A stretch of DNA of 64,000 nucleotides from Desulfarculaceae bacterium (GTDB lineage: Bacteria > Desulfobacterota > Desulfarculia > Desulfarculales > Desulfarculaceae), in NCBI GenBank assembly GCA_020444545.1, contig JAHLKT010000002.1, positions 650,870 to 714,869 of the forward strand. The letters run 5' to 3'. Both the position numbers and the translations under genes were made by a program. This document shows, in pieces, positions 1 to 64,000 of the stretch. Numbering within the stretch: the first letter of the stretch is position 1; each line of letters begins with the position of its first letter. The notes beneath the pieces are model-generated. The model did not search any database. It worked only from the letters and a program-made list of their open reading frames with translations, and was not told where the DNA came from.

Positions 1-896
1 GCCTTGGGGATGGCCGCCACCGGGCCAATGCCCATGTAGCGCGGGTCCACGCCGGCCACTGCGAAGGAGCGGTAGGTGAGCATGGGCTTGAGGCCCAGCT
101 CGGCCGCCTTTTCCTTGCTCATGACCATCACCGCGGCCGCGCCGTCGCTCATCTGGGATGAGTTGCCCGCGGTCACCGTGCCGGTCTTTATGAACGCCGG
201 GCGCAGTTTGGCCAGGGTCTCCATGGTGGTGCCGGCCCGGGGGCCTTCGTCGGTGTCGAAGACCTCCTCGTAGAGCTCGAACTTGCCCTTGGCGGTCTTC
301 TTCTGCTTGGTCACCATCAGGGGCACGATTTCGTCCTTGAAGCGGCCCTCGGCAATGGCCTTGAGAGCCAACTCGTTGGAGCGCACGCCGTACTTGTCCT
401 GCTCTTCGCGGCTGATGTTGAAGTCGTTGGCCACGTTCTCGGCGGTCATGCCCATGCCCTCATAGGCCCAGGGCTTGGCCGCCCCCAACTCCGGGTCCAA
501 CATCATCATGTTGCCGCCCATGGGGATCAGGCTCATGGACTCCACGCCGCCGGCGATCATGATGTCCGCCTGGCCCACCATGACGCGCTCGCAGGCCACG
601 CTGATGGCGTTTAGGCCCGAGGAGCAGAAGCGGTTGAGGGTCATGCCGGGCACCTCGTCGGGCAGGCCCGCCTTTTGGGCGGCCACCCGGCCGATGTTCA
701 GGCCCTGCTCGGCCTCGGGAAAGGTGCAGCCCAGGATCACGTCGTCGATCTGTTTGGGATCCAGGCCCGGGGTGCGCTTGACCACTTCGCCCACCACCGT
801 GCTGGCCATGTACTCGGGCCGGGTTTGGCGCAGGGTGCCCCGAGGGGCGCGCCCCACCGCGGTCCGGCAGGCCGCGACGATCACGGCTTCCTTCAT
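1..896 (-). CDS. fadA: Acetyl-CoA acyltransferase (thiolase), cut by window edge
   Basis: Thiolytic cleavage of 3-ketoacyl-CoA, the last step of beta-oxidation. The start is the ATG whose A is at 896, preceded by GGGAGG. The visible 298 residues contain the thiolase N-terminal domain with the nucleophile in [11 protein letters not shown] (Cys91), GGVESMS and MGMTAENVA. About 95 C-terminal residues, including the second catalytic Cys and the GHP motif, lie outside the window. It is downstream of and co-directional with the fadN-type gene, as in the Bacillus fadN-fadA pair, so a degradative role is more likely than acetoacetyl-CoA synthesis. The family is certain; the exact chain-length preference is not readable. 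Confidence 0.9.
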
Positions 897-936
897 GAGA
901 TACCTCCCACCTTCTTGACTGAGGCGAAAATTATTA

Positions 937-1007
937 GAACAGGAGAGGGGCTCAACAAAATAGCGCCCGCACGACGTGTTTGTATTAAAATCGCCCCTCT
1001 CCTGTTC
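937..1007. repeat. Perfect 15-bp inverted repeat between fadN and thiolase genes
   Basis: The left arm GAACAGGAGAGGGGC is at 937-951 and its exact reverse complement at 993-1007, enclosing a 41-nt loop. The structure fills most of the 135-nt gap between the two beta-oxidation genes. No T-run follows it on the minus strand, so it is more likely an RNA processing or stability element, or a site that sets the ratio of the two products, than a classical terminator. Confidence 0.7.
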
Positions 1008-1031
1008 ATTTCTTCCACTTGCCGCTCTTTC

Positions 1032-3470
1032 TCAGTTGCGCAGCGGCTTGCCGGTCTTGAGCATGTGGGCCATGCGCGCTTGGGTCTGGGGCATTCCGCA
1101 AAGCTTGAGGAAGGCCTCGCGCTCCAGGTCCAGGATGTACTGCTCGCTGACCTCGGTGTCGGGCAGCACGTTGCCGCCGGTGAGCACCCGGGCCACCTCG
1201 GTGGCCACGTTTATGTCGTGGTCGGTCACGAAACCGGCCTTGTGCATGTTGTACAGGGCGTACTTGAACACGCCCATGCTGTCGCGGCCCAGGACGCGGA
1301 TGTTCTCGATGGGGCGCGGTGCGGTGTAGCCGGCCAGGTTCAGGGCCAGCACGTTGTCCTTGGCCTTCTTGATGCGGTAGTCGGCGTTGACCACCACCTT
1401 GTCGCTCTCGCGGAAGATGCCCATCTTGATCGCCTCGGGGCCGCTGGTGGCCACCTTGGCCATGGCGATGGTCTCAAAGGCGCGGGCCACGAAGGGCAGC
1501 AGGTAAACCTGCTTGGGGTAGAGGCCGCCCTTGGCGATCTTGAACACGCGCTCGTGGGTGTTCCTGAGCAACAGCTCCTTGGTGCCGCCGCCGGCGGGGA
1601 TCACGCCCACGCCCACCTCCACCAGGCCGGTGTAGGTCTCGGCCGCGGCCACCACCCGGTCGGAGGCCAGGCAGATCTCGCAGCCGCCGCCCAGGGCCAT
1701 CTGGTGCGGCGCGGAGACCACCGGCTTGGACAGGTACTTCAGGCGCATGAAGCTGTCCTGGAATTTCTTGATCATCCAGTCCAGCTCGTCCCACTCCTCT
1801 TCCTGAGCGGTGAACAGCACCAGCATGAGGTTGGCGCCCACCGAGAAGTTGGTCCCGTGGTTGGCCACCACCAGGCCTTCCCAGCCGTCGTTTTCAATCA
1901 GGTCGCAGGCCTTGTCCACCATGGTGATGATGTCCTGGCCCAGGGAGTTCATCTTGGTGTGGAACTCCAGGCACAAGACCCCGTCGCCCAGGTCGATGAG
2001 GCTGGCGCCCTTGTTCTCGGCCACGGTCTTGTTCTGCGCCTTGAGGGAAGGCAGCAGGATGATCTCGGGCGACATCTCCACCAGCTTGTAGTCCTTGGAG
2101 GGGATGTCGTAGTAGTAGAGCTGTCCGTTTTCGGTCTTGTAGAAGGACTCCTTGCCGTCGGCCAGCATCTCATCCACCCAGGCGGGGATGGCGAAGCCGC
2201 CGGCCTTCATGGCCTCCACCGACTTGGCCACGCCCAGGGCGTCCCAGGCCTCGAAGGGGCCCATCTTCCAGTTGAAGCCCCACTTCATGGCGTTGTCGAT
2301 GTTCACCACGTCGTCGGAGATCTCGGGGATGCGGGCCGCCGCGTAGACCAGGCCGGCGCTCATGTGCTTGAAGGTGAACTCGCCGGCCTTGTCCTTGGCG
2401 TAGTAGATGGCCTTGAGCTTGGCCTTGCCGCCGGGCTGCTGGTTGGCCGCCTCCAGGGAGGCGAACTTGGCCTTCTGGGTGGGGCGGTACTCCATGGTGG
2501 CCCGGTCCAGGACCATGACCTGCTTTTTGCCGTTCTCGTCCTTGACCTTTTTATAGAAGCCGCCCCGGGTCTTGTTGCCCAGCCAGCCTTTTTCCAACAT
2601 GCCCTTGAACCAGGCCGGGGGCACGAAACGGTCGCGCTGCTCGTCGTCGGGCGCGCCATCGTACACGTTGTCGGCCACGTGGCCCAGGGTGTCCAGGCCC
2701 ACCAGGTCGGCCAGGCGGTAGGAGGCCATCTTGGGGCGGCCCAGCACCGTGCCGGTCAGCGCGTCGGCTTCCTCGAAGGTCAGCTCCATCTCGTCGATGA
2801 GCTGGTTCAGGTAGCTCATGCCGAACACGCCGATGCGGTTGGCGATAAAGTTGGGGGTGTCCTTGGCGAACACCACGCCCTTGCCCAGCACCTTCTCGGC
2901 GAAATCGGCCATGCCGTCGATGACGCCCTGGTCGGTCTTGGGGCCGGGGATGATCTCGAAGAGCTTCATGTAGCGGGGCGGGTTGAAGAAGTGAGTGCCC
3001 AGGAAGCGCTTCTGGAAGTCCTCGCTCAGGTGCTCGCTCATGGCGGCCACCGAGATGCCCGAGGTGTTGGTGGTCACCACCGCGCTGGGGGAAACGACCT
3101 TCTCGAGGCGAGACAGGAGGTCCTTCTTGATGTCCAACAGCTCGACCACCACCTCGATGATCCAGTCGCAGTCGGCCAGAAGCTCCAGGTCGTCTTCCAG
3201 GTTGCCGGTGGTGATCAGCGCGGCGTTGTCCGGCACGTAGAAGGCGGCCGGCTTGGCCTTGAGCGCGCCCTGGAGGCCGGAATCGGCAAAGAAGTTGCGG
3301 AACTGCTTGGAGTCCTCGCTAACTTTCTTCTTGGCCAGGGCGTCGGGCATCTTGGGGGGGACGATGTCCAACAGCACCGTGGGCAGGCCGACGTTGGCCA
3401 TGTGGGCGGCAATGGTGGCTCCCATCACCCCTGCGCCGATGACGCCCACTTTTTCGATCTTCAAGGACAT
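1032..3470 (-). CDS. fadN: FadN-type 3-hydroxyacyl-CoA dehydrogenase / enoyl-CoA hydratase
   Basis: Two-step beta-oxidation enzyme of 812 residues. The dehydrogenase module comes first: GxGxMG NAD site at residues 12-17, catalytic His in THFFNPP, then the C-terminal dehydrogenase domain. The crotonase module is C-terminal, with the oxyanion/Glu motifs GGGCEI and VEVGVGVIPAGGG. This order is that of Bacillus FadN and is the reverse of Escherichia coli FadB. The ATG at 3470 has AGGAGG eight bases upstream; an in-frame codon 24 bases earlier would overrun that site, so it was not used. Two FadR-like palindromes lie upstream and the thiolase gene downstream. It probably acts on CoA esters of long or medium fatty acids; the substrate range cannot be read. 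Confidence 0.93.
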   Translation of the reverse strand: MSLKIEKVGVIGAGVMGATIAAHMANVGLPTVLLDIVPPKMPDALAKKKVSEDSKQFRNFFADSGLQGALKAKPAAFYVPDNAALITTGNLEDDLELLADCDWIIEVVVELLDIKKDLLSRLEKVVSPSAVVTTNTSGISVAAMSEHLSEDFQKRFLGTHFFNPPRYMKLFEIIPGPKTDQGVIDGMADFAEKVLGKGVVFAKDTPNFIANRIGVFGMSYLNQLIDEMELTFEEADALTGTVLGRPKMASYRLADLVGLDTLGHVADNVYDGAPDDEQRDRFVPPAWFKGMLEKGWLGNKTRGGFYKKVKDENGKKQVMVLDRATMEYRPTQKAKFASLEAANQQPGGKAKLKAIYYAKDKAGEFTFKHMSAGLVYAAARIPEISDDVVNIDNAMKWGFNWKMGPFEAWDALGVAKSVEAMKAGGFAIPAWVDEMLADGKESFYKTENGQLYYYDIPSKDYKLVEMSPEIILLPSLKAQNKTVAENKGASLIDLGDGVLCLEFHTKMNSLGQDIITMVDKACDLIENDGWEGLVVANHGTNFSVGANLMLVLFTAQEEEWDELDWMIKKFQDSFMRLKYLSKPVVSAPHQMALGGGCEICLASDRVVAAAETYTGLVEVGVGVIPAGGGTKELLLRNTHERVFKIAKGGLYPKQVYLLPFVARAFETIAMAKVATSGPEAIKMGIFRESDKVVVNADYRIKKAKDNVLALNLAGYTAPRPIENIRVLGRDSMGVFKYALYNMHKAGFVTDHDINVATEVARVLTGGNVLPDTEVSEQYILDLEREAFLKLCGMPQTQARMAHMLKTGKPLRN

Positions 3471-3519
3471 AAACCTGACCTCCTTGCCGGACACGCACCC
3501 GCGGTGCCCGCCGCAGTGG

Positions 3520-3537
3520 TGAATGAGCTGTCATTCA
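3520..3537. promoter_or_regulatory. FadR-like operator 1, TGAATGA-N4-TCATTCA
   Basis: The 18-bp palindrome TGAATGAGCTGTCATTCA has perfect 7-bp arms around a 4-base spacer. It fits the known box of the TetR-family fatty-acid regulator FadR of Bacillus (TGAATGA, four bases, TCATTCA). It lies 50 bases upstream of the fadN-type start. Binding by such a repressor, released by acyl-CoA, is inference; no regulator gene is present in the window. Confidence 0.8.
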
Positions 3538-3585
3538 AGAATTTGTGGCTTGTTTGTTTCCCCTGGGCCTTTGTAGCCCGAAAAG

Positions 3586-3603
3586 TGAATGAATTGTCAT
3601 TCA
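3586..3603. promoter_or_regulatory. FadR-like operator 2, TGAATGA-N4-TCATTCA
   Basis: This second copy, TGAATGAATTGTCATTCA, has the same arms as operator 1, with centres 66 bp apart. That spacing is close to six helical turns, so two dimers could bind the same DNA face. Its central AATT is nearer to the Bacillus consensus than operator 1. It is 116 bases from the fadN start and could also influence the divergent plus-strand cluster. Confidence 0.8.
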
Positions 3604-3822
3604 GTGGCTAAAAATTAGCACGCAGACTCAAGCCCTGTCAAACGAAAATTTAATTTTTCCGGTGAAATCGCCTTTAAGTGGCCTTTGGCCGGGCGAGGTG
3701 GGCTTTTGGTAGTAGTTCTGGGATATTGCCTTTGTATAACGCTTGTGCTAGGCTCCATCCCAGGTAACAATCCGACTCTGGAGTCGAGTTTTATAACCTG
3801 TTCAACCCCGTGGTGTAATCGC

Positions 3823-5235
3823 TTGACCAACACGCTCGCGGCCTGTCCGGCCTTAAAAAGGCCCGCCTTGCTCAACTGGGCAATATTCCTCTTTGTAACG
3901 CTATTGTTTTTCGGCACCACCGCCTGGGCCGCCACGGAGGCGCCCCGCTTGGCTCCGTTGGACAGCCAGGGCGTGCCGGTGGTGTGGTGCTATCACGGCC
4001 AGGCTCCGGACACCCGCCTGGTGGTGGTGGACAAGTCGCGCCAGCGGCTGCTGGTGCTACGCTATCTGGGCAAGCTGGGCCTGGAGTATGAATACCCCTG
4101 CGCCTCTGGCGAAAAGCCGGGCCCCAAGAGCGTGGCCCTGGACGAAAGGACGCCAGAGGGGGTCTATTTCATCACCCACCGCTACAAGGACCGCAAGGTA
4201 ACCATCTTCGGGGACCGCGCCCTGCACCTGAACTACCCCAACCCCCAGGACAAGGCTCAGGGGCGCAAGGGCGACGGCATCTACATCCACGGCACCAACA
4301 AGAGCTACAAGCCGCGCTCTTCCAACGGCTGCCTGGTCATGGCCAACCAGGACCTGGCCATGGTGGAGCCGCTCTTGGACGAGCAGTACACCCCGGTTAT
4401 CGTGGTGGAGCGCATGGCCTTGCCCAGTCCGGAGCTGCAAGCCGCGGCCTGCGAATATTTGCGCACCGTGCGTCTGGATGAGCTGCTTTCCCAGGCCGGC
4501 TCCGCCCCCACCAGCCTGGACCTGGTCAAGGCCAACGGAGCCAAGCACGATCTGAGCGGCCTGGCGGCTGATCTGCAACGCCTGGGGCCGGGCGTCAAGG
4601 CGCACACCAAGGGCCTGGCCCTGTTCGGTGCAAAGGGACAGTGGGTGCTTCTGGCCAACCAATACCTCACCGGGCCCAAGAAAAAGGGCAAGAGCAGGGG
4701 AGTGGCCCTGACCCGGCGCTTCTACCTGAGCGGCGCCGGCCCAGGCCATCTCAAGCTGGTGCAGGTGCAATGGCTGGTGCCCAACCTGGCCCAGGCTCGC
4801 CTGCTGGCCTCCTGGGCGCCGCCCAAGCAGGCCCCCGTGGCGGTGGCCAAGGCCGCGCCCGTGGACTCCCAGGCCCAAATCAAGGCCATGCTCAACGCCT
4901 GGCTGGCCGCCTGGCAACACAAGCGTCTCAAGACCTACATGAGCTTCTATGCCCGCGACTTCAACAGCGGGGGCAAGAACCGCCGGCAATGGCGCAAACA
5001 CAAGGCCTATCTGAACCGGGTCTACAAGCGCATATCCGTGCGCGCCGAGGACGTGCGGATAAGCGTGGCCGGCGACAAGGCCAAGGTCACCTTTGTGCAG
5101 CATTACCGCTCGGACTGGCACCGCGACCTGGGCCTGAAGACCCTGGAGCTGGTGCGGCACAAGGGCCGCTGGCTCATTCGCGGCGAACAGTGGGAAAAGC
5201 TGCCCGCCTCCGCGTCTCCCGCCAAGCGCGGCTAG
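3823..5235 (+). CDS. Exported L,D-transpeptidase (YkuD) with C-terminal NTF2-like domain
   Basis: Probable peptidoglycan cross-linking or lipoprotein-attaching enzyme acting in the periplasm. A hydrophobic signal segment (LNWAIFLFVTLLFFG) ends at AWA. The YkuD domain follows, with its His in IYIHGT and the catalytic Cys170 in SSNGCLVM (numbering from the start used). The last ~110 residues, from IKAMLNAWLAAW to the end, resemble the SnoaL/NTF2-like tail found on many such enzymes. The start is uncertain: TTG 3823 keeps a Lys-Arg n-region before the signal core, and TTG 3868 gives a shorter leader. It is followed by genes for a membrane-anchored protein and a bactofilin, which supports a role in local wall remodelling. 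Confidence 0.87.
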   Translation: MTNTLAACPALKRPALLNWAIFLFVTLLFFGTTAWAATEAPRLAPLDSQGVPVVWCYHGQAPDTRLVVVDKSRQRLLVLRYLGKLGLEYEYPCASGEKPGPKSVALDERTPEGVYFITHRYKDRKVTIFGDRALHLNYPNPQDKAQGRKGDGIYIHGTNKSYKPRSSNGCLVMANQDLAMVEPLLDEQYTPVIVVERMALPSPELQAAACEYLRTVRLDELLSQAGSAPTSLDLVKANGAKHDLSGLAADLQRLGPGVKAHTKGLALFGAKGQWVLLANQYLTGPKKKGKSRGVALTRRFYLSGAGPGHLKLVQVQWLVPNLAQARLLASWAPPKQAPVAVAKAAPVDSQAQIKAMLNAWLAAWQHKRLKTYMSFYARDFNSGGKNRRQWRKHKAYLNRVYKRISVRAEDVRISVAGDKAKVTFVQHYRSDWHRDLGLKTLELVRHKGRWLIRGEQWEKLPASASPAKRG

Positions 5236-5310
5236 GGAGTTCCCTTGCCCCGGCCGTGGGGAATCGATAGGATTGAATAAGCGACAACTCGCCACTCAAG
5301 AGGGGGCAAA

Positions 5311-6141
5311 TTGGCCCGGCGGTCAACCGACATCCTGCTGGTGCGCAAGGACGCCCCGGTAAAGAGAATGCGACTAGGACCCTGGTTATTCTACTTCGTC
5401 CTGCTGCTCATCTGCCTGACCGTGGCCGGCCTGGCCGGCGGCGGATACTTGCTATACCAGCAAAACCAGGCTCTCCAGGAGCTGGTCAAGGACAACAAGC
5501 GCATGAGGCTGGTGGCGCAGAACCTGGAGAGTATGCTCCGGGACCTGCAAGACCGGCTGGATCTGGCCGCCAGCCCCCAGGCCAAACCCGAGCCCAGTAC
5601 CGGGGTGAAACCGCCCCCTCCGCCGCCGCCGCGCGATCCGGCCCCGGCCGCCGCGCCTCCACCGCCGGCTCCGGCCGAGGACTCCAAGCCCGTCCCGGCC
5701 TCCAACAACGGCGAGAAGCCCTGGGTGAGCTCCTCGGCCCAGGCCCAGGCCCTGGAACCCTGGCCCACCAGCTCGGACTGGGTGGACATCCAGAAGGTGA
5801 GCACCAAGCGATCCGGCCGTGAGCTGCTGGTCTATTTCAACGTGGTCAGCAAAAAGGACAACAGCCGCAAGCCCGTTGAAGGCTACGTGGCGGTCATCCT
5901 GCGGGGCGAGCGCAAGGGCGCTCCCTGGCTGGAGGCCTGGCCGCCCATCCACCTGACCCCCCTGGGGCGGCCCGAGGACTACAAGCGGACCGCCAACTTC
6001 GAGGTCAAGCGCTACCGCCGCCTGCGGGCCCGCTTCGCCCTGGTGGACAAAAAGGTGGAGACCCTGGAGTTCCTGGTTTACGACAAGGAAGGGGAACTGG
6101 TCCTGCTCAAGCGCCATCCCATGGACCAAAAGGCGCGCTGA
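5311..6141 (+). CDS. Single-pass membrane protein with coiled coil and Pro-rich linker
   Basis: No family is recognised. The 276 residues consist of a basic cytoplasmic start (MARRSTDILLVRKDAPVKRMR), one membrane segment at about 25-48, a short coiled coil (about 50-85), a proline/alanine linker (about 90-130) and a C-terminal globular domain of ~120 residues rich in beta-type sequence. This is the layout of a periplasmic anchor or scaffold. It starts at a TTG with AGAGGGGG just upstream. It sits 75 bases after the transpeptidase and 24 before the bactofilin, so the three probably work together at the envelope. The function is inferred from position only. Confidence 0.75.
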   Translation: MARRSTDILLVRKDAPVKRMRLGPWLFYFVLLLICLTVAGLAGGGYLLYQQNQALQELVKDNKRMRLVAQNLESMLRDLQDRLDLAASPQAKPEPSTGVKPPPPPPPRDPAPAAAPPPPAPAEDSKPVPASNNGEKPWVSSSAQAQALEPWPTSSDWVDIQKVSTKRSGRELLVYFNVVSKKDNSRKPVEGYVAVILRGERKGAPWLEAWPPIHLTPLGRPEDYKRTANFEVKRYRRLRARFALVDKKVETLEFLVYDKEGELVLLKRHPMDQKAR

Positions 6142-6165
6142 GCGGGCCTCCCACGGAGCGACAAT

Positions 6166-6495
6166 TTGGCCCCCAACCAACTTACCGTCATCGCGCCGGG
6201 CACCATCGTGCGGGGAGACCTGTTCAGCCAGGACCTGTTGGTGGTCGAAGGCGGGGTGCAGGGTAACGTGGTGGCCGAGCGGGTGATCATCAAGGGCGGC
6301 GGCTGGGTGCAGGGCAATCTGCGCTGCGCCTCGCTGTCCATAGAGCTGGGGGGCATCGTGGACGGCGAGGTCACCGTGGAGGACGCGGCCCTTTTGCCGC
6401 GCCCGGTCAAGGCCGAGCAAGGGGAACTGGGCCAGCGGGACCAGAAGGCCCTGCCCAACGGCGCCGAGGAGCCCGCGCCCGGAGACGGAACCTGA
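6166..6495 (+). CDS. Bactofilin (polymer-forming cytoskeletal protein)
   Basis: 109 residues, the usual size of a short bactofilin. The central part (about residues 5-75) is a run of short beta-helix turns with repeated G-x-V/I patterns (TIVRGDLFSQDLLVVEGGVQG, then VQGNL and VDGEVTV), flanked by short disordered ends. Bactofilins form nucleotide-free filaments at the inner membrane that position cell-wall enzymes. Here the partner genes upstream are a YkuD transpeptidase and a membrane-anchored protein. The start is TTG with GGAG seven bases upstream; the stop overlaps the cupin ATG. Confidence 0.88.
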   Translation: MAPNQLTVIAPGTIVRGDLFSQDLLVVEGGVQGNVVAERVIIKGGGWVQGNLRCASLSIELGGIVDGEVTVEDAALLPRPVKAEQGELGQRDQKALPNGAEEPAPGDGT

Positions 6496-6854
6496 TGCTG
6501 GTCAAGCGGGCCGACGCGCTGCCGGTGTTCACGGCCACGGACGGCTGCTCCCTGGCCGAGGTCATCCACCCCAACAACGACGCCACCAGCCCGGGGGTGA
6601 GCCTGTCCCGGGCCAGCCTGCCGCCCAAGGGGGTCACCAGCCCCCATCGCCTGGATTTCGTGGAGATCTATTACGTGCTGCGGGGACGGGGGGTCATGCA
6701 CCTGGACGGCGAGTCCGCCGAGATCGGCCCGGAGAGCTGCGTGTACGTGCCTCCGGGAACGGTGCAATGGGTGGCCAACCCCGGCCCCGGGGAATTGGTG
6801 TTTCTGTGCGTGTGCCAGCCGGCCTGGAGCGCCGAGGGCGACCACCCGGCCTGA
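6495..6854 (+). CDS. Small cupin-2 domain protein
   Basis: A single double-stranded beta-helix of 119 residues. Cupin motif 1 is visible as SPHRLDFVEIYYVLRGRG with a trailing MHLDGE, and motif 2 as VYVPPGTVQWVANPG. The His/Glu pair of motif 1 is present (H, then E of FVEIYY). Motif 2 has Gln in place of the usual His, so metal binding may be weak or absent. Its ATG overlaps the bactofilin stop (TGATG), so it is translationally coupled. Substrate unknown; cupins of this size include sugar-binding and regulatory proteins as well as enzymes. Confidence 0.82.
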   Translation: MLVKRADALPVFTATDGCSLAEVIHPNNDATSPGVSLSRASLPPKGVTSPHRLDFVEIYYVLRGRGVMHLDGESAEIGPESCVYVPPGTVQWVANPGPGELVFLCVCQPAWSAEGDHPA

Positions 6855-6861
6855 GCCCGCG

Positions 6862-6879
6862 CCGGGCCGCCCGGCCCGG
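6862..6879 (+). terminator. GC-rich hairpin after cupin, possible terminator
   Basis: Arms CCGGGCC (6862-6868) and GGCCCGG (6873-6879) with a 4-base loop, eight bases after the cupin stop. It is followed only by TTATCAACGATTTAAT, not a proper T-run, so termination may be partial and the flavodoxin gene could be part of the same transcript. Confidence 0.35.
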
Positions 6880-6908
6880 TTATCAACGATTTAATCAGGA
6901 GACAGACG

Positions 6909-7391
6909 ATGGCCAAAGTCCTGATCGCTTATTTTTCCCATGGAGGCAACACCCGCAAGATGGCCGAGGCCCTGGCCGAGAGCATCAAAGCGGGCGGCTG
7001 CGAAGTGTCGCTCAAGAAGCTCGGCGAGGCGACGGTGGACGACCTGCGCGCGGCCGACGGGGTGCTCCTGGGCTCTCCCTGCTACTTCGGCTGCATGGCC
7101 GCGGAGATGAAAAAATTCATCGACGAGTCCATCGCCCTGTTCGGCAAGGGCGAACTGGTGGGCAAGCCGGCGGGGGCCTTTGCCAGCACCGGCGGCATCG
7201 GGGGCGGCGGTGAGCTGACCCTCATGTCCATGATCCAGGGCCTCTTGATCCACGGCATGGTGGTGCAGGGCTCGCGCAAGGGCGGCCACTTCGGCCCCCT
7301 GGCCATCGGCGAGCCGGACGAGCGGGTGCTGGGCGAGTGCGCCACCTACGGGGCCCAGTTCGCGGCCCTGTGCGCGCGCCTGGCCGGGTAG
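6909..7391 (+). CDS. Flavodoxin-like FMN protein (paralogue 1)
   Basis: 160 residues with a flavodoxin-fold phosphate-binding loop right after the first strand (AYFSHGGNTRKMAEAL) and the WrbA/NAD(P)H-quinone reductase-like segments GSPCYFGCMAAEMKKFID and FASTGGIGGGGE. A one-domain FMN protein that carries electrons or reduces small quinone-like or aromatic compounds is likely. AGGAG is found upstream of the ATG. A close paralogue lies at 18783-19304; more than half of the aligned residues are identical, including most of the FMN-site segments. The amidohydrolase follows after four bases. Confidence 0.85.
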   Translation: MAKVLIAYFSHGGNTRKMAEALAESIKAGGCEVSLKKLGEATVDDLRAADGVLLGSPCYFGCMAAEMKKFIDESIALFGKGELVGKPAGAFASTGGIGGGGELTLMSMIQGLLIHGMVVQGSRKGGHFGPLAIGEPDERVLGECATYGAQFAALCARLAG

Positions 7392-7395
7392 GGCG

Positions 7396-8496
7396 TTGAG
7401 CCCCGACCAGGCCCCGGTCTGCCTGCTCCCGCAGGGACTGGCCGGTGCCGCTCCGCATGATGGCCCTCCCGCCGTATTGCTGAAGTCCGGCCGGATCGCG
7501 GCCCTGGGTGGCGAGGCCCTGGCCGCCGGGGCTCCCCGCAGGGAGATGCCCGGCCTGTGGCTCTCGGCCGCGCCCATCGACGCCCACGTGCACTTGCAGA
7601 TGCGCTCCGGCTTGCAGGCGGCCTTGGACGCCTGCAACTGGGCCGGGCTGGCCGCGGTGCGCGACCTGGGCCACCGCGCCGCGCAGCAAACGCCCCGCCG
7701 AAACGATCAAGCTCCCTTGGTGGTGGCGGCCGGGGTGGGGCTGGGAGCGGTAGGCGAGGCGGCCTATTGGCTGGCCGAGCCCGTGGCCGGAGCCGAGGGC
7801 TTTGCCCGCGCGGTGGATGAGCGCGCGGCCCAGGGCTGCGGGGTCATCAAGCTATTCGCCACAGGTCTGCTGGACATCGAAAACGTGGGTCAGGTGTGCC
7901 ATCCCCAGGCCCTGAGTGCCGAGGAGGTGCGGGCGGCGGTGGAGCATGCTCATGCCGCCGGGCTAAAGGTGTCGGTGCACGCCAACGGCGAGGCGGCGGT
8001 CAGGCAGGCGATAGAGCAGGGGGCGGACTGCATCGAGCACGGCTATTTTCTGGGCCGCGATACCCTGGCCCGCATGGCCGAGCTGGGGGTGGAGTGGTCG
8101 CCCACCTTGGCGCCCATCGAGGGCCACGCCGTTGATCCGGCCGGGCGCAACACCCCGGCCCAGCGGGCGGCCTGGAGCGAGATCGGGGCCCTGCAAAAAG
8201 AGCAGATGCGCCAAGCCGTGGAGCTGGGAGTGCGCCTGGTCCTGGGCAGCGACGCGGGCTCCTACGGCGTGCCCCACGCGGAGGGCGCATTTTTGGAGAT
8301 GCGCGCCTGGTTGGAGGCCGGGCTGGCCCCGGAGTTGGTGTATGATGCCTCCACCCGCCGGGCGGCAAAGGCCCTGGGCCTGGCCGGAGAGCTGGGGGGC
8401 ATCTTCCCCGGGGCCCGCGCTTGGCTTTTGGGCACGCGGCAAGACCCGCGCGGCGATCCCTTGCAGCTGGCCCGCCCCCTCTGGCGGAGTTTTTAG
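7396..8496 (+). CDS. Amidohydrolase-superfamily metal-dependent hydrolase
   Basis: 366 residues. Metal ligands of the superfamily are in order: HxH in PIDAHVHLQ, a Lys in GVIKLFATG, His in SVHANGEA, His in IEHGYF and Asp in LGSDAGSYG. This is the pattern of the imidazolonepropionase/prolidase-like branch with a binuclear metal centre, and no signal peptide is visible, so it is probably cytoplasmic. The N-terminal beta-sandwich is short. The TTG start lies four bases after the flavodoxin stop. The substrate is not known. The stop overlaps the stop of the next, convergent gene by four bases. Confidence 0.82.
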   Translation: MSPDQAPVCLLPQGLAGAAPHDGPPAVLLKSGRIAALGGEALAAGAPRREMPGLWLSAAPIDAHVHLQMRSGLQAALDACNWAGLAAVRDLGHRAAQQTPRRNDQAPLVVAAGVGLGAVGEAAYWLAEPVAGAEGFARAVDERAAQGCGVIKLFATGLLDIENVGQVCHPQALSAEEVRAAVEHAHAAGLKVSVHANGEAAVRQAIEQGADCIEHGYFLGRDTLARMAELGVEWSPTLAPIEGHAVDPAGRNTPAQRAAWSEIGALQKEQMRQAVELGVRLVLGSDAGSYGVPHAEGAFLEMRAWLEAGLAPELVYDASTRRAAKALGLAGELGGIFPGARAWLLGTRQDPRGDPLQLARPLWRSF

Positions 8497-9092
8497 CCCA
8501 TCAGGGCGCGCAAACGGCCGGGGTAGTAGAAGACGTATTCGCGGGCCAGGGATGTGTAGCGTTTGACGGCGTAGTCCTTGAGCAGGGCGAAGAACTCCTG
8601 CAAGTTGCTCACCGGCGCGACCATGCGTTCGAATTGGCGCGGGTCGGCCGCGTCCTGGTTGGTGGGCGGGATGAAGCGGCCCTCGCCGCCCCGCCAGCGG
8701 AAGCCGAGCCGGTCGGAGAGCTGGCCAACTTCCTGATACACCCGGCGGATCAAGTCGGTGCGCAGGATGTCCGAGGGAGCGTTGAGCAGGGCCTCCAATA
8801 GGCAGGCCAGATAGCAGACCAGCTCCTGGGCCTCGGTGTCGTCGCGGTGGCGCAGAAAGCCCAAGGCCGTGTCCTGGGTGCCGCCCTCCAGGGCGAAATG
8901 AGGGGGCATTTGGCCCGATGGGTCCTGGCCGCCCTCCAGGCATTGCTCGCGGTACTCTTCGTACAGGGCCGCCGAGCGTACGTGCACCAGAAGCACCCGC
9001 CCAGTGTGCCAGGGCCCCCAGCGCAGGCGCATGGGCTGGTCGGTGATAACATAATCGCGCCCGTCGCCGGGAAAGGTAATGACTTGATCCAA
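8493..9092 (-). CDS. Conserved-looking cytoplasmic protein of unknown function
   Basis: Not recognised. From the TTG at 9092, which has AGGGG seven bases upstream, it encodes 199 residues with no signal or membrane segment. It is fairly rich in acidic residues and aromatic amino acids (RLRWGPWHTGRVLLV, KRYTSLAREYVFYYPGRL). Codon use matches the neighbours, and the frame stays open far beyond the start, into the transglycosylase gene. Start 9092 would make it overlap the divergent transglycosylase start at 9084 by nine bases. An internal ATG (MRLRWGPW) is the alternative and would free space for a promoter. Confidence 0.6.
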   Translation of the reverse strand: MDQVITFPGDGRDYVITDQPMRLRWGPWHTGRVLLVHVRSAALYEEYREQCLEGGQDPSGQMPPHFALEGGTQDTALGFLRHRDDTEAQELVCYLACLLEALLNAPSDILRTDLIRRVYQEVGQLSDRLGFRWRGGEGRFIPPTNQDAADPRQFERMVAPVSNLQEFFALLKDYAVKRYTSLAREYVFYYPGRLRALMG

Positions 9093-10004
9093 CGCACCGC
9101 CCCTAGTGAAAGCATCTCGAATGCCGGTAGGCCAAAAACTCAATTTAGCAGATGGGCCTGGCCCGGAAAAGCCTTGCTTGCGCTTTGCCTGCTCCTGGCC
9201 GCGCTTCCCGCCTGGGCCGGCAACCAGGTCCTGGCCCCGCTCAAGCCGGAGCTGGAATCCATGGGCTATACCTCGGCCCAGGCCGATGCCCTGTTGAAGG
9301 CCAAGGGGGTGCGCTTCGAGGCCAGGCTCATGGCCGCCTTGCTGGCTCCCAAGGAGACCAGCCTCAATTACGCCCAGTTCCTGGGTAAGCAGCCGGTGGC
9401 CGCGGCCCGCCGGTTCATGAAAAAGCACGCCAAGGACCTGGCCCAGGCTGAGAAAGAGAGCGGGGTTCCCGGCTCGGTGGTGGTGGCCATCCTCACGGTG
9501 GAAAGCCGTTTGGGGCGCTACGTGGGGCGCTGGTCAGCCTTCAACGTGCTGGCCTCCCAGGCGGTGCTAGACACCCCCGAGGCCCAGCGGCTCTTGGCCA
9601 AGCGCTGGCCCAAGAAAAAGAGGGCCCAGCTGAAGACCGAGAAGACCCAGGCGCGTTTCGCCAAGCGGGCGGCCTGGGCCCGCCGCGAGCTGGGCTCGCT
9701 GATCAAGCTGGCCAAGAAGGAAGGCCGCTCGCCGCTGAGCTACAAGGGCTCGGTGGCCGGAGCCATGGGCATGGCCCAGTTCATGCCCAGCTCTTTGCTG
9801 GCTTGGGGCAAGGACGGCAACCGCGACGGCGAGATGGACCTGACCCATCCAACGGACGCCATTTTCTCGGTGGCCAACTATTTGCGCAAGCACGGCTGGA
9901 AGCCCGGCCTGAACTACAAGGGCCGCTTCAAGGTGATCCTCACCTACAACAACTCCAAGCCCTACGCCCGGACCGTCTTGGCCCTGGCCGAGAGGCTGCG
10001 GTGA
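9084..10004 (+). CDS. MltB-type lytic murein transglycosylase
   Basis: Periplasmic enzyme that cleaves the MurNAc-GlcNAc bond to give 1,6-anhydro ends. About 306 residues: a signal peptide with the core LLALCLLLAALPAWA, then an SLT_2-type domain. The catalytic Glu140 is in LTVESRLGRYVG, and further signatures are FNVLASQAVLDTP and GAMGMAQFMPSS. The C-terminus (FKVILTYNNSKPYARTVLALAERL) is typical of the family. The TTG start has AAAGG eight bases upstream. Its stop overlaps the start of the addB-like gene (GTGA), which ties a cell-wall enzyme to a DNA-repair operon. Confidence 0.9.
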   Translation: MIQRTAPSESISNAGRPKTQFSRWAWPGKALLALCLLLAALPAWAGNQVLAPLKPELESMGYTSAQADALLKAKGVRFEARLMAALLAPKETSLNYAQFLGKQPVAAARRFMKKHAKDLAQAEKESGVPGSVVVAILTVESRLGRYVGRWSAFNVLASQAVLDTPEAQRLLAKRWPKKKRAQLKTEKTQARFAKRAAWARRELGSLIKLAKKEGRSPLSYKGSVAGAMGMAQFMPSSLLAWGKDGNRDGEMDLTHPTDAIFSVANYLRKHGWKPGLNYKGRFKVILTYNNSKPYARTVLALAERLR

Positions 10005-13000
10005 TTGAGCGGGCCGAAGCCCTGGTCTGGCCCAGCGGCCAGGCCCGGGAACAGGCCCTTAGCCGGGCCGCCGCCTCGGCCCCCGGCGGACTGCTCTTGG
10101 GCGGAGAGCATCACTACACCTTCCAGGGGACCAACCCCCTGCTGCCCTCGCTATGGGCCCAAACCCCGGCCGCCAAGGGCGGGGCGCGCCCCCTGGGCGA
10201 GCTGGCCGGGCCCATTCTGGTGCAGGGCATCCTGGGCGAGCTTTCGCCAGCCCAAGCCTCCCTGGCCGGCCTGGCCCGGGGCCGCCGCTTTCCCCATCGT
10301 CTGTGGCGCCTGCTGGTGGGCCTCAAGGCCGCCGGTCTGGCGCCCCAAGATTTGCGCGATCTGCACGGCCCCGGCGCTTCACGGCGCGAGGCCCTGGCCC
10401 TGGTGTTGGAGACCTACCTGGCCGCCCTGAACTCGCGCGGCCTGCTGGACGAGGCCGACTTTCTGGCCCAGGTGGAGGCACACCTAAAAGCGGGCGGCAC
10501 GCTTTCCTTGCTGGATGCCTGGAGCGGTCTGACGGTCAAACAGGCCCTGTGGCTGCGCCCGGCCGAGGTGCGTCTGCTAAAGGCCTTGGCCCTGCGTTTG
10601 CCGGTGCGGGTGAAATTCGCCATGACCCACCCCCGCGATGATCAAGGCGGGGTGTTCCGGCTGATGAAAAAAACCGCCAAGGCCCTGGAGCGCGAGGACA
10701 GCAACATCGAGGTGCTTTGGAGCGACCTGGAAGGGGAGGGCGGCCCCCTTGCCGAGATGGCTCTGGCCGAGTGGGGCGAATCCTCGCCTGCTCCCTCTGA
10801 CCACGCGGCCCTGGAGCTGGTGCGCGCGCCAGGGGCCTATGCCGAGGTGGAGGCCCTGGTGGCCCGGGCCCGCGCCCTGGCCGACAGCGGGGTGCCCTGC
10901 TCGGATATCCTGCTGGTCTTCCCGGACCTGAGCCTCTACGGCCAGATGGCCGAGGATGTGGCGGGCCGCCTGGGCCTGCCGCTCTCCTTCCGGCGGCCCG
11001 AGCCCCTGGCCGGATCGCCTCTGGCCCAGGCCTTTCTGGAGCTCTTGGCCTTGCCCCAGCGGGGCTATCCCCGGGTGGAACTGGCCCGAGTGTGGGACTC
11101 GCCTTACCTTGGCCCGGCCCTGTCTCGGCTGCTCAAGGTGCCCCGGCCCCAAGGCGCGGCCAGGCTGCTCAGTGCGGCGGGCTACGTGGACGCCCACGAG
11201 ACTCCGGCGCGGGAGTGGCTGCAAGGCGCGGACGACCAAGTGCACCACAGCCTCAAGGACGGCCTGCGAGAGTTGGCCGATGCTTGCGGGGCTCTCCGCG
11301 CCTGGCTGGCTCCCCTGGACCAGCCCCAGACCCTGGAGGAATACGCAGCTATCCTGGACAAGATGCTTTCGCTGCTGCAACCGGCCGCCAACCTTGAAGC
11401 CCCGGTCACAGACAGCGATGCGGCCGTGGCCCTGGCTCGTGATCTCAACGCCGCCGCCGGGTTGGAGCGGGCCCTGACAGGGCTGCAACGGGCCGCCGGA
11501 CAGGTAGGCGGCGCGGAGGCGCTCAGTCCAGGCCGCCTGCTGGCCCTGCTGCGCCAGGCCCTGGAGCAGCAGGATGCGGGCCGGGGAGCTGGGGCGCGCG
11601 GCGGGGTGCGGGTATTGCGCCTGGAGGACGCCCATGGCCTGGAACCAGCCTGGCTCTTGGCCGGCGGCCTGAACCAGGAGGAGTTCCCGTCCCGGCCCTC
11701 GGACCTGCGCCTGCTGGACCACGATGAGCGCATCAAACTGGGAGGCAAGGCCCACTTGCCGGTGTGGCGCACCGAGGACGAGGAGTTTAGCGGTCAAGAG
11801 ATGCGCCTGCTCTTGCTCTTGGGCTCGGCCCGTCAGGGAGCCGTGCTGGCCAGCGCGGCGGCGGATTTAGGCGGCGCGCCCCGCTCGCCCAGCTTGCTGC
11901 TGAGCCGCCTGGCCAAGGCCCTGGGCCGCGAGGCCGAGCTGGAGGCCCCTTCCGGCGGGGTCTACGGCCAAACGCCCGCCTTGAAAGACTGCCCGGATGA
12001 GCGCTCCCTGTGGGCCGCCCTGGCCCGCGAGGCCTTGCGGCCTTCTAATGCGCCACCGCCCAGCGCGGCATTGGCCCAGGCCCTGCTCTTCGAGATTGCC
12101 AGCCGAGACGAGCTCGCCGAGCGCTGGCGCTCCCTGGCCGCCCGCGCAACGGTTGAGGAGCGGCGGGCCCGCTTGGAGGCCATGGGAGAGGCGGGCCGCC
12201 GCGCCCAGGCCGGGCCCTTTGAGGGTCTCATCCCGGCCGGTCCGGCCCAAGAGCTGCTGCAAGCCATACTGGCCGACCTCGCCCGCCGCCGCCTTTCGCC
12301 CACCAGCCTAGAGTCCTACGCCGCCTGCCCCATGGCCTGGTTCCTGGGCCGCATCCTGGGCCTGGCCGAAGAGGACGAGCCCGCCTGGGATCTGGCCGGA
12401 CGCATCGAGGGCGACTGGGTGCACGCCACTCTGGCCCGCTTTTTCGCTCCCGAGGAATTCGATCCCTCCTGGGACGCCGATGCCTTGGCCGCTCGGCTCG
12501 ATGCCTGCCTGCAAGAGGCCGGCGAAAAGCTGGCCGCCAAAGGCCGGGCCGGGCACGGATTGGTGAGGGAGGCCCGCCGCGAGGTCTTGCGCACCGCGCT
12601 CAACCAGGTGGTGACCGAAGAGATGGACGCCCTGGGCGAGCTGCGCCCCTTTGCAGTGGAAAAGGACTTCGGCCGCGAGGACGAGGGGCTGAGCGTGGCG
12701 GTGGAGCAGGGCGAGCCGCTGCGGCTGCGCGGCCGCCTGGACCGCCTGGACCGGAGCGAGGGCGAGCTGCGGGTGGTGGACTACAAACACTCCCTAAGCG
12801 AGCGGGCGGCCAAGGACCCGGTGCGCCCCAAGGAGCTGGCCGTCAGCGCCTTCCAGGTGCCGGTGTATTTGGCCGCGGCGCGGCGCTTTTGGGGCTCGCC
12901 GGACGACGCGCTCAGCGCCCGCCTGGTGCCCACCCGCCGCCGCGATGGCGGGCCGGGCCTGCTCTCCTTGAAGCCCGACGATCCCTTGCTCAGCGAAGAC

Positions 13001-13192
13001 CCCGAGGTGCGCCGCCGCCTGGACCTGGAGGGCCAGCCCAACCTGTTCAACGCGGTGGCCGCGCTTTGGGGCCGCCTGAGCGGCGGCGACTTCCTGGCCA
13101 CCCCGGAGAACGCGACTTGCGATTACTGCGCCCTGGGCGGGGTGTGCCGCTCCCGCCTGGACCCGGCCGCCGCCCTGGAGGACACACCGTGA
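10001..13192 (+). CDS. addB: AddB-like helicase/nuclease subunit
   Basis: Large subunit of a double-strand-break processing complex, 1063 residues. The N-terminal half looks helicase-like but shows no Walker A (GGLLLGGEHH instead of GxxGxGKT), so ATP binding by this subunit is doubtful, as in RexB-type proteins. The C-terminal PD-(D/E)XK nuclease has the Asp of LRGRLDRLD and VVDYKHS. The AddB iron-sulfur signature is complete: Cys776 in AACPMAWF, then Cys1040, Cys1043 and Cys1049 (C-x2-C-x5-C). The GTG start overlaps the transglycosylase stop; the stop overlaps the addA start. Confidence 0.88.
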   Translation: MIERAEALVWPSGQAREQALSRAAASAPGGLLLGGEHHYTFQGTNPLLPSLWAQTPAAKGGARPLGELAGPILVQGILGELSPAQASLAGLARGRRFPHRLWRLLVGLKAAGLAPQDLRDLHGPGASRREALALVLETYLAALNSRGLLDEADFLAQVEAHLKAGGTLSLLDAWSGLTVKQALWLRPAEVRLLKALALRLPVRVKFAMTHPRDDQGGVFRLMKKTAKALEREDSNIEVLWSDLEGEGGPLAEMALAEWGESSPAPSDHAALELVRAPGAYAEVEALVARARALADSGVPCSDILLVFPDLSLYGQMAEDVAGRLGLPLSFRRPEPLAGSPLAQAFLELLALPQRGYPRVELARVWDSPYLGPALSRLLKVPRPQGAARLLSAAGYVDAHETPAREWLQGADDQVHHSLKDGLRELADACGALRAWLAPLDQPQTLEEYAAILDKMLSLLQPAANLEAPVTDSDAAVALARDLNAAAGLERALTGLQRAAGQVGGAEALSPGRLLALLRQALEQQDAGRGAGARGGVRVLRLEDAHGLEPAWLLAGGLNQEEFPSRPSDLRLLDHDERIKLGGKAHLPVWRTEDEEFSGQEMRLLLLLGSARQGAVLASAAADLGGAPRSPSLLLSRLAKALGREAELEAPSGGVYGQTPALKDCPDERSLWAALAREALRPSNAPPPSAALAQALLFEIASRDELAERWRSLAARATVEERRARLEAMGEAGRRAQAGPFEGLIPAGPAQELLQAILADLARRRLSPTSLESYAACPMAWFLGRILGLAEEDEPAWDLAGRIEGDWVHATLARFFAPEEFDPSWDADALAARLDACLQEAGEKLAAKGRAGHGLVREARREVLRTALNQVVTEEMDALGELRPFAVEKDFGREDEGLSVAVEQGEPLRLRGRLDRLDRSEGELRVVDYKHSLSERAAKDPVRPKELAVSAFQVPVYLAAARRFWGSPDDALSARLVPTRRRDGGPGLLSLKPDDPLLSEDPEVRRRLDLEGQPNLFNAVAALWGRLSGGDFLATPENATCDYCALGGVCRSRLDPAAALEDTP

Positions 13193-16100
13193 GCGGGCCC
13201 GCCCAGCGCCTGTGCCTGGTGGCCGGGGCCGGAGCCGGCAAGACCACCCGCCTGGTGGCCCACTATCTATCGCTGCTCTCGGGTGGGGAGGGCCGGGAGC
13301 CGCTTAGGCCTTCGCAGATCGTGGCCATCACCTTCACCGAAAAGGCGGCGGCCGAAATGCGCGCCCGCATAAGCCAGGAGGTGCCGCCCGCCGTGGCCGC
13401 CGAGCTGGCCTGGGCGCCCATCAACACCATCCACGGCTTCGCGGCCGGCCTGCTGCGAGACTACGGCATGGCCCTGGGCGTGGACCCGGAGTTCGCGGTG
13501 CTGGACGCGGACGAGCACGCCCGCCTTCTGGCCGAGACGGTAGACGATCTCCTGCGCCAGGGCCTGGCCAGGCAAGACCCACTGTTGGCCGGGCTCCTGG
13601 CCCACTACCCTCTGAACGGCAAAAGCGGCCTGGCCGGGATGTTGACCTGGCTGCACGCGCGCCTGGCCACCCTGGGACTCAGCCCCGAGCAGGCGAGCCA
13701 GGCCACTGAGCAGGCGCATCGGCAAGACCTGGAAGCTGGCCGCGAGCTGCTTCCGGCCATGGACCGGCTCATGCCGAAATTGCGTGAGCTGTGCGATCAG
13801 GGCAAGGTCAACAAGGGCAAGGCTTACGGCCAAAAGATATTCGCTCTGCTCGCGGAATGGGACACCCTGCGCGCGGGCCTGGCCATGGACCCGGTCGATC
13901 CCCAAGCCATGGCGAGAATGCGGGCGCTTTGCGCGGGCAACTGGTACGCGGCCAAGGCGGTTCGCCAGGAGTTGCTGGCCGCCTTGGATCAGCTGCAAGC
14001 TCTGGCCGCCATACCGGATGCCCAAGCCTTGGCCCAGGACCTGCTGGCCCTGTGCGCGCGGCTCAATCAGCGCCTGGACCAGGAATGCTCGCGTCGCTCG
14101 GTGTTGGGCTTTGACGATCTCCTGCTCAAGGCGCGCGACCTGCTGGGAGGTTTCCCCGGCGTGCTGGCCCAGGCGCGGCATCGCTGGCCCGCCCTGCTGG
14201 TGGACGAGTATCAGGACGTGAACCCAGTGCAGGGCGAGCTGGTGGAACTGCTGGCCGGAATGGGCCACGACCCCGCGCCGGATGCGGCCGCGCCGAGCCT
14301 GTTGGCAGTGGGCGACCGCAAGCAGTCCATCTACGCCTTCCGGGGGGCCGAGGTGGCGGTGCTGGCCTCGCTAATGGAGCGCTTGGAGCAAGGCGCGGGC
14401 GAGGTGGAGGCGATCGCGGCCAACTGGCGCTCCCACCCCGCTTTGGTGGCCTTGTTCAACCGCCTGTTCCAGGCGGTTCTCCAGCCAGGCGAGAACGCGG
14501 CCCACGCACCCGAGGCCTATGTGGAGTTCACCGAACGCGACGCGCAAAAGCCGGGCGGCCGCCAACCTGGCGACTCGGCGGATACGGTGATGGACATCAT
14601 CGATTGCGCGGGGCTGGCCGGGGAGGACAAACTGGGCGCCGCGGCCTGGCGCGCCCTGGAGGCGCGGGCCCTGGCAGCCTATCTGCGCGGGGTTCTCGAC
14701 CAGGGCGCCTTCCAACCGGGCCAGGTGGCGGTGCTGCTCAGACGGCTCACTTCGGTGGGCATCTACGAAGAAGCCCTGCGCCGGGCAGGCGTGGATTACT
14801 ACACTGTGCGGGGCCGGGGCTTCTACGCCTGTCACGAGGTGAGCGACGTGTCCATGGCCTTACGCGCCCTGCTGGACCCGCAGGACGAGATAGGCCTGAC
14901 CGCCTGGCTGCGCTCACCCCTGGTGGGCCTGAGCGACGAGAGCCTCCTGGCCCTGGCCTATGCCTCCGGTCTGGAGCGTCCTGGTTTGGCTTCTTGTTTT
15001 CTGGGCTTCGAGCCTCTGCCCGATTGGTGCGGGTCGGAGCAACAATCGCGATTGGACCTGGCCCGGAGCGCCTGGCGCGAGCTGGGCCCTCTGGCCCGGA
15101 GGCTGCATCCGGCCGAGCTGATCACCCGTCTGCTGGAAATGAGCGACCTTCTGCCCGTGCTCATGGGCACCAGCGGGGGCGAGCAAAAAGCGGCCAATTT
15201 GCGCAAGCTCATCGAAACCGCGCGGCGGCCCAGCGGTGTGCTGGCCGGAGGGGTGGAGGCCTTCAGCCGGGGCCTGGCCGCCTTGGTGGCTTCCCCGCCG
15301 GACGACCCGCAAGCGCCGCTGTTGGGCGAGGACGCCCAGGTGGTGCGCATCATGAGCGTGCATCAGGCCAAGGGCCTGGAGTTCCCCATGGTGGTGCTGC
15401 CGGATCTGGCCGGACGCGGCGGCTCGCCGGACCCGCTGCCCGACCTGGGCCCAGGCGGCGAGCTGGCTGCCACTCCCCTGGACCCGGCCAGCGGCACCCG
15501 CCGCCAACCGCCGCTGTATGAACGCCTGCGCCTGCGGGCCAAGGCCCGGGCCGAGGCCGAGGAGGCGCGCACCTTTTACGTGGCCTGCACCCGGGCCGAG
15601 CAACGCCTGGTCCTCCTGCTCAGCGGCAACGGCGCGCGCAACAAGGGTTGGGCCCATTGGGCCGAAGAGCACCTCATCAACGATCCCGCCGCGCGGGTGA
15701 TCGAGGCCGCGTCCTTGGGCCGCGAGACCGTGGCCGAGCCTCGCGCCCTGGCCGATGCCTGGCCCGAGGGTCTGCCGCCCGAGCCCGGCCCGGCCGAGAG
15801 CGAGGCCCGCGCGCTTCTGGCCCGGATTAACCGCGCGCCCGCCAGGCTCGGCCTGGTGCGCGAATCGGTGAGCGGCCTGGAGAACTGGCTGGCTTGCCCC
15901 CGGCTCTACGTGCTCACCCAGCGCCTGGGCCTGGACACCGCCCTGCTGCCCGGCAAGGGCGAAGGCGTAAAGGAGAGCATCGCCGACGCGGTGGCCCTGG
16001 GCAGCCTGGTGCACCGCCTGCTGGAGACCACGGACCTGAGCCAGGGCAGGGCTGGGCTGGCCAGCGCCCTGGAGGCCTTGGAGCATGAGCCCGATATTGT

Positions 16101-16614
16101 TGATCGTGCCTTGGCTCTGGCGGGCCGTTTGTGGGATAGCGATCTGCCCGGCCTGCTGAACGACGCCGAGGCCATCGAACGGGAGCTGCCCTTCCGCTTG
16201 CACCTGCCGGGCCAGGGCGGCGAGCCTGCCGTGGAGATCATCGGGGAGATGGACCTGGCCGCGCACCTGCCCGAGGGCTGGTTGGTGGCTGACTACAAGG
16301 TCAGCGCCAAGGCCGACCCAACACCCTATCGCGACCAGATGGCCTTGTACTGCCTGGCCCTGTACAAGGGGCAGGGCGGCGAGGGCTCGGTGCCCCGTGC
16401 CTGCCTGGTGTTTCTCTCGCCCGCTGGCGGACGGCTCTCCTGGCTGGAGTTCACCGCCGACGACCTGGCCGCCGTGGAAGAGCGGGTGAGCTCGGCAGCC
16501 ATCGGCATTGCGGCCCTGGGGCCTAGGCCTGATCCCGCGACTCTGCCGCGCGGCGATGACTGCGGACATTGCCCGGCATCGGGTCTGTGCGGAATCAGGG
16601 AGGGCGCTGCATGA
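13189..16614 (+). CDS. addA: AddA-like UvrD-family helicase/nuclease
   Basis: Superfamily 1 helicase with a C-terminal nuclease, 1141 residues. Walker A AGAGAGKTT is at about 12-20, motif Ia AITFTEKAAAEM, motif II LVDEYQDVNPVQ, motif III VGDRKQSIYAFRGA, motif V MSVHQAKGLEFP and motif VI YVACTRAEQRL. The nuclease has GSLVHRLLE, GEMDL, VADYKVS and DQMALYCLALY. Unlike textbook AddA it also has Cys903 (LACPRLY) and a terminal Cys1125-x2-Cys1128-x5-Cys1134, the same spacing as the AddB iron-sulfur clamp. GTG start and ATGA-type stop overlaps make addB-addA-recD2 a tight operon. Confidence 0.9.
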   Translation: MSGPAQRLCLVAGAGAGKTTRLVAHYLSLLSGGEGREPLRPSQIVAITFTEKAAAEMRARISQEVPPAVAAELAWAPINTIHGFAAGLLRDYGMALGVDPEFAVLDADEHARLLAETVDDLLRQGLARQDPLLAGLLAHYPLNGKSGLAGMLTWLHARLATLGLSPEQASQATEQAHRQDLEAGRELLPAMDRLMPKLRELCDQGKVNKGKAYGQKIFALLAEWDTLRAGLAMDPVDPQAMARMRALCAGNWYAAKAVRQELLAALDQLQALAAIPDAQALAQDLLALCARLNQRLDQECSRRSVLGFDDLLLKARDLLGGFPGVLAQARHRWPALLVDEYQDVNPVQGELVELLAGMGHDPAPDAAAPSLLAVGDRKQSIYAFRGAEVAVLASLMERLEQGAGEVEAIAANWRSHPALVALFNRLFQAVLQPGENAAHAPEAYVEFTERDAQKPGGRQPGDSADTVMDIIDCAGLAGEDKLGAAAWRALEARALAAYLRGVLDQGAFQPGQVAVLLRRLTSVGIYEEALRRAGVDYYTVRGRGFYACHEVSDVSMALRALLDPQDEIGLTAWLRSPLVGLSDESLLALAYASGLERPGLASCFLGFEPLPDWCGSEQQSRLDLARSAWRELGPLARRLHPAELITRLLEMSDLLPVLMGTSGGEQKAANLRKLIETARRPSGVLAGGVEAFSRGLAALVASPPDDPQAPLLGEDAQVVRIMSVHQAKGLEFPMVVLPDLAGRGGSPDPLPDLGPGGELAATPLDPASGTRRQPPLYERLRLRAKARAEAEEARTFYVACTRAEQRLVLLLSGNGARNKGWAHWAEEHLINDPAARVIEAASLGRETVAEPRALADAWPEGLPPEPGPAESEARALLARINRAPARLGLVRESVSGLENWLACPRLYVLTQRLGLDTALLPGKGEGVKESIADAVALGSLVHRLLETTDLSQGRAGLASALEALEHEPDIVDRALALAGRLWDSDLPGLLNDAEAIERELPFRLHLPGQGGEPAVEIIGEMDLAAHLPEGWLVADYKVSAKADPTPYRDQMALYCLALYKGQGGEGSVPRACLVFLSPAGGRLSWLEFTADDLAAVEERVSSAAIGIAALGPRPDPATLPRGDDCGHCPASGLCGIREGAA

Positions 16615-18770
16615 AAGCCCCCCGCGAGGTCACCTTTCAGGGCCGGGTGAAGCGCATTACCTTTTCCAATCCGGAAAACGGCTACACCGTGGCCAAGGTG
16701 GAGGGCGAGGGCCGCCTGGGCCTCACCACCCTGGTGGGACGCATGCCCGGGATAACCGAGGGCCAGGACGTGGAGGTCAAGGGCAAGGAGTCGACCCACC
16801 CCAAGTTCGGGCCTCAGATAGAGGTGGAGGAGTGCAAGATCAAGCTGCCCTCCGACGCCGAAGGGGTGGAGCGCTACCTAGCCTCGGGCCTGATCAAGGG
16901 CGTGGGGCCGGTGTTGGCCAAGGCCATCGTGAAAACCCTGGGCCCCCTGGCCGTGGACATCATCCTGGAGAGCCCCAAGCGCCTGGCCGAGGTGCCCGGG
17001 GTGGGGCCCAAGCGGGCCACGGTCATCGCCGAGGCGGTGGTGGCCCACGGCGCCTTGCGCGACTTGATGGTTTTCCTGCAAGCCCACGGGGTGGCCGCCG
17101 GCACGGCGCTGCGCATCTTCCGGCGTTACGGGGCCGGGGCTCTGGACGTGGTGCAAACTAAACCCCACCGTCTGGCCGCCGACATCCGGGGCATCGGTTT
17201 CGCCACGGCTGACGCCATTGCGGCCAAGCTGGGCATTGCCCACGATCACCCCGAGCGCTTGCAGGCCGGTTTGCTGTGGATTCTGAACCAGGCCCGCGAC
17301 GAGGGGCATGTTTACTTGCCCTATGAGGAGCTGATCGAGCGTACCGCTGAACAGCTCCGTGTTTCGCGCGAGCTTCTGGGCCCGGCCTTTGCCCGCTTGC
17401 ACGCGGAGCAGGAGATCGTGGCCGAGGACCTGCCCGAGGGCGGCCGCGCGGTGTACCTTCGGGGCCTGCACCTCATGGAAGGCCTGGCCGCCAGGGAGCT
17501 GGCCCGCATCGCCGGGCAGCCGGGCCTGCTCACCCCGGAGCGCGCGGCCAAAGCGGTAGAGTGGGCCGGAGGGCAGCTCTCGGTGCAGCCCTCTCTGCGC
17601 CAGGCCAAGGCATTGGAGGGCTTGCTCACCGCCGGGCTTTCGGTGCTCACCGGCGGGCCGGGCACCGGCAAGACCACCCTGGTGCGCGCGGTTATAAAAG
17701 TGGCCAAACGCATGGGTCTGTACGTGGCCTTGGCCGCGCCCACGGGCCGGGCGGCCAAGCGCCTGAGCCAGGCCAGCGGCATGGAAGCCTCCACCCTGCA
17801 CCGTCTCCTGGAGTTCAGCCCCAAGGAGAACCGCTTTTTGCGCGGCCCGGAAAAGCCCCTGGAGCACGGCCTCATCGTGGTGGACGAGTCCTCCATGATC
17901 GATATCTGGCTGGGCGCCCATCTGGCCGCCGCCGTGGGGCCCACCAGCCGCCTGCTCTTGGTGGGCGACGCGGACCAGCTCCCGCCCGTGGGGCCGGGCC
18001 TGTTCTTTCGACAGATCATGGACTCGGGCGCGGCCCACGTGGCCCGGCTCACCGAGATCTTCCGCCAGGACGAGAGCGGACTTATCGTGGCCAACGCCCA
18101 CCGCATCCTGCACGGCCAGATGCCCCGCCTGCCTTCGCGGGACGGGGAGGGCGACTTCTTCTTCATCGAGCAGAAAGACCCGGTCCGGGCGGCGGAGATC
18201 ATCCGCGAGCTGGTGGCCGCGCGGCTGCCCGCCCGCTTTGGCTTGGACCCGCACCAGGATATCCAGGTGCTGGCCCCCATGCACAAGGGCAACCTGGGTT
18301 GCTCGCACCTCAACGCCCTGCTGCGCGCCGCCCTGAACCCTGCGGCCCAGGGCAAGCCCGGCCTGGCCGTGGGCGACCGGGTCATGCAGGTGCGCAACAA
18401 CTACGACCTTGAAGTTTTCAACGGGGACATGGGCTTGGTGAAGAGCGAGGATGACGAGGGCCTCAACGTGGGAATGGACCGGGGCCTGGTGAGCTACGCC
18501 CCGGCCGACCTGGAGGACCTGACCCTGGCCTACGCGGTGACGGTGCACAAGAGTCAGGGCAGCGAGTACCCCTGCGTGGTCATCGCCCTGGCCAATGAGC
18601 ACTACATCCTGCTCAACCGGCCCCTGCTTTATACCGCCGTTACAAGAGGCAAAGGCTTGGTGGTCATCGTGGGGCAGCGCTCGGCTCTGCGGCGGGCGGT
18701 GGAGCACGACCAGCCCACCCAGCGCTACGCCGCCCTGGACGCCAAGATCAGGCGATGCCTCGCCGCCTGA
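16611..18770 (+). CDS. recD2: RecD2-type ATP-dependent DNA helicase
   Basis: 5'-3' superfamily 1 helicase of 719 residues. The N-terminal OB-like segment (FQGRVKRITFSNPENGYTVAKV) and helix-hairpin-helix repeats (ASGLIKGVGPVLAKAI and LAEVPGVGPKRA) mark the long RecD2 form rather than RecD of RecBCD. Walker A GGPGTGKTTL contains Lys354; motif II is VVDESSMIDI, motif III LVGDADQLPPVGPG, and motifs V and VI are VHKSQGSEYP and YTAVTRGK. Its ATG overlaps the addA stop. RecD2 usually acts without RecBC; here its coupling to addBA suggests joint use in end processing, which is inference. Confidence 0.93.
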   Translation: MKAPREVTFQGRVKRITFSNPENGYTVAKVEGEGRLGLTTLVGRMPGITEGQDVEVKGKESTHPKFGPQIEVEECKIKLPSDAEGVERYLASGLIKGVGPVLAKAIVKTLGPLAVDIILESPKRLAEVPGVGPKRATVIAEAVVAHGALRDLMVFLQAHGVAAGTALRIFRRYGAGALDVVQTKPHRLAADIRGIGFATADAIAAKLGIAHDHPERLQAGLLWILNQARDEGHVYLPYEELIERTAEQLRVSRELLGPAFARLHAEQEIVAEDLPEGGRAVYLRGLHLMEGLAARELARIAGQPGLLTPERAAKAVEWAGGQLSVQPSLRQAKALEGLLTAGLSVLTGGPGTGKTTLVRAVIKVAKRMGLYVALAAPTGRAAKRLSQASGMEASTLHRLLEFSPKENRFLRGPEKPLEHGLIVVDESSMIDIWLGAHLAAAVGPTSRLLLVGDADQLPPVGPGLFFRQIMDSGAAHVARLTEIFRQDESGLIVANAHRILHGQMPRLPSRDGEGDFFFIEQKDPVRAAEIIRELVAARLPARFGLDPHQDIQVLAPMHKGNLGCSHLNALLRAALNPAAQGKPGLAVGDRVMQVRNNYDLEVFNGDMGLVKSEDDEGLNVGMDRGLVSYAPADLEDLTLAYAVTVHKSQGSEYPCVVIALANEHYILLNRPLLYTAVTRGKGLVVIVGQRSALRRAVEHDQPTQRYAALDAKIRRCLAA

Positions 18771-18782
18771 GAAGCTTGGGTT

Positions 18783-19304
18783 TTAATATAGGTCCGCGAA
18801 GAGCGTCTTGACCAGGTCGGCGAACTGCTCGCCATAGGCCTTGCAGTCGGCCAGGGCGCGCTCGTCGGGCTCGCCGATGGCCAGAGGGCCGAAGTGGCCG
18901 CCGGTCTTGATGCCCTGAATCACCATGCCGTGGATCATCAGGCCCAGGGTCATGCTGATCAGGGTGGTCTCGCCGCCGCCGCCTATGCCGCCGGTGCTGG
19001 CGAAGACGCCCGCGGCCTTGCCCACCAACATGCCCTTGCCAAAGTACTTGATGCTCTCATCCAGGAACTGCTTCACCGGAGCGGCCATGGTGCCGAAGTA
19101 GCAAGGCGAGCCCAAGAGCAGGCCGTCCGCGCCGGGCAGCTTGGCCAGGGCCTCGTCGCCCACCTTTTCCAGGACCGCCTCGCAGCCGGAGGCCTCCACC
19201 GCCGCTGCCAGGGCCTCGGCCATCTTGCGGGTGTTGCCTCCATGGGAATGGTAGGCAATGAGAATCTGGGGAAGGTTGGCATCCAGAGTCATCATTCTGG
19301 GCAT
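18783..19304 (-). CDS. Flavodoxin-like FMN protein (paralogue 2)
   Basis: 173 residues, close relative of the protein at 6909-7391. Shared segments include SHGGNTRKMAEALA, LLLGSPCYFG and FASTGGIGGGGE, plus a common stretch from GGHFGPL through GEPDER. It carries ~13 extra N-terminal residues. The ATG at 19304 has TAGGAG nine bases upstream; a shorter form from an internal Met is possible. It lies convergent to recD2 with a 12-base gap and downstream of pyrR with a 56-base gap. A flavin electron-transfer or quinone-reductase role is likely; partner unknown. Confidence 0.83.
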   Translation of the reverse strand: MPRMMTLDANLPQILIAYHSHGGNTRKMAEALAAAVEASGCEAVLEKVGDEALAKLPGADGLLLGSPCYFGTMAAPVKQFLDESIKYFGKGMLVGKAAGVFASTGGIGGGGETTLISMTLGLMIHGMVIQGIKTGGHFGPLAIGEPDERALADCKAYGEQFADLVKTLFADLY

Positions 19305-19360
19305 GGCTGCTCGCTCCTATATTTTGGAAATGGCCGGAGTTTCCGGCGAAGGGTTTGGGC

Positions 19361-19942
19361 CTACTCGCGGTACTTGCCCGGCTCCAGGAGCACGTGGTCC
19401 TTGGCGGGCTCGGGGTAGAGGAACACGTTCACCGACTCGTTGCGCTCGGTGTTCAGGCTCAGGCCGGTGTGGTCGGGCTGGATGGGCATCTCGCGATGAC
19501 CCCGGTCCACCAACACGGCCAGCTCCACCGAGGCGGGGCGGCCCAGGGAGAACAGCGCCTCGAGGGCGGCGCGCACCGTGCGGCCCGAGAAGATCACGTC
19601 GTCTATGAGCACCAAACGGCGCTCGGCCACAGGGAAGCTGATCACCGTGTCGTTGAGCTTGGGAACCTGCCTTAGGCGGGTCCAGTCGTCGCGGTAAAAG
19701 GCGATGTCCACCAGGCCCTTGTCCAGCTCCAGGCCGGGGCGGCCCAGGCGGGCGGCCATGGCCGCCTCCAGGCGCCTGAGCAGCAGGTCGCCGCCGGTGT
19801 GGATGCCCACCAGGGCCAGGCCGGAGGGGTCCGCGTGGCGGGCCAGGATGCCGGCCGCGATGCGGTCGATGCCCGCGGCGATGTCCTGGTCGTCGAATAC
19901 CAGGCGCGGTTTTCGGGCTGGGGCGGTCTGCGTGTTGCTCAA
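19361..19942 (-). CDS. pyrR: PyrR-type uracil phosphoribosyltransferase / regulator
   Basis: Phosphoribosyltransferase-fold protein of 193 residues. The PRPP loop is RLVLIDDVIFSGRTVRAAL, and other family segments are LVGIHTGGDLLLRRL, ITFYRDD-like IAFYRDDW and VLVDRGHREMPIQPDHTG. PyrR binds pyr-operon leader RNA in Gram-positives and also has uracil phosphoribosyltransferase activity. No other pyr gene is in the window, so only the enzymatic role can be assumed here. It begins at TTG with an AGGA site; a good sigma-70 promoter lies 57 bases further upstream. Confidence 0.9.
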   Translation of the reverse strand: MSNTQTAPARKPRLVFDDQDIAAGIDRIAAGILARHADPSGLALVGIHTGGDLLLRRLEAAMAARLGRPGLELDKGLVDIAFYRDDWTRLRQVPKLNDTVISFPVAERRLVLIDDVIFSGRTVRAALEALFSLGRPASVELAVLVDRGHREMPIQPDHTGLSLNTERNESVNVFLYPEPAKDHVLLEPGKYRE

Positions 19943-19998
19943 GGTTTTGTTTCCTGCCGATGTTTCCGTGCCATGGGGCGGGCCGCCGGAAAGTATGA

Positions 19999-20027
19999 TT
20001 GATAGCAGGCCGTTAAGGCGCTGTCAA
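19999..20027 (-). promoter_or_regulatory. Sigma-70-like promoter of pyrR
   Basis: On the minus strand TTGACA (20027-20022), a 17-base spacer and TATCAA (20004-19999). It is a consensus -35 with a good -10, 57 bases upstream of the pyrR start and divergent to the promoter of the secreted-protein gene. Confidence 0.65.
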
Positions 20028-20082
20028 GAAACATTGCCGAGTAAGGCCCTTGCCATCATAAGCCCTTCGCCGGGACAGAAGG

Positions 20083-20112
20083 TTGACCTACGGTAAAAGA
20101 CCCATCTAATAT
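20083..20112 (+). promoter_or_regulatory. Sigma-70-like promoter of secreted repeat protein
   Basis: TTGACC (20083-20088), an 18-base spacer and TAATAT (20107-20112), placing a transcription start about 70 bases before the ATG at 20191. Confidence 0.55.
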
Positions 20113-20190
20113 TGGGATTTTATTTAAGAGGAAACCAAGGCATGCGTGATCTTTATGTTGAGAGGGTTGCACGCTTGGAGGTATGAGGAC

Positions 20191-20991
20191 ATGATGCACC
20201 GCCTGGACATGACCCGTAAATTCCTGGCCCTGGGCTTGCTGGCCACGGCTCTGGCCCTTTGTTGCCCCGCGCCCGGCTGGGCGAGAATCAAGACAGTAAG
20301 CTTGTATCAGGTTTCCTTCCAGCCGGTTTACAACATCGATTACGACACCTGGTGCTATTCAGAGGCGGTTCGCATCAAGGTGACGGGCAGGAAGATGGGA
20401 TCTTTTGTCACCGTGACCGGGCACGACAACTCCCGGCTCCAACTCCGGGTGAACAAGGGGCCTTGGACCAACCGCACCCAGGTCATGAATTTCGAGCGGG
20501 GCGACACGGTGCGGCTCAGGTTCAAGACCCGGCCTTACCTATGGTCCACCCCAGCGGGCAAGATCAACAAGATCAAGGTGATCTTCGGGCCCATTCCCAA
20601 GCCGAACAAGGTGGTCTATTGGTTGGTGAGGGAACGGCCCCAGAAAAAAGTGAGCTTGGCCATATACGGGACTCACACAATTGGCGCGTTACCGCGCGTG
20701 CAAAACGTCGCCCCGGGCCGCACCTACGCCTCGACCAATGTGACCATCAAGGGATGCCGTGGTAAGGCCTGGATCTATGCGGCCGCCGAGGACCGGGGCG
20801 GAAAGGGCACTGAGCGCATCATGCTCAACAACCGCTGGTACCGCACTCATAGCATGCAGGTTCCCTGCGGCAGCACGGTGTGTTTTGCGATGCAAGCGCC
20901 CAGCCAGTACAGTAAGGTACGCAAGCTGAAGATACGCATCGAGAACCAGCGCCTGTATTGGCTGGTCATCAACAAACCCCGTGGCGATTAA
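20191..20991 (+). CDS. Secreted protein with two related domains, unknown function
   Basis: 266 residues, no recognised family. A signal peptide (MTRKFLALGLLATALALC, cleavage near GWA-RI) precedes two beta-rich units that look like a duplication. Each runs from a V-x-I-K strand, through a polar N-x-W motif (NKGPWTN / NNRWYRT) and a 'GDTV/GSTV' turn, to a K-I-K-V/I strand and the identical ending YWLV (VVYWLVRERP / RLYWLVINKP). The N-terminal unit has a Cys in its first strand region and the second has three. The ATG at 20191 has GGAGG nine bases upstream. Export to the periplasm or beyond is expected; RidA follows after 18 bases. Confidence 0.72.
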   Translation: MMHRLDMTRKFLALGLLATALALCCPAPGWARIKTVSLYQVSFQPVYNIDYDTWCYSEAVRIKVTGRKMGSFVTVTGHDNSRLQLRVNKGPWTNRTQVMNFERGDTVRLRFKTRPYLWSTPAGKINKIKVIFGPIPKPNKVVYWLVRERPQKKVSLAIYGTHTIGALPRVQNVAPGRTYASTNVTIKGCRGKAWIYAAAEDRGGKGTERIMLNNRWYRTHSMQVPCGSTVCFAMQAPSQYSKVRKLKIRIENQRLYWLVINKPRGD

Positions 20992-21009
20992 AGCCCAAGG
21001 AAACATCTT

Positions 21010-21387
21010 ATGAGCATACACAGCGACAAGGCCCCGGCGGCCATCGGCCCCTACAGCCAGGCCCGTTGGGCGGGCGACATCCTTTACACCTCGGGCCAGT
21101 TGGGCGTGGACCCGGCCAGCGGCGAGTTTGTGGACGGCGGCGTGGCCGGGCAGGCCCGCCAGGCGCTCACCAATTTGGGCGCGGTATTGGAGGCGGCCGA
21201 TCTGGGCTGGGGGCAGGTGGTCAAGACCACGGTGTTCCTGACCGACATGGGCGACTTCGCCGCGGTGAACGAGGTTTACGCCAGCTTCTTCGAGGGCGCG
21301 GCAGCCCTCCCGGCCCGCTCCTGCATCGCCGTGGCCGGGCTGCCCCGGGGCGGCCTGGTGGAGGTGGAACTGGTGGCCCGCCGCTAG
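21010..21387 (+). CDS. ridA: RidA-family enamine/imine deaminase
   Basis: 125-residue YjgF/YER057c/UK114 protein that hydrolyses reactive 2-aminoacrylate-type intermediates produced by PLP enzymes. Family landmarks are IGPYSQA near the start, SGQLGVDPASGEF, the QARQALTNLGAVLEAADLGW segment, KTTVFLTDM and the substrate-carboxylate Arg in PARSCIAVAGLPRGGLVEVEL. Cytoplasmic homotrimer by analogy. The stop TAG shares a CTAG with the stop of the convergent hotdog gene. Confidence 0.95.
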   Translation: MSIHSDKAPAAIGPYSQARWAGDILYTSGQLGVDPASGEFVDGGVAGQARQALTNLGAVLEAADLGWGQVVKTTVFLTDMGDFAAVNEVYASFFEGAAALPARSCIAVAGLPRGGLVEVELVARR

Positions 21388-21818
21388 GCCGGCCTCATCT
21401 GGATCAGATAGTTGGCCCGGGCCCGGGCCACGAGTTGGCCGTCCTGGTTGCTCACGCTGAACTGGAGCACCGCCTTGCCGCGCCGCTCGTTGTCCGGGGC
21501 CAGGCCGAGCACTTCGGCCTCCACCGTGACCCGGTCGCCCAGGTAGGTCCAACGGGTGAAGCGCAGGTCCTCGAAGCCCATCACCGCCACCACGTGATCG
21601 AACAGGCCGGTACGCTGCACCAGGCCCATGGCCACGCTCAGAAGCATGAGGCCGGGCACCACCCGTTTGGGGTGCCCCTCGGCCTTGGCCGCATCCAGGC
21701 TGGTGAACATGGCCAGTTCCAGGCCGGTGGAGGCCACGAAGCCGTCGATGTGCTCGCCGCTGATCTCCCGCTCCGGGCTGGTCAGGCGCTCTCCGGTCTG
21801 CAATTCCTGCCAATACAT
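21384..21818 (-). CDS. MaoC-like hotdog-fold dehydratase
   Basis: 144 residues in a single hotdog domain. An N-terminal 'WQELQTGERLTSPEREIS' segment is typical of MaoC (R)-enoyl-CoA hydratases. The long helix region (ISGEHIDGFVASTGL) and VVPGLMLLSVAMGLVQ follow. The catalytic Asp/His pair of true (R)-hydratases (DxNPxH) is not clear: the segment reads TSLDAAKAEGHPKR, so Asp and His are present but more widely placed. Activity on acyl-CoA is therefore only probable. It starts three bases after the stop of the lipoprotein gene. Confidence 0.75.
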   Translation of the reverse strand: MYWQELQTGERLTSPEREISGEHIDGFVASTGLELAMFTSLDAAKAEGHPKRVVPGLMLLSVAMGLVQRTGLFDHVVAVMGFEDLRFTRWTYLGDRVTVEAEVLGLAPDNERRGKAVLQFSVSNQDGQLVARARANYLIQMRPA

Positions 21819-21820
21819 GG

Positions 21821-22216
21821 CTACCACGGCCCCCAGTCGTTCCAGCCGCCCGAGGTGGTCCGGTCGCCGGAGATGTATTCCAAACGCTCCTGGCCGGTGG
21901 CCAGGTAATGCTCCCAGGCCCTGTCGCGGTAGCGCTGGTAATCCGCGTAATCGCCCACGTAGAGGCAGCCGCAGCCGCCCGCGTCGGCGTACACGTACCA
22001 GTCCTGGCCCTGGCGCTTGATCTTGAAGATCTTGTGCTGGGGCAGGCTGTCCAGGTGGGCCTTCTGGGCCGGGGTTTTGGGGTTTTGGATGTTGAAGCCC
22101 GAGGCAACCAGCACGCCGCCGGTCTCCTGGGCGTGGTTCTCCTGGACCGTGGCGCAGCCGGTCAACAGCAGCAGGGCAGCGCAGAGCAGCCATAGTCGTC
22201 GCATGTGATTTCTCAT
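21821..22216 (-). CDS. Small lipoprotein with Gly-Cys-rich central motif
   Basis: 131 residues with a lipobox LLTGCA near residue 21. The mature part is short, contains a CGCLYVGDYADYQRY segment and ends in WNDWGPW. Attachment to the outer membrane or periplasmic face is expected. No enzymatic motif is seen. The ATG at 22216 follows the P1-peptidase stop by two bases; a second Met four codons on is an alternative start. Co-transcribed with the peptidase and the hotdog gene. Confidence 0.72.
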   Translation of the reverse strand: MRNHMRRLWLLCAALLLLTGCATVQENHAQETGGVLVASGFNIQNPKTPAQKAHLDSLPQHKIFKIKRQGQDWYVYADAGGCGCLYVGDYADYQRYRDRAWEHYLATGQERLEYISGDRTTSGGWNDWGPW

Positions 22217-22218
22217 AT

Positions 22219-23223
22219 TCAGCGGTTTTCCAGGTCAGAGAAGCAAGGCCAGCCGCCCAGGCTCTCGGCGGCAAGAAGGCCTCGGATGATGGCCCGGCTC
22301 AAGCAGTCGGCCGCGGCCCGGCCGATCTCGGTGAGCGCCGTGGCCGCCGGCGGGCCGAACAATCCCGGGGGCGAGGGCAGGGGACGGCCGTGGGTGCTCA
22401 GGGCGAAGACGGTGTCCCCGTCGAACATGGTGTGGGCCGGGCGGATGGCCCGGGCCAGGCCGTCCTGGGCCATCTGGGCCATTTTGGTGCACTGGGCCTT
22501 GTCCAGGGCCGCGTCGGTGGCCACCACCGCTATGGTGGTGTTCTTGGCCGGCTGGGGCGGCCAGGGAGGCAACACCTTGGCAGCGCGCGCGGGGCCGAAC
22601 TCATTCGCCACTTCCAAACGCTCCTCCCACAAGCGGCCCGTGGCCGGGTTCAGGAGAGAGCCCAGGGAGTTGATCGCCACCAGGGCGGCTATGGTTGTGC
22701 CGTCTTCCAGCACCTCGCTGGCCGAGCCCAGGCCGCCCTTGACCCCGCCGGCCACCGCGCCCATGCCCGCGCCCACACAGCCCAAGGCCACGGGTTCGCC
22801 GCTTGTCGCCTCGCAGGCCAGGCGGCCCCACTCCGGCGACACCGGGGGCACGAAGTCAGCCCCCCGGCCCAGATCGAAGAGCACTGCCGCCGGCACGATG
22901 GGAGCCACGTGCCCCTGGTCGTCCAGGGGGAAGCCCAGGCCGTGCTCGGCCAGCCAGCGGGCCGCGCCGTCCGCGCAGGCCAGGCCATAGGTGGAGCCGC
23001 CGGTGAGCACCACCGCCTGCACCCGTTCCACCAAGTTGATGGGGTCCAAGAGGTCGGTCTCGCGGGTGCCGGGAGCCGCGCCGCGCACGTCCACCCCGGC
23101 CACCGCTCCCTCGGGCGGGCAGAGCACCACCGTGCAGCCGCTCAGGGCCGCGCGGTCGTGGTGGCAGCCTACCTTGAGGCCGGATACGTCGGTCAGGTCG
23201 TTGTTGGGGCCGGTCGTGGTCAC
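22219..23223 (-). CDS. P1/DmpA-family N-terminal nucleophile aminopeptidase
   Basis: 334 residues similar to L-aminopeptidase D-Ala-esterase/amidase (DmpA) proteins, which self-cleave to expose a Ser nucleophile. The expected cleavage region is GGVKGGLGSASEVLEDG, giving the Ser after GGLG. Other family segments are DVSGLKVGCHHD, AVVLTGGSTYGLA and TTIAVVATDAALDKAQ. No signal peptide is visible, so it is likely cytoplasmic. The GTG start has GGAGG upstream. Substrates of the family are small peptides and amides. First gene of a three-gene minus-strand set. Confidence 0.87.
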   Translation of the reverse strand: MTTTGPNNDLTDVSGLKVGCHHDRAALSGCTVVLCPPEGAVAGVDVRGAAPGTRETDLLDPINLVERVQAVVLTGGSTYGLACADGAARWLAEHGLGFPLDDQGHVAPIVPAAVLFDLGRGADFVPPVSPEWGRLACEATSGEPVALGCVGAGMGAVAGGVKGGLGSASEVLEDGTTIAALVAINSLGSLLNPATGRLWEERLEVANEFGPARAAKVLPPWPPQPAKNTTIAVVATDAALDKAQCTKMAQMAQDGLARAIRPAHTMFDGDTVFALSTHGRPLPSPPGLFGPPAATALTEIGRAAADCLSRAIIRGLLAAESLGGWPCFSDLENR

Positions 23224-23406
23224 GGTATCACCTCCAAGCGATGCAGCCTGATATTAGGCAGGTTTGGCCGCGCTTGGCCAGTGGTTGTTTAGGGGCGGCG
23301 GCAAAAGGGCGGGCAGGGCGCCTTTGGGCTTGTTTCCAAACGGCGACTCTGGCAGCTTGGGGTTGCGCCCCGGCGCGTCAAGACCACCGCCTTGCGGAGA
23401 GAGACC

Positions 23407-24006
23407 ATGCGCCTGAAATCGATCCTGTCCCTGCTGCTAATCGCCCTGTTGCTCCTGGCGGGCTGCGCCGTTCAATCTCAGCTGAACCGTAGCGAGCTGA
23501 AGCCGGGCTACCAGGCCGAGCCCCTGAAGCGGGTGATGGTGGTGGGCTGGTTCGAGGACCGCACCAACCGCATCAAGTTCGAGAACGAGTTCGTGCACCA
23601 GTTCCGCCAGCACGGGGCCACGGCCGTCACTAGCCTGGCGGTGCTATCCAAGGCCAAGGAATACGACAAGGCCGAGATTATGCGCCAGGCCAAGCTGCAA
23701 AAGGTGCAGGCCATCTTCGCGGGCTATCTGCTGGTCATGGACGCGGCGGACAAGTCCACTCCCACCTACAACCAAGATTTCTACAGCATTGCCCCGGGCA
23801 TCAACCCCTCCTCCCGGGTGCCCACTAGCTACTCCCAGGTGCAGCACAAGATTCGCATCATCACCCAGCTCTTTGACCTGAAAAACAAGAAGCCCTACTG
23901 GTCGGCCGAGACCCAGATCGAGAAGGCCGAGACCGTGGGCGACGTGCTGCAGAACCTGGCCATTACGGTCATGGGCGACCTAAAGGCCAAGGGGCTGGTT
24001 AGGTAA
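23407..24006 (+). CDS. DUF4136-like lipoprotein
   Basis: 199 residues with a signal sequence and lipobox LLLAGCAV (Cys near 20). The mature domain starts with a V-M-V-V-G strand and alternates strands and helices (VMVVGWFEDRTNRIKFENEF, HGATAVTSLAVLSKAKEYD, VQAIFAGYLLVM, KIRIITQLFDLKNKKPYWSAE). This resembles outer-membrane lipoproteins of the DUF4136 type. The ATG at 23407 has GGAG seven bases upstream, preferred over the in-frame codon five residues earlier. A second lipoprotein of similar layout lies at 51704-52318. Role unknown. Confidence 0.72.
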   Translation: MRLKSILSLLLIALLLLAGCAVQSQLNRSELKPGYQAEPLKRVMVVGWFEDRTNRIKFENEFVHQFRQHGATAVTSLAVLSKAKEYDKAEIMRQAKLQKVQAIFAGYLLVMDAADKSTPTYNQDFYSIAPGINPSSRVPTSYSQVQHKIRIITQLFDLKNKKPYWSAETQIEKAETVGDVLQNLAITVMGDLKAKGLVR

Positions 24007-24121
24007 GTAGCTGTAGAAAAAAGGGTGGGGCATATAGCGCTTTCCGGCCCCCGGAACGCAAAGCCGTGCCCCGGCCTCTAATCCCGCGGGGCCAGCACCA
24101 CCGCCTCGCCGCCAGATAGAA

Positions 24122-24153
24122 ACAGGCCCCGGCCATTGCTGACCGGGGCCTGT
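24122..24153. terminator. Strong hairpin between lipoprotein gene and PEPCK
   Basis: Perfect 11-bp stem ACAGGCCCCGG (24122-24132) / CCGGGGCCTGT (24143-24153), 10-base loop. On the minus strand it is followed by TTTCTAT, so it serves the PEP carboxykinase transcript best, but it may also stop the convergent lipoprotein transcript. Confidence 0.75.
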
Positions 24154-24184
24154 GGTTTGTGCGAAGCGGGGTGGGGAAGGGGCC

Positions 24185-26155
24185 TTACTTGGCCGCCGCC
24201 CACTCCTTCACCTGGTCAGGGCTTACGATATCGCCGTACTTGGCCCGGAGGTCTTCCAACTCGGCCTTCTGCTCGTCATAAATAGCGAACAGCTTGTCCG
24301 GGATGTTCTCCTCCTTCTTGAAGGCGTCGTACTGCAAATCGATGCGGGCCATGATCTTGTCGATGTAGAGCGAGAACTGCTTGTTGTAAAGCTCCTCGGG
24401 GTAGTCCTTGGAGAGCAGGTCGCTGAACATGGCCTTCAGGTCCGCGTAGGTGGGCAGTAGGCCCACGGGCGAGTAGATAGTCTCCACCTCGCCGTGCACC
24501 AGGCGCTCCAGCCAGCCCAGCCACACCTTCACGTCGCGCTTCTCGCCCAACAGGGCGCTGCCTTCGCCGCCGCGCGCCTCGTGGGTCAGGAAATAGTTGA
24601 GGCCGGCCATGATGGGCCGGTTGGCTTCGCTGATTTTGTCGCTGTTGAAGAAGTCGAACTGGGCCACCATGTTGTCGCCCAGAGCGCCGGGGATGAAGGG
24701 CTGGTTGGCCCAGGGCTGCCGCTTGACGCCGGTGGCGCCCACCTCGGTGGCCGTGGCCTTGCTCACGATGCTGGCCCCGATGACCACGCCTTCATCGGCG
24801 TTGCGGGCCACGCGCACCGGAGGCATGGTGTCCGCGTCGCGGCCATTGTAGGTAAAGACCTTGGTCACCACGCCGGCCGGGTCTTCCATCTTGGGGCTGT
24901 AGTTGTTCAGGCTGGAGGCCCGGATGGTGAAGCGGGCGTTGCCGTGGGACAGGGGGATGGCCTTGCCGGCATCGTCGGTCTTGCCGGCGAACCATTCGCC
25001 CTGGAAGTTGAAGCCCTTGTCCGGGTTCTCCTCGCCGCTGCCGATCCAGTAGGGCACGCCGTCCACCACCAGAACGTTGGAGAAGATGACCTCATGGCCT
25101 TGCTTGCGCAGGATGTCCATGATCATGGGGTCGTCGGTCCAGTTCACGTCCTCGATGATGCCGAAGATGCCGCTCTCGGGGTTGATGCTGCGGATGGTGC
25201 CGTCCTCGGAGATCCAGATCTGGGCCAGGTCGTCGGAGATGAACTCCTCGCCCACCATGGCGGTGGTGGTCTTGCCGCAGCCGCTGGGGGCGGCGCCGGC
25301 GAAGAAGGTCACGCGGCCGCCGGGGCCCTGGAGCCCGGTGATGAACATATGCTCGGAGAGTTCCTCGCCCTGACGGTAGTATGTGGCCCGGTCCACGGCA
25401 AAGCGGTGGTTGCCCTTTTTGAGCAGCAGGGTGTTGCCCGCGTAGGTGCAGAAGGTGGAGTAGGTGGTCTGGTGGGAGCGGTCCATGAACACCCGCGCGT
25501 TGGGCAGATCTTCGGCGCGGTTGGCCCCCTGGGAGTGCACGTTGGTGAAGAACAGGCCGGCGCGGTCCACCTCGGCGTCGAACTGATCGAAGCAGTTGCG
25601 GTAGAGCAGCTCGGCGGAGTGGCACACGTACAGGGAGGTGGTCATCTCGATGGCCGGGATGGCGGCCACGGCGCCCACGGGGCCGCGAGAGTAGAAGCCG
25701 ATGACCAGGGTCATGCCGGCCATCATGCCGACCATGTGCTCCTTGACGTAATTATAGGCGTCGTCACGGTCGATGCGGTTGGCCAGGGAAGAGACCTTCT
25801 CATCGGGGTTGGCGATGTAGAAGGTGCGGTCCACGATGCGGGCCTGTTCCTGGGCCAGATCGTAATGGATGGTGTGGCCGGGGATATTGAGCTTCTTTTC
25901 CTCGTTGTCCTCGACCACCAGCTCCTTGATGCGGGCCACGTCGGCGTCGCTGCCGTCGTTGACCAGTACCTTGGCGGGCTTGCCCAGGGCGATGGCGTTG
26001 GCAATCTTGAGGCGGGCTTCTGCGTTGATGATCTTTTCGATCTTGGCGAAATCAGCGTCGTCCATGGAATCACGGAAGATGCGTTTGACTTTCTCGGCGT
26101 CTTTAACGCCGCCGATATCGGTGAGGATATCGACGCCTTTTTTAAGCTCCAGCAT
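24185..26155 (-). CDS. pckG: Phosphoenolpyruvate carboxykinase (GTP family, divergent)
   Basis: Interconverts oxaloacetate and PEP with GTP/GDP, 656 residues. The kinase-1/P-loop region reads GAAPSGCGKTTTAM and keeps the reactive Cys of the GTP family (PSACGKTN in classical members) with altered neighbours. ISDDLAQIWI corresponds to the metal-binding kinase-2 site. Further matches are EGVVIGASIVSKATATEVGA (the GA-S-SEATA motif) and NYFLTHEARGG with LLGEKRDVKVWLGWLER. The ATG has AAGGGAG upstream and a promoter ~160 bases away; a strong terminator follows. In an anaerobe it could run in the gluconeogenic or anaplerotic direction. Confidence 0.88.
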   Translation of the reverse strand: MLELKKGVDILTDIGGVKDAEKVKRIFRDSMDDADFAKIEKIINAEARLKIANAIALGKPAKVLVNDGSDADVARIKELVVEDNEEKKLNIPGHTIHYDLAQEQARIVDRTFYIANPDEKVSSLANRIDRDDAYNYVKEHMVGMMAGMTLVIGFYSRGPVGAVAAIPAIEMTTSLYVCHSAELLYRNCFDQFDAEVDRAGLFFTNVHSQGANRAEDLPNARVFMDRSHQTTYSTFCTYAGNTLLLKKGNHRFAVDRATYYRQGEELSEHMFITGLQGPGGRVTFFAGAAPSGCGKTTTAMVGEEFISDDLAQIWISEDGTIRSINPESGIFGIIEDVNWTDDPMIMDILRKQGHEVIFSNVLVVDGVPYWIGSGEENPDKGFNFQGEWFAGKTDDAGKAIPLSHGNARFTIRASSLNNYSPKMEDPAGVVTKVFTYNGRDADTMPPVRVARNADEGVVIGASIVSKATATEVGATGVKRQPWANQPFIPGALGDNMVAQFDFFNSDKISEANRPIMAGLNYFLTHEARGGEGSALLGEKRDVKVWLGWLERLVHGEVETIYSPVGLLPTYADLKAMFSDLLSKDYPEELYNKQFSLYIDKIMARIDLQYDAFKKEENIPDKLFAIYDEQKAELEDLRAKYGDIVSPDQVKEWAAAK

Positions 26156-26316
26156 GGATAACTCCCTTGTGGCCCACCGGGCAAAAAAGGCGGGCCTTTA
26201 CATGAAAACGTGGATGCTTTGAAAGCCCACAAGCGGGCTGGTCAAGTTTCCGGCGGAAGAGGGCTCTGGCGGGCCGCCTTCCATTCTCAGCCTCCGGGCG
26301 GCTGAAAGGGTTTCAT

Positions 26317-26344
26317 TCTATAGCTTGCCGATTCCGCGCGTCAA
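26317..26344 (-). promoter_or_regulatory. Sigma-70-like promoter of PEP carboxykinase gene
   Basis: On the minus strand TTGACG (26344-26339), a 16-base spacer and TATAGA (26322-26317). Predicted start near 26310, giving a leader of ~155 bases before the ATG, long enough to hold a regulatory RNA element, though no obvious fold was recognised. Confidence 0.65.
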
Positions 26345-26719
26345 GAGACCAAGCAGGGCAATGCCTTTGAATCTCGCGGAATTTAGCCCGCCATGCCTAC
26401 CCATTTCCAAAAGTTTACATAATATATCTTATGCGAAGTACTTGTGTAAAATCAAGGTGACGCCGAACGCCAGAACTCAGCGCCACGCCATGAGCGCGAG
26501 CACGCCCCAACCAAGATAGTCACAGGTAATGTGGTGAGCCCACTTGGCCGCCTCGTAGCGTTCAGAGCCACCAGAATGGCAAGCTATCTTTGTCAAACTA
26601 GATTAAGAAATAGCCTCAAGCATTAGTTATTTCATGTATAAATATGGCTGCACTAACACCTTGTGCCTGGCTGGCTCATGGCCCTAGAATATTAACAAGA
26701 CCTTCACGGAGAAGCTTCC
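26345..26719. other. AT-richer intergenic region, no gene seen
   Basis: 375 bases between the PEPCK promoter and the small secreted gene. Much of it (about 26400-26440 and 26570-26700) is markedly more AT-rich than the rest of the window. The short open frames here have no ribosome-binding site or protein-like composition. It probably holds the promoter of the downstream gene (AT-rich stretch with TATAAAT near 26636), and may be a remnant of transferred DNA. Confidence 0.45.
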
Positions 26720-27022
26720 ATGACCAAGTTCATGCCAGCCCTGATTCTCGTTCTCGCCCTGCTGACCGCCGCGCCGGCCCTGGCCGCGCCGCCCTCGGTT
26801 ACCCCCCAAGGCAGCGCCCTGTCGCTCTACAGCCCGGCGCCCCGCTTCCAAATTTTCCAAGCCCCTAGGCCCTACGGCGGTATGCTCATGGTGGACACCA
26901 AGACCGGGCAATCCTGGCAGCGGGTCATTGTCAACACGCCCCAGGGCATCCAGATCCGCTGGGTGGAGTTAAAGCGGGTGGACAAGTTCCCCACGGGCAA
27001 CGAAACCATTCTCTGGGATTAG
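26720..27022 (+). CDS. Small secreted protein, unknown
   Basis: 100 residues: a clear signal peptide (MTKFMPALILVLALLTAAPALA, cleavage before APPS) and a ~78-residue mature part with two aromatic-containing strands (RFQIFQAPRPYGGMLMVDTKTGQSWQRV, IQIRWVELKRV). No Cys, so not a lipoprotein. The pattern 'MLMVDTKTGQSWQ' resembles a beta-propeller-like or PepSY-like strand pair but is too short to assign. GGAG is upstream of the ATG. The stop shares a TTAG with the convergent gene. Confidence 0.62.
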   Translation: MTKFMPALILVLALLTAAPALAAPPSVTPQGSALSLYSPAPRFQIFQAPRPYGGMLMVDTKTGQSWQRVIVNTPQGIQIRWVELKRVDKFPTGNETILWD

Positions 27023-27966
27023 GCCAGGCCCTCCCAGATTCGGCGCAATACATCCGAGGCCCGGACCGCGCCCGACAAGGCTGGTTCGGGCCCTTCGTAT
27101 TCCAGGCTGAAGGCCCCGCCATAGCCGGCGTCCTTGAGCAGCTTCAACTTGCCTTGATAATTAAGCTTTAGGGCCTCCTGTTTTGGCTGGCCGCCGTAGG
27201 CCTTGTAGTGCACATGAAGCGCACTCGGGGCCAGCGCCGCCACCCCGGCATAAGAGTCCTGGTCCTCATACCAATTGTCCAAATCAAGGCATATGCCTGT
27301 TTTAAAAGCGCTAATTTCTCCGCCGTTAATATTGTATACAAGATTCAACAGGTCGTCCGGCCGTCCGCTTATGCCCCAGTGGTTCTCCACACCCAGGGCT
27401 AGGCCCAGGGATTCGGCCTTCTCGGCCAAGGGAGAGAGCGCCTCGCGGGCTGCCTGGTGTTCTGCTTGGCTCTTCGGAGGAGGCGTGCGGCCGTGGCTTC
27501 CCCGGTAGCCGCTCATTTGCGCGGCGCTCAGGCACAGTCCATAGAACAGGCGTCCGGCCGGGCCCAGGGGCGTGGCCAGCTGGCTGGATTTCGGCCGCAG
27601 GACGGATAGCCATTCCAGGGCGCCGTTGAAGTTCAGCCCCCCTCCCCCCAACCCTACCCGCACGAAACCCACCCCCAACTCCGGGCAGGCCCCCATCAGG
27701 TTCAAGGCGCGCCGGATCTGCAAGGCTCGGCGTTCGGGCGAAACCATATATTCCAGGTTGAGACTCAGGCCCCCCTGCCCCAAACCGGCCTGGCGGCAGG
27801 CATCGCCCAGACGGGCCAGATCCTCGCGGCGAAAGGAAGGCAGCAGGCGGTCCAGCCACTCCACCCCGTCGAAGCCGTGCTCCGCCGCCAGGGCGGGCAG
27901 CTCCCGCCCCGCCCTGCCCCGCAAGGCGTCGCGCAGCAGGGACACCTGGGCCAGCCACACCTGCAT
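27019..27966 (-). CDS. TIM-barrel sugar-phosphate isomerase/epimerase-like protein
   Basis: 315 residues of the xylose-isomerase-like (AP-endonuclease 2) fold. Typical strand ends with metal-ligand candidates are visible: HGFDGVEWLD, LSLNLEYMV, LALGVENHWG (Glu and His), TGICLDLDNW (Asp), LHVHYKAYG (His-x-His) and FSLEYEGPE (terminal Glu). Substrates in this family are sugars or sugar acids; none can be named here. The ATG overlaps the stop of the HAD phosphatase gene upstream (TGATG), so the two probably form one unit in sugar metabolism. Confidence 0.8.
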   Translation of the reverse strand: MQVWLAQVSLLRDALRGRAGRELPALAAEHGFDGVEWLDRLLPSFRREDLARLGDACRQAGLGQGGLSLNLEYMVSPERRALQIRRALNLMGACPELGVGFVRVGLGGGGLNFNGALEWLSVLRPKSSQLATPLGPAGRLFYGLCLSAAQMSGYRGSHGRTPPPKSQAEHQAAREALSPLAEKAESLGLALGVENHWGISGRPDDLLNLVYNINGGEISAFKTGICLDLDNWYEDQDSYAGVAALAPSALHVHYKAYGGQPKQEALKLNYQGKLKLLKDAGYGGAFSLEYEGPEPALSGAVRASDVLRRIWEGLA

Positions 27967-28646
27967 CAGAGCTCCTCGTTGAACCCCAGGTGGTCGGCCA
28001 GGTGGGCCAGGTCATGGAAAACGGCGTGGGCCTGGGACAGATGCTCGGGCCCCAAGGTAGTGCACAAGGCGTAGCAGGTGGCCCCGGCGGTCACGGCCGC
28101 GGCGATGCCCGCGGGCGCGTTTTCCACCACCAGGCATTGCTCCGGCTCCAGGCCCAGGCCCTGGGTGGCTCGCAGATAAGGCTCGGGGTGAGGCTTGTGG
28201 GCGGATACCATCTCAGAGCTCACCACGACCTGGAAGGCCTCCAGCATGTCCGGAGGCAGGCACTCGCGCACTTGGTCGCCGCGTGAGCTGGTCACCAGGG
28301 CCAGGGGCACCTGGTGCTCGCGCAGGGTAGCCACCAGTTTGGCCGCGCGGGGATAGGGGCGCACCAAGTGGGCATACTCGCCAAGGAAAAGGCTGCGTTG
28401 CTGTTCCAGGAGCATGAGCATGAACTCGTCGGGCCCGTACTCCGGCTCCAGGCCGCACTTGCACATCAGGCCCTGCAAAACCCCGGTTTGCAAGCAACCC
28501 TCGTGCGCCAGAATGAACTCGCGGTCCACCCTCAACCCGGCCTCGCCCATGACCTTGAGCCAGGCCGAGGCGTGGTGCTCCATGGAATCCAGAAGCACGC
28601 CGTCCAGGTCGAACAGCACCGCCTTGTGTTTGAGATTGTGGTTCAT
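27966..28646 (-). CDS. HAD-family phosphatase (beta-phosphoglucomutase/phosphoglycolate type)
   Basis: 226-residue HAD hydrolase. Motif I is VLFDLDGVLLDSM (nucleophile Asp and acid/base Asp), motif II LALVTSSR, motif III Lys in SAHKPHPEPYL and motif IV VVENAPAGIAAAVTAG. The helical cap is inserted after motif I (subclass I). In motif IV the usual acidic D-S follows as E-N, common in beta-phosphoglucomutase-like members. Substrate unknown, likely a sugar phosphate given the adjoining TIM-barrel isomerase. It overlaps the upstream Rossmann/Cys gene by four bases. Confidence 0.85.
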   Translation of the reverse strand: MNHNLKHKAVLFDLDGVLLDSMEHHASAWLKVMGEAGLRVDREFILAHEGCLQTGVLQGLMCKCGLEPEYGPDEFMLMLLEQQRSLFLGEYAHLVRPYPRAAKLVATLREHQVPLALVTSSRGDQVRECLPPDMLEAFQVVVSSEMVSAHKPHPEPYLRATQGLGLEPEQCLVVENAPAGIAAAVTAGATCYALCTTLGPEHLSQAHAVFHDLAHLADHLGFNEEL

Positions 28647-29296
28647 GCCGTGTCTTTCGTGTCCATCTCAAGGCTGTTGATCACCCCATGGCAGCGGCAG
28701 GCCGTGGCCACCAGCCAACGTCCTCCCTGAGCGGCCAGGCGGTCCCGCAGGGCCAGCAGCTCCGATGCGCGGTAGCCGCCCACCCCGGGGGCCAGCTGGT
28801 GGCTGCGCACCACGGCGGTGGCGTGGCCGGGCAGGGTCATCCGGGCCAGGCGGTCGAAAAGGTTCTCGCCCCGGGGTTGGCCCGTGGCGGTGCACAGGCC
28901 GGCCGGTTCGGGGCAGTCGTCCGGGCAGAGAAAATCGGCCCGGCTGAGGAACCAGCCCCCATCCGGAGCGGGTATGCGGCTGGGAAGGTCGGGCAGGGCC
29001 GCCAGGGGCGTTTCCTGGGGATGCGCCCCCAGCTCGGCCCGCAGCCAGTCGGCCAGCAGATGGCGCGGGATGGCGGGAATCACCCATGCGAGGGGATCAT
29101 CCGAGGCCAGCGCGCGGCGCAAGGCGGGCACGCCCTCTTCCCGATAAAGCTCCACGCCGCCGCGCCGGGCCAGCTCTTGCAGCTCCGGCCCGGGCCGGGG
29201 CTCCGCCAAGGCTCTCACCTTGGCCCCCAGGCGCTCCAGGGCCAAGCGGCCGAAGCGCCCTCCCCCGATTACCAGGATCTCGCGCCTAGCACTCAT
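28643..29296 (-). CDS. Rossmann-fold protein with Cys-rich C-terminal half, unknown
   Basis: 217 residues. The start ATG at 29296 gives MSARREILVIGGGRFGRLALERLG, a classic dinucleotide-binding beta-alpha-beta. The middle (VELYREEGVPALRRALASDDPLAWVIPAIPRHLLADWL) continues a TrkA/N-like fold. The second half contains FLCPDDCPEPAGLC and later ATACRCHG, five Cys that could hold a metal or iron-sulfur centre. No known family assigned. Overlaps by 11 bases with the DUF3795-like gene upstream and by four with the HAD gene downstream, so all are translated together. Confidence 0.65.
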   Translation of the reverse strand: MSARREILVIGGGRFGRLALERLGAKVRALAEPRPGPELQELARRGGVELYREEGVPALRRALASDDPLAWVIPAIPRHLLADWLRAELGAHPQETPLAALPDLPSRIPAPDGGWFLSRADFLCPDDCPEPAGLCTATGQPRGENLFDRLARMTLPGHATAVVRSHQLAPGVGGYRASELLALRDRLAAQGGRWLVATACRCHGVINSLEMDTKDTA

Positions 29297-29630
29297 TGGC
29301 CCGCAGGCCCTCCAGGGTTTTGCGCGCCTGGCTGGAGTGCTTGAGGATAAAGTCCAGGTCCGCGCAAGGGAACTTAGGACAGGGCGCGCAGGTGGCCCAG
29401 CCCTTGGATTGCACACATGAGCGCACCGCGCACACCCGGCAATGCCCGAACAGGGGCGCTTCCGAGGCATGGCAGCCTTGGCAGGATATCTGCTCGGGAG
29501 TTATATCCGCCTGGTAGATGCGCGACCATTCCTCGGCGGTTTGGCGGCGCAGCGCCTCGTCGTCATTTTTCCAGGCCAAGTGAGCCGGACAAAGGGAACA
29601 GTCCAGGCCGCAACAGGCGATAATGCTCAT
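29286..29630 (-). CDS. DUF3795-like cysteine-rich protein
   Basis: 114 residues with 12 Cys in family-typical order: CCGLDCSLCPA at the start, then CQGCHA, FGHCRVCAVRSCVQSKG and CAPCPKFPC, and a C-terminal Cys. DUF3795 proteins are thought to bind zinc or an iron-sulfur cluster; their function is not established. The start at 29630 has AAGGA seven bases upstream and yields the standard 'M-x-x-x-CCGLDC' opening; the frame is open for 15 more codons but lacks a good site there. Divergent to the GGDEF-EAL gene. Confidence 0.78.
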   Translation of the reverse strand: MSIIACCGLDCSLCPAHLAWKNDDEALRRQTAEEWSRIYQADITPEQISCQGCHASEAPLFGHCRVCAVRSCVQSKGWATCAPCPKFPCADLDFILKHSSQARKTLEGLRANEC

Positions 29631-29693
29631 GCTCGCATCCTTATCCCGCCATAGGGTGGCTATCCTCGGTTGCATAGGTAATGTTATTATAGA

Positions 29694-29705
29694 CCAACAT
29701 GTTGG
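29694..29705. promoter_or_regulatory. Perfect 12-bp palindrome in divergent promoter region
   Basis: CCAACATGTTGG lies between the DUF3795-like gene (start 29630) and the GGDEF-EAL gene (start 29735), 30 bases from the latter. A perfect dyad in this position is a good candidate operator for one or both genes. The cognate regulator is unknown. Confidence 0.5.
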
Positions 29706-29734
29706 AAAGACTATAACCGCTCACGGTTAAGCAC

Positions 29735-32700
29735 ATGGCAAACCCAACCCCGGTTCCCCGGAAACAGCGTCGTACAATTCTCTACGGGGTAGTGCCCGTG
29801 ATCCTGGTGGCCTTGATGGGCATCGCCATGTCGGTGCTGGTATACCGCTTTGCCGAAAACTGGGAGGCCGCCCAGTTCAGGGGGCGGATACAGTTGGAAT
29901 CGCGGAACCGCATCGAGGCGGTGAGCGAAGCTCTCCACAAGATGAGCTCCCTGCTGGCCAACCTCCAGACCCTTTACCGAGGCTCCGAGAAGGTCGACTA
30001 CGGAGAGTTTCAAACCGTGGCCCAGGGTTTCGTCGCGCGGACTCCAGGCGTGCTGGGCCTGGCCTGGGTGCCCAAGGTGGCCGGAGTCCGCCGCCATGAG
30101 TTCGTGCAATCGGCCCGCAAGGAAGTTTCGCCGAACTTCGCCATCAAGCAGGTCACCCGCGAGGGCAAGATAGTGCCGGCCGGCCGGGACATCTTCTATT
30201 TCCCGATCCTGTATGTGGAGCCGGGGGCCGCCAAGTCCCAACTTCTGGGCCTGGACCTGGCCAGCGACGAGGTGCTGCGGGAGCGCCTGCTGCACGCATG
30301 CGAGTCAAAAAGCCTGGTAACCACCACTCGGCGGCGTATCGGCGACTCCCCCCAGAGCCGCGATACCATAACCATGTTTGAGCCTATATCCTCGGGTTTG
30401 CGGAGCAAAGGCGCGGACCTCTTGCCCCCATGTCCGGGGTTCTATGGCTTCCTGGGCGGCCGCTTTAGCTTCGGCATCATTTATGAACAAATCCTGAAGC
30501 GTTATCCTCCGGCGGGCATCGACATAATGGTGTTGGATTTGAAGGCCCCGCCCGATGACCGCATGCTTTATCTGCATAGCTCGCGCACCCGGGAAGGGCC
30601 CGTCAACCCCAAGACGATTTCCGAGGATAGCAGCCATTCCAGCCTGACCTTCAGCCGGGACTTCCGTTTGAGCGGCGGAGTCTACCGTGTGGTCTGCGTT
30701 CCCACCGTGGCCTACCTGGAAAGCGGCCACACCTGGCAGCCCCTTACGGTAGCCGGGCTTACCATGCTGCTGACCCTGGCCTTGGTGGTCTACCTGTTGC
30801 AGAACCTCCAATCGGCCCGCCGCCTGGAGGCCAGCAACATAGCCCTGGATGAGCAGATCAAGGAAAGGGAAGACGCCCAAAAGAAAGCCGAGACCAGCGA
30901 GCGCCGCTTCCGGGCCTTGTTCGAGGGAAACCGCGACGCCTTGATGGTTGTGGACCCGGACAACGGCTATTTCTTGCGGGCCAATCACTCGGCGGTGGAG
31001 CTGTTCGGATGCGGCTCCATGGAGGACCTGCTCAGGCAGGGTGTGCTAGCGCTCTCTCCCGCGGTGCAGCCGGACGGCCAATCCTCGGAGCACCGTATGT
31101 ACGAGGAGCTTCAGCGCGCCATGGAACACGACGGGGCCTTTTTCGAATGGACCCATCGCCGCGCGGACGGCACCTGGTTCCTCAGCGAAGTCTCCCTGAG
31201 CAAGGTGCGCGTGGACCAACGCGATGTCATTCAGGCCGCGGTGCGCGACATCACCGACCAGAAGCGGCGCCTGGAAGACCTGGCCTTATTGGCCAGCGTA
31301 TACGAGAACTCGGTGGAAGGCATCGTCATCACCGACGCCAACGGACAGATAGAGCGGGTCAACCCCGGCTTCGCCAAAATCACCGGCTATTCGTCCTCCG
31401 AGGTAGTGGGCCAAAATCCCCGGGTACTCAAATCGGATCGTCACGACTCCGTTTTCTACCACCGCATGTGGCAGGCGCTCGAAACACGGGGCCAATGGAG
31501 CGGGGAGATATGGAACCGCCGCAAGGACGGAGAAATATATCCCGAATGGCTCACCGTCAACCGGATCGCCGACGACAACGGACGCACCGCGCACTACGTG
31601 GGCGTGTTCCACGACATCTCGGACATCAAGCGCTCCGAGGAAAAGCTGAGCTACCGGGCCCAGCACGATCATCTCACCGGCCTGCCCAACCGGGTGCTGT
31701 TCTATGACCGCCTGAACATGGCCATGGCTTCGGCCAAGCGCACCAATACCGGGGTGGGGGTGTTTTTCCTGGACCTGGACAACTTCAAGAACGTGAACGA
31801 CACCCTGGGCCACCTGGCCGGCGACGAGGTGCTGAAGGAGGTGTCTCGCCGTCTGGAGCTGGTGTTGCGCTCGGAGGACACCGTGGCCCGCCTGGGCGGC
31901 GACGAGTTCCTCATCGCCCTCACCCGTTTGGCCGACCCCAGCGAGGCGGTGCGCGCGGCCCAGCGTGTCCTGGATGCGTTGCGGGCCCCCATCAAGCTGG
32001 GCGAACAACAAGTCTACATCGGAGGCAGCGTGGGGATCAGCCTGTATCCCCAGGACGGCGATGACGCGGACACCCTGATCAAAAACTGCGACATCGCCAT
32101 GTACCGGGCCAAGAACCAGGGCAAGAACACCTATGCCGTGTTCACCGAGGCCATCAGCGAGGCGGTGGTGCGGCGCTTCACCCTGGAGAACGAGCTGCGC
32201 CAGGCAATGGCCCAAAAGTCTTTCTGCCTGCATTACCAGCCCAAGGTGGAAGCGGCCACGGGCAAGGTAGTGGGCACCGAGGCCCTGGTCCGCTGGCAAA
32301 AGTCGGACGGCGAGCTGGTCTTCCCCGACGAGTTCATTCCCTTGGCCGAGGAAACCGACATCATCTACGAGCTGAGCCCCTGGGTCCTGAACAAGGCGTG
32401 CGAAGACCTGGCCAGCCTGCACAAGATGGGGCACGAGGAGCTCACCGTGGCGGTGAACCTCTCGGCCAAGCAGTTCCAGGACAAAAACCTGACGGAACAA
32501 GCCACCGCCGTAATCGGTAAATACGGTCTGAAGGCCCGCCACCTCTCCTTCGAGATTACCGAGCACACCATCATGACCAACGTGGAGCTGGCCGCCGAGA
32601 TCATGCGCCGGCTCAGCGAGTTGGGCATCAAGGTGGCCCTGGACGACTTCGGCACGGGCTACTCATCCCTGGGCTACCTGAGCCGCCTGCCGCTCAACGC

Positions 32701-32956
32701 CATCAAGATCGACAAGTCCTTCGTGGACGACCTGCCCCAGAGCCCCGAGGCCTCGGTGGTGGCCCGCACCATCATCACCCTGGCCCACGGCCTTTCCTTC
32801 AAGACGGTGGCCGAAGGGGTCAGCGTGCGCGAGCAGCTGCATTTCATGCAGGAACACGGCTGTGACGAGATACAGGGCTACTATTTCTCGCGCCCCCTGC
32901 CCCTGGACCAGCTGGCCGAGCTGCTGGAAGAGACCCCCCGCTTCGACGTCAGCTGA
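29735..32956 (+). CDS. CHASE-PAS-PAS-GGDEF-EAL cyclic-di-GMP protein
   Basis: Inner-membrane sensor of 1073 residues that makes and/or breaks cyclic di-GMP. Membrane segment 1 (about 15-37), a periplasmic CHASE-like domain (about 75-310), segment 2 (about 342-363), a short coiled coil, two PAS domains (about 385-510 and 520-640, the second with ITDANGQIERVNPGFAKITGY), GGDEF (motif at 721-725, intact) and EAL (Glu849-Ala-Leu, with DDFGTGYSSLGYL near 969). Both catalytic signatures are intact, so either activity is possible. No allosteric RxxD is seen before GGDEF (TVARLGGDEF). Single gene closed by a strong terminator. Confidence 0.93.
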   Translation: MANPTPVPRKQRRTILYGVVPVILVALMGIAMSVLVYRFAENWEAAQFRGRIQLESRNRIEAVSEALHKMSSLLANLQTLYRGSEKVDYGEFQTVAQGFVARTPGVLGLAWVPKVAGVRRHEFVQSARKEVSPNFAIKQVTREGKIVPAGRDIFYFPILYVEPGAAKSQLLGLDLASDEVLRERLLHACESKSLVTTTRRRIGDSPQSRDTITMFEPISSGLRSKGADLLPPCPGFYGFLGGRFSFGIIYEQILKRYPPAGIDIMVLDLKAPPDDRMLYLHSSRTREGPVNPKTISEDSSHSSLTFSRDFRLSGGVYRVVCVPTVAYLESGHTWQPLTVAGLTMLLTLALVVYLLQNLQSARRLEASNIALDEQIKEREDAQKKAETSERRFRALFEGNRDALMVVDPDNGYFLRANHSAVELFGCGSMEDLLRQGVLALSPAVQPDGQSSEHRMYEELQRAMEHDGAFFEWTHRRADGTWFLSEVSLSKVRVDQRDVIQAAVRDITDQKRRLEDLALLASVYENSVEGIVITDANGQIERVNPGFAKITGYSSSEVVGQNPRVLKSDRHDSVFYHRMWQALETRGQWSGEIWNRRKDGEIYPEWLTVNRIADDNGRTAHYVGVFHDISDIKRSEEKLSYRAQHDHLTGLPNRVLFYDRLNMAMASAKRTNTGVGVFFLDLDNFKNVNDTLGHLAGDEVLKEVSRRLELVLRSEDTVARLGGDEFLIALTRLADPSEAVRAAQRVLDALRAPIKLGEQQVYIGGSVGISLYPQDGDDADTLIKNCDIAMYRAKNQGKNTYAVFTEAISEAVVRRFTLENELRQAMAQKSFCLHYQPKVEAATGKVVGTEALVRWQKSDGELVFPDEFIPLAEETDIIYELSPWVLNKACEDLASLHKMGHEELTVAVNLSAKQFQDKNLTEQATAVIGKYGLKARHLSFEITEHTIMTNVELAAEIMRRLSELGIKVALDDFGTGYSSLGYLSRLPLNAIKIDKSFVDDLPQSPEASVVARTIITLAHGLSFKTVAEGVSVREQLHFMQEHGCDEIQGYYFSRPLPLDQLAELLEETPRFDVS

Positions 32957-32977
32957 GCTGAAGCCAACAGCACAAAA

Positions 32978-33016
32978 AAGGGGCCAGCCCGTACGGCTGG
33001 CCCCTTGATGTTTTTT
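32978..33016 (+). terminator. Rho-independent terminator of the GGDEF-EAL gene
   Basis: 12-bp stem AAGGGGCCAGCC (32978-32989) / GGCTGGCCCCTT (32995-33006), 5-base loop, then six T at 33011-33016. Stands 22 bases after the stop and runs right up to the convergent tRNA-Cys 3' end. Confidence 0.9.
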
Positions 33017-33091
33017 GGAGGCGGCGACCGGATTTGAACCGGTGAATAACGGATTTGCAGTCCGCTGCCTTAGCCACTTGGCTACGCCGCC
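33016..33091 (-). tRNA. tRNA-Cys (GCA)
   Basis: Complete cloverleaf on the minus strand: acceptor GGCGGCG (from 33091) pairs with CGCCGCC (33026-33020); T discriminator at 33019, as expected for tRNA-Cys; CCA encoded (33018-33016). The anticodon loop is CTGCAAA, anticodon GCA. T arm GGTTCAAATCC is present. It has its own likely promoter and lies downstream of tRNA-Gly in the same direction. Confidence 0.97.
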
Positions 33092-33122
33092 TTTATGTAC
33101 AAATCACCCGTGACTACGGCCT

Positions 33123-33150
33123 GTTATCGGCCAGGCCCCGAGTGGGTCAA
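33123..33150 (-). promoter_or_regulatory. Probable promoter of tRNA-Cys
   Basis: On the minus strand TTGACC (33150-33145), 16 bases and GATAAC (33128-33123), about 32 bases before the tRNA-Cys 5' end. Confidence 0.5.
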
Positions 33151-33238
33151 ATAATATCGGCCCCTTGCGGGAGTGTCAAGGACAAAGGGCCTTGTGGAGC
33201 ACCTCCGGCCGCCCCCCTCCTCCGCCCTTTTGCCAACA

Positions 33239-33268
33239 AAAAGCCGGCCCCCGAAGGAGCCGGCTTTT
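33239..33268 (-). terminator. Terminator of tRNA-Gly
   Basis: 10-bp stem AAAAGCCGGC (33239-33248) / GCCGGCTTTT (33259-33268), 10-base loop, with T-runs on both strands. On the minus strand it sits 10 bases after the tRNA-Gly CCA. Confidence 0.8.
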
Positions 33269-33278
33269 GCGTTGCTTT

Positions 33279-33353
<75 letters not shown>

Positions 33354-33366
33354 CTTGCGCAGACGA

Positions 33367-33394
33367 ATCTTACAGTATCCGCCCGTTATGTCAA
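33367..33394 (-). promoter_or_regulatory. Promoter of tRNA-Gly
   Basis: On the minus strand TTGACA (33394-33389), 16 bases and TAAGAT (33372-33367), 14 bases before the tRNA-Gly 5' end and 12 bases after the pgsA stop. Confidence 0.65.
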
Positions 33395-33405
33395 GGCTAA
33401 AACTA

Positions 33406-33987
33406 TCAACTAATTTCATCGCGGCCCATATAGAGCCGGTTGAAACGCACGAAATACCTGAGCCCGGAGACCAGGCTGACCAGGGTGGCCGCCCACAGGG
33501 CGATGGTGCCCCAATACTGCGGGTCCACCACGCCCACCATGCCCGGCAAAATCAGCAGCAGGATGGCCAGCATCTGCAGGGCGGTCTTGGCCTTGCCCCA
33601 GCGGTCGCTGGGCACGGCCAAGTCCTGGGTGGCGGCCACGGCCCGGAGGCCGGTCACCGCCACCTCGCGGGCGATGATGATGATGGCGGCCCAGGCGGCG
33701 GCCCGCCCCAGGGAGACCAACATGATCAACATGGAGGCCACCAAGAGCTTGTCGGCCAGGGGGTCCAGGAACTGGCCCAGCAAGGTCACCTTTTTCAGGC
33801 GACGCGCCAAAAAGCCGTCGGCCAGGTCGCTGAGGCCGGCCACGAAAAACAAGATCCCCGCCGCCCAATGCCACCCTTCGGGCGGCATATAGAGCAACGC
33901 CACCAGCAGGGGGATGGAGCCCACCCGCACCAGGGTGATCAGGTTGGGCAGGTTGAACACCTGCTCTCTTTTGGGGATGGGGGTCAT
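33406..33987 (-). CDS. pgsA: CDP-diacylglycerol-glycerol-3-phosphate 3-phosphatidyltransferase
   Basis: Committed step of phosphatidylglycerol synthesis in the inner membrane, 193 residues with about five hydrophobic segments. The CDP-alcohol phosphatidyltransferase motif is complete: D-L-A-D-G-F-L-A-R, eight residues, G, three, D, three, D in SDLADGFLARRL ... GQFLDPLADK. The N-terminus NLPNLITLVRV is typical of PgsA rather than of phosphatidylserine synthase. Located 21 bases after transaldolase and immediately before the tRNA-Gly promoter. Confidence 0.95.
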   Translation of the reverse strand: MTPIPKREQVFNLPNLITLVRVGSIPLLVALLYMPPEGWHWAAGILFFVAGLSDLADGFLARRLKKVTLLGQFLDPLADKLLVASMLIMLVSLGRAAAWAAIIIIAREVAVTGLRAVAATQDLAVPSDRWGKAKTALQMLAILLLILPGMVGVVDPQYWGTIALWAATLVSLVSGLRYFVRFNRLYMGRDEIS

Positions 33988-34008
33988 GCCCGGACCGCTT
34001 CCGCCTCT

Positions 34009-34656
<648 letters not shown>

Positions 34657-34679
34657 TGCCTTGTTACCTCCTAATGCCC

Positions 34680-34709
34680 AAAAAAATTATCAGCAGCCGC
34701 GCCGCTGAT
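34680..34709 (-). terminator. Rho-independent terminator just before transaldolase
   Basis: On the minus strand a 9-bp stem (ATCAGCGGC / GCTGCTGAT with one G-U pair, 34709-34689), 3-base loop, then seven T (34686-34680). It follows the YHS-like gene and ends ~24 bases before the transaldolase ATG, just ahead of its ribosome site, so it could also act as an attenuator. Confidence 0.75.
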
Positions 34710-34727
34710 CTCACGCCCCGAGGGCCT

Positions 34728-35003
34728 CTAGGCCCCTTTTCGTTTGGCGTCCACATAGGCGTCGCGGCATTTCTTACTGCAGAAAAAGCGCTCCTGCCCA
34801 TCCACCCAGGCGCTTTTCGCCTCGTGTTTGGGCAAATAGGTTCCGCATTGCGGGTCCTGGACCATAACGTCCATCACCTCGCCCTGGGCTTGGCGCTTCT
34901 TACGGGCCTGGGCTTCGGCCCCTCCGGCCAGATAGCGCTTGAAGGCCTTGTAGCCAAACCATATCAGAAAACCCACGATGGCGATCTGGACCAGGCGGAT
35001 CAA
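34728..35003 (-). CDS. Small membrane protein with YHS/TRASH-like metal motif
   Basis: 91 residues: an N-terminal membrane segment (LVQIAIVGFLIWFGYKAF), a basic stretch (AQARKKRQ) and a C-terminal Cys domain, DPQCGTYLPKHEAKSA then FFCSKKCRDAY. This resembles PP0621-type proteins with a putative metal-binding C-x-n-C-x3-C end. The start is TTG 35003 (overlapping the folK stop, TTGA) or GTG 35009; neither has a perfect site. Role unknown; possibly a metal-linked membrane accessory. Confidence 0.72.
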   Translation of the reverse strand: MIRLVQIAIVGFLIWFGYKAFKRYLAGGAEAQARKKRQAQGEVMDVMVQDPQCGTYLPKHEAKSAWVDGQERFFCSKKCRDAYVDAKRKGA

Positions 35004-35512
35004 TCCCACTCTATGCGCCTCACCTCCTGGGCGGCCCGCTCCTGGGCGGGCATCCGGTCCCACAGCTGGCCTGCCGTGAGCCTCAGGCCGGGTATGACCA
35101 GCTCCGGGGCCAGCTCGGCCAGGGGTATCAACACGAAGCCCCGCTCGGCCAGGCGGGGATGGGGCACGCTGAGCTCGGGCAGACTGATGATCTGGCCTCC
35201 AAACAGGAGGATGTCCAGGTCCAGGGTGCGCGGCCCCCAGCGTTCCCGCCGCACCCGTCCTCGCTCCTGCTCCACGGCCTGCAAGCCGGCCAGGAGCTCC
35301 AAGGCCTCGCCCCTAAAACTACCACGGGCCACGGCATTGAAAAAGCTCGCCTGGTCGGTCTTGCCCACCGGCGCGGTGAGGTACAGCGAACTGACCCCCA
35401 CAGTGGTGTAGCCGGGCAGGCCGGCCAGGCCCTCCAGGGCGGCGCGCAGGTGTCCCTGGCAGTCGCCCTGGTTGCAGCCCAGGCCCACGAACACCTCATG
35501 GGCCTCGGCCAC
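35000..35512 (-). CDS. folK: 2-amino-4-hydroxy-6-hydroxymethyldihydropteridine pyrophosphokinase
   Basis: Folate-pathway kinase (HPPK), 170 residues. The opening VFVGLGCNQGD corresponds to the usual xIGLGSNLGD, with Cys for Ser. The HPPK signature RWGPRTLDLDILLF, with both magnesium-binding Asp residues, is intact, and SVPHPRLAERGFVLIPLAELAPE follows. GTG 35512 is taken as start; an internal GTG three codons before the first strand is possible. It lies five bases after the dapL stop and is translationally coupled to the YHS-like gene. Confidence 0.92.
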   Translation of the reverse strand: MAEAHEVFVGLGCNQGDCQGHLRAALEGLAGLPGYTTVGVSSLYLTAPVGKTDQASFFNAVARGSFRGEALELLAGLQAVEQERGRVRRERWGPRTLDLDILLFGGQIISLPELSVPHPRLAERGFVLIPLAELAPELVIPGLRLTAGQLWDRMPAQERAAQEVRRIEWD

Positions 35513-35517
35513 GGGAA

Positions 35518-36684
35518 TTACAGCTCCAGCTTGGCCAGACGCGCCACCGCCTCGGCCATGCGCTCCTTGCTCTGGGTAAGGGCGAAACGCACATATCCCT
35601 CCCCGGCCGAGCCGAAGCCGTTTCCCGGGGTGGTCACCACGCCGCACTCGGACAACAGGCGCATGGTGAAGTCGGCGCTCTTTACGCCCTTGGGAACCTG
35701 GCACCAAACGTAGAAGGTGGCCTTGGGCTTTTCCACCGAGAACCCCAAGCCCTGCAAGCCGTCCACCAATACGTCGCGGCGCTCGGTGTACATTTGACGC
35801 ATGTCTTCCAGGCAGCTCTGGTCCGCCTCCAGGGCGGTGATGCCCGCCAGCTGCACCGCGTCGAAGGCGCCGGAGTCGATCTGGCTCTTGACCTGGCCCA
35901 GGCCGCCCACCAGCTCGGAGTTGCCCACCGCGAAGCCCAGGCGCCAGCCGGTCATGTTGTAGGTCTTGGACAGGCTGTGGAACTCGATGCCCACTTCCTT
36001 GGCGCCGTCCACCTCCATGAAGCTCATGGGGCGGTAGCCGTCAAAGGCCATCTCGGTGTAAGCCGCGTCCGAGACCACGATGATGTTGTACTTGAGCGCG
36101 AACTCCACCAGCTCTTTGTAGAAGTCAGCCTTGGCCACCGCGGCGGTGGGGTTGTTGGGGTAATTCACCACCATCACCTTGGCCGCCTGGGCCGTGGCCG
36201 GGTCGATAGCCTTCAGGTCGGGCAGGAAGCCGTTCTCTTTTAGCAGGGGCATCTCCACCGGCACGCCGCCCACCAGCAGGGTGGAGGCGGCGTAGACCGG
36301 GTAGGCCGGGCTGGGCACCAGGACCACCTCGCCGGGGTTCACGAAGGCCACCGGGAAATGGGCGATGCCTTCCTTGGAGCCGATCAGGGTGATCACCTCG
36401 CTGGCGGGCACCAAGTCCACCCCGAAGCGGCGCTTGTACCAACCGGCCGCGCTCACCCGGAAATGGTCCAGGCCCGAGTAGGCGGGATAGCGGTGGTTGG
36501 AGGGATCGCCGGCCGCCTGGCGCAGGCTCTCAATGATGTGAGGCGGCGTGGGCTGGTCCGGATCGCCCACCCCCAGGTCGATGATGTCCACGCCCTTGGA
36601 GCGAACCTCGTCGCGCAGACGGTCGATCTCCTTGAACAGGTAGGGGGGCAGCAACTTGAGGCGTTCGGCGCGCTGAATTTCCAT
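35518..36684 (-). CDS. dapL: LL-diaminopimelate aminotransferase
   Basis: Converts tetrahydrodipicolinate directly to LL-diaminopimelate with glutamate as amino donor. 388 residues, fold-type I PLP enzyme: IDLGVGDPDQPTPPHI, YPAYSGLDHFR, NYPNNPTAAVA, SDAAYTEMAFDGY and PLP-Lys in SLSKTYNMTGWRLGF. The general aminotransferase family alone would not fix the substrate; the neighbours dapA, dapB, dapF and lysA, with no dapD/dapC/dapE present, make DapL the best assignment. 28 bases separate it from the FAH-family gene. Confidence 0.88.
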   Translation of the reverse strand: MEIQRAERLKLLPPYLFKEIDRLRDEVRSKGVDIIDLGVGDPDQPTPPHIIESLRQAAGDPSNHRYPAYSGLDHFRVSAAGWYKRRFGVDLVPASEVITLIGSKEGIAHFPVAFVNPGEVVLVPSPAYPVYAASTLLVGGVPVEMPLLKENGFLPDLKAIDPATAQAAKVMVVNYPNNPTAAVAKADFYKELVEFALKYNIIVVSDAAYTEMAFDGYRPMSFMEVDGAKEVGIEFHSLSKTYNMTGWRLGFAVGNSELVGGLGQVKSQIDSGAFDAVQLAGITALEADQSCLEDMRQMYTERRDVLVDGLQGLGFSVEKPKATFYVWCQVPKGVKSADFTMRLLSECGVVTTPGNGFGSAGEGYVRFALTQSKERMAEAVARLAKLEL

Positions 36685-36712
36685 GATCGGGTCCTTGTGG
36701 CTCTTTATTGGT

Positions 36713-37501
36713 TTATCGTACCGGGTTGGTCAACCGCCCCACCCCGCCGATCTCGATGGTCACGCTGTCGCCCTCCTGCAAGGGGCTGATGCCCGAGGGC
36801 GTGCCGGTGGCGATCACGTCGCCGGGGTGGAGGGTCATCACCTGGCTGATAAAGGATACCAGATGATACACGTCAAAAATCATGTCAGAGGTGTTGGTGC
36901 TCTGGCGCACCTCGCCGTTGACGATGGCCCGCACGTTGACCTTGGCGGGGTCGATATCCTGGGCGATCACCGGGCCCAAGGGGCAGAAGGTGTCAAAGCC
37001 CTTGGCGCGGGTGTACTGGATGTCCTTGCCCTGGAGATCGCGGGCGGTCACGTCGTTCAAGCAGGTGTAGCCCAGGATGTAGGCGGCCGCGTCGGCGGCC
37101 TCCACCTGATAGCACTTCTTGCCGATGACCACCGCCAGCTCGGCTTCATGGTCCACCCGCTTGCTAATGGCCGTGGGGCGCACGATCACTTCGCCCGGGC
37201 CGATCACCGAAGTGGAGGGCTTCAAAAAGATCATGGGCTCCTGGGGCAAGGCCTTTTTCACCTCGGCCGCGTGGGCCTTGTAGTTCAGGCCCACGGCCAC
37301 CACCTTGGAGGGACGGCAAGGGGCCAAGAGGCGCACCTGGCTCAGCGGGGCGGTCTGTTTGCCCGGCTTGCCATTGCTGAAGGGGCTTCCTTCGTAGCGC
37401 ACCAGGCGGTTGCCGCTTATCTGCCCGTAGGACACCTTGCCTTCGTGGCTGAAGCGCACGATGCCCTTTTTGCAGCCGATCATATCGCTGTTCTTACTCA
37501 C
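36713..37501 (-). CDS. Fumarylacetoacetate hydrolase (FAH) family protein
   Basis: 262 residues. The FAH core is seen from KVVAVGLNYKAHAAEV; metal ligands are in DHEAELAVVIGKKC (Glu, Glu), then LNDVTARDLQ and GFDTFCPLGP, and the terminal strand is HPGDVIATGTPSGISPL. Members include acylpyruvases, oxaloacetate decarboxylases and 2-hydroxyhepta-diene-dioate isomerases; the 37-60 region with short N-terminal extension suggests a FAHD1-like enzyme. The GTG at 37501 overlaps dapB by eight bases; ATG 37483 is the alternative. Its place inside the lysine genes suggests a pyruvate or oxaloacetate clean-up role, which is only inference. Confidence 0.87.
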   Translation of the reverse strand: MSKNSDMIGCKKGIVRFSHEGKVSYGQISGNRLVRYEGSPFSNGKPGKQTAPLSQVRLLAPCRPSKVVAVGLNYKAHAAEVKKALPQEPMIFLKPSTSVIGPGEVIVRPTAISKRVDHEAELAVVIGKKCYQVEAADAAAYILGYTCLNDVTARDLQGKDIQYTRAKGFDTFCPLGPVIAQDIDPAKVNVRAIVNGEVRQSTNTSDMIFDVYHLVSFISQVMTLHPGDVIATGTPSGISPLQEGDSVTIEIGGVGRLTNPVR

Positions 37502-38312
37502 AGGCCGGCTCCCTCAATCCCAAAACATCCTGCATGTCGTAAAGCCCGGGCTCCTTGTCCACCACCCACAGGGCCGCGCGCACCGCGCCCTGAGCGAAGG
37601 TGTCGCGGTTGTGGGCCCGGTGGGTCAGCTCCAGGCGCTCACCATTGGCGATAAAGTACACCGTGTGCTCGCCCACGATGTCGCCGCCCCGGATGACGCT
37701 CACCCCCAGCTCGTCGGAGGTGCGCGCCCCGGTCATGCCCACGCGTCCGTGGCGGCAGGCCTCTTCCGGGTTCCAGCCGCGCACCTCGCACAGGCCTTCG
37801 ATGAGGCGCACCGCCGTGCCGCTGGGCGCATCCTTTTTCTGGTCGTGGTGGGCCTCCACCAACTCCAGGGCGTAGTCCGGGCCCAGCACCTTGGCCATCT
37901 GGGCGGCCACCTTGAACATAAGGTTCACCCCGATGCTCATGTTGGGCGCAAAGACCACTGGCACCTTCTTGGCCTGGGCGATCAAGGTCTTTTTCTGGGC
38001 CTCGTTCAAGCCGGTGGTGCCGATAACCGCCGCCTTGCCCAGGGCGGCGCACTCTTTCAGGTGCTTTACGCTGGCCCCGGGGGAGGTAAAGTCGATGAGC
38101 ACCTGGGCCTCGGCCAAAGCTTCGGCCGGGTCGTCGCCCACCACGCCCTCCACCCCGGAGTGGCCCACCGCCCCGGCCAGGGACTTGCCCACCGCCGGGG
38201 AGCCGGGGGCCTCGAAGCCTCCGGCCAGCTCGGCGCCTTGGCGCTGCATGATGGCGCGCACGATGTGCCCGCCCATGCGGCCGGCCACGCCGGCCACGGC
38301 TATCTTGACCAT
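37494..38312 (-). CDS. dapB: 4-hydroxy-tetrahydrodipicolinate reductase
   Basis: Second enzyme of the diaminopimelate branch, NAD(P)H dependent, 272 residues. The nucleotide site is VAGVAGRMGGHIVRAI; other DapB signatures are VLIDFTSPGASVKHL, GTTGLNEAQ, APNMSIGVNLMF, the catalytic ELVEAHHDQKKDAPSGTA and HRAHNRDTFAQGAVRAALW. Full length. 22 bases downstream of dapA and overlapping the FAH-family gene. Confidence 0.97.
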   Translation of the reverse strand: MVKIAVAGVAGRMGGHIVRAIMQRQGAELAGGFEAPGSPAVGKSLAGAVGHSGVEGVVGDDPAEALAEAQVLIDFTSPGASVKHLKECAALGKAAVIGTTGLNEAQKKTLIAQAKKVPVVFAPNMSIGVNLMFKVAAQMAKVLGPDYALELVEAHHDQKKDAPSGTAVRLIEGLCEVRGWNPEEACRHGRVGMTGARTSDELGVSVIRGGDIVGEHTVYFIANGERLELTHRAHNRDTFAQGAVRAALWVVDKEPGLYDMQDVLGLREPACE

Positions 38313-38334
38313 TACGCCCCTCTCCTTGCCTGGC

Positions 38335-39210
38335 CTACATCAGGCCGTAGTTGCTGAGCGCGGCCTTGAGCTTTTCCAGGTTGGCCGGCGCCATCTCGCA
38401 AAGCGGCAGGCGCATCTCGCCGCTGGAGATGCGGCCCAAGAGCCCCATGGCCACCTTGATGGGAATGGGGTTGGTCTCGATGAACATGGCCTTGGACAGG
38501 GGCAGCACCTTGTAGAAGATCTCGCGGGCGCCTTCCACATCGCCGTCGAACCAGCGCTGGCACAGCAGGCTCATCTCTTGCGGGATGATGTTGTTGACCA
38601 CGCTGATCACGCCCTTGCCGCCGATGGACAACAGAGGCAGGACCATGTTGTCGTCGCCGGACAGGAGGTCCATCTTGTCGCCGCACAGGTTGTAGATCTC
38701 GGCCATCTGGCTGATGTTGCCGCTGGCCTCCTTGCAGGCGATGATCTCGGGCATCTCGGCCATGCGCGCCAGGGTGGCGGGCTCGATGTTCACGCCCGTG
38801 CGCCCGGCGATGTTGTAGGGCACCAGGGGGAAGGCGGCTGCCTTGGCCACGGCCGCGAAATGGCGGTAGATTCCCTCCTGGGTGGGCTTGTTGTAGTAGG
38901 GCGTCACCAACAGGGCCGCGTCCGCGCCCACCTGCTTGGCGTGCTTGGCCAGGTCGATGGCCTCGGCGGTGCTGTTGGAGCCAGCCCCGGCCACCACGGG
39001 CACCCGCTTGTTGACCTGCTCCACCGTGATCTCCACCACGCGCTTGTGCTCGTCGTGGGTTAGGGTGGGCGACTCGCCGGTGGTGCCGCAAGGCACGATG
39101 CCGTTGGTGCCGTTTTCGATATGGAACTCGATGAGCTTTCTGAGGCTCTCCTCGTCGACTTCACCATTGAGGAACGGGGTGACGATGGCCACCAGGGATC
39201 CCTTGAGCAT
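38335..39210 (-). CDS. dapA: 4-hydroxy-tetrahydrodipicolinate synthase
   Basis: Condenses pyruvate and aspartate semialdehyde; first committed step to diaminopimelate and lysine. 291 residues, TIM barrel. GTTGESPTLTHDEH, YYNKPTQEGIYRHF (Tyr of the proton relay), NIAGRTGVN and Schiff-base Lys in IIACKEASGNI are all in place. The usual allosteric lysine-site residues cannot be judged by eye. GGAGG upstream of ATG. Lies 13 bases after dapF. Confidence 0.97.
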   Translation of the reverse strand: MLKGSLVAIVTPFLNGEVDEESLRKLIEFHIENGTNGIVPCGTTGESPTLTHDEHKRVVEITVEQVNKRVPVVAGAGSNSTAEAIDLAKHAKQVGADAALLVTPYYNKPTQEGIYRHFAAVAKAAAFPLVPYNIAGRTGVNIEPATLARMAEMPEIIACKEASGNISQMAEIYNLCGDKMDLLSGDDNMVLPLLSIGGKGVISVVNNIIPQEMSLLCQRWFDGDVEGAREIFYKVLPLSKAMFIETNPIPIKVAMGLLGRISSGEMRLPLCEMAPANLEKLKAALSNYGLM

Positions 39211-39223
39211 TTGGGTTTCCTCC

Positions 39224-40108
39224 CTAAACTTGCAACCAGGCCAGGGCTCCGGCCTTGAGGGTTCCGGAGAAGACGTAATCCGCCGCCCCCTCCAAGTAGA
39301 CCGGGCCGAATTCTTCGCCTTGGCCCTCGAAATAAACCTTGAGCTTCTCTCCGCTGCGAACCGAAACCGTGATCGGCGATTTCAGACCCGCGGCCTGCCC
39401 CAGCATCAGGGCCGAAGCCACCACGCCGGTTCCGCAGGCCAGGGTTTCATCCTCCACCCCCCGTTCATAGGTACGAACCATCAGCTCCCCGCCCTGGGGC
39501 GAGGCGAAGTTCACGTTGGTCCCGGCCGGAGCGAAGTGGGCGTGATAGCGCACCTCGCGGCCGATGGGCACCACCGGAGCCGCCTCGATGTCCTCCACGG
39601 CCATCACCGCGTGGGGCACGCCGGTGTTTATGCCCGCCAGGCGCAGCGTCTGCCCGGCTGCCTCCAGCTCCACATCCTGGTAGGCGCCGAAAGGCTTGAT
39701 CATCTCAAGCTTGACCAGATCGCCCACCCAGGCCCGGATGGGCCCGGCAATGGTGTCGAAGAGCATCTCGTCGCCGGCCAGGCCGATGTCGCGGGCAAAG
39801 CGGGCGGCGCAGCGCCCCCCGTTACCGCACATCTCCGCCACCGAGCCGTCGGCGTTGAAAAAGTGCCAGCGCCAATCCACCTTGCCCCGCTCCGGGTCCA
39901 CCCGCTCGCTGGGCTCCATGATGATCAGGCCGTCGGCCCCCACCGAGCGCCGCCGCTGGCAAATGCCCCGGGCCAACAGGGGCATCAGCTCCTCGGGCAC
40001 CGAGGCCGCGCGGTTGTCGATGAGGATGAAGTCATTGCCCGTGCCGGTCATCTTGACCAGCTCTATGCCCTCCAGGGCCATCAGGCGTTCAATTTCTTGC
40101 GTAGTCAT
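39224..40108 (-). CDS. dapF: Diaminopimelate epimerase
   Basis: Makes meso-diaminopimelate from the LL form. 294 residues with the two active-site Cys in AEMCGNGGRCAARF and ETLACGTGVVASAL, plus TGTGNDFILID near the start and NTGVPHAV in the centre. The N-terminus is ~15 residues longer than in Escherichia coli. Preceded by a GC-rich hairpin after lysA. The ribosome site is weak, so its translation may be set by the upstream structure. Confidence 0.96.
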   Translation of the reverse strand: MTTQEIERLMALEGIELVKMTGTGNDFILIDNRAASVPEELMPLLARGICQRRRSVGADGLIIMEPSERVDPERGKVDWRWHFFNADGSVAEMCGNGGRCAARFARDIGLAGDEMLFDTIAGPIRAWVGDLVKLEMIKPFGAYQDVELEAAGQTLRLAGINTGVPHAVMAVEDIEAAPVVPIGREVRYHAHFAPAGTNVNFASPQGGELMVRTYERGVEDETLACGTGVVASALMLGQAAGLKSPITVSVRSGEKLKVYFEGQGEEFGPVYLEGAADYVFSGTLKAGALAWLQV

Positions 40109-40128
40109 TTCGCTGTCTCACAATAGCT

Positions 40129-40150
40129 TAGGGGCCCCCTGGGGCCCCTA
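40129..40150. repeat. GC-rich hairpin between lysA and dapF
   Basis: TAGGGGCCCC (40129-40138) is repeated inverted at 40141-40150 around a CT loop. The structure includes the lysA stop codon and is not followed by T residues on the minus strand. It may pause polymerase, block 3' decay or damp translation of dapF, whose start lies 21 bases further. Confidence 0.55.
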
Positions 40151-41407
40151 CTCCATCCACTCAGGCAGGCTCTCGCCACGCATGAGCTCTTCCACGGTCT
40201 CGCGGGTGCGCACCACGGACCAGCGATCGCCGTTGACCATCACCTCGACCGCCCGAGGGCGGGAGTTGTAGGTGCTGGCCATGGAGAAGCCGTAGGCCCC
40301 GGCGCTGAGCGTGGCCAAGAGCTCTCCCCGCTGGAAGTCGGGCAGCTCGCGGTCGCGGGCCAGAAAGTCGCCGGTCTCGCAGATGGGGCCCACCACGTCG
40401 GAGACCACCTTGGGCCGCATGGAGTCCTCCGCCACCGGCACGATGGCGTGGAAGGAATCGTACATGGCCGGGCGCACCAGGTCGTTCATGGCCGCGTCGC
40501 AGATGATGAAGTGCTTGGCCGGGGTGTCCTTGGTGAACAAGACCTTGGCCACCAGCACGCCGGCGTTGCCCACGATGGCCCGGCCGGGCTCCAAGACCAG
40601 CTTGAGCCCCAGGGCTCCGATGCGCTGCTTGAGAGCCTCGGCGTACTGGGCCGGGCTGGGCGGTTGCTCGTCGTTGTAGGTGATGCCCAGGCCGCCGCCC
40701 AGGTCCAGGGTGTCCAACTCGATGCCCGCGCCCTTGAGGCGGCCGACGAGCACCGCCACCCGTTCCAGGGCGTCGGCAAAAGGCTCCACCTTGGTCAGCT
40801 GGGAGCCGATGTGGCAGGAGATGCCCTTGAGCTCCACGTTGGGCAGGGCCGAGGCCGCCTGGTACTGGGCAAAGGCCAGCTCCATGTCCAGGCCGAACTT
40901 GTTCTTGGCCAGGCCGGTGGTGATCTTGGGGTGGGTCTGGGCGTCCACGTCCGGGTTGACGCGCAGGCTCACCGGGGCCTTCACGCCCAGGCGGCCGGCC
41001 ACCTGGTTGAGCACTTCCAGCTCCTGGGCGCTCTCCAGGTTGAACATCAGGATACCCGCGCTCAGCGCCTGCTCCATCTCGGCGATGGTCTTGCCCACGC
41101 CGGAGTAGACGATGCGCCCGGCGGGCACGCCCGCGGCCAGGCTGCGGCTCAATTCGCCGCCGCTCACGATGTCCGCCCCCGCGCCCTGGGCGGCCAGGGT
41201 GGCGATCACCGCCCGGTTGCTGTTGGCCTTGACCGCGAAGCAGATCAGGGCGTCCAGGCCGGAGAAAGCCTCGCTGAAGGCGCGGTAGTGGCGCTCCAGG
41301 GTGGCCTGGGAGTAGACGTAGGCGGGGGTGCCCACCTGCTCGACGATTTGGCTGAGCGGCACGTCTTCGGCGTGAAGCTGGCCTTGCTTATAAGAAAAGT
41401 GGTGCAT
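40148..41407 (-). CDS. lysA: Diaminopimelate decarboxylase
   Basis: Last step of lysine synthesis, PLP dependent, 419 residues with an alanine-racemase-like barrel. PLP-Lys in ICFAVKANSN, HIGSQLTKVEPF, GGGLGITYNDEQP, EPGRAIVGNAG and the second-subunit Cys segment VGPICETGDFLARDREL are present. ATG 41407 (MHHFSYKQGQLHAEDVP) is chosen because the usual LysA N-terminus starts here; the frame stays open 18 codons further without a better site. It is followed by dapF, dapA and dapB. Confidence 0.96.
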   Translation of the reverse strand: MHHFSYKQGQLHAEDVPLSQIVEQVGTPAYVYSQATLERHYRAFSEAFSGLDALICFAVKANSNRAVIATLAAQGAGADIVSGGELSRSLAAGVPAGRIVYSGVGKTIAEMEQALSAGILMFNLESAQELEVLNQVAGRLGVKAPVSLRVNPDVDAQTHPKITTGLAKNKFGLDMELAFAQYQAASALPNVELKGISCHIGSQLTKVEPFADALERVAVLVGRLKGAGIELDTLDLGGGLGITYNDEQPPSPAQYAEALKQRIGALGLKLVLEPGRAIVGNAGVLVAKVLFTKDTPAKHFIICDAAMNDLVRPAMYDSFHAIVPVAEDSMRPKVVSDVVGPICETGDFLARDRELPDFQRGELLATLSAGAYGFSMASTYNSRPRAVEVMVNGDRWSVVRTRETVEELMRGESLPEWME

Positions 41408-41762
41408 GATATTATTCGGCCGCAAACCTAAGGGGTTCGTGTCAATGATCGGGTCTTGCAAGTTTTCGCTTATCAGGGGGCGGGCCCGCGGGGCCCGGAT
41501 TCATGCGGGCAGCTATGCCGCCACGGCAGGCAACCGGGACCAACGCGCGGGCTTGCGTTTGCCCTTAACCGCGCTCTTGATGTTGATCCGGCTCCAGCCC
41601 ATGATCGACTCGCTGTTTGGTGAAGGGACCAGTCGGAGCTCGTCCCGTGCGGCCGCCAAGCGCGGCTCCAGATAACTTCCCTTAAATTGGCCCTTTTGTC
41701 AAGACTGGCCGGGCCCCGAAAAAGGGGACCCGGCCAAGTTTTTACCTAAAACCAGCGGTCAG
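41408..41762. other. Intergenic region between fn3-lipoprotein gene and lysA
   Basis: 355 bases upstream of lysA. It contains a hairpin at 41707-41735 (listed separately), a minus-strand TTGACA at 41702-41697 without a convincing -10, and another TTGACA near 41447. A plus-strand open frame of ~89 codons is present but basic and Arg/Ser-rich, without ribosome site; I do not count it as a gene. No riboswitch fold was recognised. Confidence 0.45.
41707..41735. terminator. Hairpin with T-run on plus strand
   Basis: GGCCGGG-CCCC / GGGG-A-CCCGGCC, one bulged A, loop GAAAAA; followed on the plus strand by AAGTTTTTA. On the minus strand, where the neighbouring genes lie, the T-run is before, not after, the stem. 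It may end the fn3-lipoprotein transcript imperfectly, or belong to an unseen plus-strand RNA. Confidence 0.5.
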
Positions 41763-42830
41763 CTAGGGAAGGTGCACTATATCCAGCACCTCGCTGAATT
41801 GGCTCTCGTTGCCCGCCTCGTCCACCGTGGTGATGCGGTAATAGTAGGCCTTCTCGGGCTTGACGCCCTTGTCCACGTACACGTTCTCCACCAACAGGGA
41901 CTCGTTGACCTTGGTCCAGGGGCCGGTCTTGCCCTTGCGGTATACGTAGTAGCCCGCCACGTCGGCCGAGGCGCTGGGGGTGAAGCGCAGGTAGATGCCC
42001 TCCTTGGCGCTGGCCGCGGCCAGGTCGCTGGGCGGCGCGGGCGGTGTCTTGTCAGTGGGCTTAACCTGGGCCCAGGCGCTGCCCACCCCGGGCAGGTTCT
42101 TGTCCTTGTAGCCGCGCACCGCGTGCACCCGGTAGGAATACTGCGCGCCGTTGGTCACGGTCTTGTCGGTGAGGGCGGGCTTGGTCAGGGGGCGCTCGTT
42201 GAGCTGCTTGGTGCCGTCGGGGCCCTTGCGCATCACGATGTAGCCCGCGATGTCGGTGAGGGTCTTGCCGTCGGCCGAGAGCTTCACCTCGTCCCAGGCC
42301 AGCACCACCTGGCCGTCGCCGGGGGCCGCGCTCAGGCTGGCCGGGGCGGCGGCTGGCAGTAGGCGGGGCATTCGGACCAGGGGCGACCTGCCGCTAGCGC
42401 GTCCCGCCGCGTCGATGAGCACCACCTGATACAGGGCCTCCTGGTTCACCGGGGCGCTGCGGTCCAGATACACGAAACGACCGCCTTCCTGCGCGCTGGC
42501 CTGGCCCTTTTTCTGGGGCTTGGCCGGCAGGTCGAAGCGGTGGTACTTGCGCAGATTGGGCGGGCACGGCGGACAGGCGGGGTCGCCGGTCAGGGGCAGA
42601 TAGCCGTAGTACAGGCGGATTTCCTCGACGGCCCGGGCGGGGGTGGGCGCGCCGGGCACGCTGAAGCTCACTTGCATGCCCTCGGCCACCGGCTTTACCT
42701 CTATGTTGCCCGGAGCCACGGGAGCCAACTGGCTTGAGGGCGTGGGCGGAGCCTTGACCCCGCAGCCCCCGGCCAGAAGGGCCGCCGAGATAATCAACAG
42801 AATTGCCGCTAAGCTGAGCCTTCTGGCCAT
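41763..42830 (-). CDS. Lipoprotein with fibronectin type III domains
   Basis: 355 residues. Signal peptide and lipobox LAGGCG, mature start CGVKAPPTPSS. Two to three Fn3-like units: about 45-150, 165-260 (PASLSAAPGDGQVVLAWDEV ... YSYRVHAVRGY) and 268-350 (APPSDLAAASAKEGIYLRF ... AYYYRITTVDEAGNES). Probably an outer-membrane-anchored binding protein. The opening 'GCG-x-K-x-P-x-x-P' and the place between argH and lysA match those of the small LptM/YifL-type lipoprotein in many proteobacteria. Overlaps the argH stop by 22 bases. Confidence 0.83.
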   Translation of the reverse strand: MARRLSLAAILLIISAALLAGGCGVKAPPTPSSQLAPVAPGNIEVKPVAEGMQVSFSVPGAPTPARAVEEIRLYYGYLPLTGDPACPPCPPNLRKYHRFDLPAKPQKKGQASAQEGGRFVYLDRSAPVNQEALYQVVLIDAAGRASGRSPLVRMPRLLPAAAPASLSAAPGDGQVVLAWDEVKLSADGKTLTDIAGYIVMRKGPDGTKQLNERPLTKPALTDKTVTNGAQYSYRVHAVRGYKDKNLPGVGSAWAQVKPTDKTPPAPPSDLAAASAKEGIYLRFTPSASADVAGYYVYRKGKTGPWTKVNESLLVENVYVDKGVKPEKAYYYRITTVDEAGNESQFSEVLDIVHLP

Positions 42831-44224
42831 AACCGCTTCCTCGCCTCCTCTAGGGCTGCTTCCACGTTTTGGCGGGCGGTGCCGCCGGGCGATATGCGCC
42901 GGTCCACGGCCCGGACCGGATCCAAGGCCTGTTTTAACCCGACTCCCAGCTCGACCTCAAGCCCTTCGCACAACCGGGCGTGATCTTCCTCGCCCAGGTC
43001 CTCCAGGGTGCACACCCTTTCCTCGGCCAGGCGCACCGCCTTGCCCGCCACCTCGTGGGCCACCCGGAAGGGCACCCCCTGGGCGGCCAGGTAGTCGGCC
43101 AGCTCGGTAGCGTTGAGGAAGCCGTGCCCCACGGCCAGCTCCATGCGCGAGGCGTTGACGTGCATGGTGGAGATCATGGGGGCCATGACCAGCAGGCAGT
43201 CCATCACCGTGTCGAACGCGTCGAACACCGGCTCCTTGTCCTCCTGCAGGTCCTTGTTGTAGGCCAGGGGCAGACCCTTGAGCACGGTCATCAGCGCGAT
43301 CAAATCTCCCATCACGCGGCCGGTCTTGCCCCGCACCAGCTCGGCGGCGTCGGGGTTCTTCTTCTGGGGCATGATGGAGCTGCCGGTGGCAAAGGCGTCG
43401 CTCAGGCTGATGAAGCCGAACTCCTGGCTGGACCAGAGCACCAGCTCTTCGGCCAGGCGCGACAAATGCACCTGCACCAGGCTGAGCACGAAGAGGAACT
43501 CGGCCGCGAAGTCGCGGTCGCTCACCGCGTCCAGGGAGTTGTTGAACACCGCGCCGAAGCCCAGCTCCCGGGCCACCGAGGCTGGGTCCAGCTTGAAGCT
43601 GGTGCCCGCCAAGGCGGCCGCGCCCAGGGGCAAGACCGCCGCGCGGCCCAGGCACCCGGCCAGACGCTCGCGGTCGCGCCAGGCCATCTCCACGTAGGCC
43701 AGGAGATGGTGGGCCAACAAAACCGGCTGGGCCCGCTGCAAGTGGGTGTAGCCGGGCATGATGGTGGTGGTGTGCTCGCCGGCCACCTCCACCAAGGCCC
43801 GCTGGAAGCCGATCAACGCGCTATCCAGCTCGCGGCCCGCGTCCATGATCCACAGGCGCAGGTCCGTGGCCACCTGGTCGTTGCGGCTACGGGCGGTGTG
43901 CAGCCGTCCGGCCGCCTCGCCGATGATCTCCTTGAGGCGCATCTCCACGTGGGTGTGAATGTCCTCCAGGGAGTCGGACCAGGCCATCTGCCCGGCCTCG
44001 ATCTCGGCGCGCACCTGCTCCAGCCCGGCGATGATCTTTTCAGCGTCGGCCTGGCTCAAGACCTCTTGCCGGGCCAGCATGGCCGCGTGGGCCTGGGAGC
44101 CCCGGATGTCCTGCAAATAAAGGCGGCGGTCCACCCCGATGGAGGCGTTGATGCGCTCCATGAGCTGGTGGGGTCCCTCGCCGAAGCGTCCGCCCCAGAG
44201 CCTTTTGCCTTTATCGTCAGCCAC
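42809..44224 (-). CDS. argH: Argininosuccinate lyase
   Basis: Last step of arginine synthesis, releasing fumarate. 471 residues, aspartase/fumarase fold. LWGGRFGEGPHQLMERINAS at the start, EDIHTHVEMRL, ARSRNDQVATDLRLW, PGYTHLQRAQP (catalytic His region) and the flexible signature GSSIMPQKKNPD are complete. 30 bases after argG and co-directional with the whole arg set. Confidence 0.98.
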   Translation of the reverse strand: MADDKGKRLWGGRFGEGPHQLMERINASIGVDRRLYLQDIRGSQAHAAMLARQEVLSQADAEKIIAGLEQVRAEIEAGQMAWSDSLEDIHTHVEMRLKEIIGEAAGRLHTARSRNDQVATDLRLWIMDAGRELDSALIGFQRALVEVAGEHTTTIMPGYTHLQRAQPVLLAHHLLAYVEMAWRDRERLAGCLGRAAVLPLGAAALAGTSFKLDPASVARELGFGAVFNNSLDAVSDRDFAAEFLFVLSLVQVHLSRLAEELVLWSSQEFGFISLSDAFATGSSIMPQKKNPDAAELVRGKTGRVMGDLIALMTVLKGLPLAYNKDLQEDKEPVFDAFDTVMDCLLVMAPMISTMHVNASRMELAVGHGFLNATELADYLAAQGVPFRVAHEVAGKAVRLAEERVCTLEDLGEEDHARLCEGLEVELGVGLKQALDPVRAVDRRISPGGTARQNVEAALEEARKRLWPEGSA

Positions 44225-44254
44225 TTTACTCTATTCCCTAATAGTGCGGTTGAA

Positions 44255-45466
44255 CTACTTCTTGGCCTGTTCCAGGGCATGCCGAATGCGTAGCCGGAGG
44301 CCGTTGAGCCGGATGAAGCCGGTGGCGTCGGCCTGGTCGTAGACCGTGTCCGCCTCAAAGGTGGCGATGTCCGGCCTATACAGGCTGTTGGGCGAGCGGC
44401 GGCCTAGGACCGTCACGTTGCCCTTGTAAAGCTGTAGCTTGACCTCGCCGGTCACTGGCTCGGCCGCCTTGTCCATCATGCCCTGCAACAGCTCCATCTC
44501 CGGGCTGAACCAGTAGCCGTAGTAAATCAGCTCGCTGTAATGCGGGAGCAGGTTGTCGCGGATGCGCAGCACCTCGCGGTCCAGGCACAGGCTCTCCAAG
44601 GCCAGATGGCCGGCGCGCAGGATGGTGCCGCCCGGGGTCTCGTACACTCCCCGGCTCTTCATGCCCACGTAGCGGTTCTCCACCAGATCCACCCGGCCCA
44701 CGCCATGCTTGCCGCCCAGCTCGTTGAGCTTGGCCAACAGCGCCGCGGGGGTGAGCTTCTCGCCGTTGACCGCGATGGCGTCGCCCGCCTCGAACTCCAG
44801 GATGACTTCCTCGGGCTGGTCCGGGGCCGCCTGGGGCGACACGCTAAGCACAAACATGTCCTCCGGCGGAGTGGCCCAGGGGTCTTCCAGGATGCCGCCC
44901 TCAAAGGAGATGTGCAGCAGGTTGCGGTCGCTGGAGTAAGGCTTGGCCTTGGTTACCGGCACGGGGATGCCGTGCTTGGTGGCATAGGCCACCAGGGCCT
45001 CGCGGGAGTTCATGTCCCACTCCCGCCAGGGGGCGATGATCTTCAGGTCCGGGGCCAGGGCCTGGTAGCCCAGCTCGAAACGCACCTGGTCGTTGCCCTT
45101 TCCCGTGGCGCCGTGGCTCACCGAGTCGGAGCCGGTGTCGCGGGCGGCCTTGACCTGCCCCTTGGCGATCACCGGGCGGGCCAGGCTGGTGCCCAGCAGA
45201 TAGCGGGTCTCGTAGATGGCCCCGGCCCTGAAGGCGGGGAACACGTAGTCGCGGACGAACTCCTCTTTGAGGTCGTCCACGATGACCTCGCTGGCTCCGG
45301 TGTCCAGGCCTTTTTGGCGGGCCTCTTCCAGCTCCTCGCCCTGCCCCAGGTCGGCCACGTAGGCCACCACTTCGCAGTCATAGGTCTCGATGAGCCACTT
45401 CAGGATGATGGAGGTGTCCAGGCCGCCGGAATAGGCGAGCACCACCTTCTTGATGTCTTTTGTCAT
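44255..45466 (-). CDS. argG: Argininosuccinate synthase
   Basis: ATP-dependent joining of citrulline and aspartate. 403 residues; PP-loop [19 protein letters not shown], citrulline/aspartate segments [18 protein letters not shown] and [24 protein letters not shown], and [12 protein letters not shown]. Full length. Its ATG overlaps the argF stop by four bases. Confidence 0.98.
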
Positions 45467-46401
45467 GACTTTTCACTCTCTTGCGGCCCCATAAGGGCCT
45501 CCAGGACGGCCTTTTGCATGTGCAGCCGGTTTTCGGCCTGGTCCCAGACCACCGACTGCGGGCCTTCCATGACCTCGTCGCTGATTTCCTCGCCCCGGTG
45601 GGCGGGAAGACAATGTAGCACAATGGCCTCGGGATCGGCCAGGGACAACAGCTCCTTATCCAGGGTGTAGCCGCCAAAGGACTTCAGCCGTTCGCCGGCC
45701 TCGGCCTCCTGACCCATGGAGGCCCACACGTCGGTGTTGACCACCTGGGCCCCCTTGATGGCTTCCCGGGGGTCGCCGCTCAGGTTGATGGTCGCTCCCT
45801 GCTCCCGGGCGTAGCCAACGATCTCCGGGTCTGGAAGGAAGCCGTCCGGACATGCCAGGTTCAGGGTGAGCCCCAGGGCGGCGGCGGCCTCCAGCCAGGA
45901 ATGGGCCATGTTGTTGCCGTCGCCCAGCCAGGCGTAGGTGAGCCCGTCCAAGCGGCCGAAATTCTCCTGCACCGTAAGCAGGTCGCTGAGCACCTGGCAG
46001 GGGTGATACAGGTCGGTGAGCGCGTTGATCACCGGGATGGAGCCCCAGCGGGCCAGCTCGCTGACCACTTCCTGGCCAAAGGTGCGCACCACCACCCCGT
46101 CCACGTAGCGGCTCAGCACCCGGGCGGTGTCCTTGAGCGGCTCGTCGCGGCCCAGCTGGCTGTCCCGCGAGGTCATGAACAGGGTGTTGCCGCCCAGCTG
46201 GTTGATGCCCACCTCAAAGGACACCCTGGTCCGGGTGGAGGGCTTGTCGAAGATCAGGGCCACGCTCTTGCCTGCCAGAGGCTGGCCATGGCCCGCGCCC
46301 TTGAGCGCGGCCTTGAGCTCGGCGGCCCGGGCCACCAGGCCCCGCACCTCTTCGGGGCTCAGGTCGCGGATGGTCAGCAGGTGTTCGGTTTTGAGCTTCA
46401 T
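45463..46401 (-). CDS. argF: Ornithine carbamoyltransferase
   Basis: Makes citrulline from ornithine and carbamoyl phosphate. 312 residues: carbamoyl-phosphate motif [36 protein letters not shown] (HPxQ), [12 protein letters not shown] and [15 protein letters not shown]. The start at 46401 lies two bases after the argD stop; the frame is open much further upstream but inside argD and does not resemble protein sequence of this family. Confidence 0.97.
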
Positions 46402-46403
46402 GA

Positions 46404-47585
46404 CTATTCCGCCTCGGCCAGGACCTGGTCCAGGGCCGCTATGAGTCCGTCGATCTCGTCCCGGCTCACCACCAGGGGCGGCACGAAGCGAAGCACCGTG
46501 TCCTGGGTGGCTCCCACGATGTAGCCCAGGTCGCGGAGCTTGCCCACCAGGGGGCCGGCCTCCCGGTCCAGGGCCAGGCCCAGCATAAGGCCCAGGCCGC
46601 GCGCCTCCAACACGCAGGCATGCTTGGCGGCCAGCTCCTCCAGCCGGGTCTTGAAGTAGAAGCCCTCGGCCTCGGCGTGCTCCACCAGGCCCCGGTTGAT
46701 CAGATGATCCAGCACCACCCCGGAGGCGGCCATGATCACCGGGCCGGCCCCGAAAGTGGTGGCGTGGGTGCCGGGTCCGAAAAGAGCCGCCGCCTTTTCC
46801 TCGGCCAGGATGGCCCCGGCGGGCAGGCCGTTGGCCAGGGCCTTGGCCAAGGTCATCACGTGCGGAGTCACCCCCCAGTGCTCGTGGGCGAACAGCTTGC
46901 CCGTGCGGCCCAGGCCGGTTTGCACCTCGTCGAACAAGAGCAGCGCGCCGTTGGCCTCGCACAGCTCCTTGAGCCCGGCCAGATAGCCGTCAGGCGGCAC
47001 CACCACCCCGCCCTCGCCCAGGACCGGCTCGGCCAACACGGCGCAGACGTTATCGTCCCAGGCCGCCTTGACCGCCTCCAGGTCGCCGAAGGGCACGTGC
47101 TTGAAGCGGGGCACCAGGGGGTCGTAGCCCTTTTGGATCTTGTCCTGGCCCGTGGCCGAGAGGGTGCCCAGGGTGCGGCCGTGGAAAGACCGCTCCATGG
47201 TGATGATGGTGAAGGCCCCGTTCTTCTTTTCCTTGCCCCACAGCCGGGCCAGCTTGAGGGCTCCCTCATTGGCCTCGGCCCCGGAGTTGCAAAAGAACAC
47301 CCGGTCGGCAAAGGAGTTGTTCACCAGCATCTGGGCCACAGCGGCCTGAGGCTCGGTGTAGTAGAGGTTGGACACGTGCACCAGGTTCAGGGCCTGGTTG
47401 CACACCGCCTGGGCCACGCCGGGATGGGCGTGTCCCAGGTTCGTCACCGCGATGCCGGCCAAAAAGTCGGTGTACTGCTTGTCCTGGTCGTCCCACAGCC
47501 GGCATCCCTGGCCCCGCACAAAGGTGATGGGGGCCCGGGCGTAGGTCTTCATAACGTATTTATCGATAAGCTCCGCGGCTTGCAT
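46404..47585 (-). CDS. argD: Acetylornithine aminotransferase
   Basis: PLP-dependent class III aminotransferase, 393 residues. LAGIAVTNLGHAHP, FCNSGAEANEGALKLAR, LFDEVQTGLGRTGKLFAHE and PLP-Lys in MTLAKALANGLPAGA are present. It may also serve as N-succinyl-diaminopimelate aminotransferase, but the DapL route nearby makes that unnecessary. Lies 105 bases downstream of argB; that gap shows no clear promoter or terminator. Confidence 0.96.
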   Translation of the reverse strand: MQAAELIDKYVMKTYARAPITFVRGQGCRLWDDQDKQYTDFLAGIAVTNLGHAHPGVAQAVCNQALNLVHVSNLYYTEPQAAVAQMLVNNSFADRVFFCNSGAEANEGALKLARLWGKEKKNGAFTIITMERSFHGRTLGTLSATGQDKIQKGYDPLVPRFKHVPFGDLEAVKAAWDDNVCAVLAEPVLGEGGVVVPPDGYLAGLKELCEANGALLLFDEVQTGLGRTGKLFAHEHWGVTPHVMTLAKALANGLPAGAILAEEKAAALFGPGTHATTFGAGPVIMAASGVVLDHLINRGLVEHAEAEGFYFKTRLEELAAKHACVLEARGLGLMLGLALDREAGPLVGKLRDLGYIVGATQDTVLRFVPPLVVSRDEIDGLIAALDQVLAEAE

Positions 47586-47690
47586 GGCTCGCTCCTTAAA
47601 GCTGGGAAATTTTCTCGCGCGAAAAAACAGCCTTGCTGGGATGCGGCCTTATCGTCGTTTTTGCGGCATGGGTCTGGTCCCCACTTCTTG

Positions 47691-48584
47691 CTAGCGCTCG
47701 CTGAAAATGGTGCCCACGCCCTTGTCGGTGAAGACCTCCAAGAGTAGCGCGTCCGGCACCCGCCCGTCGATGACGTGGGCCCGCTCCACTCCCGCGTCCA
47801 GGGCGGAGAGGCAGCAGTTCACCTTGGGGATCATGCCACCGGCGATGACCCCCTCCTCCATGAGTTGCCCGGCCGTGGCCCGGGTCAAGGAGCTTATCAG
47901 CTTTCCCTCGGAATCCAAGACCCCGGGCGTGTCGGTCATCATGATCAGCTTGGAGGCGCGCAGCCTTCCGGCCACCGCCCCGGCCACCAGGTCGGCGTTG
48001 ATGTTGAGTGAGGCCCCGTCCGGCCCCACCCCCACCGGCGCGATCACCGGGATGAAAGCGCCGTGCTCCAGGGCGTGCAGCACCTGGGCGTCCACGCTCT
48101 CCACCTGGCCCACCAGGCCCAGGTCGATTATCTCGGGCGGCTGGTCGTCCTTGGCGCACTTGCGGGTCATCTGCATCTTGCTGGCCTTGATCAGCCCGCC
48201 GCCATGGCCGCTGAGCCCCACGGCCCGGCCGCCGTGCTGGTTGATCAGCCCCACGATGGAGGTGTTCACCTGGCCCACCAGGACCATCTGCACCACGTCC
48301 ATGACCTCGGGGCTGGTAACCCTCATGCCGTCGATGAACTCGCAGGCGATGTCCAGGCGCTTGAGTAGCTCGCCGATCTGGGGGCCGCCGCCGTGCACCA
48401 CCACCGGGTAGATGCCCACGGCCCTGAGCAAAATGACGTTCAGGGCGAAGCTCTGCTTGAGGGCCTCGTCCACCATGGCGTGGCCGCCATACTTGACCAC
48501 CACGGTCTGCCCCGAGAAGCGCTGGATATAGGGCAGCGCCTCGATCAGGGTCTGGGCGGTCACTTGGGGGTCTAGGGGAGCCAT
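47691..48584 (-). CDS. argB: Acetylglutamate kinase
   Basis: Phosphorylates N-acetylglutamate; amino acid kinase fold, 297 residues. VVKYGGHAMVDEALK, VVHGGGPQIGELLKRL, VGLSGHGGGLIKA and INADLVAGAVAGRLRASKL are family signatures. It has the N-terminal helix (PQVTAQTLIEALPYIQRF) typical of arginine-inhibited hexameric forms, so feedback control by arginine is likely. 12 bases after hslU. Confidence 0.97.
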   Translation of the reverse strand: MAPLDPQVTAQTLIEALPYIQRFSGQTVVVKYGGHAMVDEALKQSFALNVILLRAVGIYPVVVHGGGPQIGELLKRLDIACEFIDGMRVTSPEVMDVVQMVLVGQVNTSIVGLINQHGGRAVGLSGHGGGLIKASKMQMTRKCAKDDQPPEIIDLGLVGQVESVDAQVLHALEHGAFIPVIAPVGVGPDGASLNINADLVAGAVAGRLRASKLIMMTDTPGVLDSEGKLISSLTRATAGQLMEEGVIAGGMIPKVNCCLSALDAGVERAHVIDGRVPDALLLEVFTDKGVGTIFSER

Positions 48585-48596
48585 AGCATTTGCTTC

Positions 48597-49964
<1,368 letters not shown>

Positions 49965-50504
49965 TTATAGGCTCTCCACCTTCACCTGGTGGTTGGTGTA
50001 AATGCATATGTCCGCCGCGATGCGCATGGCCTCGCGGGCGATCTCCTCGGGCTTCATCCCGGTGTTGCCCACCAGGGCCCGGGCCGCGGCCAAGGCGAAA
50101 GGCCCGCCCGAGCCGATGGCCGCCACCCCCTCCTCGGGGTCGATTACGTCGCCCGAGCCGGAGATGATCAAGAGCTGCTCCTTGTCGGCGGCTAACAAGA
50201 GCGCCTCCAACTGGCGCAGCACCTTGTCGGTGCGCCAGTCCTTGGCCAGCTCCACCGCCGCGCGGGTTAGGTTGCCGGCATAGGCCTCCAGCTTGCTCTC
50301 CAGGCGCTCGAACAGGGTGAAGGCATCGGCCGTGGCCCCGGCGAACCCGGCCAGCACCTGGTCGTGGTACAGCCGCCGCAGCTTGTTGGCGCTGGCCTTC
50401 ATCACGGTGTTGCCCATGGTCACCTGGCCATCGGCGGCCATGACCACACCTTCCTGGTGACGAATGGCCAAAACCGTGGTGCCGCGCATATTGTTGGCGG
50501 GCAT
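49965..50504 (-). CDS. hslV: HslV, peptidase subunit of the HslVU protease
   Basis: Proteasome-like threonine peptidase, 179 residues. A short propeptide (MPANNMRG) would be removed to expose Thr9 in [11 protein letters not shown]; other signatures are ADGQVTMG and a [10 protein letters not shown] segment. ATG directly abuts the xerC stop and has GGAGG upstream. The xerC-hslV-hslU order is shared with Firmicutes (codV-clpQY) and many other bacteria. Confidence 0.97.
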
Positions 50505-51530
50505 CTAGCCCTCCTTGTCCTGGTCATCCCCATGGGCCCGGGGATGGGCTTGATCATACACCTTGAGCAACCGGTCCACCGTCAGATGAGTATACTTCTG
50601 GGTGGTGGATAAACTCCGGTGCCCCAGCATTTCCTGCACGCTGCGCAGGTCCGCCCCGCCTTCCAAAAGGTGGGTGGCCATGGCGTGCCGAAGGGCGTGG
50701 GGGCTCAAGCGCCGCCCGTGGCTCAGCTCGCCGGCGTAGCGGGCCACCAAACTCTGCACGCTGCGCGGGCTCAGCCGCCCTCCCCGCTGGTTGAGAAACA
50801 GAGCCTGCTCCTCGCCGCTGCCCTCGGCCAAGAGTTCGGGCCGCGCCACCAGGTAGCGGTTCAGGGCCTCGGCCGCGCGCGCCCCCACGGGCACCCAGCG
50901 CTCCTTGCCGCCCTTGCCGCTCACCACCCTGACCAAGGCCAGGTCAAGGCGCAGATGGCCGATGTCCAGGCCGGTGAGCTCGCTCACCCTGAGGCCGCTG
51001 GAGTACAACAGCTCCAGCATGGCCACATCGCGCAAGGTGGCCGCCTGTTGCGCCCGGCTCTGGGCTTTGGCCGCCCCCCGGGACGGGCCTTGCACCAAAT
51101 GGAAGGCCTCGTCCACGCTCAGCCGGGCGGGCAGATGCTTGCCCTGCCGGGGCGGGGTCACCTGCCGGGGCGGGTTGGCCGCCACCACCTCCCGGGCCAC
51201 CAGGAAGTCGAAGAACTTCCTCAGGCTCATGAGCTTGCGGGACATGGTGGAGCGCTTCTTCGTCTTCAGGCCGTCGGCCAGCCAGGCCAGCACGTCGTTG
51301 TCGTGCACCGAGGGCCAGTCCCACCCAGGCGCGCGATCGCTAAGAAAAGCCGCGAACTCGCGCACGTCGCGCACATAGGCAGCCCGGGTCAGGGGCGCGG
51401 CCCCCGCGCCTTCGGCCAGGTATCCCTCGAACGCGGCCAGCAGCTCCGGCAAGGCCTCCCTCGCTCGCTTTCCGTTGCCCTCGCCCGGGGTCCTAACCCC
51501 TTGGGCCGCAACGTGAAAAAACAATATCAT
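50505..51530 (-). CDS. xerC: XerC-like tyrosine recombinase
   Basis: Resolves chromosome dimers at dif. About 341 residues; catalytic residues are Arg in YSSGLRVSELTGL, Lys in GKGGKERWVPV, His-x-x-Arg in SPHALRHAMATHLLEGG, His in LGHRSLSTTQKYTH and the Tyr in KYTH. The N-terminal SAM-like domain is at about 30-115. The start is not secure: ATG 51530 has a poor ribosome site and the first ~25 residues are unlike the family, so initiation further in is possible. No dif-like site was seen nearby. Confidence 0.92.
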   Translation of the reverse strand: MILFFHVAAQGVRTPGEGNGKRAREALPELLAAFEGYLAEGAGAAPLTRAAYVRDVREFAAFLSDRAPGWDWPSVHDNDVLAWLADGLKTKKRSTMSRKLMSLRKFFDFLVAREVVAANPPRQVTPPRQGKHLPARLSVDEAFHLVQGPSRGAAKAQSRAQQAATLRDVAMLELLYSSGLRVSELTGLDIGHLRLDLALVRVVSGKGGKERWVPVGARAAEALNRYLVARPELLAEGSGEEQALFLNQRGGRLSPRSVQSLVARYAGELSHGRRLSPHALRHAMATHLLEGGADLRSVQEMLGHRSLSTTQKYTHLTVDRLLKVYDQAHPRAHGDDQDKEG

Positions 51531-51703
51531 ATCCCGTGAGTGCCATGAAGCAAGTCAAAATAAAAATGCGGCCTCGTTGGAGCCTGGCAACAACAGCAGG
51601 AAGCGCGCTGGCAAACGGCAAACCCGACTTCGCTGGACATGGCGGCAAAAATATTTTAACCAGTAAGGGCGGCTATTCGTCCGTCAGGGGGGATAAGAAA
51701 TAA

Positions 51704-52318
51704 ATGAACAAGAAGCTGTTTGCTCTTTGGGTTTGCCTGGCCTTGGCGGGTATGGCCTGCGCCTCCACCTCTCCCAAGACCGGCACGCTCGGCACCGGTT
51801 CCGAACATGTCAACCTGAACCCGCCTGCCACTTTCTATTTGGAACTGGCCTCGGTCCCAGATGACTCTCCCATCTATATGATTTGGGATGATTATTTTGC
51901 CACGGTCCCTGGCCTGCTCAAGCCGCCACCCCTGGAGAAGGTGGTCATCCGCAAAGTCACCGCCGCCATGAGTTATCGGGGGCTGGTGCCCAAACCTCGT
52001 GGCCAGGCCTCCCTGCGGGTGGTGGCCTCTTTTGACGCCAAAGCCCCTGCCAACCGGATCGGTGACGAGAGCAAGAAGAGCCAGGAAATCAAGTACAAAA
52101 TCCGCTTCTCCCTAGCGGTGTTCAAGGCCGAAGGCGGCACCAAGCCCGCCTGGCGGGGCTGGTGCACCAGCGTCGCTCCCTTTGACCACGTACTGAACGC
52201 CCTCAATATTGGGGTGGCGGCGGTGGTCAAGCATTGGGGCGAGCGGGCCAACGGGGGGACCCGGGTAAATATCCCCAGAGACGACCCGTTATATCGGTTG
52301 GTGAGCCAAACGCCCTGA
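51704..52318 (+). CDS. Lipoprotein with DUF4136-like layout
   Basis: 204 residues; signal peptide with lipobox LAGMAC (Cys near 19). The mature part has EHVNLNPPATFYLELASVPDD, then KVTAAMSYRGLVPKPRGQASLRVVASFDAK, a common 'conserved helix, G-x-x-x, then strand' element of DUF4136-like proteins, and a C-terminal helix region. AGGGGGG lies 11 bases before the ATG. The divergent xerC gene is 173 bases away. Function unknown. Confidence 0.68.
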   Translation: MNKKLFALWVCLALAGMACASTSPKTGTLGTGSEHVNLNPPATFYLELASVPDDSPIYMIWDDYFATVPGLLKPPPLEKVVIRKVTAAMSYRGLVPKPRGQASLRVVASFDAKAPANRIGDESKKSQEIKYKIRFSLAVFKAEGGTKPAWRGWCTSVAPFDHVLNALNIGVAAVVKHWGERANGGTRVNIPRDDPLYRLVSQTP

Positions 52319-52382
52319 CTGCCGGGCGCACTCCGCTTCCGGGCCAGAGAGCCTTTTCCATTACCCTCCCCCAACGGCTTCT

Positions 52383-52404
52383 TGGGCCCCCCCGGCGGGG
52401 CCCA
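52383..52404. repeat. GC hairpin after lipoprotein gene
   Basis: TGGGCCCC (52383-52390) / GGGGCCCA (52397-52404) with a 6-base loop, followed by CGCTAAAAAAA on the plus strand. The A-run would be a T-run only for minus-strand transcription; a weak terminator for the lipoprotein gene is possible. Confidence 0.35.
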
Positions 52405-52437
52405 CGCTAAAAAAACTCTCCAGCACCAAGCCACCAC

Positions 52438-52466
52438 TTGACTTGTTCCCGGCGCTTGGTTAATTT
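52438..52466 (+). promoter_or_regulatory. Sigma-70-like promoter of the EF-G-like gene
   Basis: TTGACT (52438-52443), a 17-base spacer and TAATTT (52461-52466), 62 bases before the ATG. Confidence 0.5.
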
Positions 52467-52527
52467 TGGCCGTTAACTTATCTTTATACCGACAATAGTC
52501 ATCGCCCGAGCTTTTTTAGGAGCCGAC

Positions 52528-54609
52528 ATGAGCAGCGACAAAATCAAGGCAACCAGAACCGTGGCCCTGGTGGGACACGGCGGATCCGGCAAGACCTCCC
52601 TGGCCGAGGCGATGCTTTTCAACGCCAAGGCCATCGACCGCCTGGGCAAGGTGGACGAGGGGACCGCGGTCCTGGACTGGGAGCCTGAAGAGGCCAAGCG
52701 CGGGGGCAGCATCAGCGCCTCTTTCGGCCACTACTCCTTTAACAAGCACAACGTCAATCTGGTCGACGCTCCGGGCGACGACAACTTCCTCTCCGACGCG
52801 GCCGCCGCCCTGCGCGCTGTGGACGGCGTGGTCATGGTGGCCGACGCCATCGACGGCGTGAAGGTGCAGGGCGAGAAGGTCTGGCAGTTCGTGGACGCCG
52901 AGGGGTTGCCCGCCCTGGTGGTGGTCAACAAGATGGACCGCGAGCGGGCCGACTTCGACGCGGCGGTCAACATGATCCCCGACATGCTGGGCATCAAGGC
53001 TGTGCGCTTGCAGATCCCCATCGGCGCGGCCGAGAGCTTCAGCGGCGTGGTGGATCTGCTGGCCAACAAGGCCTACACCTTTGAAGGCGGCAAGATGACC
53101 GTCGGCGATATTCCCGCCGACCTGGCCGACAACGTGGAGGCCGCCCGCGAGGTGCTCATCGAGGACATCGCCGAGGCCGACGACACCCTGATGGAGCGCT
53201 ACCTGGAGGGCGAGGAGCTCACCGCCGACGACCTGGCCAAGGGCCTGGCCAAGGGCGTGTCCGAGCGCCTGTTCCTGCCGGTGGCCGCTTCCGCCGCGCT
53301 CAAGAACATGGGCGTGCAGCCGGTGATGGACCTGATCAACCGCCTGCTGCCCTCCCCCCTGGACCGGGGCGCGGTCAAGGGAGTCAAGCCGGGCAGCGAG
53401 GACGAGGAGACCCGCGAGCCCGACGCCGGCGCGCCCTTCAGCGGCCTGGTGTTCAAGACCGTGGCCGACCCCTTTGCCGGCCGCCTGAGCATGGTGCGCG
53501 TGTTCTCCGGCACCCTGACCTCGGACATGCAGCTGTTCAACCCCAACCGCGACGCCAAGGAGCGCTTCGGCCAGCTCTACGCCCAGACCGGCAAGACTCA
53601 GAAGAATGTGAGCGAGGCCCTGCCCGGCGACATCGTGGCCATTCCCAAGCTCAAGGAAACCCACACCGGCGACACCCTCTGCGCGGGCAACGAGCCCATC
53701 CAGTTCGCCGACATCGAACCCCTCCCGGCGGTGATCTCCTACGCCATCGAGGCCAAGGAAAAGGGCGACGAGGAAAAGGTCTTCGCGGGCATCAACAAGC
53801 TTTTGGAAGAGGACCCCACCCTGCGCCTGGACCGCGACCCTCAGACCAACGAGGCCCTTCTCTCGGGCATGGGCTCGGTGCACATCGAGACCACCCTGGA
53901 CCGCCTCAAGCGCAAATTTGGTGTAGAGGTGAACCTCAAGACCCCCAAGGTGCCCTACCGCGAGACCATCAAGGGCTCGGTCAGGGTGCAGGGCCGCTAC
54001 AAGAAGCAGACCGGCGGCCGCGGCCAATTCGGAGACACCTGGCTGGAGATCAGCCCGGCCGAAGAGGGCGAAGGCTACGTGTTCCTCGACGAGATCGTGG
54101 GCGGCTCCATCCCCCGCCAATACATCCCGGCGGTGGAAAAGGGCATCGGCGAGGCCATGTTGGGCGGCGTGTTGGCCGGCTACCCCATGGTGGACGTGAA
54201 GGTGCGCCTGGTGGACGGATCTTTCCACCCGGTGGACTCTTCGGAAATGGCCTTTAAGGTGGCCGGTTCCATGGGCTTCAAAAAGGGCGCGGTGCAGTGC
54301 AAGCCCACCCTGCTGGAGCCGATCATGAAGCTGACCGTGATGGTGCCCGAGGACGCTATGGGCGACGTGATGGGCGACATTTCCTCCCGCCGGGGCCGCG
54401 TGCTGGGCATGGACGCCAAGGGCTCCCTGCAGATCATCAGCGCCCTGGTTCCCATGTCCGAGGTGCTCACCTACCAGCCGGAGCTCACCTCCATGACCGG
54501 CGGCCGCGGCGCCTTCACCATGGAGATGGACCACTACGAGGAAGTGCCCGGCGACGTGCAGGCCAAGATCGTGGAAGCCTATGAGCAGGCCAAGGAGGAA
54601 GGCAATTAG
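52528..54609 (+). CDS. EF-G-like translation factor (FusA2/EF-G2 type)
   Basis: 693 residues with the five EF-G domains. It is a paralogue type, not the housekeeping factor: G1 is GHGGSGKTS (16-24) rather than AHIDAGKTT, and G3 is DAPGD (80-84) where EF-G has DTPGH, so the catalytic His is Asp. G4 NKMD is intact. Domain II starts near 300 and domain IV-V carry RGQFGDTWLEI and GRGAFTMEMDHYEEVP. No rpsL/rpsG neighbours. It may act in ribosome recycling or stress; weak GTPase is expected from the missing His, which is inference. AGGAG precedes the ATG. Confidence 0.9.
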   Translation: MSSDKIKATRTVALVGHGGSGKTSLAEAMLFNAKAIDRLGKVDEGTAVLDWEPEEAKRGGSISASFGHYSFNKHNVNLVDAPGDDNFLSDAAAALRAVDGVVMVADAIDGVKVQGEKVWQFVDAEGLPALVVVNKMDRERADFDAAVNMIPDMLGIKAVRLQIPIGAAESFSGVVDLLANKAYTFEGGKMTVGDIPADLADNVEAAREVLIEDIAEADDTLMERYLEGEELTADDLAKGLAKGVSERLFLPVAASAALKNMGVQPVMDLINRLLPSPLDRGAVKGVKPGSEDEETREPDAGAPFSGLVFKTVADPFAGRLSMVRVFSGTLTSDMQLFNPNRDAKERFGQLYAQTGKTQKNVSEALPGDIVAIPKLKETHTGDTLCAGNEPIQFADIEPLPAVISYAIEAKEKGDEEKVFAGINKLLEEDPTLRLDRDPQTNEALLSGMGSVHIETTLDRLKRKFGVEVNLKTPKVPYRETIKGSVRVQGRYKKQTGGRGQFGDTWLEISPAEEGEGYVFLDEIVGGSIPRQYIPAVEKGIGEAMLGGVLAGYPMVDVKVRLVDGSFHPVDSSEMAFKVAGSMGFKKGAVQCKPTLLEPIMKLTVMVPEDAMGDVMGDISSRRGRVLGMDAKGSLQIISALVPMSEVLTYQPELTSMTGGRGAFTMEMDHYEEVPGDVQAKIVEAYEQAKEEGN

Positions 54610-55108
54610 CTTTCCCGCCGCCATTCTGACCATCAGCGACAAGGCAAGCCAGGGCCGGCGGGAGGATCTCGCCGGCCCTGCGCTCGTCGAGCTCTTGGCC
54701 AAGGCCGGCATTACGGCCACGGTGCAGGAGACCGTCTCCGACGATCCCCAGGGCATCGTGGCCGCGCTGAGACGCTACGCCGACGAGCTGCGCCTGCCCC
54801 TGGTGGTCACCACCGGCGGCACCGGCCTGAGCCCCCGCGACAACACCCCCGAGGCCACCGCCCAAGTCATCCAGCGCCCGGTGCCCGGCCTGGCCGAGGC
54901 CATGCGCGCCGAGGGCCTGAAGCACACCCCCCACGCCATGCTCTCCCGGGGCCTGGCCGGGGTGCGCGGGGCCACCCTGATCATCAACCTTCCCGGTTCG
55001 CCGCGCGGCGCGCTGGAAAACCTGGAGGCCGTGCTGGCCGCCCTGCCCCATGCCCTGGAGAAGCTCTGCGGGGACACCAGCGACTGCGCCCGGCCCCTTC
55101 CCGAGTAG
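54581..55108 (+). CDS. MogA/MoaB-family molybdopterin adenylyltransferase-like protein
   Basis: 175 residues. AAILTISDKASQGRREDLAGPAL at the start, the molybdopterin-binding TTGGTGLSPRDNTPEAT and NLPGSPRGALENLEAVL are the standard MogA/MoaB signatures. Acts in molybdenum or tungsten cofactor synthesis by activating molybdopterin with ATP. ATG 54581 lies 29 bases inside the EF-G-like gene; a very strong AAGGAGG follows the ATG and precedes an in-frame ATT at 54605, so the true start is uncertain. Confidence 0.9.
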   Translation: MSRPRRKAISFPAAILTISDKASQGRREDLAGPALVELLAKAGITATVQETVSDDPQGIVAALRRYADELRLPLVVTTGGTGLSPRDNTPEATAQVIQRPVPGLAEAMRAEGLKHTPHAMLSRGLAGVRGATLIINLPGSPRGALENLEAVLAALPHALEKLCGDTSDCARPLPE

Positions 55109-55113
55109 ACATC

Positions 55114-55557
55114 ATGCAAGCATCAGAAGCCAAGTTCGGCCGAGTGTTCATCATGCGCCTGGAAGACGGCGACAGTCTGCCCACGGTCATCGAGGAGTTC
55201 GCCCGCGACCAGGGCATCAGCCACGGCCTGGTGGCCTTGCTGGGAGCCTTGGGCGAGGGCGCTCTGGTGGCCGGCCCGGCCGACTCAGAGGCCCGCCCCG
55301 TGCCGGTGATCACCAACCCCGTAACCGCTATCCACGAGGCGGCCTGCCTGGGGCTCATCGCCCCCAACGAGAGCGGCGAGCCGGGCCTGCATATGCACGG
55401 CGTGTTGGGCCGGGGAGCGGACACCGCGGCCGGCTGCCTGCGCCCGGGCATCGAGGTGTGGCAGGTGGCCGAGGCGGTGATCTTCGAGCTTACCGAAAGC
55501 GAGGCGCTGCGGCGCTTCGACCAGGCCACCGGTTTCGGCTTGTTGCAGACCAAGTGA
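55114..55557 (+). CDS. PPC/DUF296-domain protein
   Basis: 147 residues forming one plant-and-prokaryote-conserved domain: FGRVFIMRLEDGDSLPTVIEEFARDQGI, a GALGEGALV strand, HEAACLGLIAP, the His motif GLHMHGVLGR and a final CLRPGIEVWQVAEAVIFEL. Trimeric, possibly metal binding through the His pair; bacterial members have no proven role, though the fold binds AT-rich DNA in plants. Five bases after the MogA/MoaB gene, likely one operon. Confidence 0.88.
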   Translation: MQASEAKFGRVFIMRLEDGDSLPTVIEEFARDQGISHGLVALLGALGEGALVAGPADSEARPVPVITNPVTAIHEAACLGLIAPNESGEPGLHMHGVLGRGADTAAGCLRPGIEVWQVAEAVIFELTESEALRRFDQATGFGLLQTK

Positions 55558-55633
55558 CCTCGCGGCGGTTTGACTTCCCCCGCCCCGCCTGTAGACTTTA
55601 GCCAGCATCCTTCCTCTTAGAGATTGGCCCAAA

Positions 55634-56524
55634 ATGATACGCTTGCTGACGGGGCGTCTGCGCGGCGCCCTGGCGCTGGCCTCTTATGCCCTGAATACTC
55701 TTTTCTGGTCGATACCCCTTTTTGCCATGGCCGCGGCCAAGTTCACCGTGCCCCTGCGGGCCTGGCGGCGGCTCTGCGACCGCGCCTTGAACGGCATCCT
55801 GGTGGGCTGGGTGTACGTCAACGGCCTGAACCAGCGTTTCATCAGCCGGGTTAATTATCAGGTCAGCGGCCTGGAGGACGTAAGGCCCGACCGTTGGTAC
55901 CTGGTGCTTTCCAATCACCAGTCATGGGCCGATATCCTGGTCTTGCAAAACGTGTTCAACCGCAAGATTCCCCATCTCAAGTTTTTCATCAAGAGCGGGC
56001 TCAAGTGGATGCCCGTGTTGGGTTGGGCCTGGATGGCCCTGGAGTTCCCCTTCATGAAGCGCTACTCGCGGGAGAAGCTGGCCAAGAAGCCCAAGCTTCA
56101 GGGACGGGACATGGACATCACCCTGCGGGCCTGCGCCAAGCTCAAGGCCTTCCCCGCCACCATGATGAACTTCGCCGAAGGCACCCGCTTCAGCCATGCC
56201 AAGCGTGACCGCCAGGGCTCGCCTCACGCCAATCTGCTGCGACCCAAGGCCGGGGGGGCCTCCCTGGTGCTGAACGCCCTGGGCGACCGACTGCACAAGG
56301 TGCTCAACGTGACCATCTCCTATCCTCAGCAGACGGGCACTTTCTGGGATTATCTCTGCGGCCGGATGCGCGAGATCAAGATCGTGGTGGAACCCATCGC
56401 GGTGGGGCCGGAGCTGGTGGGCGACTATAGCACCGACTCCGAGTACCGGCTTCGTTTTCAGCAGTGGTTGAACAAGGTGTGGTGCGACAAGGACAACGCC
56501 CTGAGTCGCCTCAAGGGGCAGTAA
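55634..56524 (+). CDS. 1-acyl-glycerol-3-phosphate acyltransferase-like (YihG type)
   Basis: Phospholipid acyltransferase of 296 residues at the inner membrane. One hydrophobic N-terminal segment (about 8-33), then block I SNHQSWADILVLQ (H-x4-D), the block II region LKFFIKSGLKWMPVLGWAW, and block III MMNFAEGTRFS. The long form and the 'LEFPFMKRYSRE' stretch match Escherichia coli YihG more than PlsC. Faces the convergent Mut7-C gene 10 bases away. Confidence 0.9.
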   Translation: MIRLLTGRLRGALALASYALNTLFWSIPLFAMAAAKFTVPLRAWRRLCDRALNGILVGWVYVNGLNQRFISRVNYQVSGLEDVRPDRWYLVLSNHQSWADILVLQNVFNRKIPHLKFFIKSGLKWMPVLGWAWMALEFPFMKRYSREKLAKKPKLQGRDMDITLRACAKLKAFPATMMNFAEGTRFSHAKRDRQGSPHANLLRPKAGGASLVLNALGDRLHKVLNVTISYPQQTGTFWDYLCGRMREIKIVVEPIAVGPELVGDYSTDSEYRLRFQQWLNKVWCDKDNALSRLKGQ

Positions 56525-56534
56525 GCCGAAACGT

Positions 56535-56969
56535 CTAAGGCACTGTCAGCAGGTGCGAGAGCCGCTCCCGCGCCCTCTGCCCGTGGCTGCCCGGCCAGAA
56601 CACCTTCTTGCAGCGCGGGCATGTGGTGAAGCCCTCCGCCGTGTCCAGCACGTAGTCCGGCACCCGACCAGCTACCTGGCCCCGCTCCAGGGGCTCCACG
56701 GGCACATTGCAATCCAGACAGCGCGACAGGAACTTGGCCGAATCGGGCCGGAGCCCCAACTCTTCGGCCACCTGGCGGAGCTGGTCCTCCAGCTTGTCGT
56801 GGGCCACGAAAACGACGCCAGGGCGTCCTTGCCAGGCCTTGCGGCGGGTGAGCACCGTTTCGCCGGGCGCGGCCTGGGCGGGGGGGCGTTTTACATGGGG
56901 GGCGTCGTAACCAAGCAGGCGCAGCCAGCGGGCCAAGCGGCCCAGCATGGCGTCGCAAATAAGCCTCAT
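56535..56969 (-). CDS. Mut7-C domain protein with zinc ribbon
   Basis: 144 residues. The N-terminal PIN-like part opens with LICDAMLGRLARWLRLLGYDAP, typical of Mut7-C (DUF82) proteins, followed by ETVLTRR and FVAHDKLEDQLRQV. A C-terminal zinc ribbon is formed by CLDCN and CPRCKKVFWPGSH. A toxin-like or housekeeping RNase role is proposed for the family but unproven. The ATG overlaps the stop of the LolB-like gene by four bases, so it belongs to the rpoH-TPR-LolB-like minus-strand set. Confidence 0.87.
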   Translation of the reverse strand: MRLICDAMLGRLARWLRLLGYDAPHVKRPPAQAAPGETVLTRRKAWQGRPGVVFVAHDKLEDQLRQVAEELGLRPDSAKFLSRCLDCNVPVEPLERGQVAGRVPDYVLDTAEGFTTCPRCKKVFWPGSHGQRARERLSHLLTVP

Positions 56970-57766
56970 GGCAGGCGCACCACCTCCAGGCCCGGCGGCA
57001 GGCTGGCCTCGAACAGGGCCGGGTCCGGGGATTGGTTTAGCTCCAAGGTGTCGTTGATCAATAGCAGGCTGCGTCCCGTGCCGTCATCGGCCTGGAGCCG
57101 CTTGGGGTAGCGCGAGTTCAAGGCGCTTATCATCTGGCCGAAGCTGGTCTGCAAGTTCACCCGGCCCGAGGCGTCCTCCAGCCAGGCGCGGCTAACCACG
57201 AAATCGCCGGGATCGAACACCAGCCCCTGGCTGACCTGCCGCCCCGCCTCCACCAGGCGCAGCATCGCGCCCTCCCCGCCCTCCACCGGGCTCACCGTGG
57301 CGGCGGAGCCCACGGGCAACAGGGGCGGCGCGCCGATGAGCACCGCGAAGATCTCGCCGGGCGAGAGGCTCAGGCCCAGGAAGCGGGACAGGTTTTCCCG
57401 GGAGGCCGTGCCCACATAGGCCCGGTTCTCGCGGAAAGACAAGACGCTCAGCTTGCGGCCGTCCACCACCACCCGCAAAAGGGGCTGGCCAAAGGGCCCC
57501 AGCACCTCGGCCCGCAAACGGTCCGGGGCCTGGCCGATGATCACGTGGTCGCCGTGCACCTCGCCCTGGGGAGCCTTGACCTCGATCTCGCCGCGCATGA
57601 CAAAGCTTTTGACAGCCAGGCGGCGGCTTTCCAGGCCTTGCCTGGCCGCCTCGGGAGTGGGGAGGTTGCTAAGGGTGGTTCCGCCGGGCAGGTGGATGCA
57701 GGAGGTTAGCGCCAAGCAGAGCATGAGCGCCAGCAAGGCGTAGCCTATGGTTCGGGTGACGGGCAT
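56966..57766 (-). CDS. LolB/DUF4292-like outer-membrane lipoprotein
   Basis: 266 residues with lipobox LALTSC (Cys near 23). The mature domain starts with KSFVMRGEIEVKAPQGEV and continues GDHVIIGQAPDRLRAEVLGPFGQPLLRVVVDG, FRENRAYVGTASRENLSRFLGL and a late strand set: a half-barrel of the LolA/LolB type. In this group the protein inserts lipoproteins in the outer membrane or assists in assembly; a LolB role is suggested but not provable by eye. Four bases from the TPR lipoprotein gene upstream. Confidence 0.75.
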   Translation of the reverse strand: MPVTRTIGYALLALMLCLALTSCIHLPGGTTLSNLPTPEAARQGLESRRLAVKSFVMRGEIEVKAPQGEVHGDHVIIGQAPDRLRAEVLGPFGQPLLRVVVDGRKLSVLSFRENRAYVGTASRENLSRFLGLSLSPGEIFAVLIGAPPLLPVGSAATVSPVEGGEGAMLRLVEAGRQVSQGLVFDPGDFVVSRAWLEDASGRVNLQTSFGQMISALNSRYPKRLQADDGTGRSLLLINDTLELNQSPDPALFEASLPPGLEVVRLP

Positions 57767-57770
57767 GAGC

Positions 57771-59513
57771 TCATTGGCCGCTCGGCGCGTCGCGCAGCAT
57801 CCGGCGGGCCTGCTCCAGCTTGGAGGTCAGAGCCTTTCGTTCGCCGGGCATAAGCTGCAACGCCTTGCCGTAAGCCTCCACGGCCAGCTTGTAGCGCTTC
57901 ATCTTCATGGCCGCGTCGCCCAGATGCTCGTAGATCACCGGGTCGCGCCTGCCGCCAGCAGTGGCCTGCTCCAGGTAGTTGAGGGCCTGCTTGTAGTCGC
58001 CCTTCTGATAATGCACCCAGCCCAGGCTGTCGAGGATGTAGTAGGCCCCGGGCTCCACGGCCAGGGCGCGCCGGATGTAGCTCTCGGCCGCGTCCAGGTC
58101 CCGTTTTTGTTCGGCCAGGGAATAGCCCAGGTAATTCAGGGCGCGGGCGTGGCGGTCGTCCAGGCTGATGGCCTTTTGCATCTGCTCCAGGGCCGCCGGC
58201 CGGTTGCCCTCTTTGTCCAGGACCACCCCCAGGCGGAAGGTGGCTTCCGCATTGCCCGGCTCCAGCTTGAGCGCCTGCCGAAGTTCCTGCTCCGCCTCGG
58301 CCAGGTTCTTGCTGGCTTCGGCCAAGGCGGCCAGGGCCATGTGCAGGTCCGCCTCGCGGGGGAAGAGCTTCAGGGTTTCCTTGAGCACCTTCCCCGCCTC
58401 TTCGGGCTGGTTCAGGTCCAGGAGAATCTCGGCCTGCAACAGGCGGCTCTCCACGTAGAACTCGGAGCTGGGCGGCACCTCCTCCAGCATCTCCAGGGCC
58501 TGCTCGGACTTGCCCATCTCCTGCAAGGTAAGGCCCAGGTAGTAGCGGGCCCGGTGCTTCTTGGGGTTCAACTCTAGGATGGCCCGGAACTCGTCGGCCG
58601 CCTGGCCGTAGCGCTTTTGCTGCAAAAAGACCAGGCCGATCTTGATGCGAACTTCCAGGTCGTCGCGGCTCAGGCCCTTGAGGATGGCAAACTGGTTCAA
58701 GGCCTCCTGGTAGCGCCCGGAGCGCAGATACAGGCGTCCCAGGCGCTCGTGGGCCAGGGTGGATTCGGGATTATGTCTAAGGATGGCCAAATACATGGCC
58801 TCGGCACGGGCCAGGTTGCGTTGCAGCTCATAGAGGCGGGCCAGCTCGTACTGAGCCCCCTGCAGATCGGGCGAGAACCTGAGCGCGGCCTGGAAGCTCT
58901 TCTCGGCCGCGGCGTAGCGCTTCAGGCGCATCTGGGCCTGACCCAGGTAATACAGGGCAGGCACCAGGTCGGGCTCCTGCTGCACCAGGGGGGTGAGCAC
59001 TTTTAAGGCCGCCTCGGCCTGATGGTCCTCCAGGTACAGGGTGCCCAGGAGCAGGCGGGCGTCCTCCTGGTCCGGGTTGATGCTCAGGGCCTTTTCATAG
59101 GCCGCCACCGCGCGCGAGATTTCCTTGCGGTTGGTGTAGACCCCGCCCAGGAGCAGCCAGCCGTCCACCAGGTCCGGGCTCAGGCGCACTGCCTCGCGGG
59201 CCTCTTCCAGGGCCTTGTCCACCTGGTTGACCCGGATTAAGAGACGGGCCATCTCCAGGTGCAGATAGCCGCTTTTGGGGTCCGCCTCCTGGGCCTGGCG
59301 CAGGAACTTGATGGCCTCCACCTTGTCCCCGGCCCGCAGGCGCAGTTGGGATTGGGCATAGAGGGCCAGGGAGTCCAGCTTCACCGGCTTGGCCGGGGCG
59401 GCCTGGGGCAAGGGCTGGGGCGTGGGAACCTGCCGGGAGGGGCCGGTGGCGCAACCGGTGGCCACCAGCAGGCACAAAGCCAGCCCGGCCGCCAGCCGGA
59501 GGGGGCGGAGCAC
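57771..59513 (-). CDS. TPR-repeat lipoprotein
   Basis: About 580 residues: lipobox LLVATGCA, a Pro-rich linker, then some 14 tetratricopeptide repeats from KLDSLALYAQSQLRLRAGDKVEAIKFLRQ to the end (for example SGYLHLEMARLL, VDGWLLLGGVYTNRKEISRAV, ALNYLGYSLAEQKRDLDAAESYI). Exported scaffold; similar proteins assist outer-membrane or polysaccharide assembly. GTG 59513 gives the cleanest signal peptide (MLRPLRLAAGLALCLLVATGC); the frame extends 17 codons upstream into rpoH. Follows rpoH by 25 bases and precedes the LolB-like gene. Confidence 0.85.
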   Translation of the reverse strand: MLRPLRLAAGLALCLLVATGCATGPSRQVPTPQPLPQAAPAKPVKLDSLALYAQSQLRLRAGDKVEAIKFLRQAQEADPKSGYLHLEMARLLIRVNQVDKALEEAREAVRLSPDLVDGWLLLGGVYTNRKEISRAVAAYEKALSINPDQEDARLLLGTLYLEDHQAEAALKVLTPLVQQEPDLVPALYYLGQAQMRLKRYAAAEKSFQAALRFSPDLQGAQYELARLYELQRNLARAEAMYLAILRHNPESTLAHERLGRLYLRSGRYQEALNQFAILKGLSRDDLEVRIKIGLVFLQQKRYGQAADEFRAILELNPKKHRARYYLGLTLQEMGKSEQALEMLEEVPPSSEFYVESRLLQAEILLDLNQPEEAGKVLKETLKLFPREADLHMALAALAEASKNLAEAEQELRQALKLEPGNAEATFRLGVVLDKEGNRPAALEQMQKAISLDDRHARALNYLGYSLAEQKRDLDAAESYIRRALAVEPGAYYILDSLGWVHYQKGDYKQALNYLEQATAGGRRDPVIYEHLGDAAMKMKRYKLAVEAYGKALQLMPGERKALTSKLEQARRMLRDAPSGQ

Positions 59514-59538
59514 CGAAACCGCGCGGCCCGCGACGGGC

Positions 59539-60696
59539 CTAATCGCCTTCCACCAAGTCGGCAAACTGTTCCTCGAAGTTGGGTATACGCTCGCTGAGCC
59601 GTTCCTTGAGCTTTTCCATGAGCCGCACCTGGAGCTGCCGGATGCGCTCCCGGCTCACGCCGTGCTCCTCGCCCAGGTCGTTCAGGGTCATGGGGTCCTC
59701 GGACAGGAGGCGGCGGTCCAGGATGTCTTTTTCCTTGTCGTCCAGAGTCTCGCGCACGGCCATGAGCTCGTCGTGGAAAAGCTGCCGGAGCTCCTGGTTG
59801 GCCAGCTCGTCGTCCAGGTCGGGCTGCTCCTCGTCGGTCAGGAAGCTCTGATGCGCCTCGTCGGAGTCCTCGCGCACCGGGGCGTCCAGGCTCAGCTCCC
59901 AGGAGTCAAGTCGCTGGGACATCTCGATGACGTCTTTCTCGCTGACCCCCAGGCGGGTGGACAACAGCTTGGGGCCGGGGGTGATGCCCTGGGCCTGGAG
60001 CTTTTCCTGCTCGCGCTTGAGATTGTAGAACAGCTTGCGCTGGGCCTGGGTGGTGCCCAGGCGCACCAGGCGCCAGTTGTCCATGATGAACTTGAGTATG
60101 TAGGCCTTGATCCAGAAAGAGGCGTAATAAGAGAACTTGATGCCCCGGAAGGGGTCGAACTTCTGCACCGCCTGCAACAGGCCGATGTTGCCTTCCTGGA
60201 TAAGGTCCAGCAGGTTGCGCATCCAGTAGCGCTGGTGATCCATGGCGATCTTCACCACCAGGCGCAAATTGCTGGTCACCAGCTTGGCGGCCAGGTCAGG
60301 GTCGCCGGTCTCGTAATAGGCCTTGGTAAGCTCCAGCTCCTGTTCGCGGGTAAGCAGGGGGTAGTGGCGGGCCTCCCACAGATAGCGTTGCAAGGCGCTG
60401 GCCTGGGCGGGGGGGCCTCCGGCGGGCATGGGCACCAGGCCGCCGCCCTCCTTTAAGCCGTCGTCCACTTCAGCATCATCGCCATCGCCGTCCTCGGGCC
60501 CGGAAAAGTCCAGGTCGAGCTCCTTGCCCTCCTCGGGGTTGGGCTCCTCCTCGGGCTCGGGGTCCAGCACCTCGGGCTCCACCACCGGCGGAGTCGCCTC
60601 GGGGGCGGTCTTCTTCCGGCTGGTGGTGCTGCTTTTCTTTTTGCTGGTCTTGGCCGGGGCTTTGGCTTTGGATTTTGCTTTGCTTTTCTGTGCCAT
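59539..60696 (-). CDS. rpoH: Heat-shock sigma factor RpoH with long N-terminal extension
   Basis: Sigma-32-type factor, 385 residues, about 100 longer than in Escherichia coli. Region 2 ([60 protein letters not shown]) ends with [11 protein letters not shown], the RpoH box. Region 4 has [14 protein letters not shown]. The first 100 residues are a Lys/Ala-rich stretch (2-29) followed by a strongly acidic one (37-83); no homologue is recognised. The ATG at 60696 has AAAGG upstream. The sigma-32 target in control of the downstream TPR and LolB-like genes may be self-regulation. Confidence 0.9.
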
Positions 60697-60842
60697 GTCG
60701 CCTTTCGCGGCGGGATCTGCCCAAACAGCCTTTGCAGCGCCCATAATTGGGTTAAGATAGGCACCTGGGCCGGGGACGAAAAGTCCGCTTGATTAAGAAG
60801 ATACTAGCCGCCATGCCCAGCGGCAACCAAAAAGGAGCTTCC

Positions 60843-61700
60843 ATGCCGCCCGCCGCCCTTCCCGCGCCCCCCCAAGGTCTCGGACACTATTGGCTGCGCC
60901 GGGACTGGGGCTGGCTGCACCTGGTATCCGGCGGCCAAGGCCCGGCCCTGTGGCTGGTGCACGGCCTGGGCGGCAGCGCCCACGACTTCTACGCCCTGGC
61001 CCCCTATCTGCAAGAGCGCTTCACTTTGCTCATCCCGGACCTGCCCGGCTCGGGCGACTCGGACAAGCCGGACCTGGCCTACTCGCCCCGATTGTTCGTG
61101 GAGGAGCTGGCCGAAGTATCCGTCGAGCTGGGCCTGGAGAGCGCCTTTTGGCTGGGCCACTCCATGGGCGGGCAGATCGTGCTCACCCAGGGTCTGGAGC
61201 GGCCGGAGCTGACCCGGGCGGTGGTGGCGGTGTGCCCGGCCGGGGGCCACAAGCGGGTCGGCCGGCTCCAGCGTCTAGCGTTGTCCCTTTTCGCCCGGCC
61301 CGACGGCCACCTGCGCATTTACCACCGATCCTTGATTGCCCTGTGGATACGCAACATCTACGGCGACCCCAACCATCCCTCCCGCCAGGAGCTGACCCGC
61401 CGGGTGCAGGCCCAGTGGGACTCCCTGGAAGGCCCCTTGGTGGAGCGCTCCTTCGTGCGAGCGGGCCGGACTCTGCTGGAGGAGCCCCTTTGGCATCGCC
61501 TGGACACCATGAGCGTGCCGGTGATGATGGTGGGCGGCCGCAAGGACCGCATCACCCCTGCACGCCATGTGGGACGCCTCTTGGGCCACCTTCCCTACGG
61601 CACCCCCTTTCACCTGCTTCCTTGCGGCCACATGCCGGTGTACACCCGGCCCCAGGAACTGGCCCTGCTGGTGTCCGGCTTCCTGGGGGAGATTGCCTAG
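60843..61700 (+). CDS. Alpha/beta-hydrolase
   Basis: 285-residue alpha/beta fold hydrolase. Nucleophile Ser107 in WLGHSMGGQI, acid Asp235 in GGRKDRITP and His263 in CGHMP; oxyanion segment LVHGLGGSAHDFYAL and PDLPGSGDSDKP. Class is typical of esterases, lipases and proline iminopeptidase-like enzymes; the substrate is unknown. AAGGAG lies five bases before the ATG at 60843; an in-frame codon 18 residues earlier has no such site. RecO follows after two bases, so the two share a transcript. Confidence 0.87.
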   Translation: MPPAALPAPPQGLGHYWLRRDWGWLHLVSGGQGPALWLVHGLGGSAHDFYALAPYLQERFTLLIPDLPGSGDSDKPDLAYSPRLFVEELAEVSVELGLESAFWLGHSMGGQIVLTQGLERPELTRAVVAVCPAGGHKRVGRLQRLALSLFARPDGHLRIYHRSLIALWIRNIYGDPNHPSRQELTRRVQAQWDSLEGPLVERSFVRAGRTLLEEPLWHRLDTMSVPVMMVGGRKDRITPARHVGRLLGHLPYGTPFHLLPCGHMPVYTRPQELALLVSGFLGEIA

Positions 61701-61702
61701 CC

Positions 61703-62467
61703 GTGTTGCCTCCGGCTACGCGGGGCCTGGTGCTGCGCCTGCGCTCCCTGGGCGAGAGCGACCTCTTGGTGGACCTGTTCACCCGCCGCCTGGGCCGCCT
61801 CACCGCCGTGGCCAAGGGCGGCAAGCGCTCCAAGCAGCGCTTCTTCGGGGTGCTCCTGGCCGGGCACTTGCTGGAGATGGACCTGGCCCCCACCAAAAGC
61901 GCGGACTTGTGGCGCCTGGAGAGCGCCAGGGTTTTGGCCGCCCACGTGGGCCTGCGGGCCGACTACCGCCGCCTCATGGCCTCGGGCCCGGTGCTGGAGC
62001 TATTGCTCAGGGCCACGCCGGTGCAGGCCCCCCAGCCCGGAGCCCTGGAGCTGGCCCAGGCCACCTTGGGGCGCATGGAAAAGGCCAGCGACCCGGCGGA
62101 GCTGGGCTCGGCCCTGGTCATATTCCTGGCCCGCCTCCTGGAGCTGTTAGGCTATGGCCTGAACCTGGACTCCTGCCTGCTCTGCGGACGCCCCCACACC
62201 GGAGCTGGCGGTGGCCGCCTCAGCCTGGGCGGAGGCCTCACCTGCCCGGCCTGCCCGCCTGGGCAGCGCGACCACCCCGCCCCGGCGGGGCTGATCAAAT
62301 CCCTGCGCGCCGCCGTGAGCCTGGAGCCCGCCGCCTTGGGACGCCTGCGCCTGCCCATGGATCAGGTTTCCGGGGCGTTGGCCTTTTTAGGCGAGTTCTG
62401 GCAGGAGATCGTGGGCAACGACCTGCCCAGCCTGGGGCTGGCCGCGCGCAGCCTGGCGAAAAGATGA
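61703..62467 (+). CDS. recO: RecO recombination mediator
   Basis: 254 residues. The OB-fold domain begins TRGLVLRLRSLGESDLLVDLFTRRLGRLTAVAKGGKRSKQRF, typical of RecO. A zinc site of four Cys is formed by CLLCGR and TCPAC, and the terminal helical part ends LAARSLAKR. Helps RecA displace SSB in the RecFOR pathway. GTG 61703 lies two bases after the hydrolase stop; no strong ribosome site, so translation is probably coupled. Confidence 0.92.
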   Translation: MLPPATRGLVLRLRSLGESDLLVDLFTRRLGRLTAVAKGGKRSKQRFFGVLLAGHLLEMDLAPTKSADLWRLESARVLAAHVGLRADYRRLMASGPVLELLLRATPVQAPQPGALELAQATLGRMEKASDPAELGSALVIFLARLLELLGYGLNLDSCLLCGRPHTGAGGGRLSLGGGLTCPACPPGQRDHPAPAGLIKSLRAAVSLEPAALGRLRLPMDQVSGALAFLGEFWQEIVGNDLPSLGLAARSLAKR

Positions 62468-62477
62468 AGGCAAGAAG

Positions 62478-63221
62478 ATGGTTGATGAACATCAAGATAC
62501 GGGCATTGACCCATTTTGGGAAAAATATTTGGAAGGTGAAATACGACCGCAAATAACAACAATATTAAAAATTGTTAAGGAAAAAATTATCCCCATTTTT
62601 AAACAAGCCGAAGTTGAGGCTGACGAAGTGTCAGACCGAGCATGGTATGCTGAGGGGTATTCTGAGAATGCAGACCCTGGCAGCATGGCGGATTATGCAA
62701 TGGAAATGGGTCTCGATCATTATTCTCTGTTAACCAATTTAACATATGGAATATTAAATTTATTTTCCGTGCATCTGTATCACCTATATGAACAGCACCT
62801 CGTTTATCTATGTATGCATGAACTCATTCACCCTGCGACGTTCCCTGACCCGCATTCGCTAAATGCAACAATCGTGAATCAAATGCTGACAGACAAAGGA
62901 ATCGAAACATTTTCATTCAAAACATACCCAAAAATTAAAGAATTAAAATATGTATGTAATTGTGTAAAACACGGTGACGGTCGGTCATGCGAGGAAGTAA
63001 AAAAGTTACGCCCGGTACTGTTTGAGCACCCTAGTTTCAGGGGGCAAGATATCCCTTCCCTGCCTCCGGGCCCCATAATCACGCCTCTTGCTGGCGATAG
63101 CCTATGGATATCTGAACAGGACTTCGAAGAATACGCCCAAGCGGTCCTATCTTTTTTTGAAGAGCTCTTCCAAACCAACCGCAAATTACGCGAAGAGGCA
63201 GGCTACCCCATCTACAATTAG
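62478..63221 (+). CDS. AT-rich orphan with HEPN-like KHG motif
   Basis: 247 residues, no family assigned with certainty. The gene is far richer in A+T than its neighbours and uses AAA/ATT/TTA codons that they avoid, signs of recent acquisition. The protein is helical and soluble, with a cysteine-flanked motif KYVCNCVKHGDGRSCEEVKKLRP like that of stand-alone HEPN-type proteins seen in defence islands. The N-terminal half has acidic helices and an aromatic segment (LTYGILNLFSVHLYHLY). It starts 10 bases after recO with AAGGCAAGAAG upstream and is closed by its own terminator. Confidence 0.7.
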   Translation: MVDEHQDTGIDPFWEKYLEGEIRPQITTILKIVKEKIIPIFKQAEVEADEVSDRAWYAEGYSENADPGSMADYAMEMGLDHYSLLTNLTYGILNLFSVHLYHLYEQHLVYLCMHELIHPATFPDPHSLNATIVNQMLTDKGIETFSFKTYPKIKELKYVCNCVKHGDGRSCEEVKKLRPVLFEHPSFRGQDIPSLPPGPIITPLAGDSLWISEQDFEEYAQAVLSFFEELFQTNRKLREEAGYPIYN

Positions 63222-63225
63222 ACTG

Positions 63226-63268
63226 AACCACCATTCATATTGACACCCGGGGTCTTGGGTGGTTTTAT
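63226..63268 (+). terminator. Probable terminator of the AT-rich orphan
   Basis: AACCACC (63226-63232) pairs with GGTGGTT (63258-63264); additional inner pairing ACACCC/GGGTG is possible. TTTTATT follows. It begins four bases after the stop codon. Confidence 0.6.
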
Positions 63269-63357
63269 TGAGCATTGCCGCGGGCGCGGCAAGCTGCCCA
63301 TAAATACGGCTCCACGCGCCAGCACCGCACGCAGCTCACCCGCTAAGCGAGGTCCTG

Positions 63358-64000
63358 ATGAAGCAGTTCTTCTATCCTGACTCGGTGGCCATCCTGGGCG
63401 TTTCTCCCCGTCCGGGCAACATGGGCCGCAACATCTTCAAGAACCTGCAAAACCAGGGCTTCGCCGGCGAGATCTATCTGGTCAACCCCAAGGGCGGCGA
63501 GCTGGAAGGCCGCACCCTATACCCCTCGGCGGCCGATCTGCCCGAAGCGCCCGACATGGCGGTGATCCTCACCCCGGCGGCCACGGTGCCCGGCCTCATG
63601 GAGGACCTGGGGCAGCGGGGCTGCAAGCGGGTGGTCATCGAGAGCGGCGGCTTCAGCGAGCTGGATTCGGGGCGCGGCGATCTGGAAGAGCAGATCAAGG
63701 CCACGGCCGCCAAGTACGGCATGCGCTTCATCGGGCCCAACTGCATCGGAGTCATCTGCACCGACTCCGGGGTCTCGGTACCTTTCCCCCTGCTGGACCG
63801 CCCCGCCATGCGCGGCGGGCTGTCCATCATGGCCCAGAGCGGCGGCATCGGCCTTACCTATCTGCACGCGGCCTCGGTCTCCAAGGTGGGGGTGGCCAAG
63901 TTCTGCTCCATGGGCAACAAGCTCAACGTGAACGAGCGCGACCTGCTCTCCTATCTCATCGAGGACCCCCAGACCAAGTCCATCCTGCTCTACCTGGAGT
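63358..64000 (+). CDS. NDP-forming acyl-CoA synthetase (acetate-CoA ligase, ADP-forming), partial
   Basis: First ~214 residues of a CoA-binding-domain protein. MKQFFYPDSVAILGVSPRPGNMGRNIFKNL is the start of the CoA-binding Rossmann domain; EIYLVNPKGGELEGRTLYPS and AVILTPAATVPGLMEDL follow, then IGPNCIGVICTDSGV (CoA-ligase domain) and the segment before the catalytic His, SIMAQSGGIGLTYLHAA. Forms ATP from acyl-CoA in anaerobes or activates acids. The ATG at 63358 has GAGG upstream. The right part, including the ATP-grasp domain or separate subunit, lies outside the window. Confidence 0.9.
   Translation, partial: MKQFFYPDSVAILGVSPRPGNMGRNIFKNLQNQGFAGEIYLVNPKGGELEGRTLYPSAADLPEAPDMAVILTPAATVPGLMEDLGQRGCKRVVIESGGFSELDSGRGDLEEQIKATAAKYGMRFIGPNCIGVICTDSGVSVPFPLLDRPAMRGGLSIMAQSGGIGLTYLHAASVSKVGVAKFCSMGNKLNVNERDLLSYLIEDPQTKSILLYLE

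Follow-up and report, generated by a model that had tools for sequence, protein, structure and literature searches.

Gene organization of the locus

The window, a 64,000-nucleotide stretch of contig JAHLKT010000002.1 from a Desulfarculaceae bacterium, contains three open reading frames whose positions were confirmed and which all lie on the same, forward (+) strand, as do the features mapped onto them below. The first encodes a protein with YkuD and NTF2-like domains (3823..5235; PF03734 and PF24125), the second a bitopic protein of an unnamed family, here called the anchor (5311..6141; open frame, AlphaFold2 model and family alignment), and the third a short bactofilin (6166..6495; PF04519), which is separated from the anchor gene by a gap of only 24 bases (6142..6165). 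An earlier note had described a YkuD enzyme, a membrane protein and a bactofilin in series, and this description stands: the frames are real, and a synteny comparison finds the same gene order in sister genomes. The extent that it gave to the cluster (3823-6854) is right for the three genes, but positions 6495-6854 belong to a Cupin_2 protein, identified by its Pfam match. Relative to a near relative (L065), dN/dS is 0.26 for the YkuD gene, 0.19 for the anchor gene and 0.35 for the bactofilin gene, and all three are under purifying selection. Because the order recurs in sister genomes and dN/dS lies between 0.19 and 0.35, the series is not a chance arrangement; it is the reduced form of a longer operon.

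The YkuD protein resembles L,D-carboxypeptidases

The start of the YkuD protein is uncertain, the frame being open from 3685; a start at 3823 yields a probable signal peptide (about 3823-3930), as judged by eye. The YkuD domain (PF03734, 67.8 bits) is followed by a C-terminal NTF2-like domain (4867..5199), which is assigned by Pfam (Cds6_C, PF24125; 54.2 bits, cut-off 27), phmmer and the structure model, the predicted model having helices and strands at residues 349-459. The active-site stretch (4288..4338) aligns with His156 and Cys170 in the positions of the catalytic type, and both residues are kept in all nine relatives read. Two residues after the cysteine, where most L,D-transpeptidases have an arginine (the arginine as a mark of transpeptidases is a rule from PMC8938487 and PMC8263019), the window protein has a valine, and the nine relatives have valine or threonine. 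The top phmmer match is Bd1075 of Bdellovibrio (7o21, E 4.7e-30), which spans both domains and, as reported in PMC8938487, has valine at the same position; the best six rows of the Foldseek search are Bd1075, Pgp2 and Csd6. Since the best matches in sequence and fold are Bd1075, Pgp2 and Csd6, and the transpeptidase arginine is missing, the protein is probably of the L,D-carboxypeptidase type (the Csd6/Pgp2/Bd1075 group) and not the L,D-transpeptidase that the earlier note had proposed to take the place of an M23 peptidase.

The anchor has a predicted LmdC-like N-terminal half

The anchor matches no Pfam family above cut-off, and no M23 family is among its Pfam matches up to E 1. The AlphaFold2 model has two short strands (residues 6-12 and 15-22), a long helix (24-86), a Pro-rich region of low confidence (90-140) and a beta domain (158-270), in agreement with the membrane segment, coil and Pro-rich linker noted earlier. 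The two strands form a predicted cytoplasmic beta-hairpin (5326..5376; pLDDT 60-82 by blocks), and a similar hairpin-like pattern runs throughout the anchor alignment. The helix, which would cross the membrane and run into a probable coiled coil (5380..5568), is followed by the Pro-rich linker (5578..5730; pLDDT mostly under 50) and an eight-strand beta-sandwich, predicted to be periplasmic (5782..6120), that we call Ig-like by its shared beta-sandwich only. With the anchor model, Foldseek returns a cytochrome as the one hit with an E value of 0.001 or lower, and searching the PDB by sequence with the profile of the anchor gives weak matches only, to human butyrophilins and one HLA chain; among the families listed, the structural matches are beta-sandwiches, whereas Csd5 has an SH3 domain. 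A domain related to the Ig-like one is fused to a YkuD enzyme in two loci of two families (L082 and L097). The anchor family is unnamed and occurs throughout the phylum (Thermodesulfobacteriota). A scan of genome contigs with the single window anchor gave no match, and a scan with the anchor alignment instead gave 13 loci.

In profile searches, the N-terminal half of the anchor matches M23 peptidases with the make-up of LmdC, and 17 of the 21 whole-genome matches inspected that are confined to this half are M23 proteins. The model and these N-terminal matches together suggest an LmdC-type layout of cytoplasmic hairpin, membrane helix and coil. For bactofilin binding, LmdC itself uses its N-terminal region and hairpin (PMC10945521). 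A model of the M23 hairpin scores 37 anchors above 97 controls (Mann–Whitney p 5.8e-10, with related rows, so that p is not a probability), 15 of the 37 anchors and 1 of the 97 controls reaching 2 bits or more; four of 101 controls, which came from M23 loci, and two of 39 anchors, whose lead was too short, were left out. The anchor of the window gets -1.2 bits with this model, and the best M23 match of a hairpin-only anchor profile is just E 0.16. Taken alone, the hairpin is weak evidence for a link between the anchor and LmdC. Among the bactofilin loci listed, an M23 gene lies nearby in only one of 34 distinct loci (M23 model, 1.5 kb flanks), and linkage to M23 is not the rule there.

The bactofilin is short

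The window bactofilin matches PF04519 with 42.3 bits (cut-off 27.9) over positions 1-66 of 98, its core being about one third shorter than the Pfam model. Pfam and a MAFFT alignment to the other bactofilin of the same genome place the repeat register differently, and each implies a different missing end; in the MAFFT alignment, with this ambiguity of register, valine occupies the place of BacA F130. The latter residue matters for bactofilin polymerisation via the ends of the beta-helix, according to PMC12448750. Normal polymerisation of the short protein may fail. A similar short match is also found in genera whose operon is still the longer one.

The longer operon contains an M99 carboxypeptidase

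In the other Desulfarculaceae genera, an M99 carboxypeptidase gene of the Csd4 type, about 1.8 kb long, lies between the anchor and bactofilin genes in all 11 anchor loci, occupying the place of the 24-base gap in the window. Its product matches the H. pylori Csd4 entries 4wck and 4q6m in the PDB. At E 0.1, M99 (PF17033) has no match in any of the eight genomes of the window's genus, in all eight of which the anchor adjoins the bactofilin. Three of these eight also give no YkuD match, and a search of the three loci for YkuD remnants returned nothing better than E 0.7; these absences of YkuD are compatible with one or two losses. One genome (G059; 61% complete) has the anchor and zero bactofilin matches. 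What the window lacks is an M99 gene, and not M23 as in the earlier idea of a YkuD enzyme replacing M23; YkuD, anchor, M99, M23 and bactofilin genes stand in a row in one genome outside the family (G094, locus L087).

Outside the family, a bactofilin or this type of YkuD lies beside the anchor in 21 of 23 anchor genomes. Counted separately, a bactofilin is beside the anchor in 11 of the 23, from six families (in one, G071, there is only the Ig-like domain, fused to YkuD), and a YkuD gene accompanies it in 15. The earlier note had named anchors lacking these neighbours as evidence against its proposal: anchors with neither are found in 2 of 23 genomes (G164 and G178), and anchors lacking one or the other in 12 (bactofilin) and 8 (this YkuD type) of 23, within the stretch examined. 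The enzymes, for their part, can do without the anchor: among 13 YkuD–M99 pairs in the phylum sample, four (L085, L090, L095 and L099) showed none. In the same sample, the stretch read contains no gene for YkuD in 8 of 21 genomes outside the family that have M99 without the trio of YkuD, anchor and M99.

A model for the anchor, and its alternatives

We propose, with a probability of about 0.58, that the locus is a reduced peptidoglycan-trimming module for cell shape, in which the anchor couples the bactofilin to periplasmic trimming enzymes. The anchor would be a non-catalytic relative of LmdC, whose cytoplasmic hairpin docks on the bactofilin, whose helix spans the membrane, and whose Ig-like domain holds or positions the secreted carboxypeptidases in the periplasm. 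In the fuller operon, YkuD would shorten tetrapeptide stems to tripeptides, which M99 would then trim further, in the order of Pgp2 and Pgp1. The product of the M99 step would be a dipeptide. The window's genus would retain the first trimming step only, much as Bd1075 has been shown to carry out a single step, and wall trimming that follows the filament would make the cell bend or grow differently. Gene content, synteny, the missing M99, purifying selection, the domain predictions and the profile matches are what the analysis shows; the enzyme activity, the binding of hairpin to bactofilin, the contact between Ig-like domain and enzyme, and the effect on cell shape are what we infer. The idea of a bridge from filament to enzyme, put forward earlier, is partly supported: the structure model, the recurring gene order and the N-terminal M23/LmdC match fit it, but an L,D-transpeptidase in the place of M23 finds no support.

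The type of the YkuD enzyme, the constant M99 of the other genera, the adjacency of anchor and bactofilin throughout the window's genus, the bactofilin and YkuD neighbours of anchors outside the family, the fusion of an Ig-like domain to YkuD, the M23 matches of the N-terminal half and, by analogy, the precedent of Csd5 support this model; against it stand the 12 outside-family anchors with no bactofilin alongside, the likewise bactofilin-free loci of families f4-f6, the lack of a bactofilin match in G059, the two anchors with neither neighbour, the four YkuD–M99 pairs with no anchor, the weakness of the hairpin evidence and a possible polymerisation defect of the short bactofilin. In Bdellovibrio, moreover, Bd1075 is targeted by its own NTF2 domain, as reported in PMC8938487, and for this reason the anchor may be unneeded.

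The anchor could instead serve the enzymes or the elongation machinery only, its hairpin binding something else and the bactofilin being a neighbour by operon history. This we consider unlikely. In families f4-f6, none of the 13 loci read has a bactofilin beside the anchor, and 12 have the YkuD–anchor–M99 trio with no bactofilin in the stretch. However, five genomes of family f21 have the converse, an anchor gene next to a bactofilin gene and neither YkuD nor M99 (stretches of 3.1-8.0 kb; the G110 contig has 3,076 bases), and in the window's genus, too, the anchor–bactofilin pair persists despite the lack of M99 and, in three genomes, of a YkuD match as well. It is distinctly improbable that the anchor positions a different activity of the YkuD protein, either genuine L,D-transpeptidation or, as with DpaA, an amidase reaction that frees proteins from peptidoglycan. 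The protein's sole NCBIfam match is indeed LdtF_DpaA_YafK, but its 26 bits lie far below the cut-off of 365; solved DpaA appears at rank 11 of the fold search, far below Bd1075, Pgp2 and Csd6, as it also does by sequence; and the NTF2-like domain and missing arginine speak against this assignment, although DpaA-type proteins likewise have no transpeptidase arginine and are found in Deltaproteobacteria without Lpp (the latter from PMC8263019). That the module is decaying in the window's genus and no longer shapes the cell, as its unmatched M99 (8/8) and YkuD (3/8) and its short bactofilin might suggest, is very improbable given the dN/dS values, the intact catalytic-type histidine and cysteine, and the comparable bactofilin match in genera with the longer operon.

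Comparison with known systems

The trimming module that we favour has a close parallel in the helical-shape set of H. pylori and C. jejuni (Csd4/Pgp1, Csd6/Pgp2, CcmA and Csd5), with which it shares a YkuD–NTF2 protein, a bactofilin, a bitopic protein and, in genera related to the window's, an M99 enzyme; here the genes form one operon, and the window has no M99. The cytoplasmic N-terminus of H. pylori Csd5 binds CcmA and its periplasmic SH3 domain binds peptidoglycan (PMC9507126), whereas the window anchor has a predicted Ig-like domain. Unlike bd1075, which is monocistronic (PMC8938487), the window YkuD gene has an anchor gene alongside, and its product an extra middle domain. With LmdC–BacA the locus shares the N-terminal hairpin, the membrane helix and coil, here predicted from sequence, and the bactofilin neighbour; LmdC carries M23 where the anchor has its Ig-like domain, and the enzyme here is a separate protein. 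Among the open-access papers listed by literature searches, none showed a bactofilin–wall-trimming operon of this kind, and for related genera the searches yielded one cell shape, that of Desulfocarbo; Desulfocarbo indianensis, a cultured relative that has the longer operon, is vibrio-shaped.

How trimming enzymes that make curvature are steered to one side of the cell is largely unsolved; until targeting was traced to the NTF2 domain, its mechanism had no known basis, according to the Bd1075 paper (PMC8938487). A conserved anchor linked to trimming enzymes and bactofilins is a concrete candidate for this steering. Somewhat short of even odds, we suggest that in Thermodesulfobacteriota curvature enzymes are targeted by the anchor family, an adaptor derived from LmdC in which an Ig-like domain replaces the peptidase. 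With it, a single bactofilin structure could direct L,D- and D,L-carboxypeptidases that are separate proteins, and in G094 an M23 endopeptidase as well, to chosen sites in the wall, and bactofilins without the usual membrane-targeting peptide would be helped to attach to the membrane. The commonest bactofilin N-terminal motif of the phylum is not the one that usually targets the membrane (PMC12448750), which the anchor could partly explain. The five-gene operon of G094 and the natural series of gene losses provide material for testing the idea of the anchor.

Gene layout and the YkuD enzyme

Three plus-strand open frames lie in series in the window: the YkuD gene at 3823–5235 (frame open from 3685), the unnamed anchor gene at 5311–6141 and a short bactofilin gene, also recognized by Pfam, at 6166–6495. 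The remainder of the range that an earlier note had assigned to these three genes is occupied by a cupin gene (6495–6854, Pfam). Between the window and its near relative (L065), the dN/dS values are 0.26 for YkuD, 0.19 for the anchor and 0.35 for the bactofilin. The protein encoded at 8493–9428 on the minus strand has no Pfam match at E values up to 1; it is kept in many sister loci, adjoining a transglycosylase gene.

The YkuD protein, read in the earlier note as an L,D-transpeptidase, matches PF03734 and PF24125, both above cut-offs. A phmmer search against PDB sequences matched five distinct sequences, the best being Bd1075 (7o21; E 4.7e-30, spanning both domains) and the others Pgp2 (6xj6, 6xj7), Csd6 (4xzz) and, weakly, 8ikr, which is DpaA according to the Foldseek fold list. 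Bd1075, Pgp2 and Csd6 make up the six top Foldseek rows for the AlphaFold2 model (mean pLDDT 79.9), with low TM scores (0.25–0.45), probably because of an extra middle domain and the domain placement. The residue two positions after the catalytic-type cysteine is valine in the window and valine or threonine in the nine relatives read; a passage of the Bd1075 paper gives arginine at this position for most L,D-transpeptidases (PMC8938487). By sequence and predicted fold, the sole basis of the assignment, the enzyme is a putative member of the L,D-carboxypeptidase group.

The bactofilin

The window bactofilin covers 66 of the 98 Pfam positions. Copies across the family give weak, mostly partial profile matches, some to the N-terminal part and some to the C-terminal part. 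MAFFT, in one possible register of the repeats, aligns 19 copies, taken as local tblastn segments, to the C-terminal rungs of the other bactofilin of the genome. We place the window protein as a short member of the bactofilins. According to one study (PMC12448750), the N-terminal motif most often seen among this phylum's bactofilins is unlike the usual membrane-targeting one, which a subset has, and in Caulobacter an overproduced client protein can replace the membrane-targeting peptide.

The genome of the window encodes another bactofilin (G000:C7:40044-40331; locus L056, 6967–7401, minus strand), which matches profile positions 2–97 of 98. It is flanked by ATP synthase genes on one side and a TPR-RodA-PBP2 group on the other, neighbours named by eye from open frames. 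In Desulfocarbo indianensis (L042, 10112–10879), an ankyrin-repeat protein lies between the bactofilin and a flavodoxin-like gene; G011 and the window genus have a cupin at this place.

Structure of the anchor and its likeness to LmdC

The AlphaFold2 model of the anchor (13 sequences, mean pLDDT 76.1) has a hairpin and one long helix, then a linker of low confidence and a domain of eight strands. In VIA-align 2, this domain superposes on the Ig-like sandwiches found in family-2 glycosidases, with a best Z of 10.9 (rmsd 2.3, 94 aligned); it is a common fold and tells nothing of function.

Whole-genome searches also returned proteins matching the N-terminal part of the anchor alone. Among 21 inspected (G165 C121 and G190 C470 being left out), 17 are M23 proteins, four of which directly adjoin a bactofilin (G139, G176, G182 and G195), and one of the four others, in G153, is a 111-residue hairpin-helix-coil protein beside a bactofilin. 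An N-terminal anchor profile run against 1052 open frames at E 1e-3 recovered 47 anchors, 16 M23 proteins and two others, many of the M23 loci in this set having been collected through such N-terminal matches. A hairpin-only profile matched no M23 protein below E 0.16 in the same frames, and the similarity thus depends on hairpin, helix and coil jointly; composition may lie behind part of it. According to parts of a study of LmdC, the M23 peptidase paired with bactofilin, its N-terminal region binds bactofilin in Hyphomonas, and hairpin changes abolish its localisation in Rhodospirillum (PMC10945521). The anchor may work alike, but it is not an LmdC peptidase.

Distribution across the phylum

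With a cut-off of E 1e-4, a profile of 28 anchors found matches in 41 of the 148 genomes from the phylum: six Desulfarculaceae, 12 with weak N-terminal-only matches and 23 others with an anchor, seven of which are rows of the profile and match by construction. In 20 of the 23, the match takes in the protein or the C-terminal domain, including G071 with an Ig-like domain only, fused to YkuD; in the other three (G129, G158, G185) it covers positions 4–184 of 265. The stretches around these anchors span 3 to 19 kb, so that absence is less certain than presence. Within them, a bactofilin occurs in 11 of the 23 genomes, from six families (G071, G074, G094, G110, G125, G140, G143, G157, G170, G182 and G194), a YkuD gene in 15, one or the other in 21 and the Csd4-type carboxypeptidase gene M99 in nine; G164 and G178 have neither bactofilin nor YkuD there. 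Bactofilin is present in 97 of the 148 genomes, and since there is roughly one match per genome, its adjacency to the anchor by chance would be expected in well under 1% of cases per genome.

Enzyme genes around the anchor

In the other Desulfarculaceae genera, M99 lies between anchor and bactofilin in all 11 anchor loci (G008–G018), and YkuD precedes the anchor in ten, the contig ending at that point in G014; the anchor was not found in the twelfth genome (G019, 54% complete). PDB matches of the M99 protein from these genera are Csd4 entries. Within the same taxonomic order, the sister family (G020, L103) carries YkuD, anchor, M99 and bactofilin, arranged in this sequence. Protein and family profile searches found no M99 in the eight window-genus genomes, and YkuD is unmatched in three of them (G004, G006, G007); in G003 it lies at a contig end, separate from the anchor. 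In a midpoint-rooted tree of the flanking dehydrogenase, the seven usable window-genus rows form one clade (support 99/98), within which the YkuD-less genomes share a clade with G005; one single loss of YkuD is possible.

M99 occurs in 26 of the 148 phylum genomes, 21 of them outside Desulfarculaceae, and adjoins YkuD in 13 of the 21; no anchor was found in four of these 13 loci (L085, L090, L095, L099). In families f4–f6, 12 of 13 loci, chosen from search matches and then read, carry YkuD-anchor-M99, with no bactofilin in any of the 13 stretches read. L087 (G094) carries YkuD, anchor, M99, M23 and bactofilin consecutively on one strand; in its genus-mate G157 (L199), where M99 is unmatched, a YkuD gene in two frames is followed by anchor, M23 and bactofilin. 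In five f21 genomes, M99 is unmatched and the anchor adjoins the bactofilin. In L082 and L097, the YkuD enzyme ends in a fused Ig-like domain of the anchor type.

Beside unbroken anchor and bactofilin frames, M99 is split in two at L091 5710–7241 (G125), as is YkuD at L199 4913–6316, reflecting either gene decay or assembly error. L106 (2701–4122) holds a tandem pair of anchor-type frames, with YkuD on one side and M99 on the other.

The anchor as the common element

The anchor is seen with enzymes in loci lacking bactofilin and with bactofilin in loci lacking the enzymes, which makes it the common element of the module. This favours a bridge between bactofilin and enzymes, in which the contact is putative. 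All four genes are found in Desulfocarbo indianensis (L068), which part of a published account describes as vibrio-shaped (PMC4559730). We place the anchor in an unnamed family that may have an LmdC-like mode of working.

Follow-up and report, generated by a model that had tools for sequence, protein, structure and literature searches.

Predicted iron-staple nuclease in the AddA subunit of a Desulfarculaceae bacterium and in many other AddA proteins

The nuclease of the AddA protein encoded in the window (the whole 64,000-nucleotide stretch of Desulfarculaceae bacterium DNA that was analysed) is very probably of the [4Fe-4S] iron-staple form, and comparison of sequences predicts two clusters per AddAB complex, one in each nuclease. 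Two clusters, as the original prediction had proposed, is the best reading of the cysteine set that AddB itself carries, of the cysteine-on-cysteine alignment of the two nuclease domains, of the all-or-none conservation of the set in AddA, and of a domain model whose fold matches AdnA, which together predict metal binding by AddA. The same form of AddA is widespread, being present in the window's family, in several other families of its phylum and in many Bacillota, and it is not an odd design of this one complex, as had been supposed. AddAB is described with its cluster in AddB, and nothing in the solved structures of AddA, RecB and AdnB matches the cysteine tail. The four-cysteine set of AddA is real and widespread, and it corrects the textbook generalisation that places such a predicted staple in AddB only. 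We found no description of a cluster in AddA in the literature searched, although some key papers lay outside the search and an earlier passing mention is possible. Yeeles 2009 is said to be the original paper on the AddB cluster, and Jia 2019 is reportedly the paper on the AdnAB structure. The nearest described group is that of the UvrD-Cas4-like fusions, which combine an SF1A helicase with a Cas4-type nuclease as AddA does here, but which stand alone or beside restriction and defence genes rather than in an overlapping addB-addA pair (PMC5704561).

The addA gene begins with a GTG codon that overlaps the stop codon of addB (Table 1). Pfam domains UvrD-helicase (PF00580, 2.8e-48), UvrD_C and PDDEXK_1 (3.7e-19) were found in the protein, and the helicase motifs GAGAGKT, TFTEKAA, DEYQD, GDRKQSIYAFRGA, NWRS and YVACTRA are intact. 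The four cysteines that had been said to bracket the nuclease were confirmed at their positions, each of them encoded by TGC, and the PDDEXK_1 match begins just ahead of the first and ends at the last. The four cysteines claimed for AddB are likewise present. One cysteine ahead of the nuclease core and three behind it is also the arrangement in the iron-staple nucleases Dna2, Bad and Cas4, which differ from the SF1A protein described here in having an SF1B helicase or none and in belonging to other complexes (PMC7430649, PMC3466216).

Table 1. Positions of the AddAB and RecD2 features in the window
Feature	Position	Strand	Description
addB	10001..13192	+	Start GTG 10001; partner subunit with C-terminal iron-staple nuclease, PDDEXK_1 764-1050 (3.4e-37)
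AddB Cys776, 1040, 1043, 1049	12326..13147	+	Canonical AddB iron-staple set
addA	13189..16614	+	SF1A (UvrD-like) helicase with C-terminal RecB-family nuclease, predicted iron-staple form; 1141 aa
AddA nuclease domain with four-cysteine set	15865..16590	+	Residues 893-1134, Pfam PDDEXK_1
Cys903 (LACPRLY)	15895-15897	+	Predicted first cluster ligand; in 46/46 iron-staple AddA, 0/69 others
AddA active site His942, Glu999, Asp1022, Asp1035, Lys1037	16012..16299	+	Intact; each residue in 46/46 iron-staple AddA
Cys1125	16561-16563	+	Predicted second cluster ligand
Cys1128	16570-16572	+	Predicted third cluster ligand
Cys1134	16588-16590	+	Predicted fourth cluster ligand
recD2	16611..18770	+	SF1B helicase; ATG overlaps addA stop; TIGR01448 762 bits (cut-off 500)

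AddA homologues were collected from 30 relatives, from phylum samples of about 200 and 300 genomes, from 300 Bacillota and from a collection of named genomes. The aligned set comprised 115 complete AddA-type proteins from many phyla, and since the loci were picked by similarity, the counts are not prevalences. All four cysteines are present in 46 of these proteins and none in 69, and not a single protein carries a partial set. In the drawn phylum sample, the match extends to the last cysteine in 13 of 297 genomes. A lack of the cysteines in all near homologues, which the original prediction had named as contrary evidence, is clearly not what is seen. An initial alignment of 17 sequences, drawn from the family and phylum of the window, left only these four of the 16 cysteines of AddA invariant. 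Among 23 diverse nuclease domains, no residue is invariant other than the four cysteines and G59, H63, E120, D143, D156, K158 and Y168. In the proteins without the cysteines, the C-terminal stretch of about 50 residues that bears three of them is missing as well, and replacement at position 903 coincides with the loss of this tail. Long C-termini accompany the set: at least 95 residues (median 105) follow the catalytic Lys in the cysteine-bearing proteins, compared with at most 93 (median 55) in the others. The Bacillus-type relatives have no Cys at position 903, unlike the protein described here.

The original prediction had also relied on the equal C-x2-C-x5-C spacing in AddA and AddB. The equality holds in this sequence, but it does not serve as evidence, since the spacing varies within the genus, most members of which have C-x4-C-x5-C. 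Over the whole of the AddA set the triad ranges over C-x2..6-C-x3..8-C, and C-x2-C-x5-C is not conserved; the evidence lies in the position and the invariance of the four cysteines. Five Bacillota loci (L180, L181, L183, L184 and L186) have a short triad, C-x2-C-x3-C, followed by a brief extra tail, and retain all four cysteines. We also observed a distant UvrD-nuclease with the four-cysteine set (C-x2-C-x7-C) on a long branch in a Myxococcota MAG (L118, 5683-9138), with no recognised AddB alongside. Two genomes of the phylum, G146 and G302 (loci L031/L142 and L144), encode two AddA-type proteins each: one of the iron-staple form, accompanied by its AddB, and another at a different place, whose match stops before the cysteine tail.

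We then compared the nuclease domain with known structures using profiles. When the AddA and AddB nuclease profiles were aligned by hhalign (99.8%, E 8e-28), cysteine fell on cysteine at both ends, so that the four AddA cysteines coincide with the four ligand cysteines of AddB. The AddB nuclease of B. subtilis (PDB 3U44 chain B), also of the RecB family, has the same four-cysteine arrangement at equivalent positions, but it belongs to the other subunit, and the AddA described here is much closer to B. subtilis AddA. Indeed, the best PDB sequence match of the AddA profile is B. subtilis AddA (E 6.9e-17), while AddB is matched at E 0.0063. The signature is for this reason not AddB-type, as it had been called; the domain belongs to the AddA line, being a RecB-family nuclease that carries the general iron-staple set and was not taken over from AddB. 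In the same search of the PDB, none of the alignments with B. subtilis AddA (ending at position 213 of 264), AdnB (229 or earlier) and RecB (198) reaches the cysteine tail, while the AdnA, Cas4 and ACE1 chains are aligned to the end of the profile with the tail included. A phmmer search of the PDB with the AddA nuclease domain alone gave nothing useful. The statement that Bacillus-type AddA has no such cysteines was borne out, because the solved B. subtilis AddA ends directly after the last core strand, before the segment with three of them. The AlphaFold2 model of whole AddA has a pLDDT of 82.8; the domain reaches 90.9 with a pTM of 0.89, and the cysteine tail 74-88. By Foldseek, the top matches of whole AddA are B. 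subtilis AddA chains (4cej_A, 1.8e-47), and that of the nuclease domain is AdnA (6ppr_A), which aligns through the cysteine tail over 263 columns, compared with 223 columns for B. subtilis AddA.

Based on these observations, two doubts about the sequence pattern itself can be considered together. Because the sequence is GC-rich, AddA has 16 cysteines in all and its relatives differ in spacing, the four cysteines could be a chance or non-functional pattern. However, in 46 proteins, some with as little as about 20% identity in this domain, they are as invariant as the catalytic H, E, D, D and K, and their distribution is strictly all-or-none, which indicates that the pattern is not due to chance; the comparative data already refute this explanation, and we leave it practically no probability. 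The other doubt is whether the protein is AddA at all, or whether a subunit of AdnAB type or a stand-alone UvrD-Cas4-like fusion adjoins addB by coincidence. Such fusions with Cas4-family nucleases do exist (PMC5704561), and the curated addA models are matched far under their cut-offs (TIGR02785, addA_Gpos, 193.8 vs 707.65 bits; TIGR02784, addA_alphas, 190.1 vs 860.75 bits). These scores exclude only those two equivalogs and not AddA in the broader sense, because the names of the models refer to Gram-positive and alphaproteobacterial groups. Against this doubt, addB and addA overlap here and AddB is adjacent in nearly all relatives, B. subtilis AddA (PDB 3U44, 4CEJ) is the best match in both fold and sequence and shares the domain order, the catalytic residues and the adjacent addB, and this is the only AddA-type protein of the genome, where the remaining matches are much weaker UvrD-type helicases. 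Mycobacterial AdnAB (6PPJ, 6PPR, 6PPU, 7SJR) is a two-nuclease heterodimer, as the complex is here, but its staple sits in AdnA, the AddB-like side, while in AdnB, the counterpart of AddA, nothing matches the cysteine tail. Membership of AdnAB was rejected, since it needs a UvrD-like motor in both subunits; AdnA has one (UvrD/REP in PDB naming), whereas neither a P-loop nor a UvrD domain was found in AddB by motif inspection and Pfam, PDDEXK_1 being its only Pfam match. AddB, with an inactive motor and a C-terminal nuclease, is encoded beside addA, as is characteristic of AddAB. It is extremely unlikely, in our estimation, that the protein is anything other than a genuine AddA with a UvrD-like motor and a RecB-family nuclease.

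If AddA does bind a cluster, Cys903 in the first helix pair and Cys1125, Cys1128 and Cys1134 in the C-terminal extension would jointly ligate one [4Fe-4S] cluster, which would pin both ends of the nuclease domain together. Together with the canonical AddB cluster, this would make the enzyme a two-cluster heterodimer. In AddB and Dna2, the cluster links the first cysteine with the C-terminal triad and acts as a staple that supports the structural integrity of the nuclease and DNA binding (PMC7311471, PMC7430649, PMC3466216). By analogy we infer that AddA binds metal in the form of a [4Fe-4S] cluster, which, as reported for AddB, would serve mainly a structural purpose, in folding and stability of the nuclease and in its grip on DNA. 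The four cysteines might instead hold zinc or another single metal as a purely structural staple. The solved structure of a related RecE-like nuclease of E. rectale (3L0A) has Zn held by the same arrangement of four cysteines, although the Zn may be artefactual according to the authors who discuss it (PMC3466216), and either metal could tolerate the differences in spacing, even the C-x2-C-x3-C of some Bacillota. The equivalent cysteine set holds Fe-S in AddB, Cas4 and Dna2 (PMC3466216, PMC4176176, PMC7311471), and we regard zinc as unlikely. A further possibility, in line with the redox-sensitive design suggested by the original prediction, is that the AddA cluster senses redox state or oxidative stress, switching the AddA nuclease or coupling to the AddB cluster. 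With its two predicted clusters, a single DNA-bound machine would have the geometry that such a mechanism needs, and redox roles for Fe-S repair enzymes have been discussed (PMC3466216, PMC7311471). However, the role of the AddB cluster as described is structural. In addition, among the named genomes the presence of the set does not follow lifestyle: Thermoflavimicrobium, an aerobe, carries it, while the anaerobes Clostridium chromiireducens and Faecalibacterium do not, and a tie of the set to anaerobic life is not supported by these examples. Structural stapling is likelier than redox sensing, to which we give very little credence.

To trace how the set is distributed, trees were built from the helicase part only, leaving out the cysteine trait. 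In an LG+G4 tree without outgroup, 45 of the 46 cysteine-bearing proteins fall in one region with cysteine-less rows nested among them, requiring five changes, and the Bacillus type is placed elsewhere than in the mixture-model tree. With an outgroup and a mixture model, Bacillus-type AddA lies inside the cysteine-bearing Bacillota (SH-aLRT 95, from a quick search and on a long branch). A more careful tree with bootstraps gave 5-6 changes and never a single clade of cysteine-bearing rows, its deep forks being unresolved. A single clade of cysteine-bearing AddA was rejected by the AU test (p-AU 0.0017), and keeping the cysteine-bearing rows and four apparent local losers apart from the other cysteine-less types was marginally rejected (p 0.044). 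The trees imply several all-or-none changes of the four-cysteine set, as reconstructed from sequence. Local losses look clear in two places, where the cysteine-less family f4 is sister to the cysteine-bearing L020 and where the cysteine-less L036 adjoins the cysteine-bearing L032. As for the depth and direction of change, an old staple that was lost several times is favoured, because AddB, AdnA and Cas4 carry the arrangement in corresponding places. AddA of the iron-staple form probably came first, and the cysteine-less AddA proteins, possibly including the Bacillus type, probably arose through loss of the C-terminal segment. It is conceivable, though we lean slightly against it, that the ancestral AddAB had two clusters and that the one-cluster Bacillus enzyme is secondarily reduced, as one of several independent losses of the module.

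The AddB partners show a different behaviour. The upstream AddB also has the triad in 43 loci with a cysteine-bearing AddA, and the triad is kept in 49 of the 58 cysteine-less AddA loci with an upstream ORF; the remaining upstream ORFs include alphaproteobacterial types without the triad and ORFs that are probably not AddB. In genome G044, for example, the four-cysteine set is absent from AddA and present in AddB. Most AddB partners of cysteine-less AddA thus retain the triad, and it is mainly the set in AddA that changes. If many Bacillota and relatives of the window bacterium hold a cluster in AddA, the standard model enzyme would not be representative, and AddAB enzymes with and without this second cluster would provide a natural experiment on Fe-S function in break-processing nucleases, as the AddA module has appeared or disappeared whole several times while the AddB cluster mostly persists. 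In one genome (G090, L197), the iron-staple addB (240-3359) and addA (6412-10017) are separated by about 3 kb, compared with the usual overlap, and the triad is present in this AddB as well.

In the window, addB, addA and recD2 are preceded by a lytic transglycosylase gene, and the four genes form a run from 8847 to 18770 in which starts and stops overlap (GTGA at 10001, GTGA at 13189 and ATGA at 16611). The order addB-addA-recD2 is retained in most of the window's family (L006-L012, L014-L016 and L019), and recD2 was not seen beside addA in the other phylum members or in the Bacillota whose flanks were examined. AddAB together with a co-produced 5'-3' RecD2 helicase might work like RecBCD.
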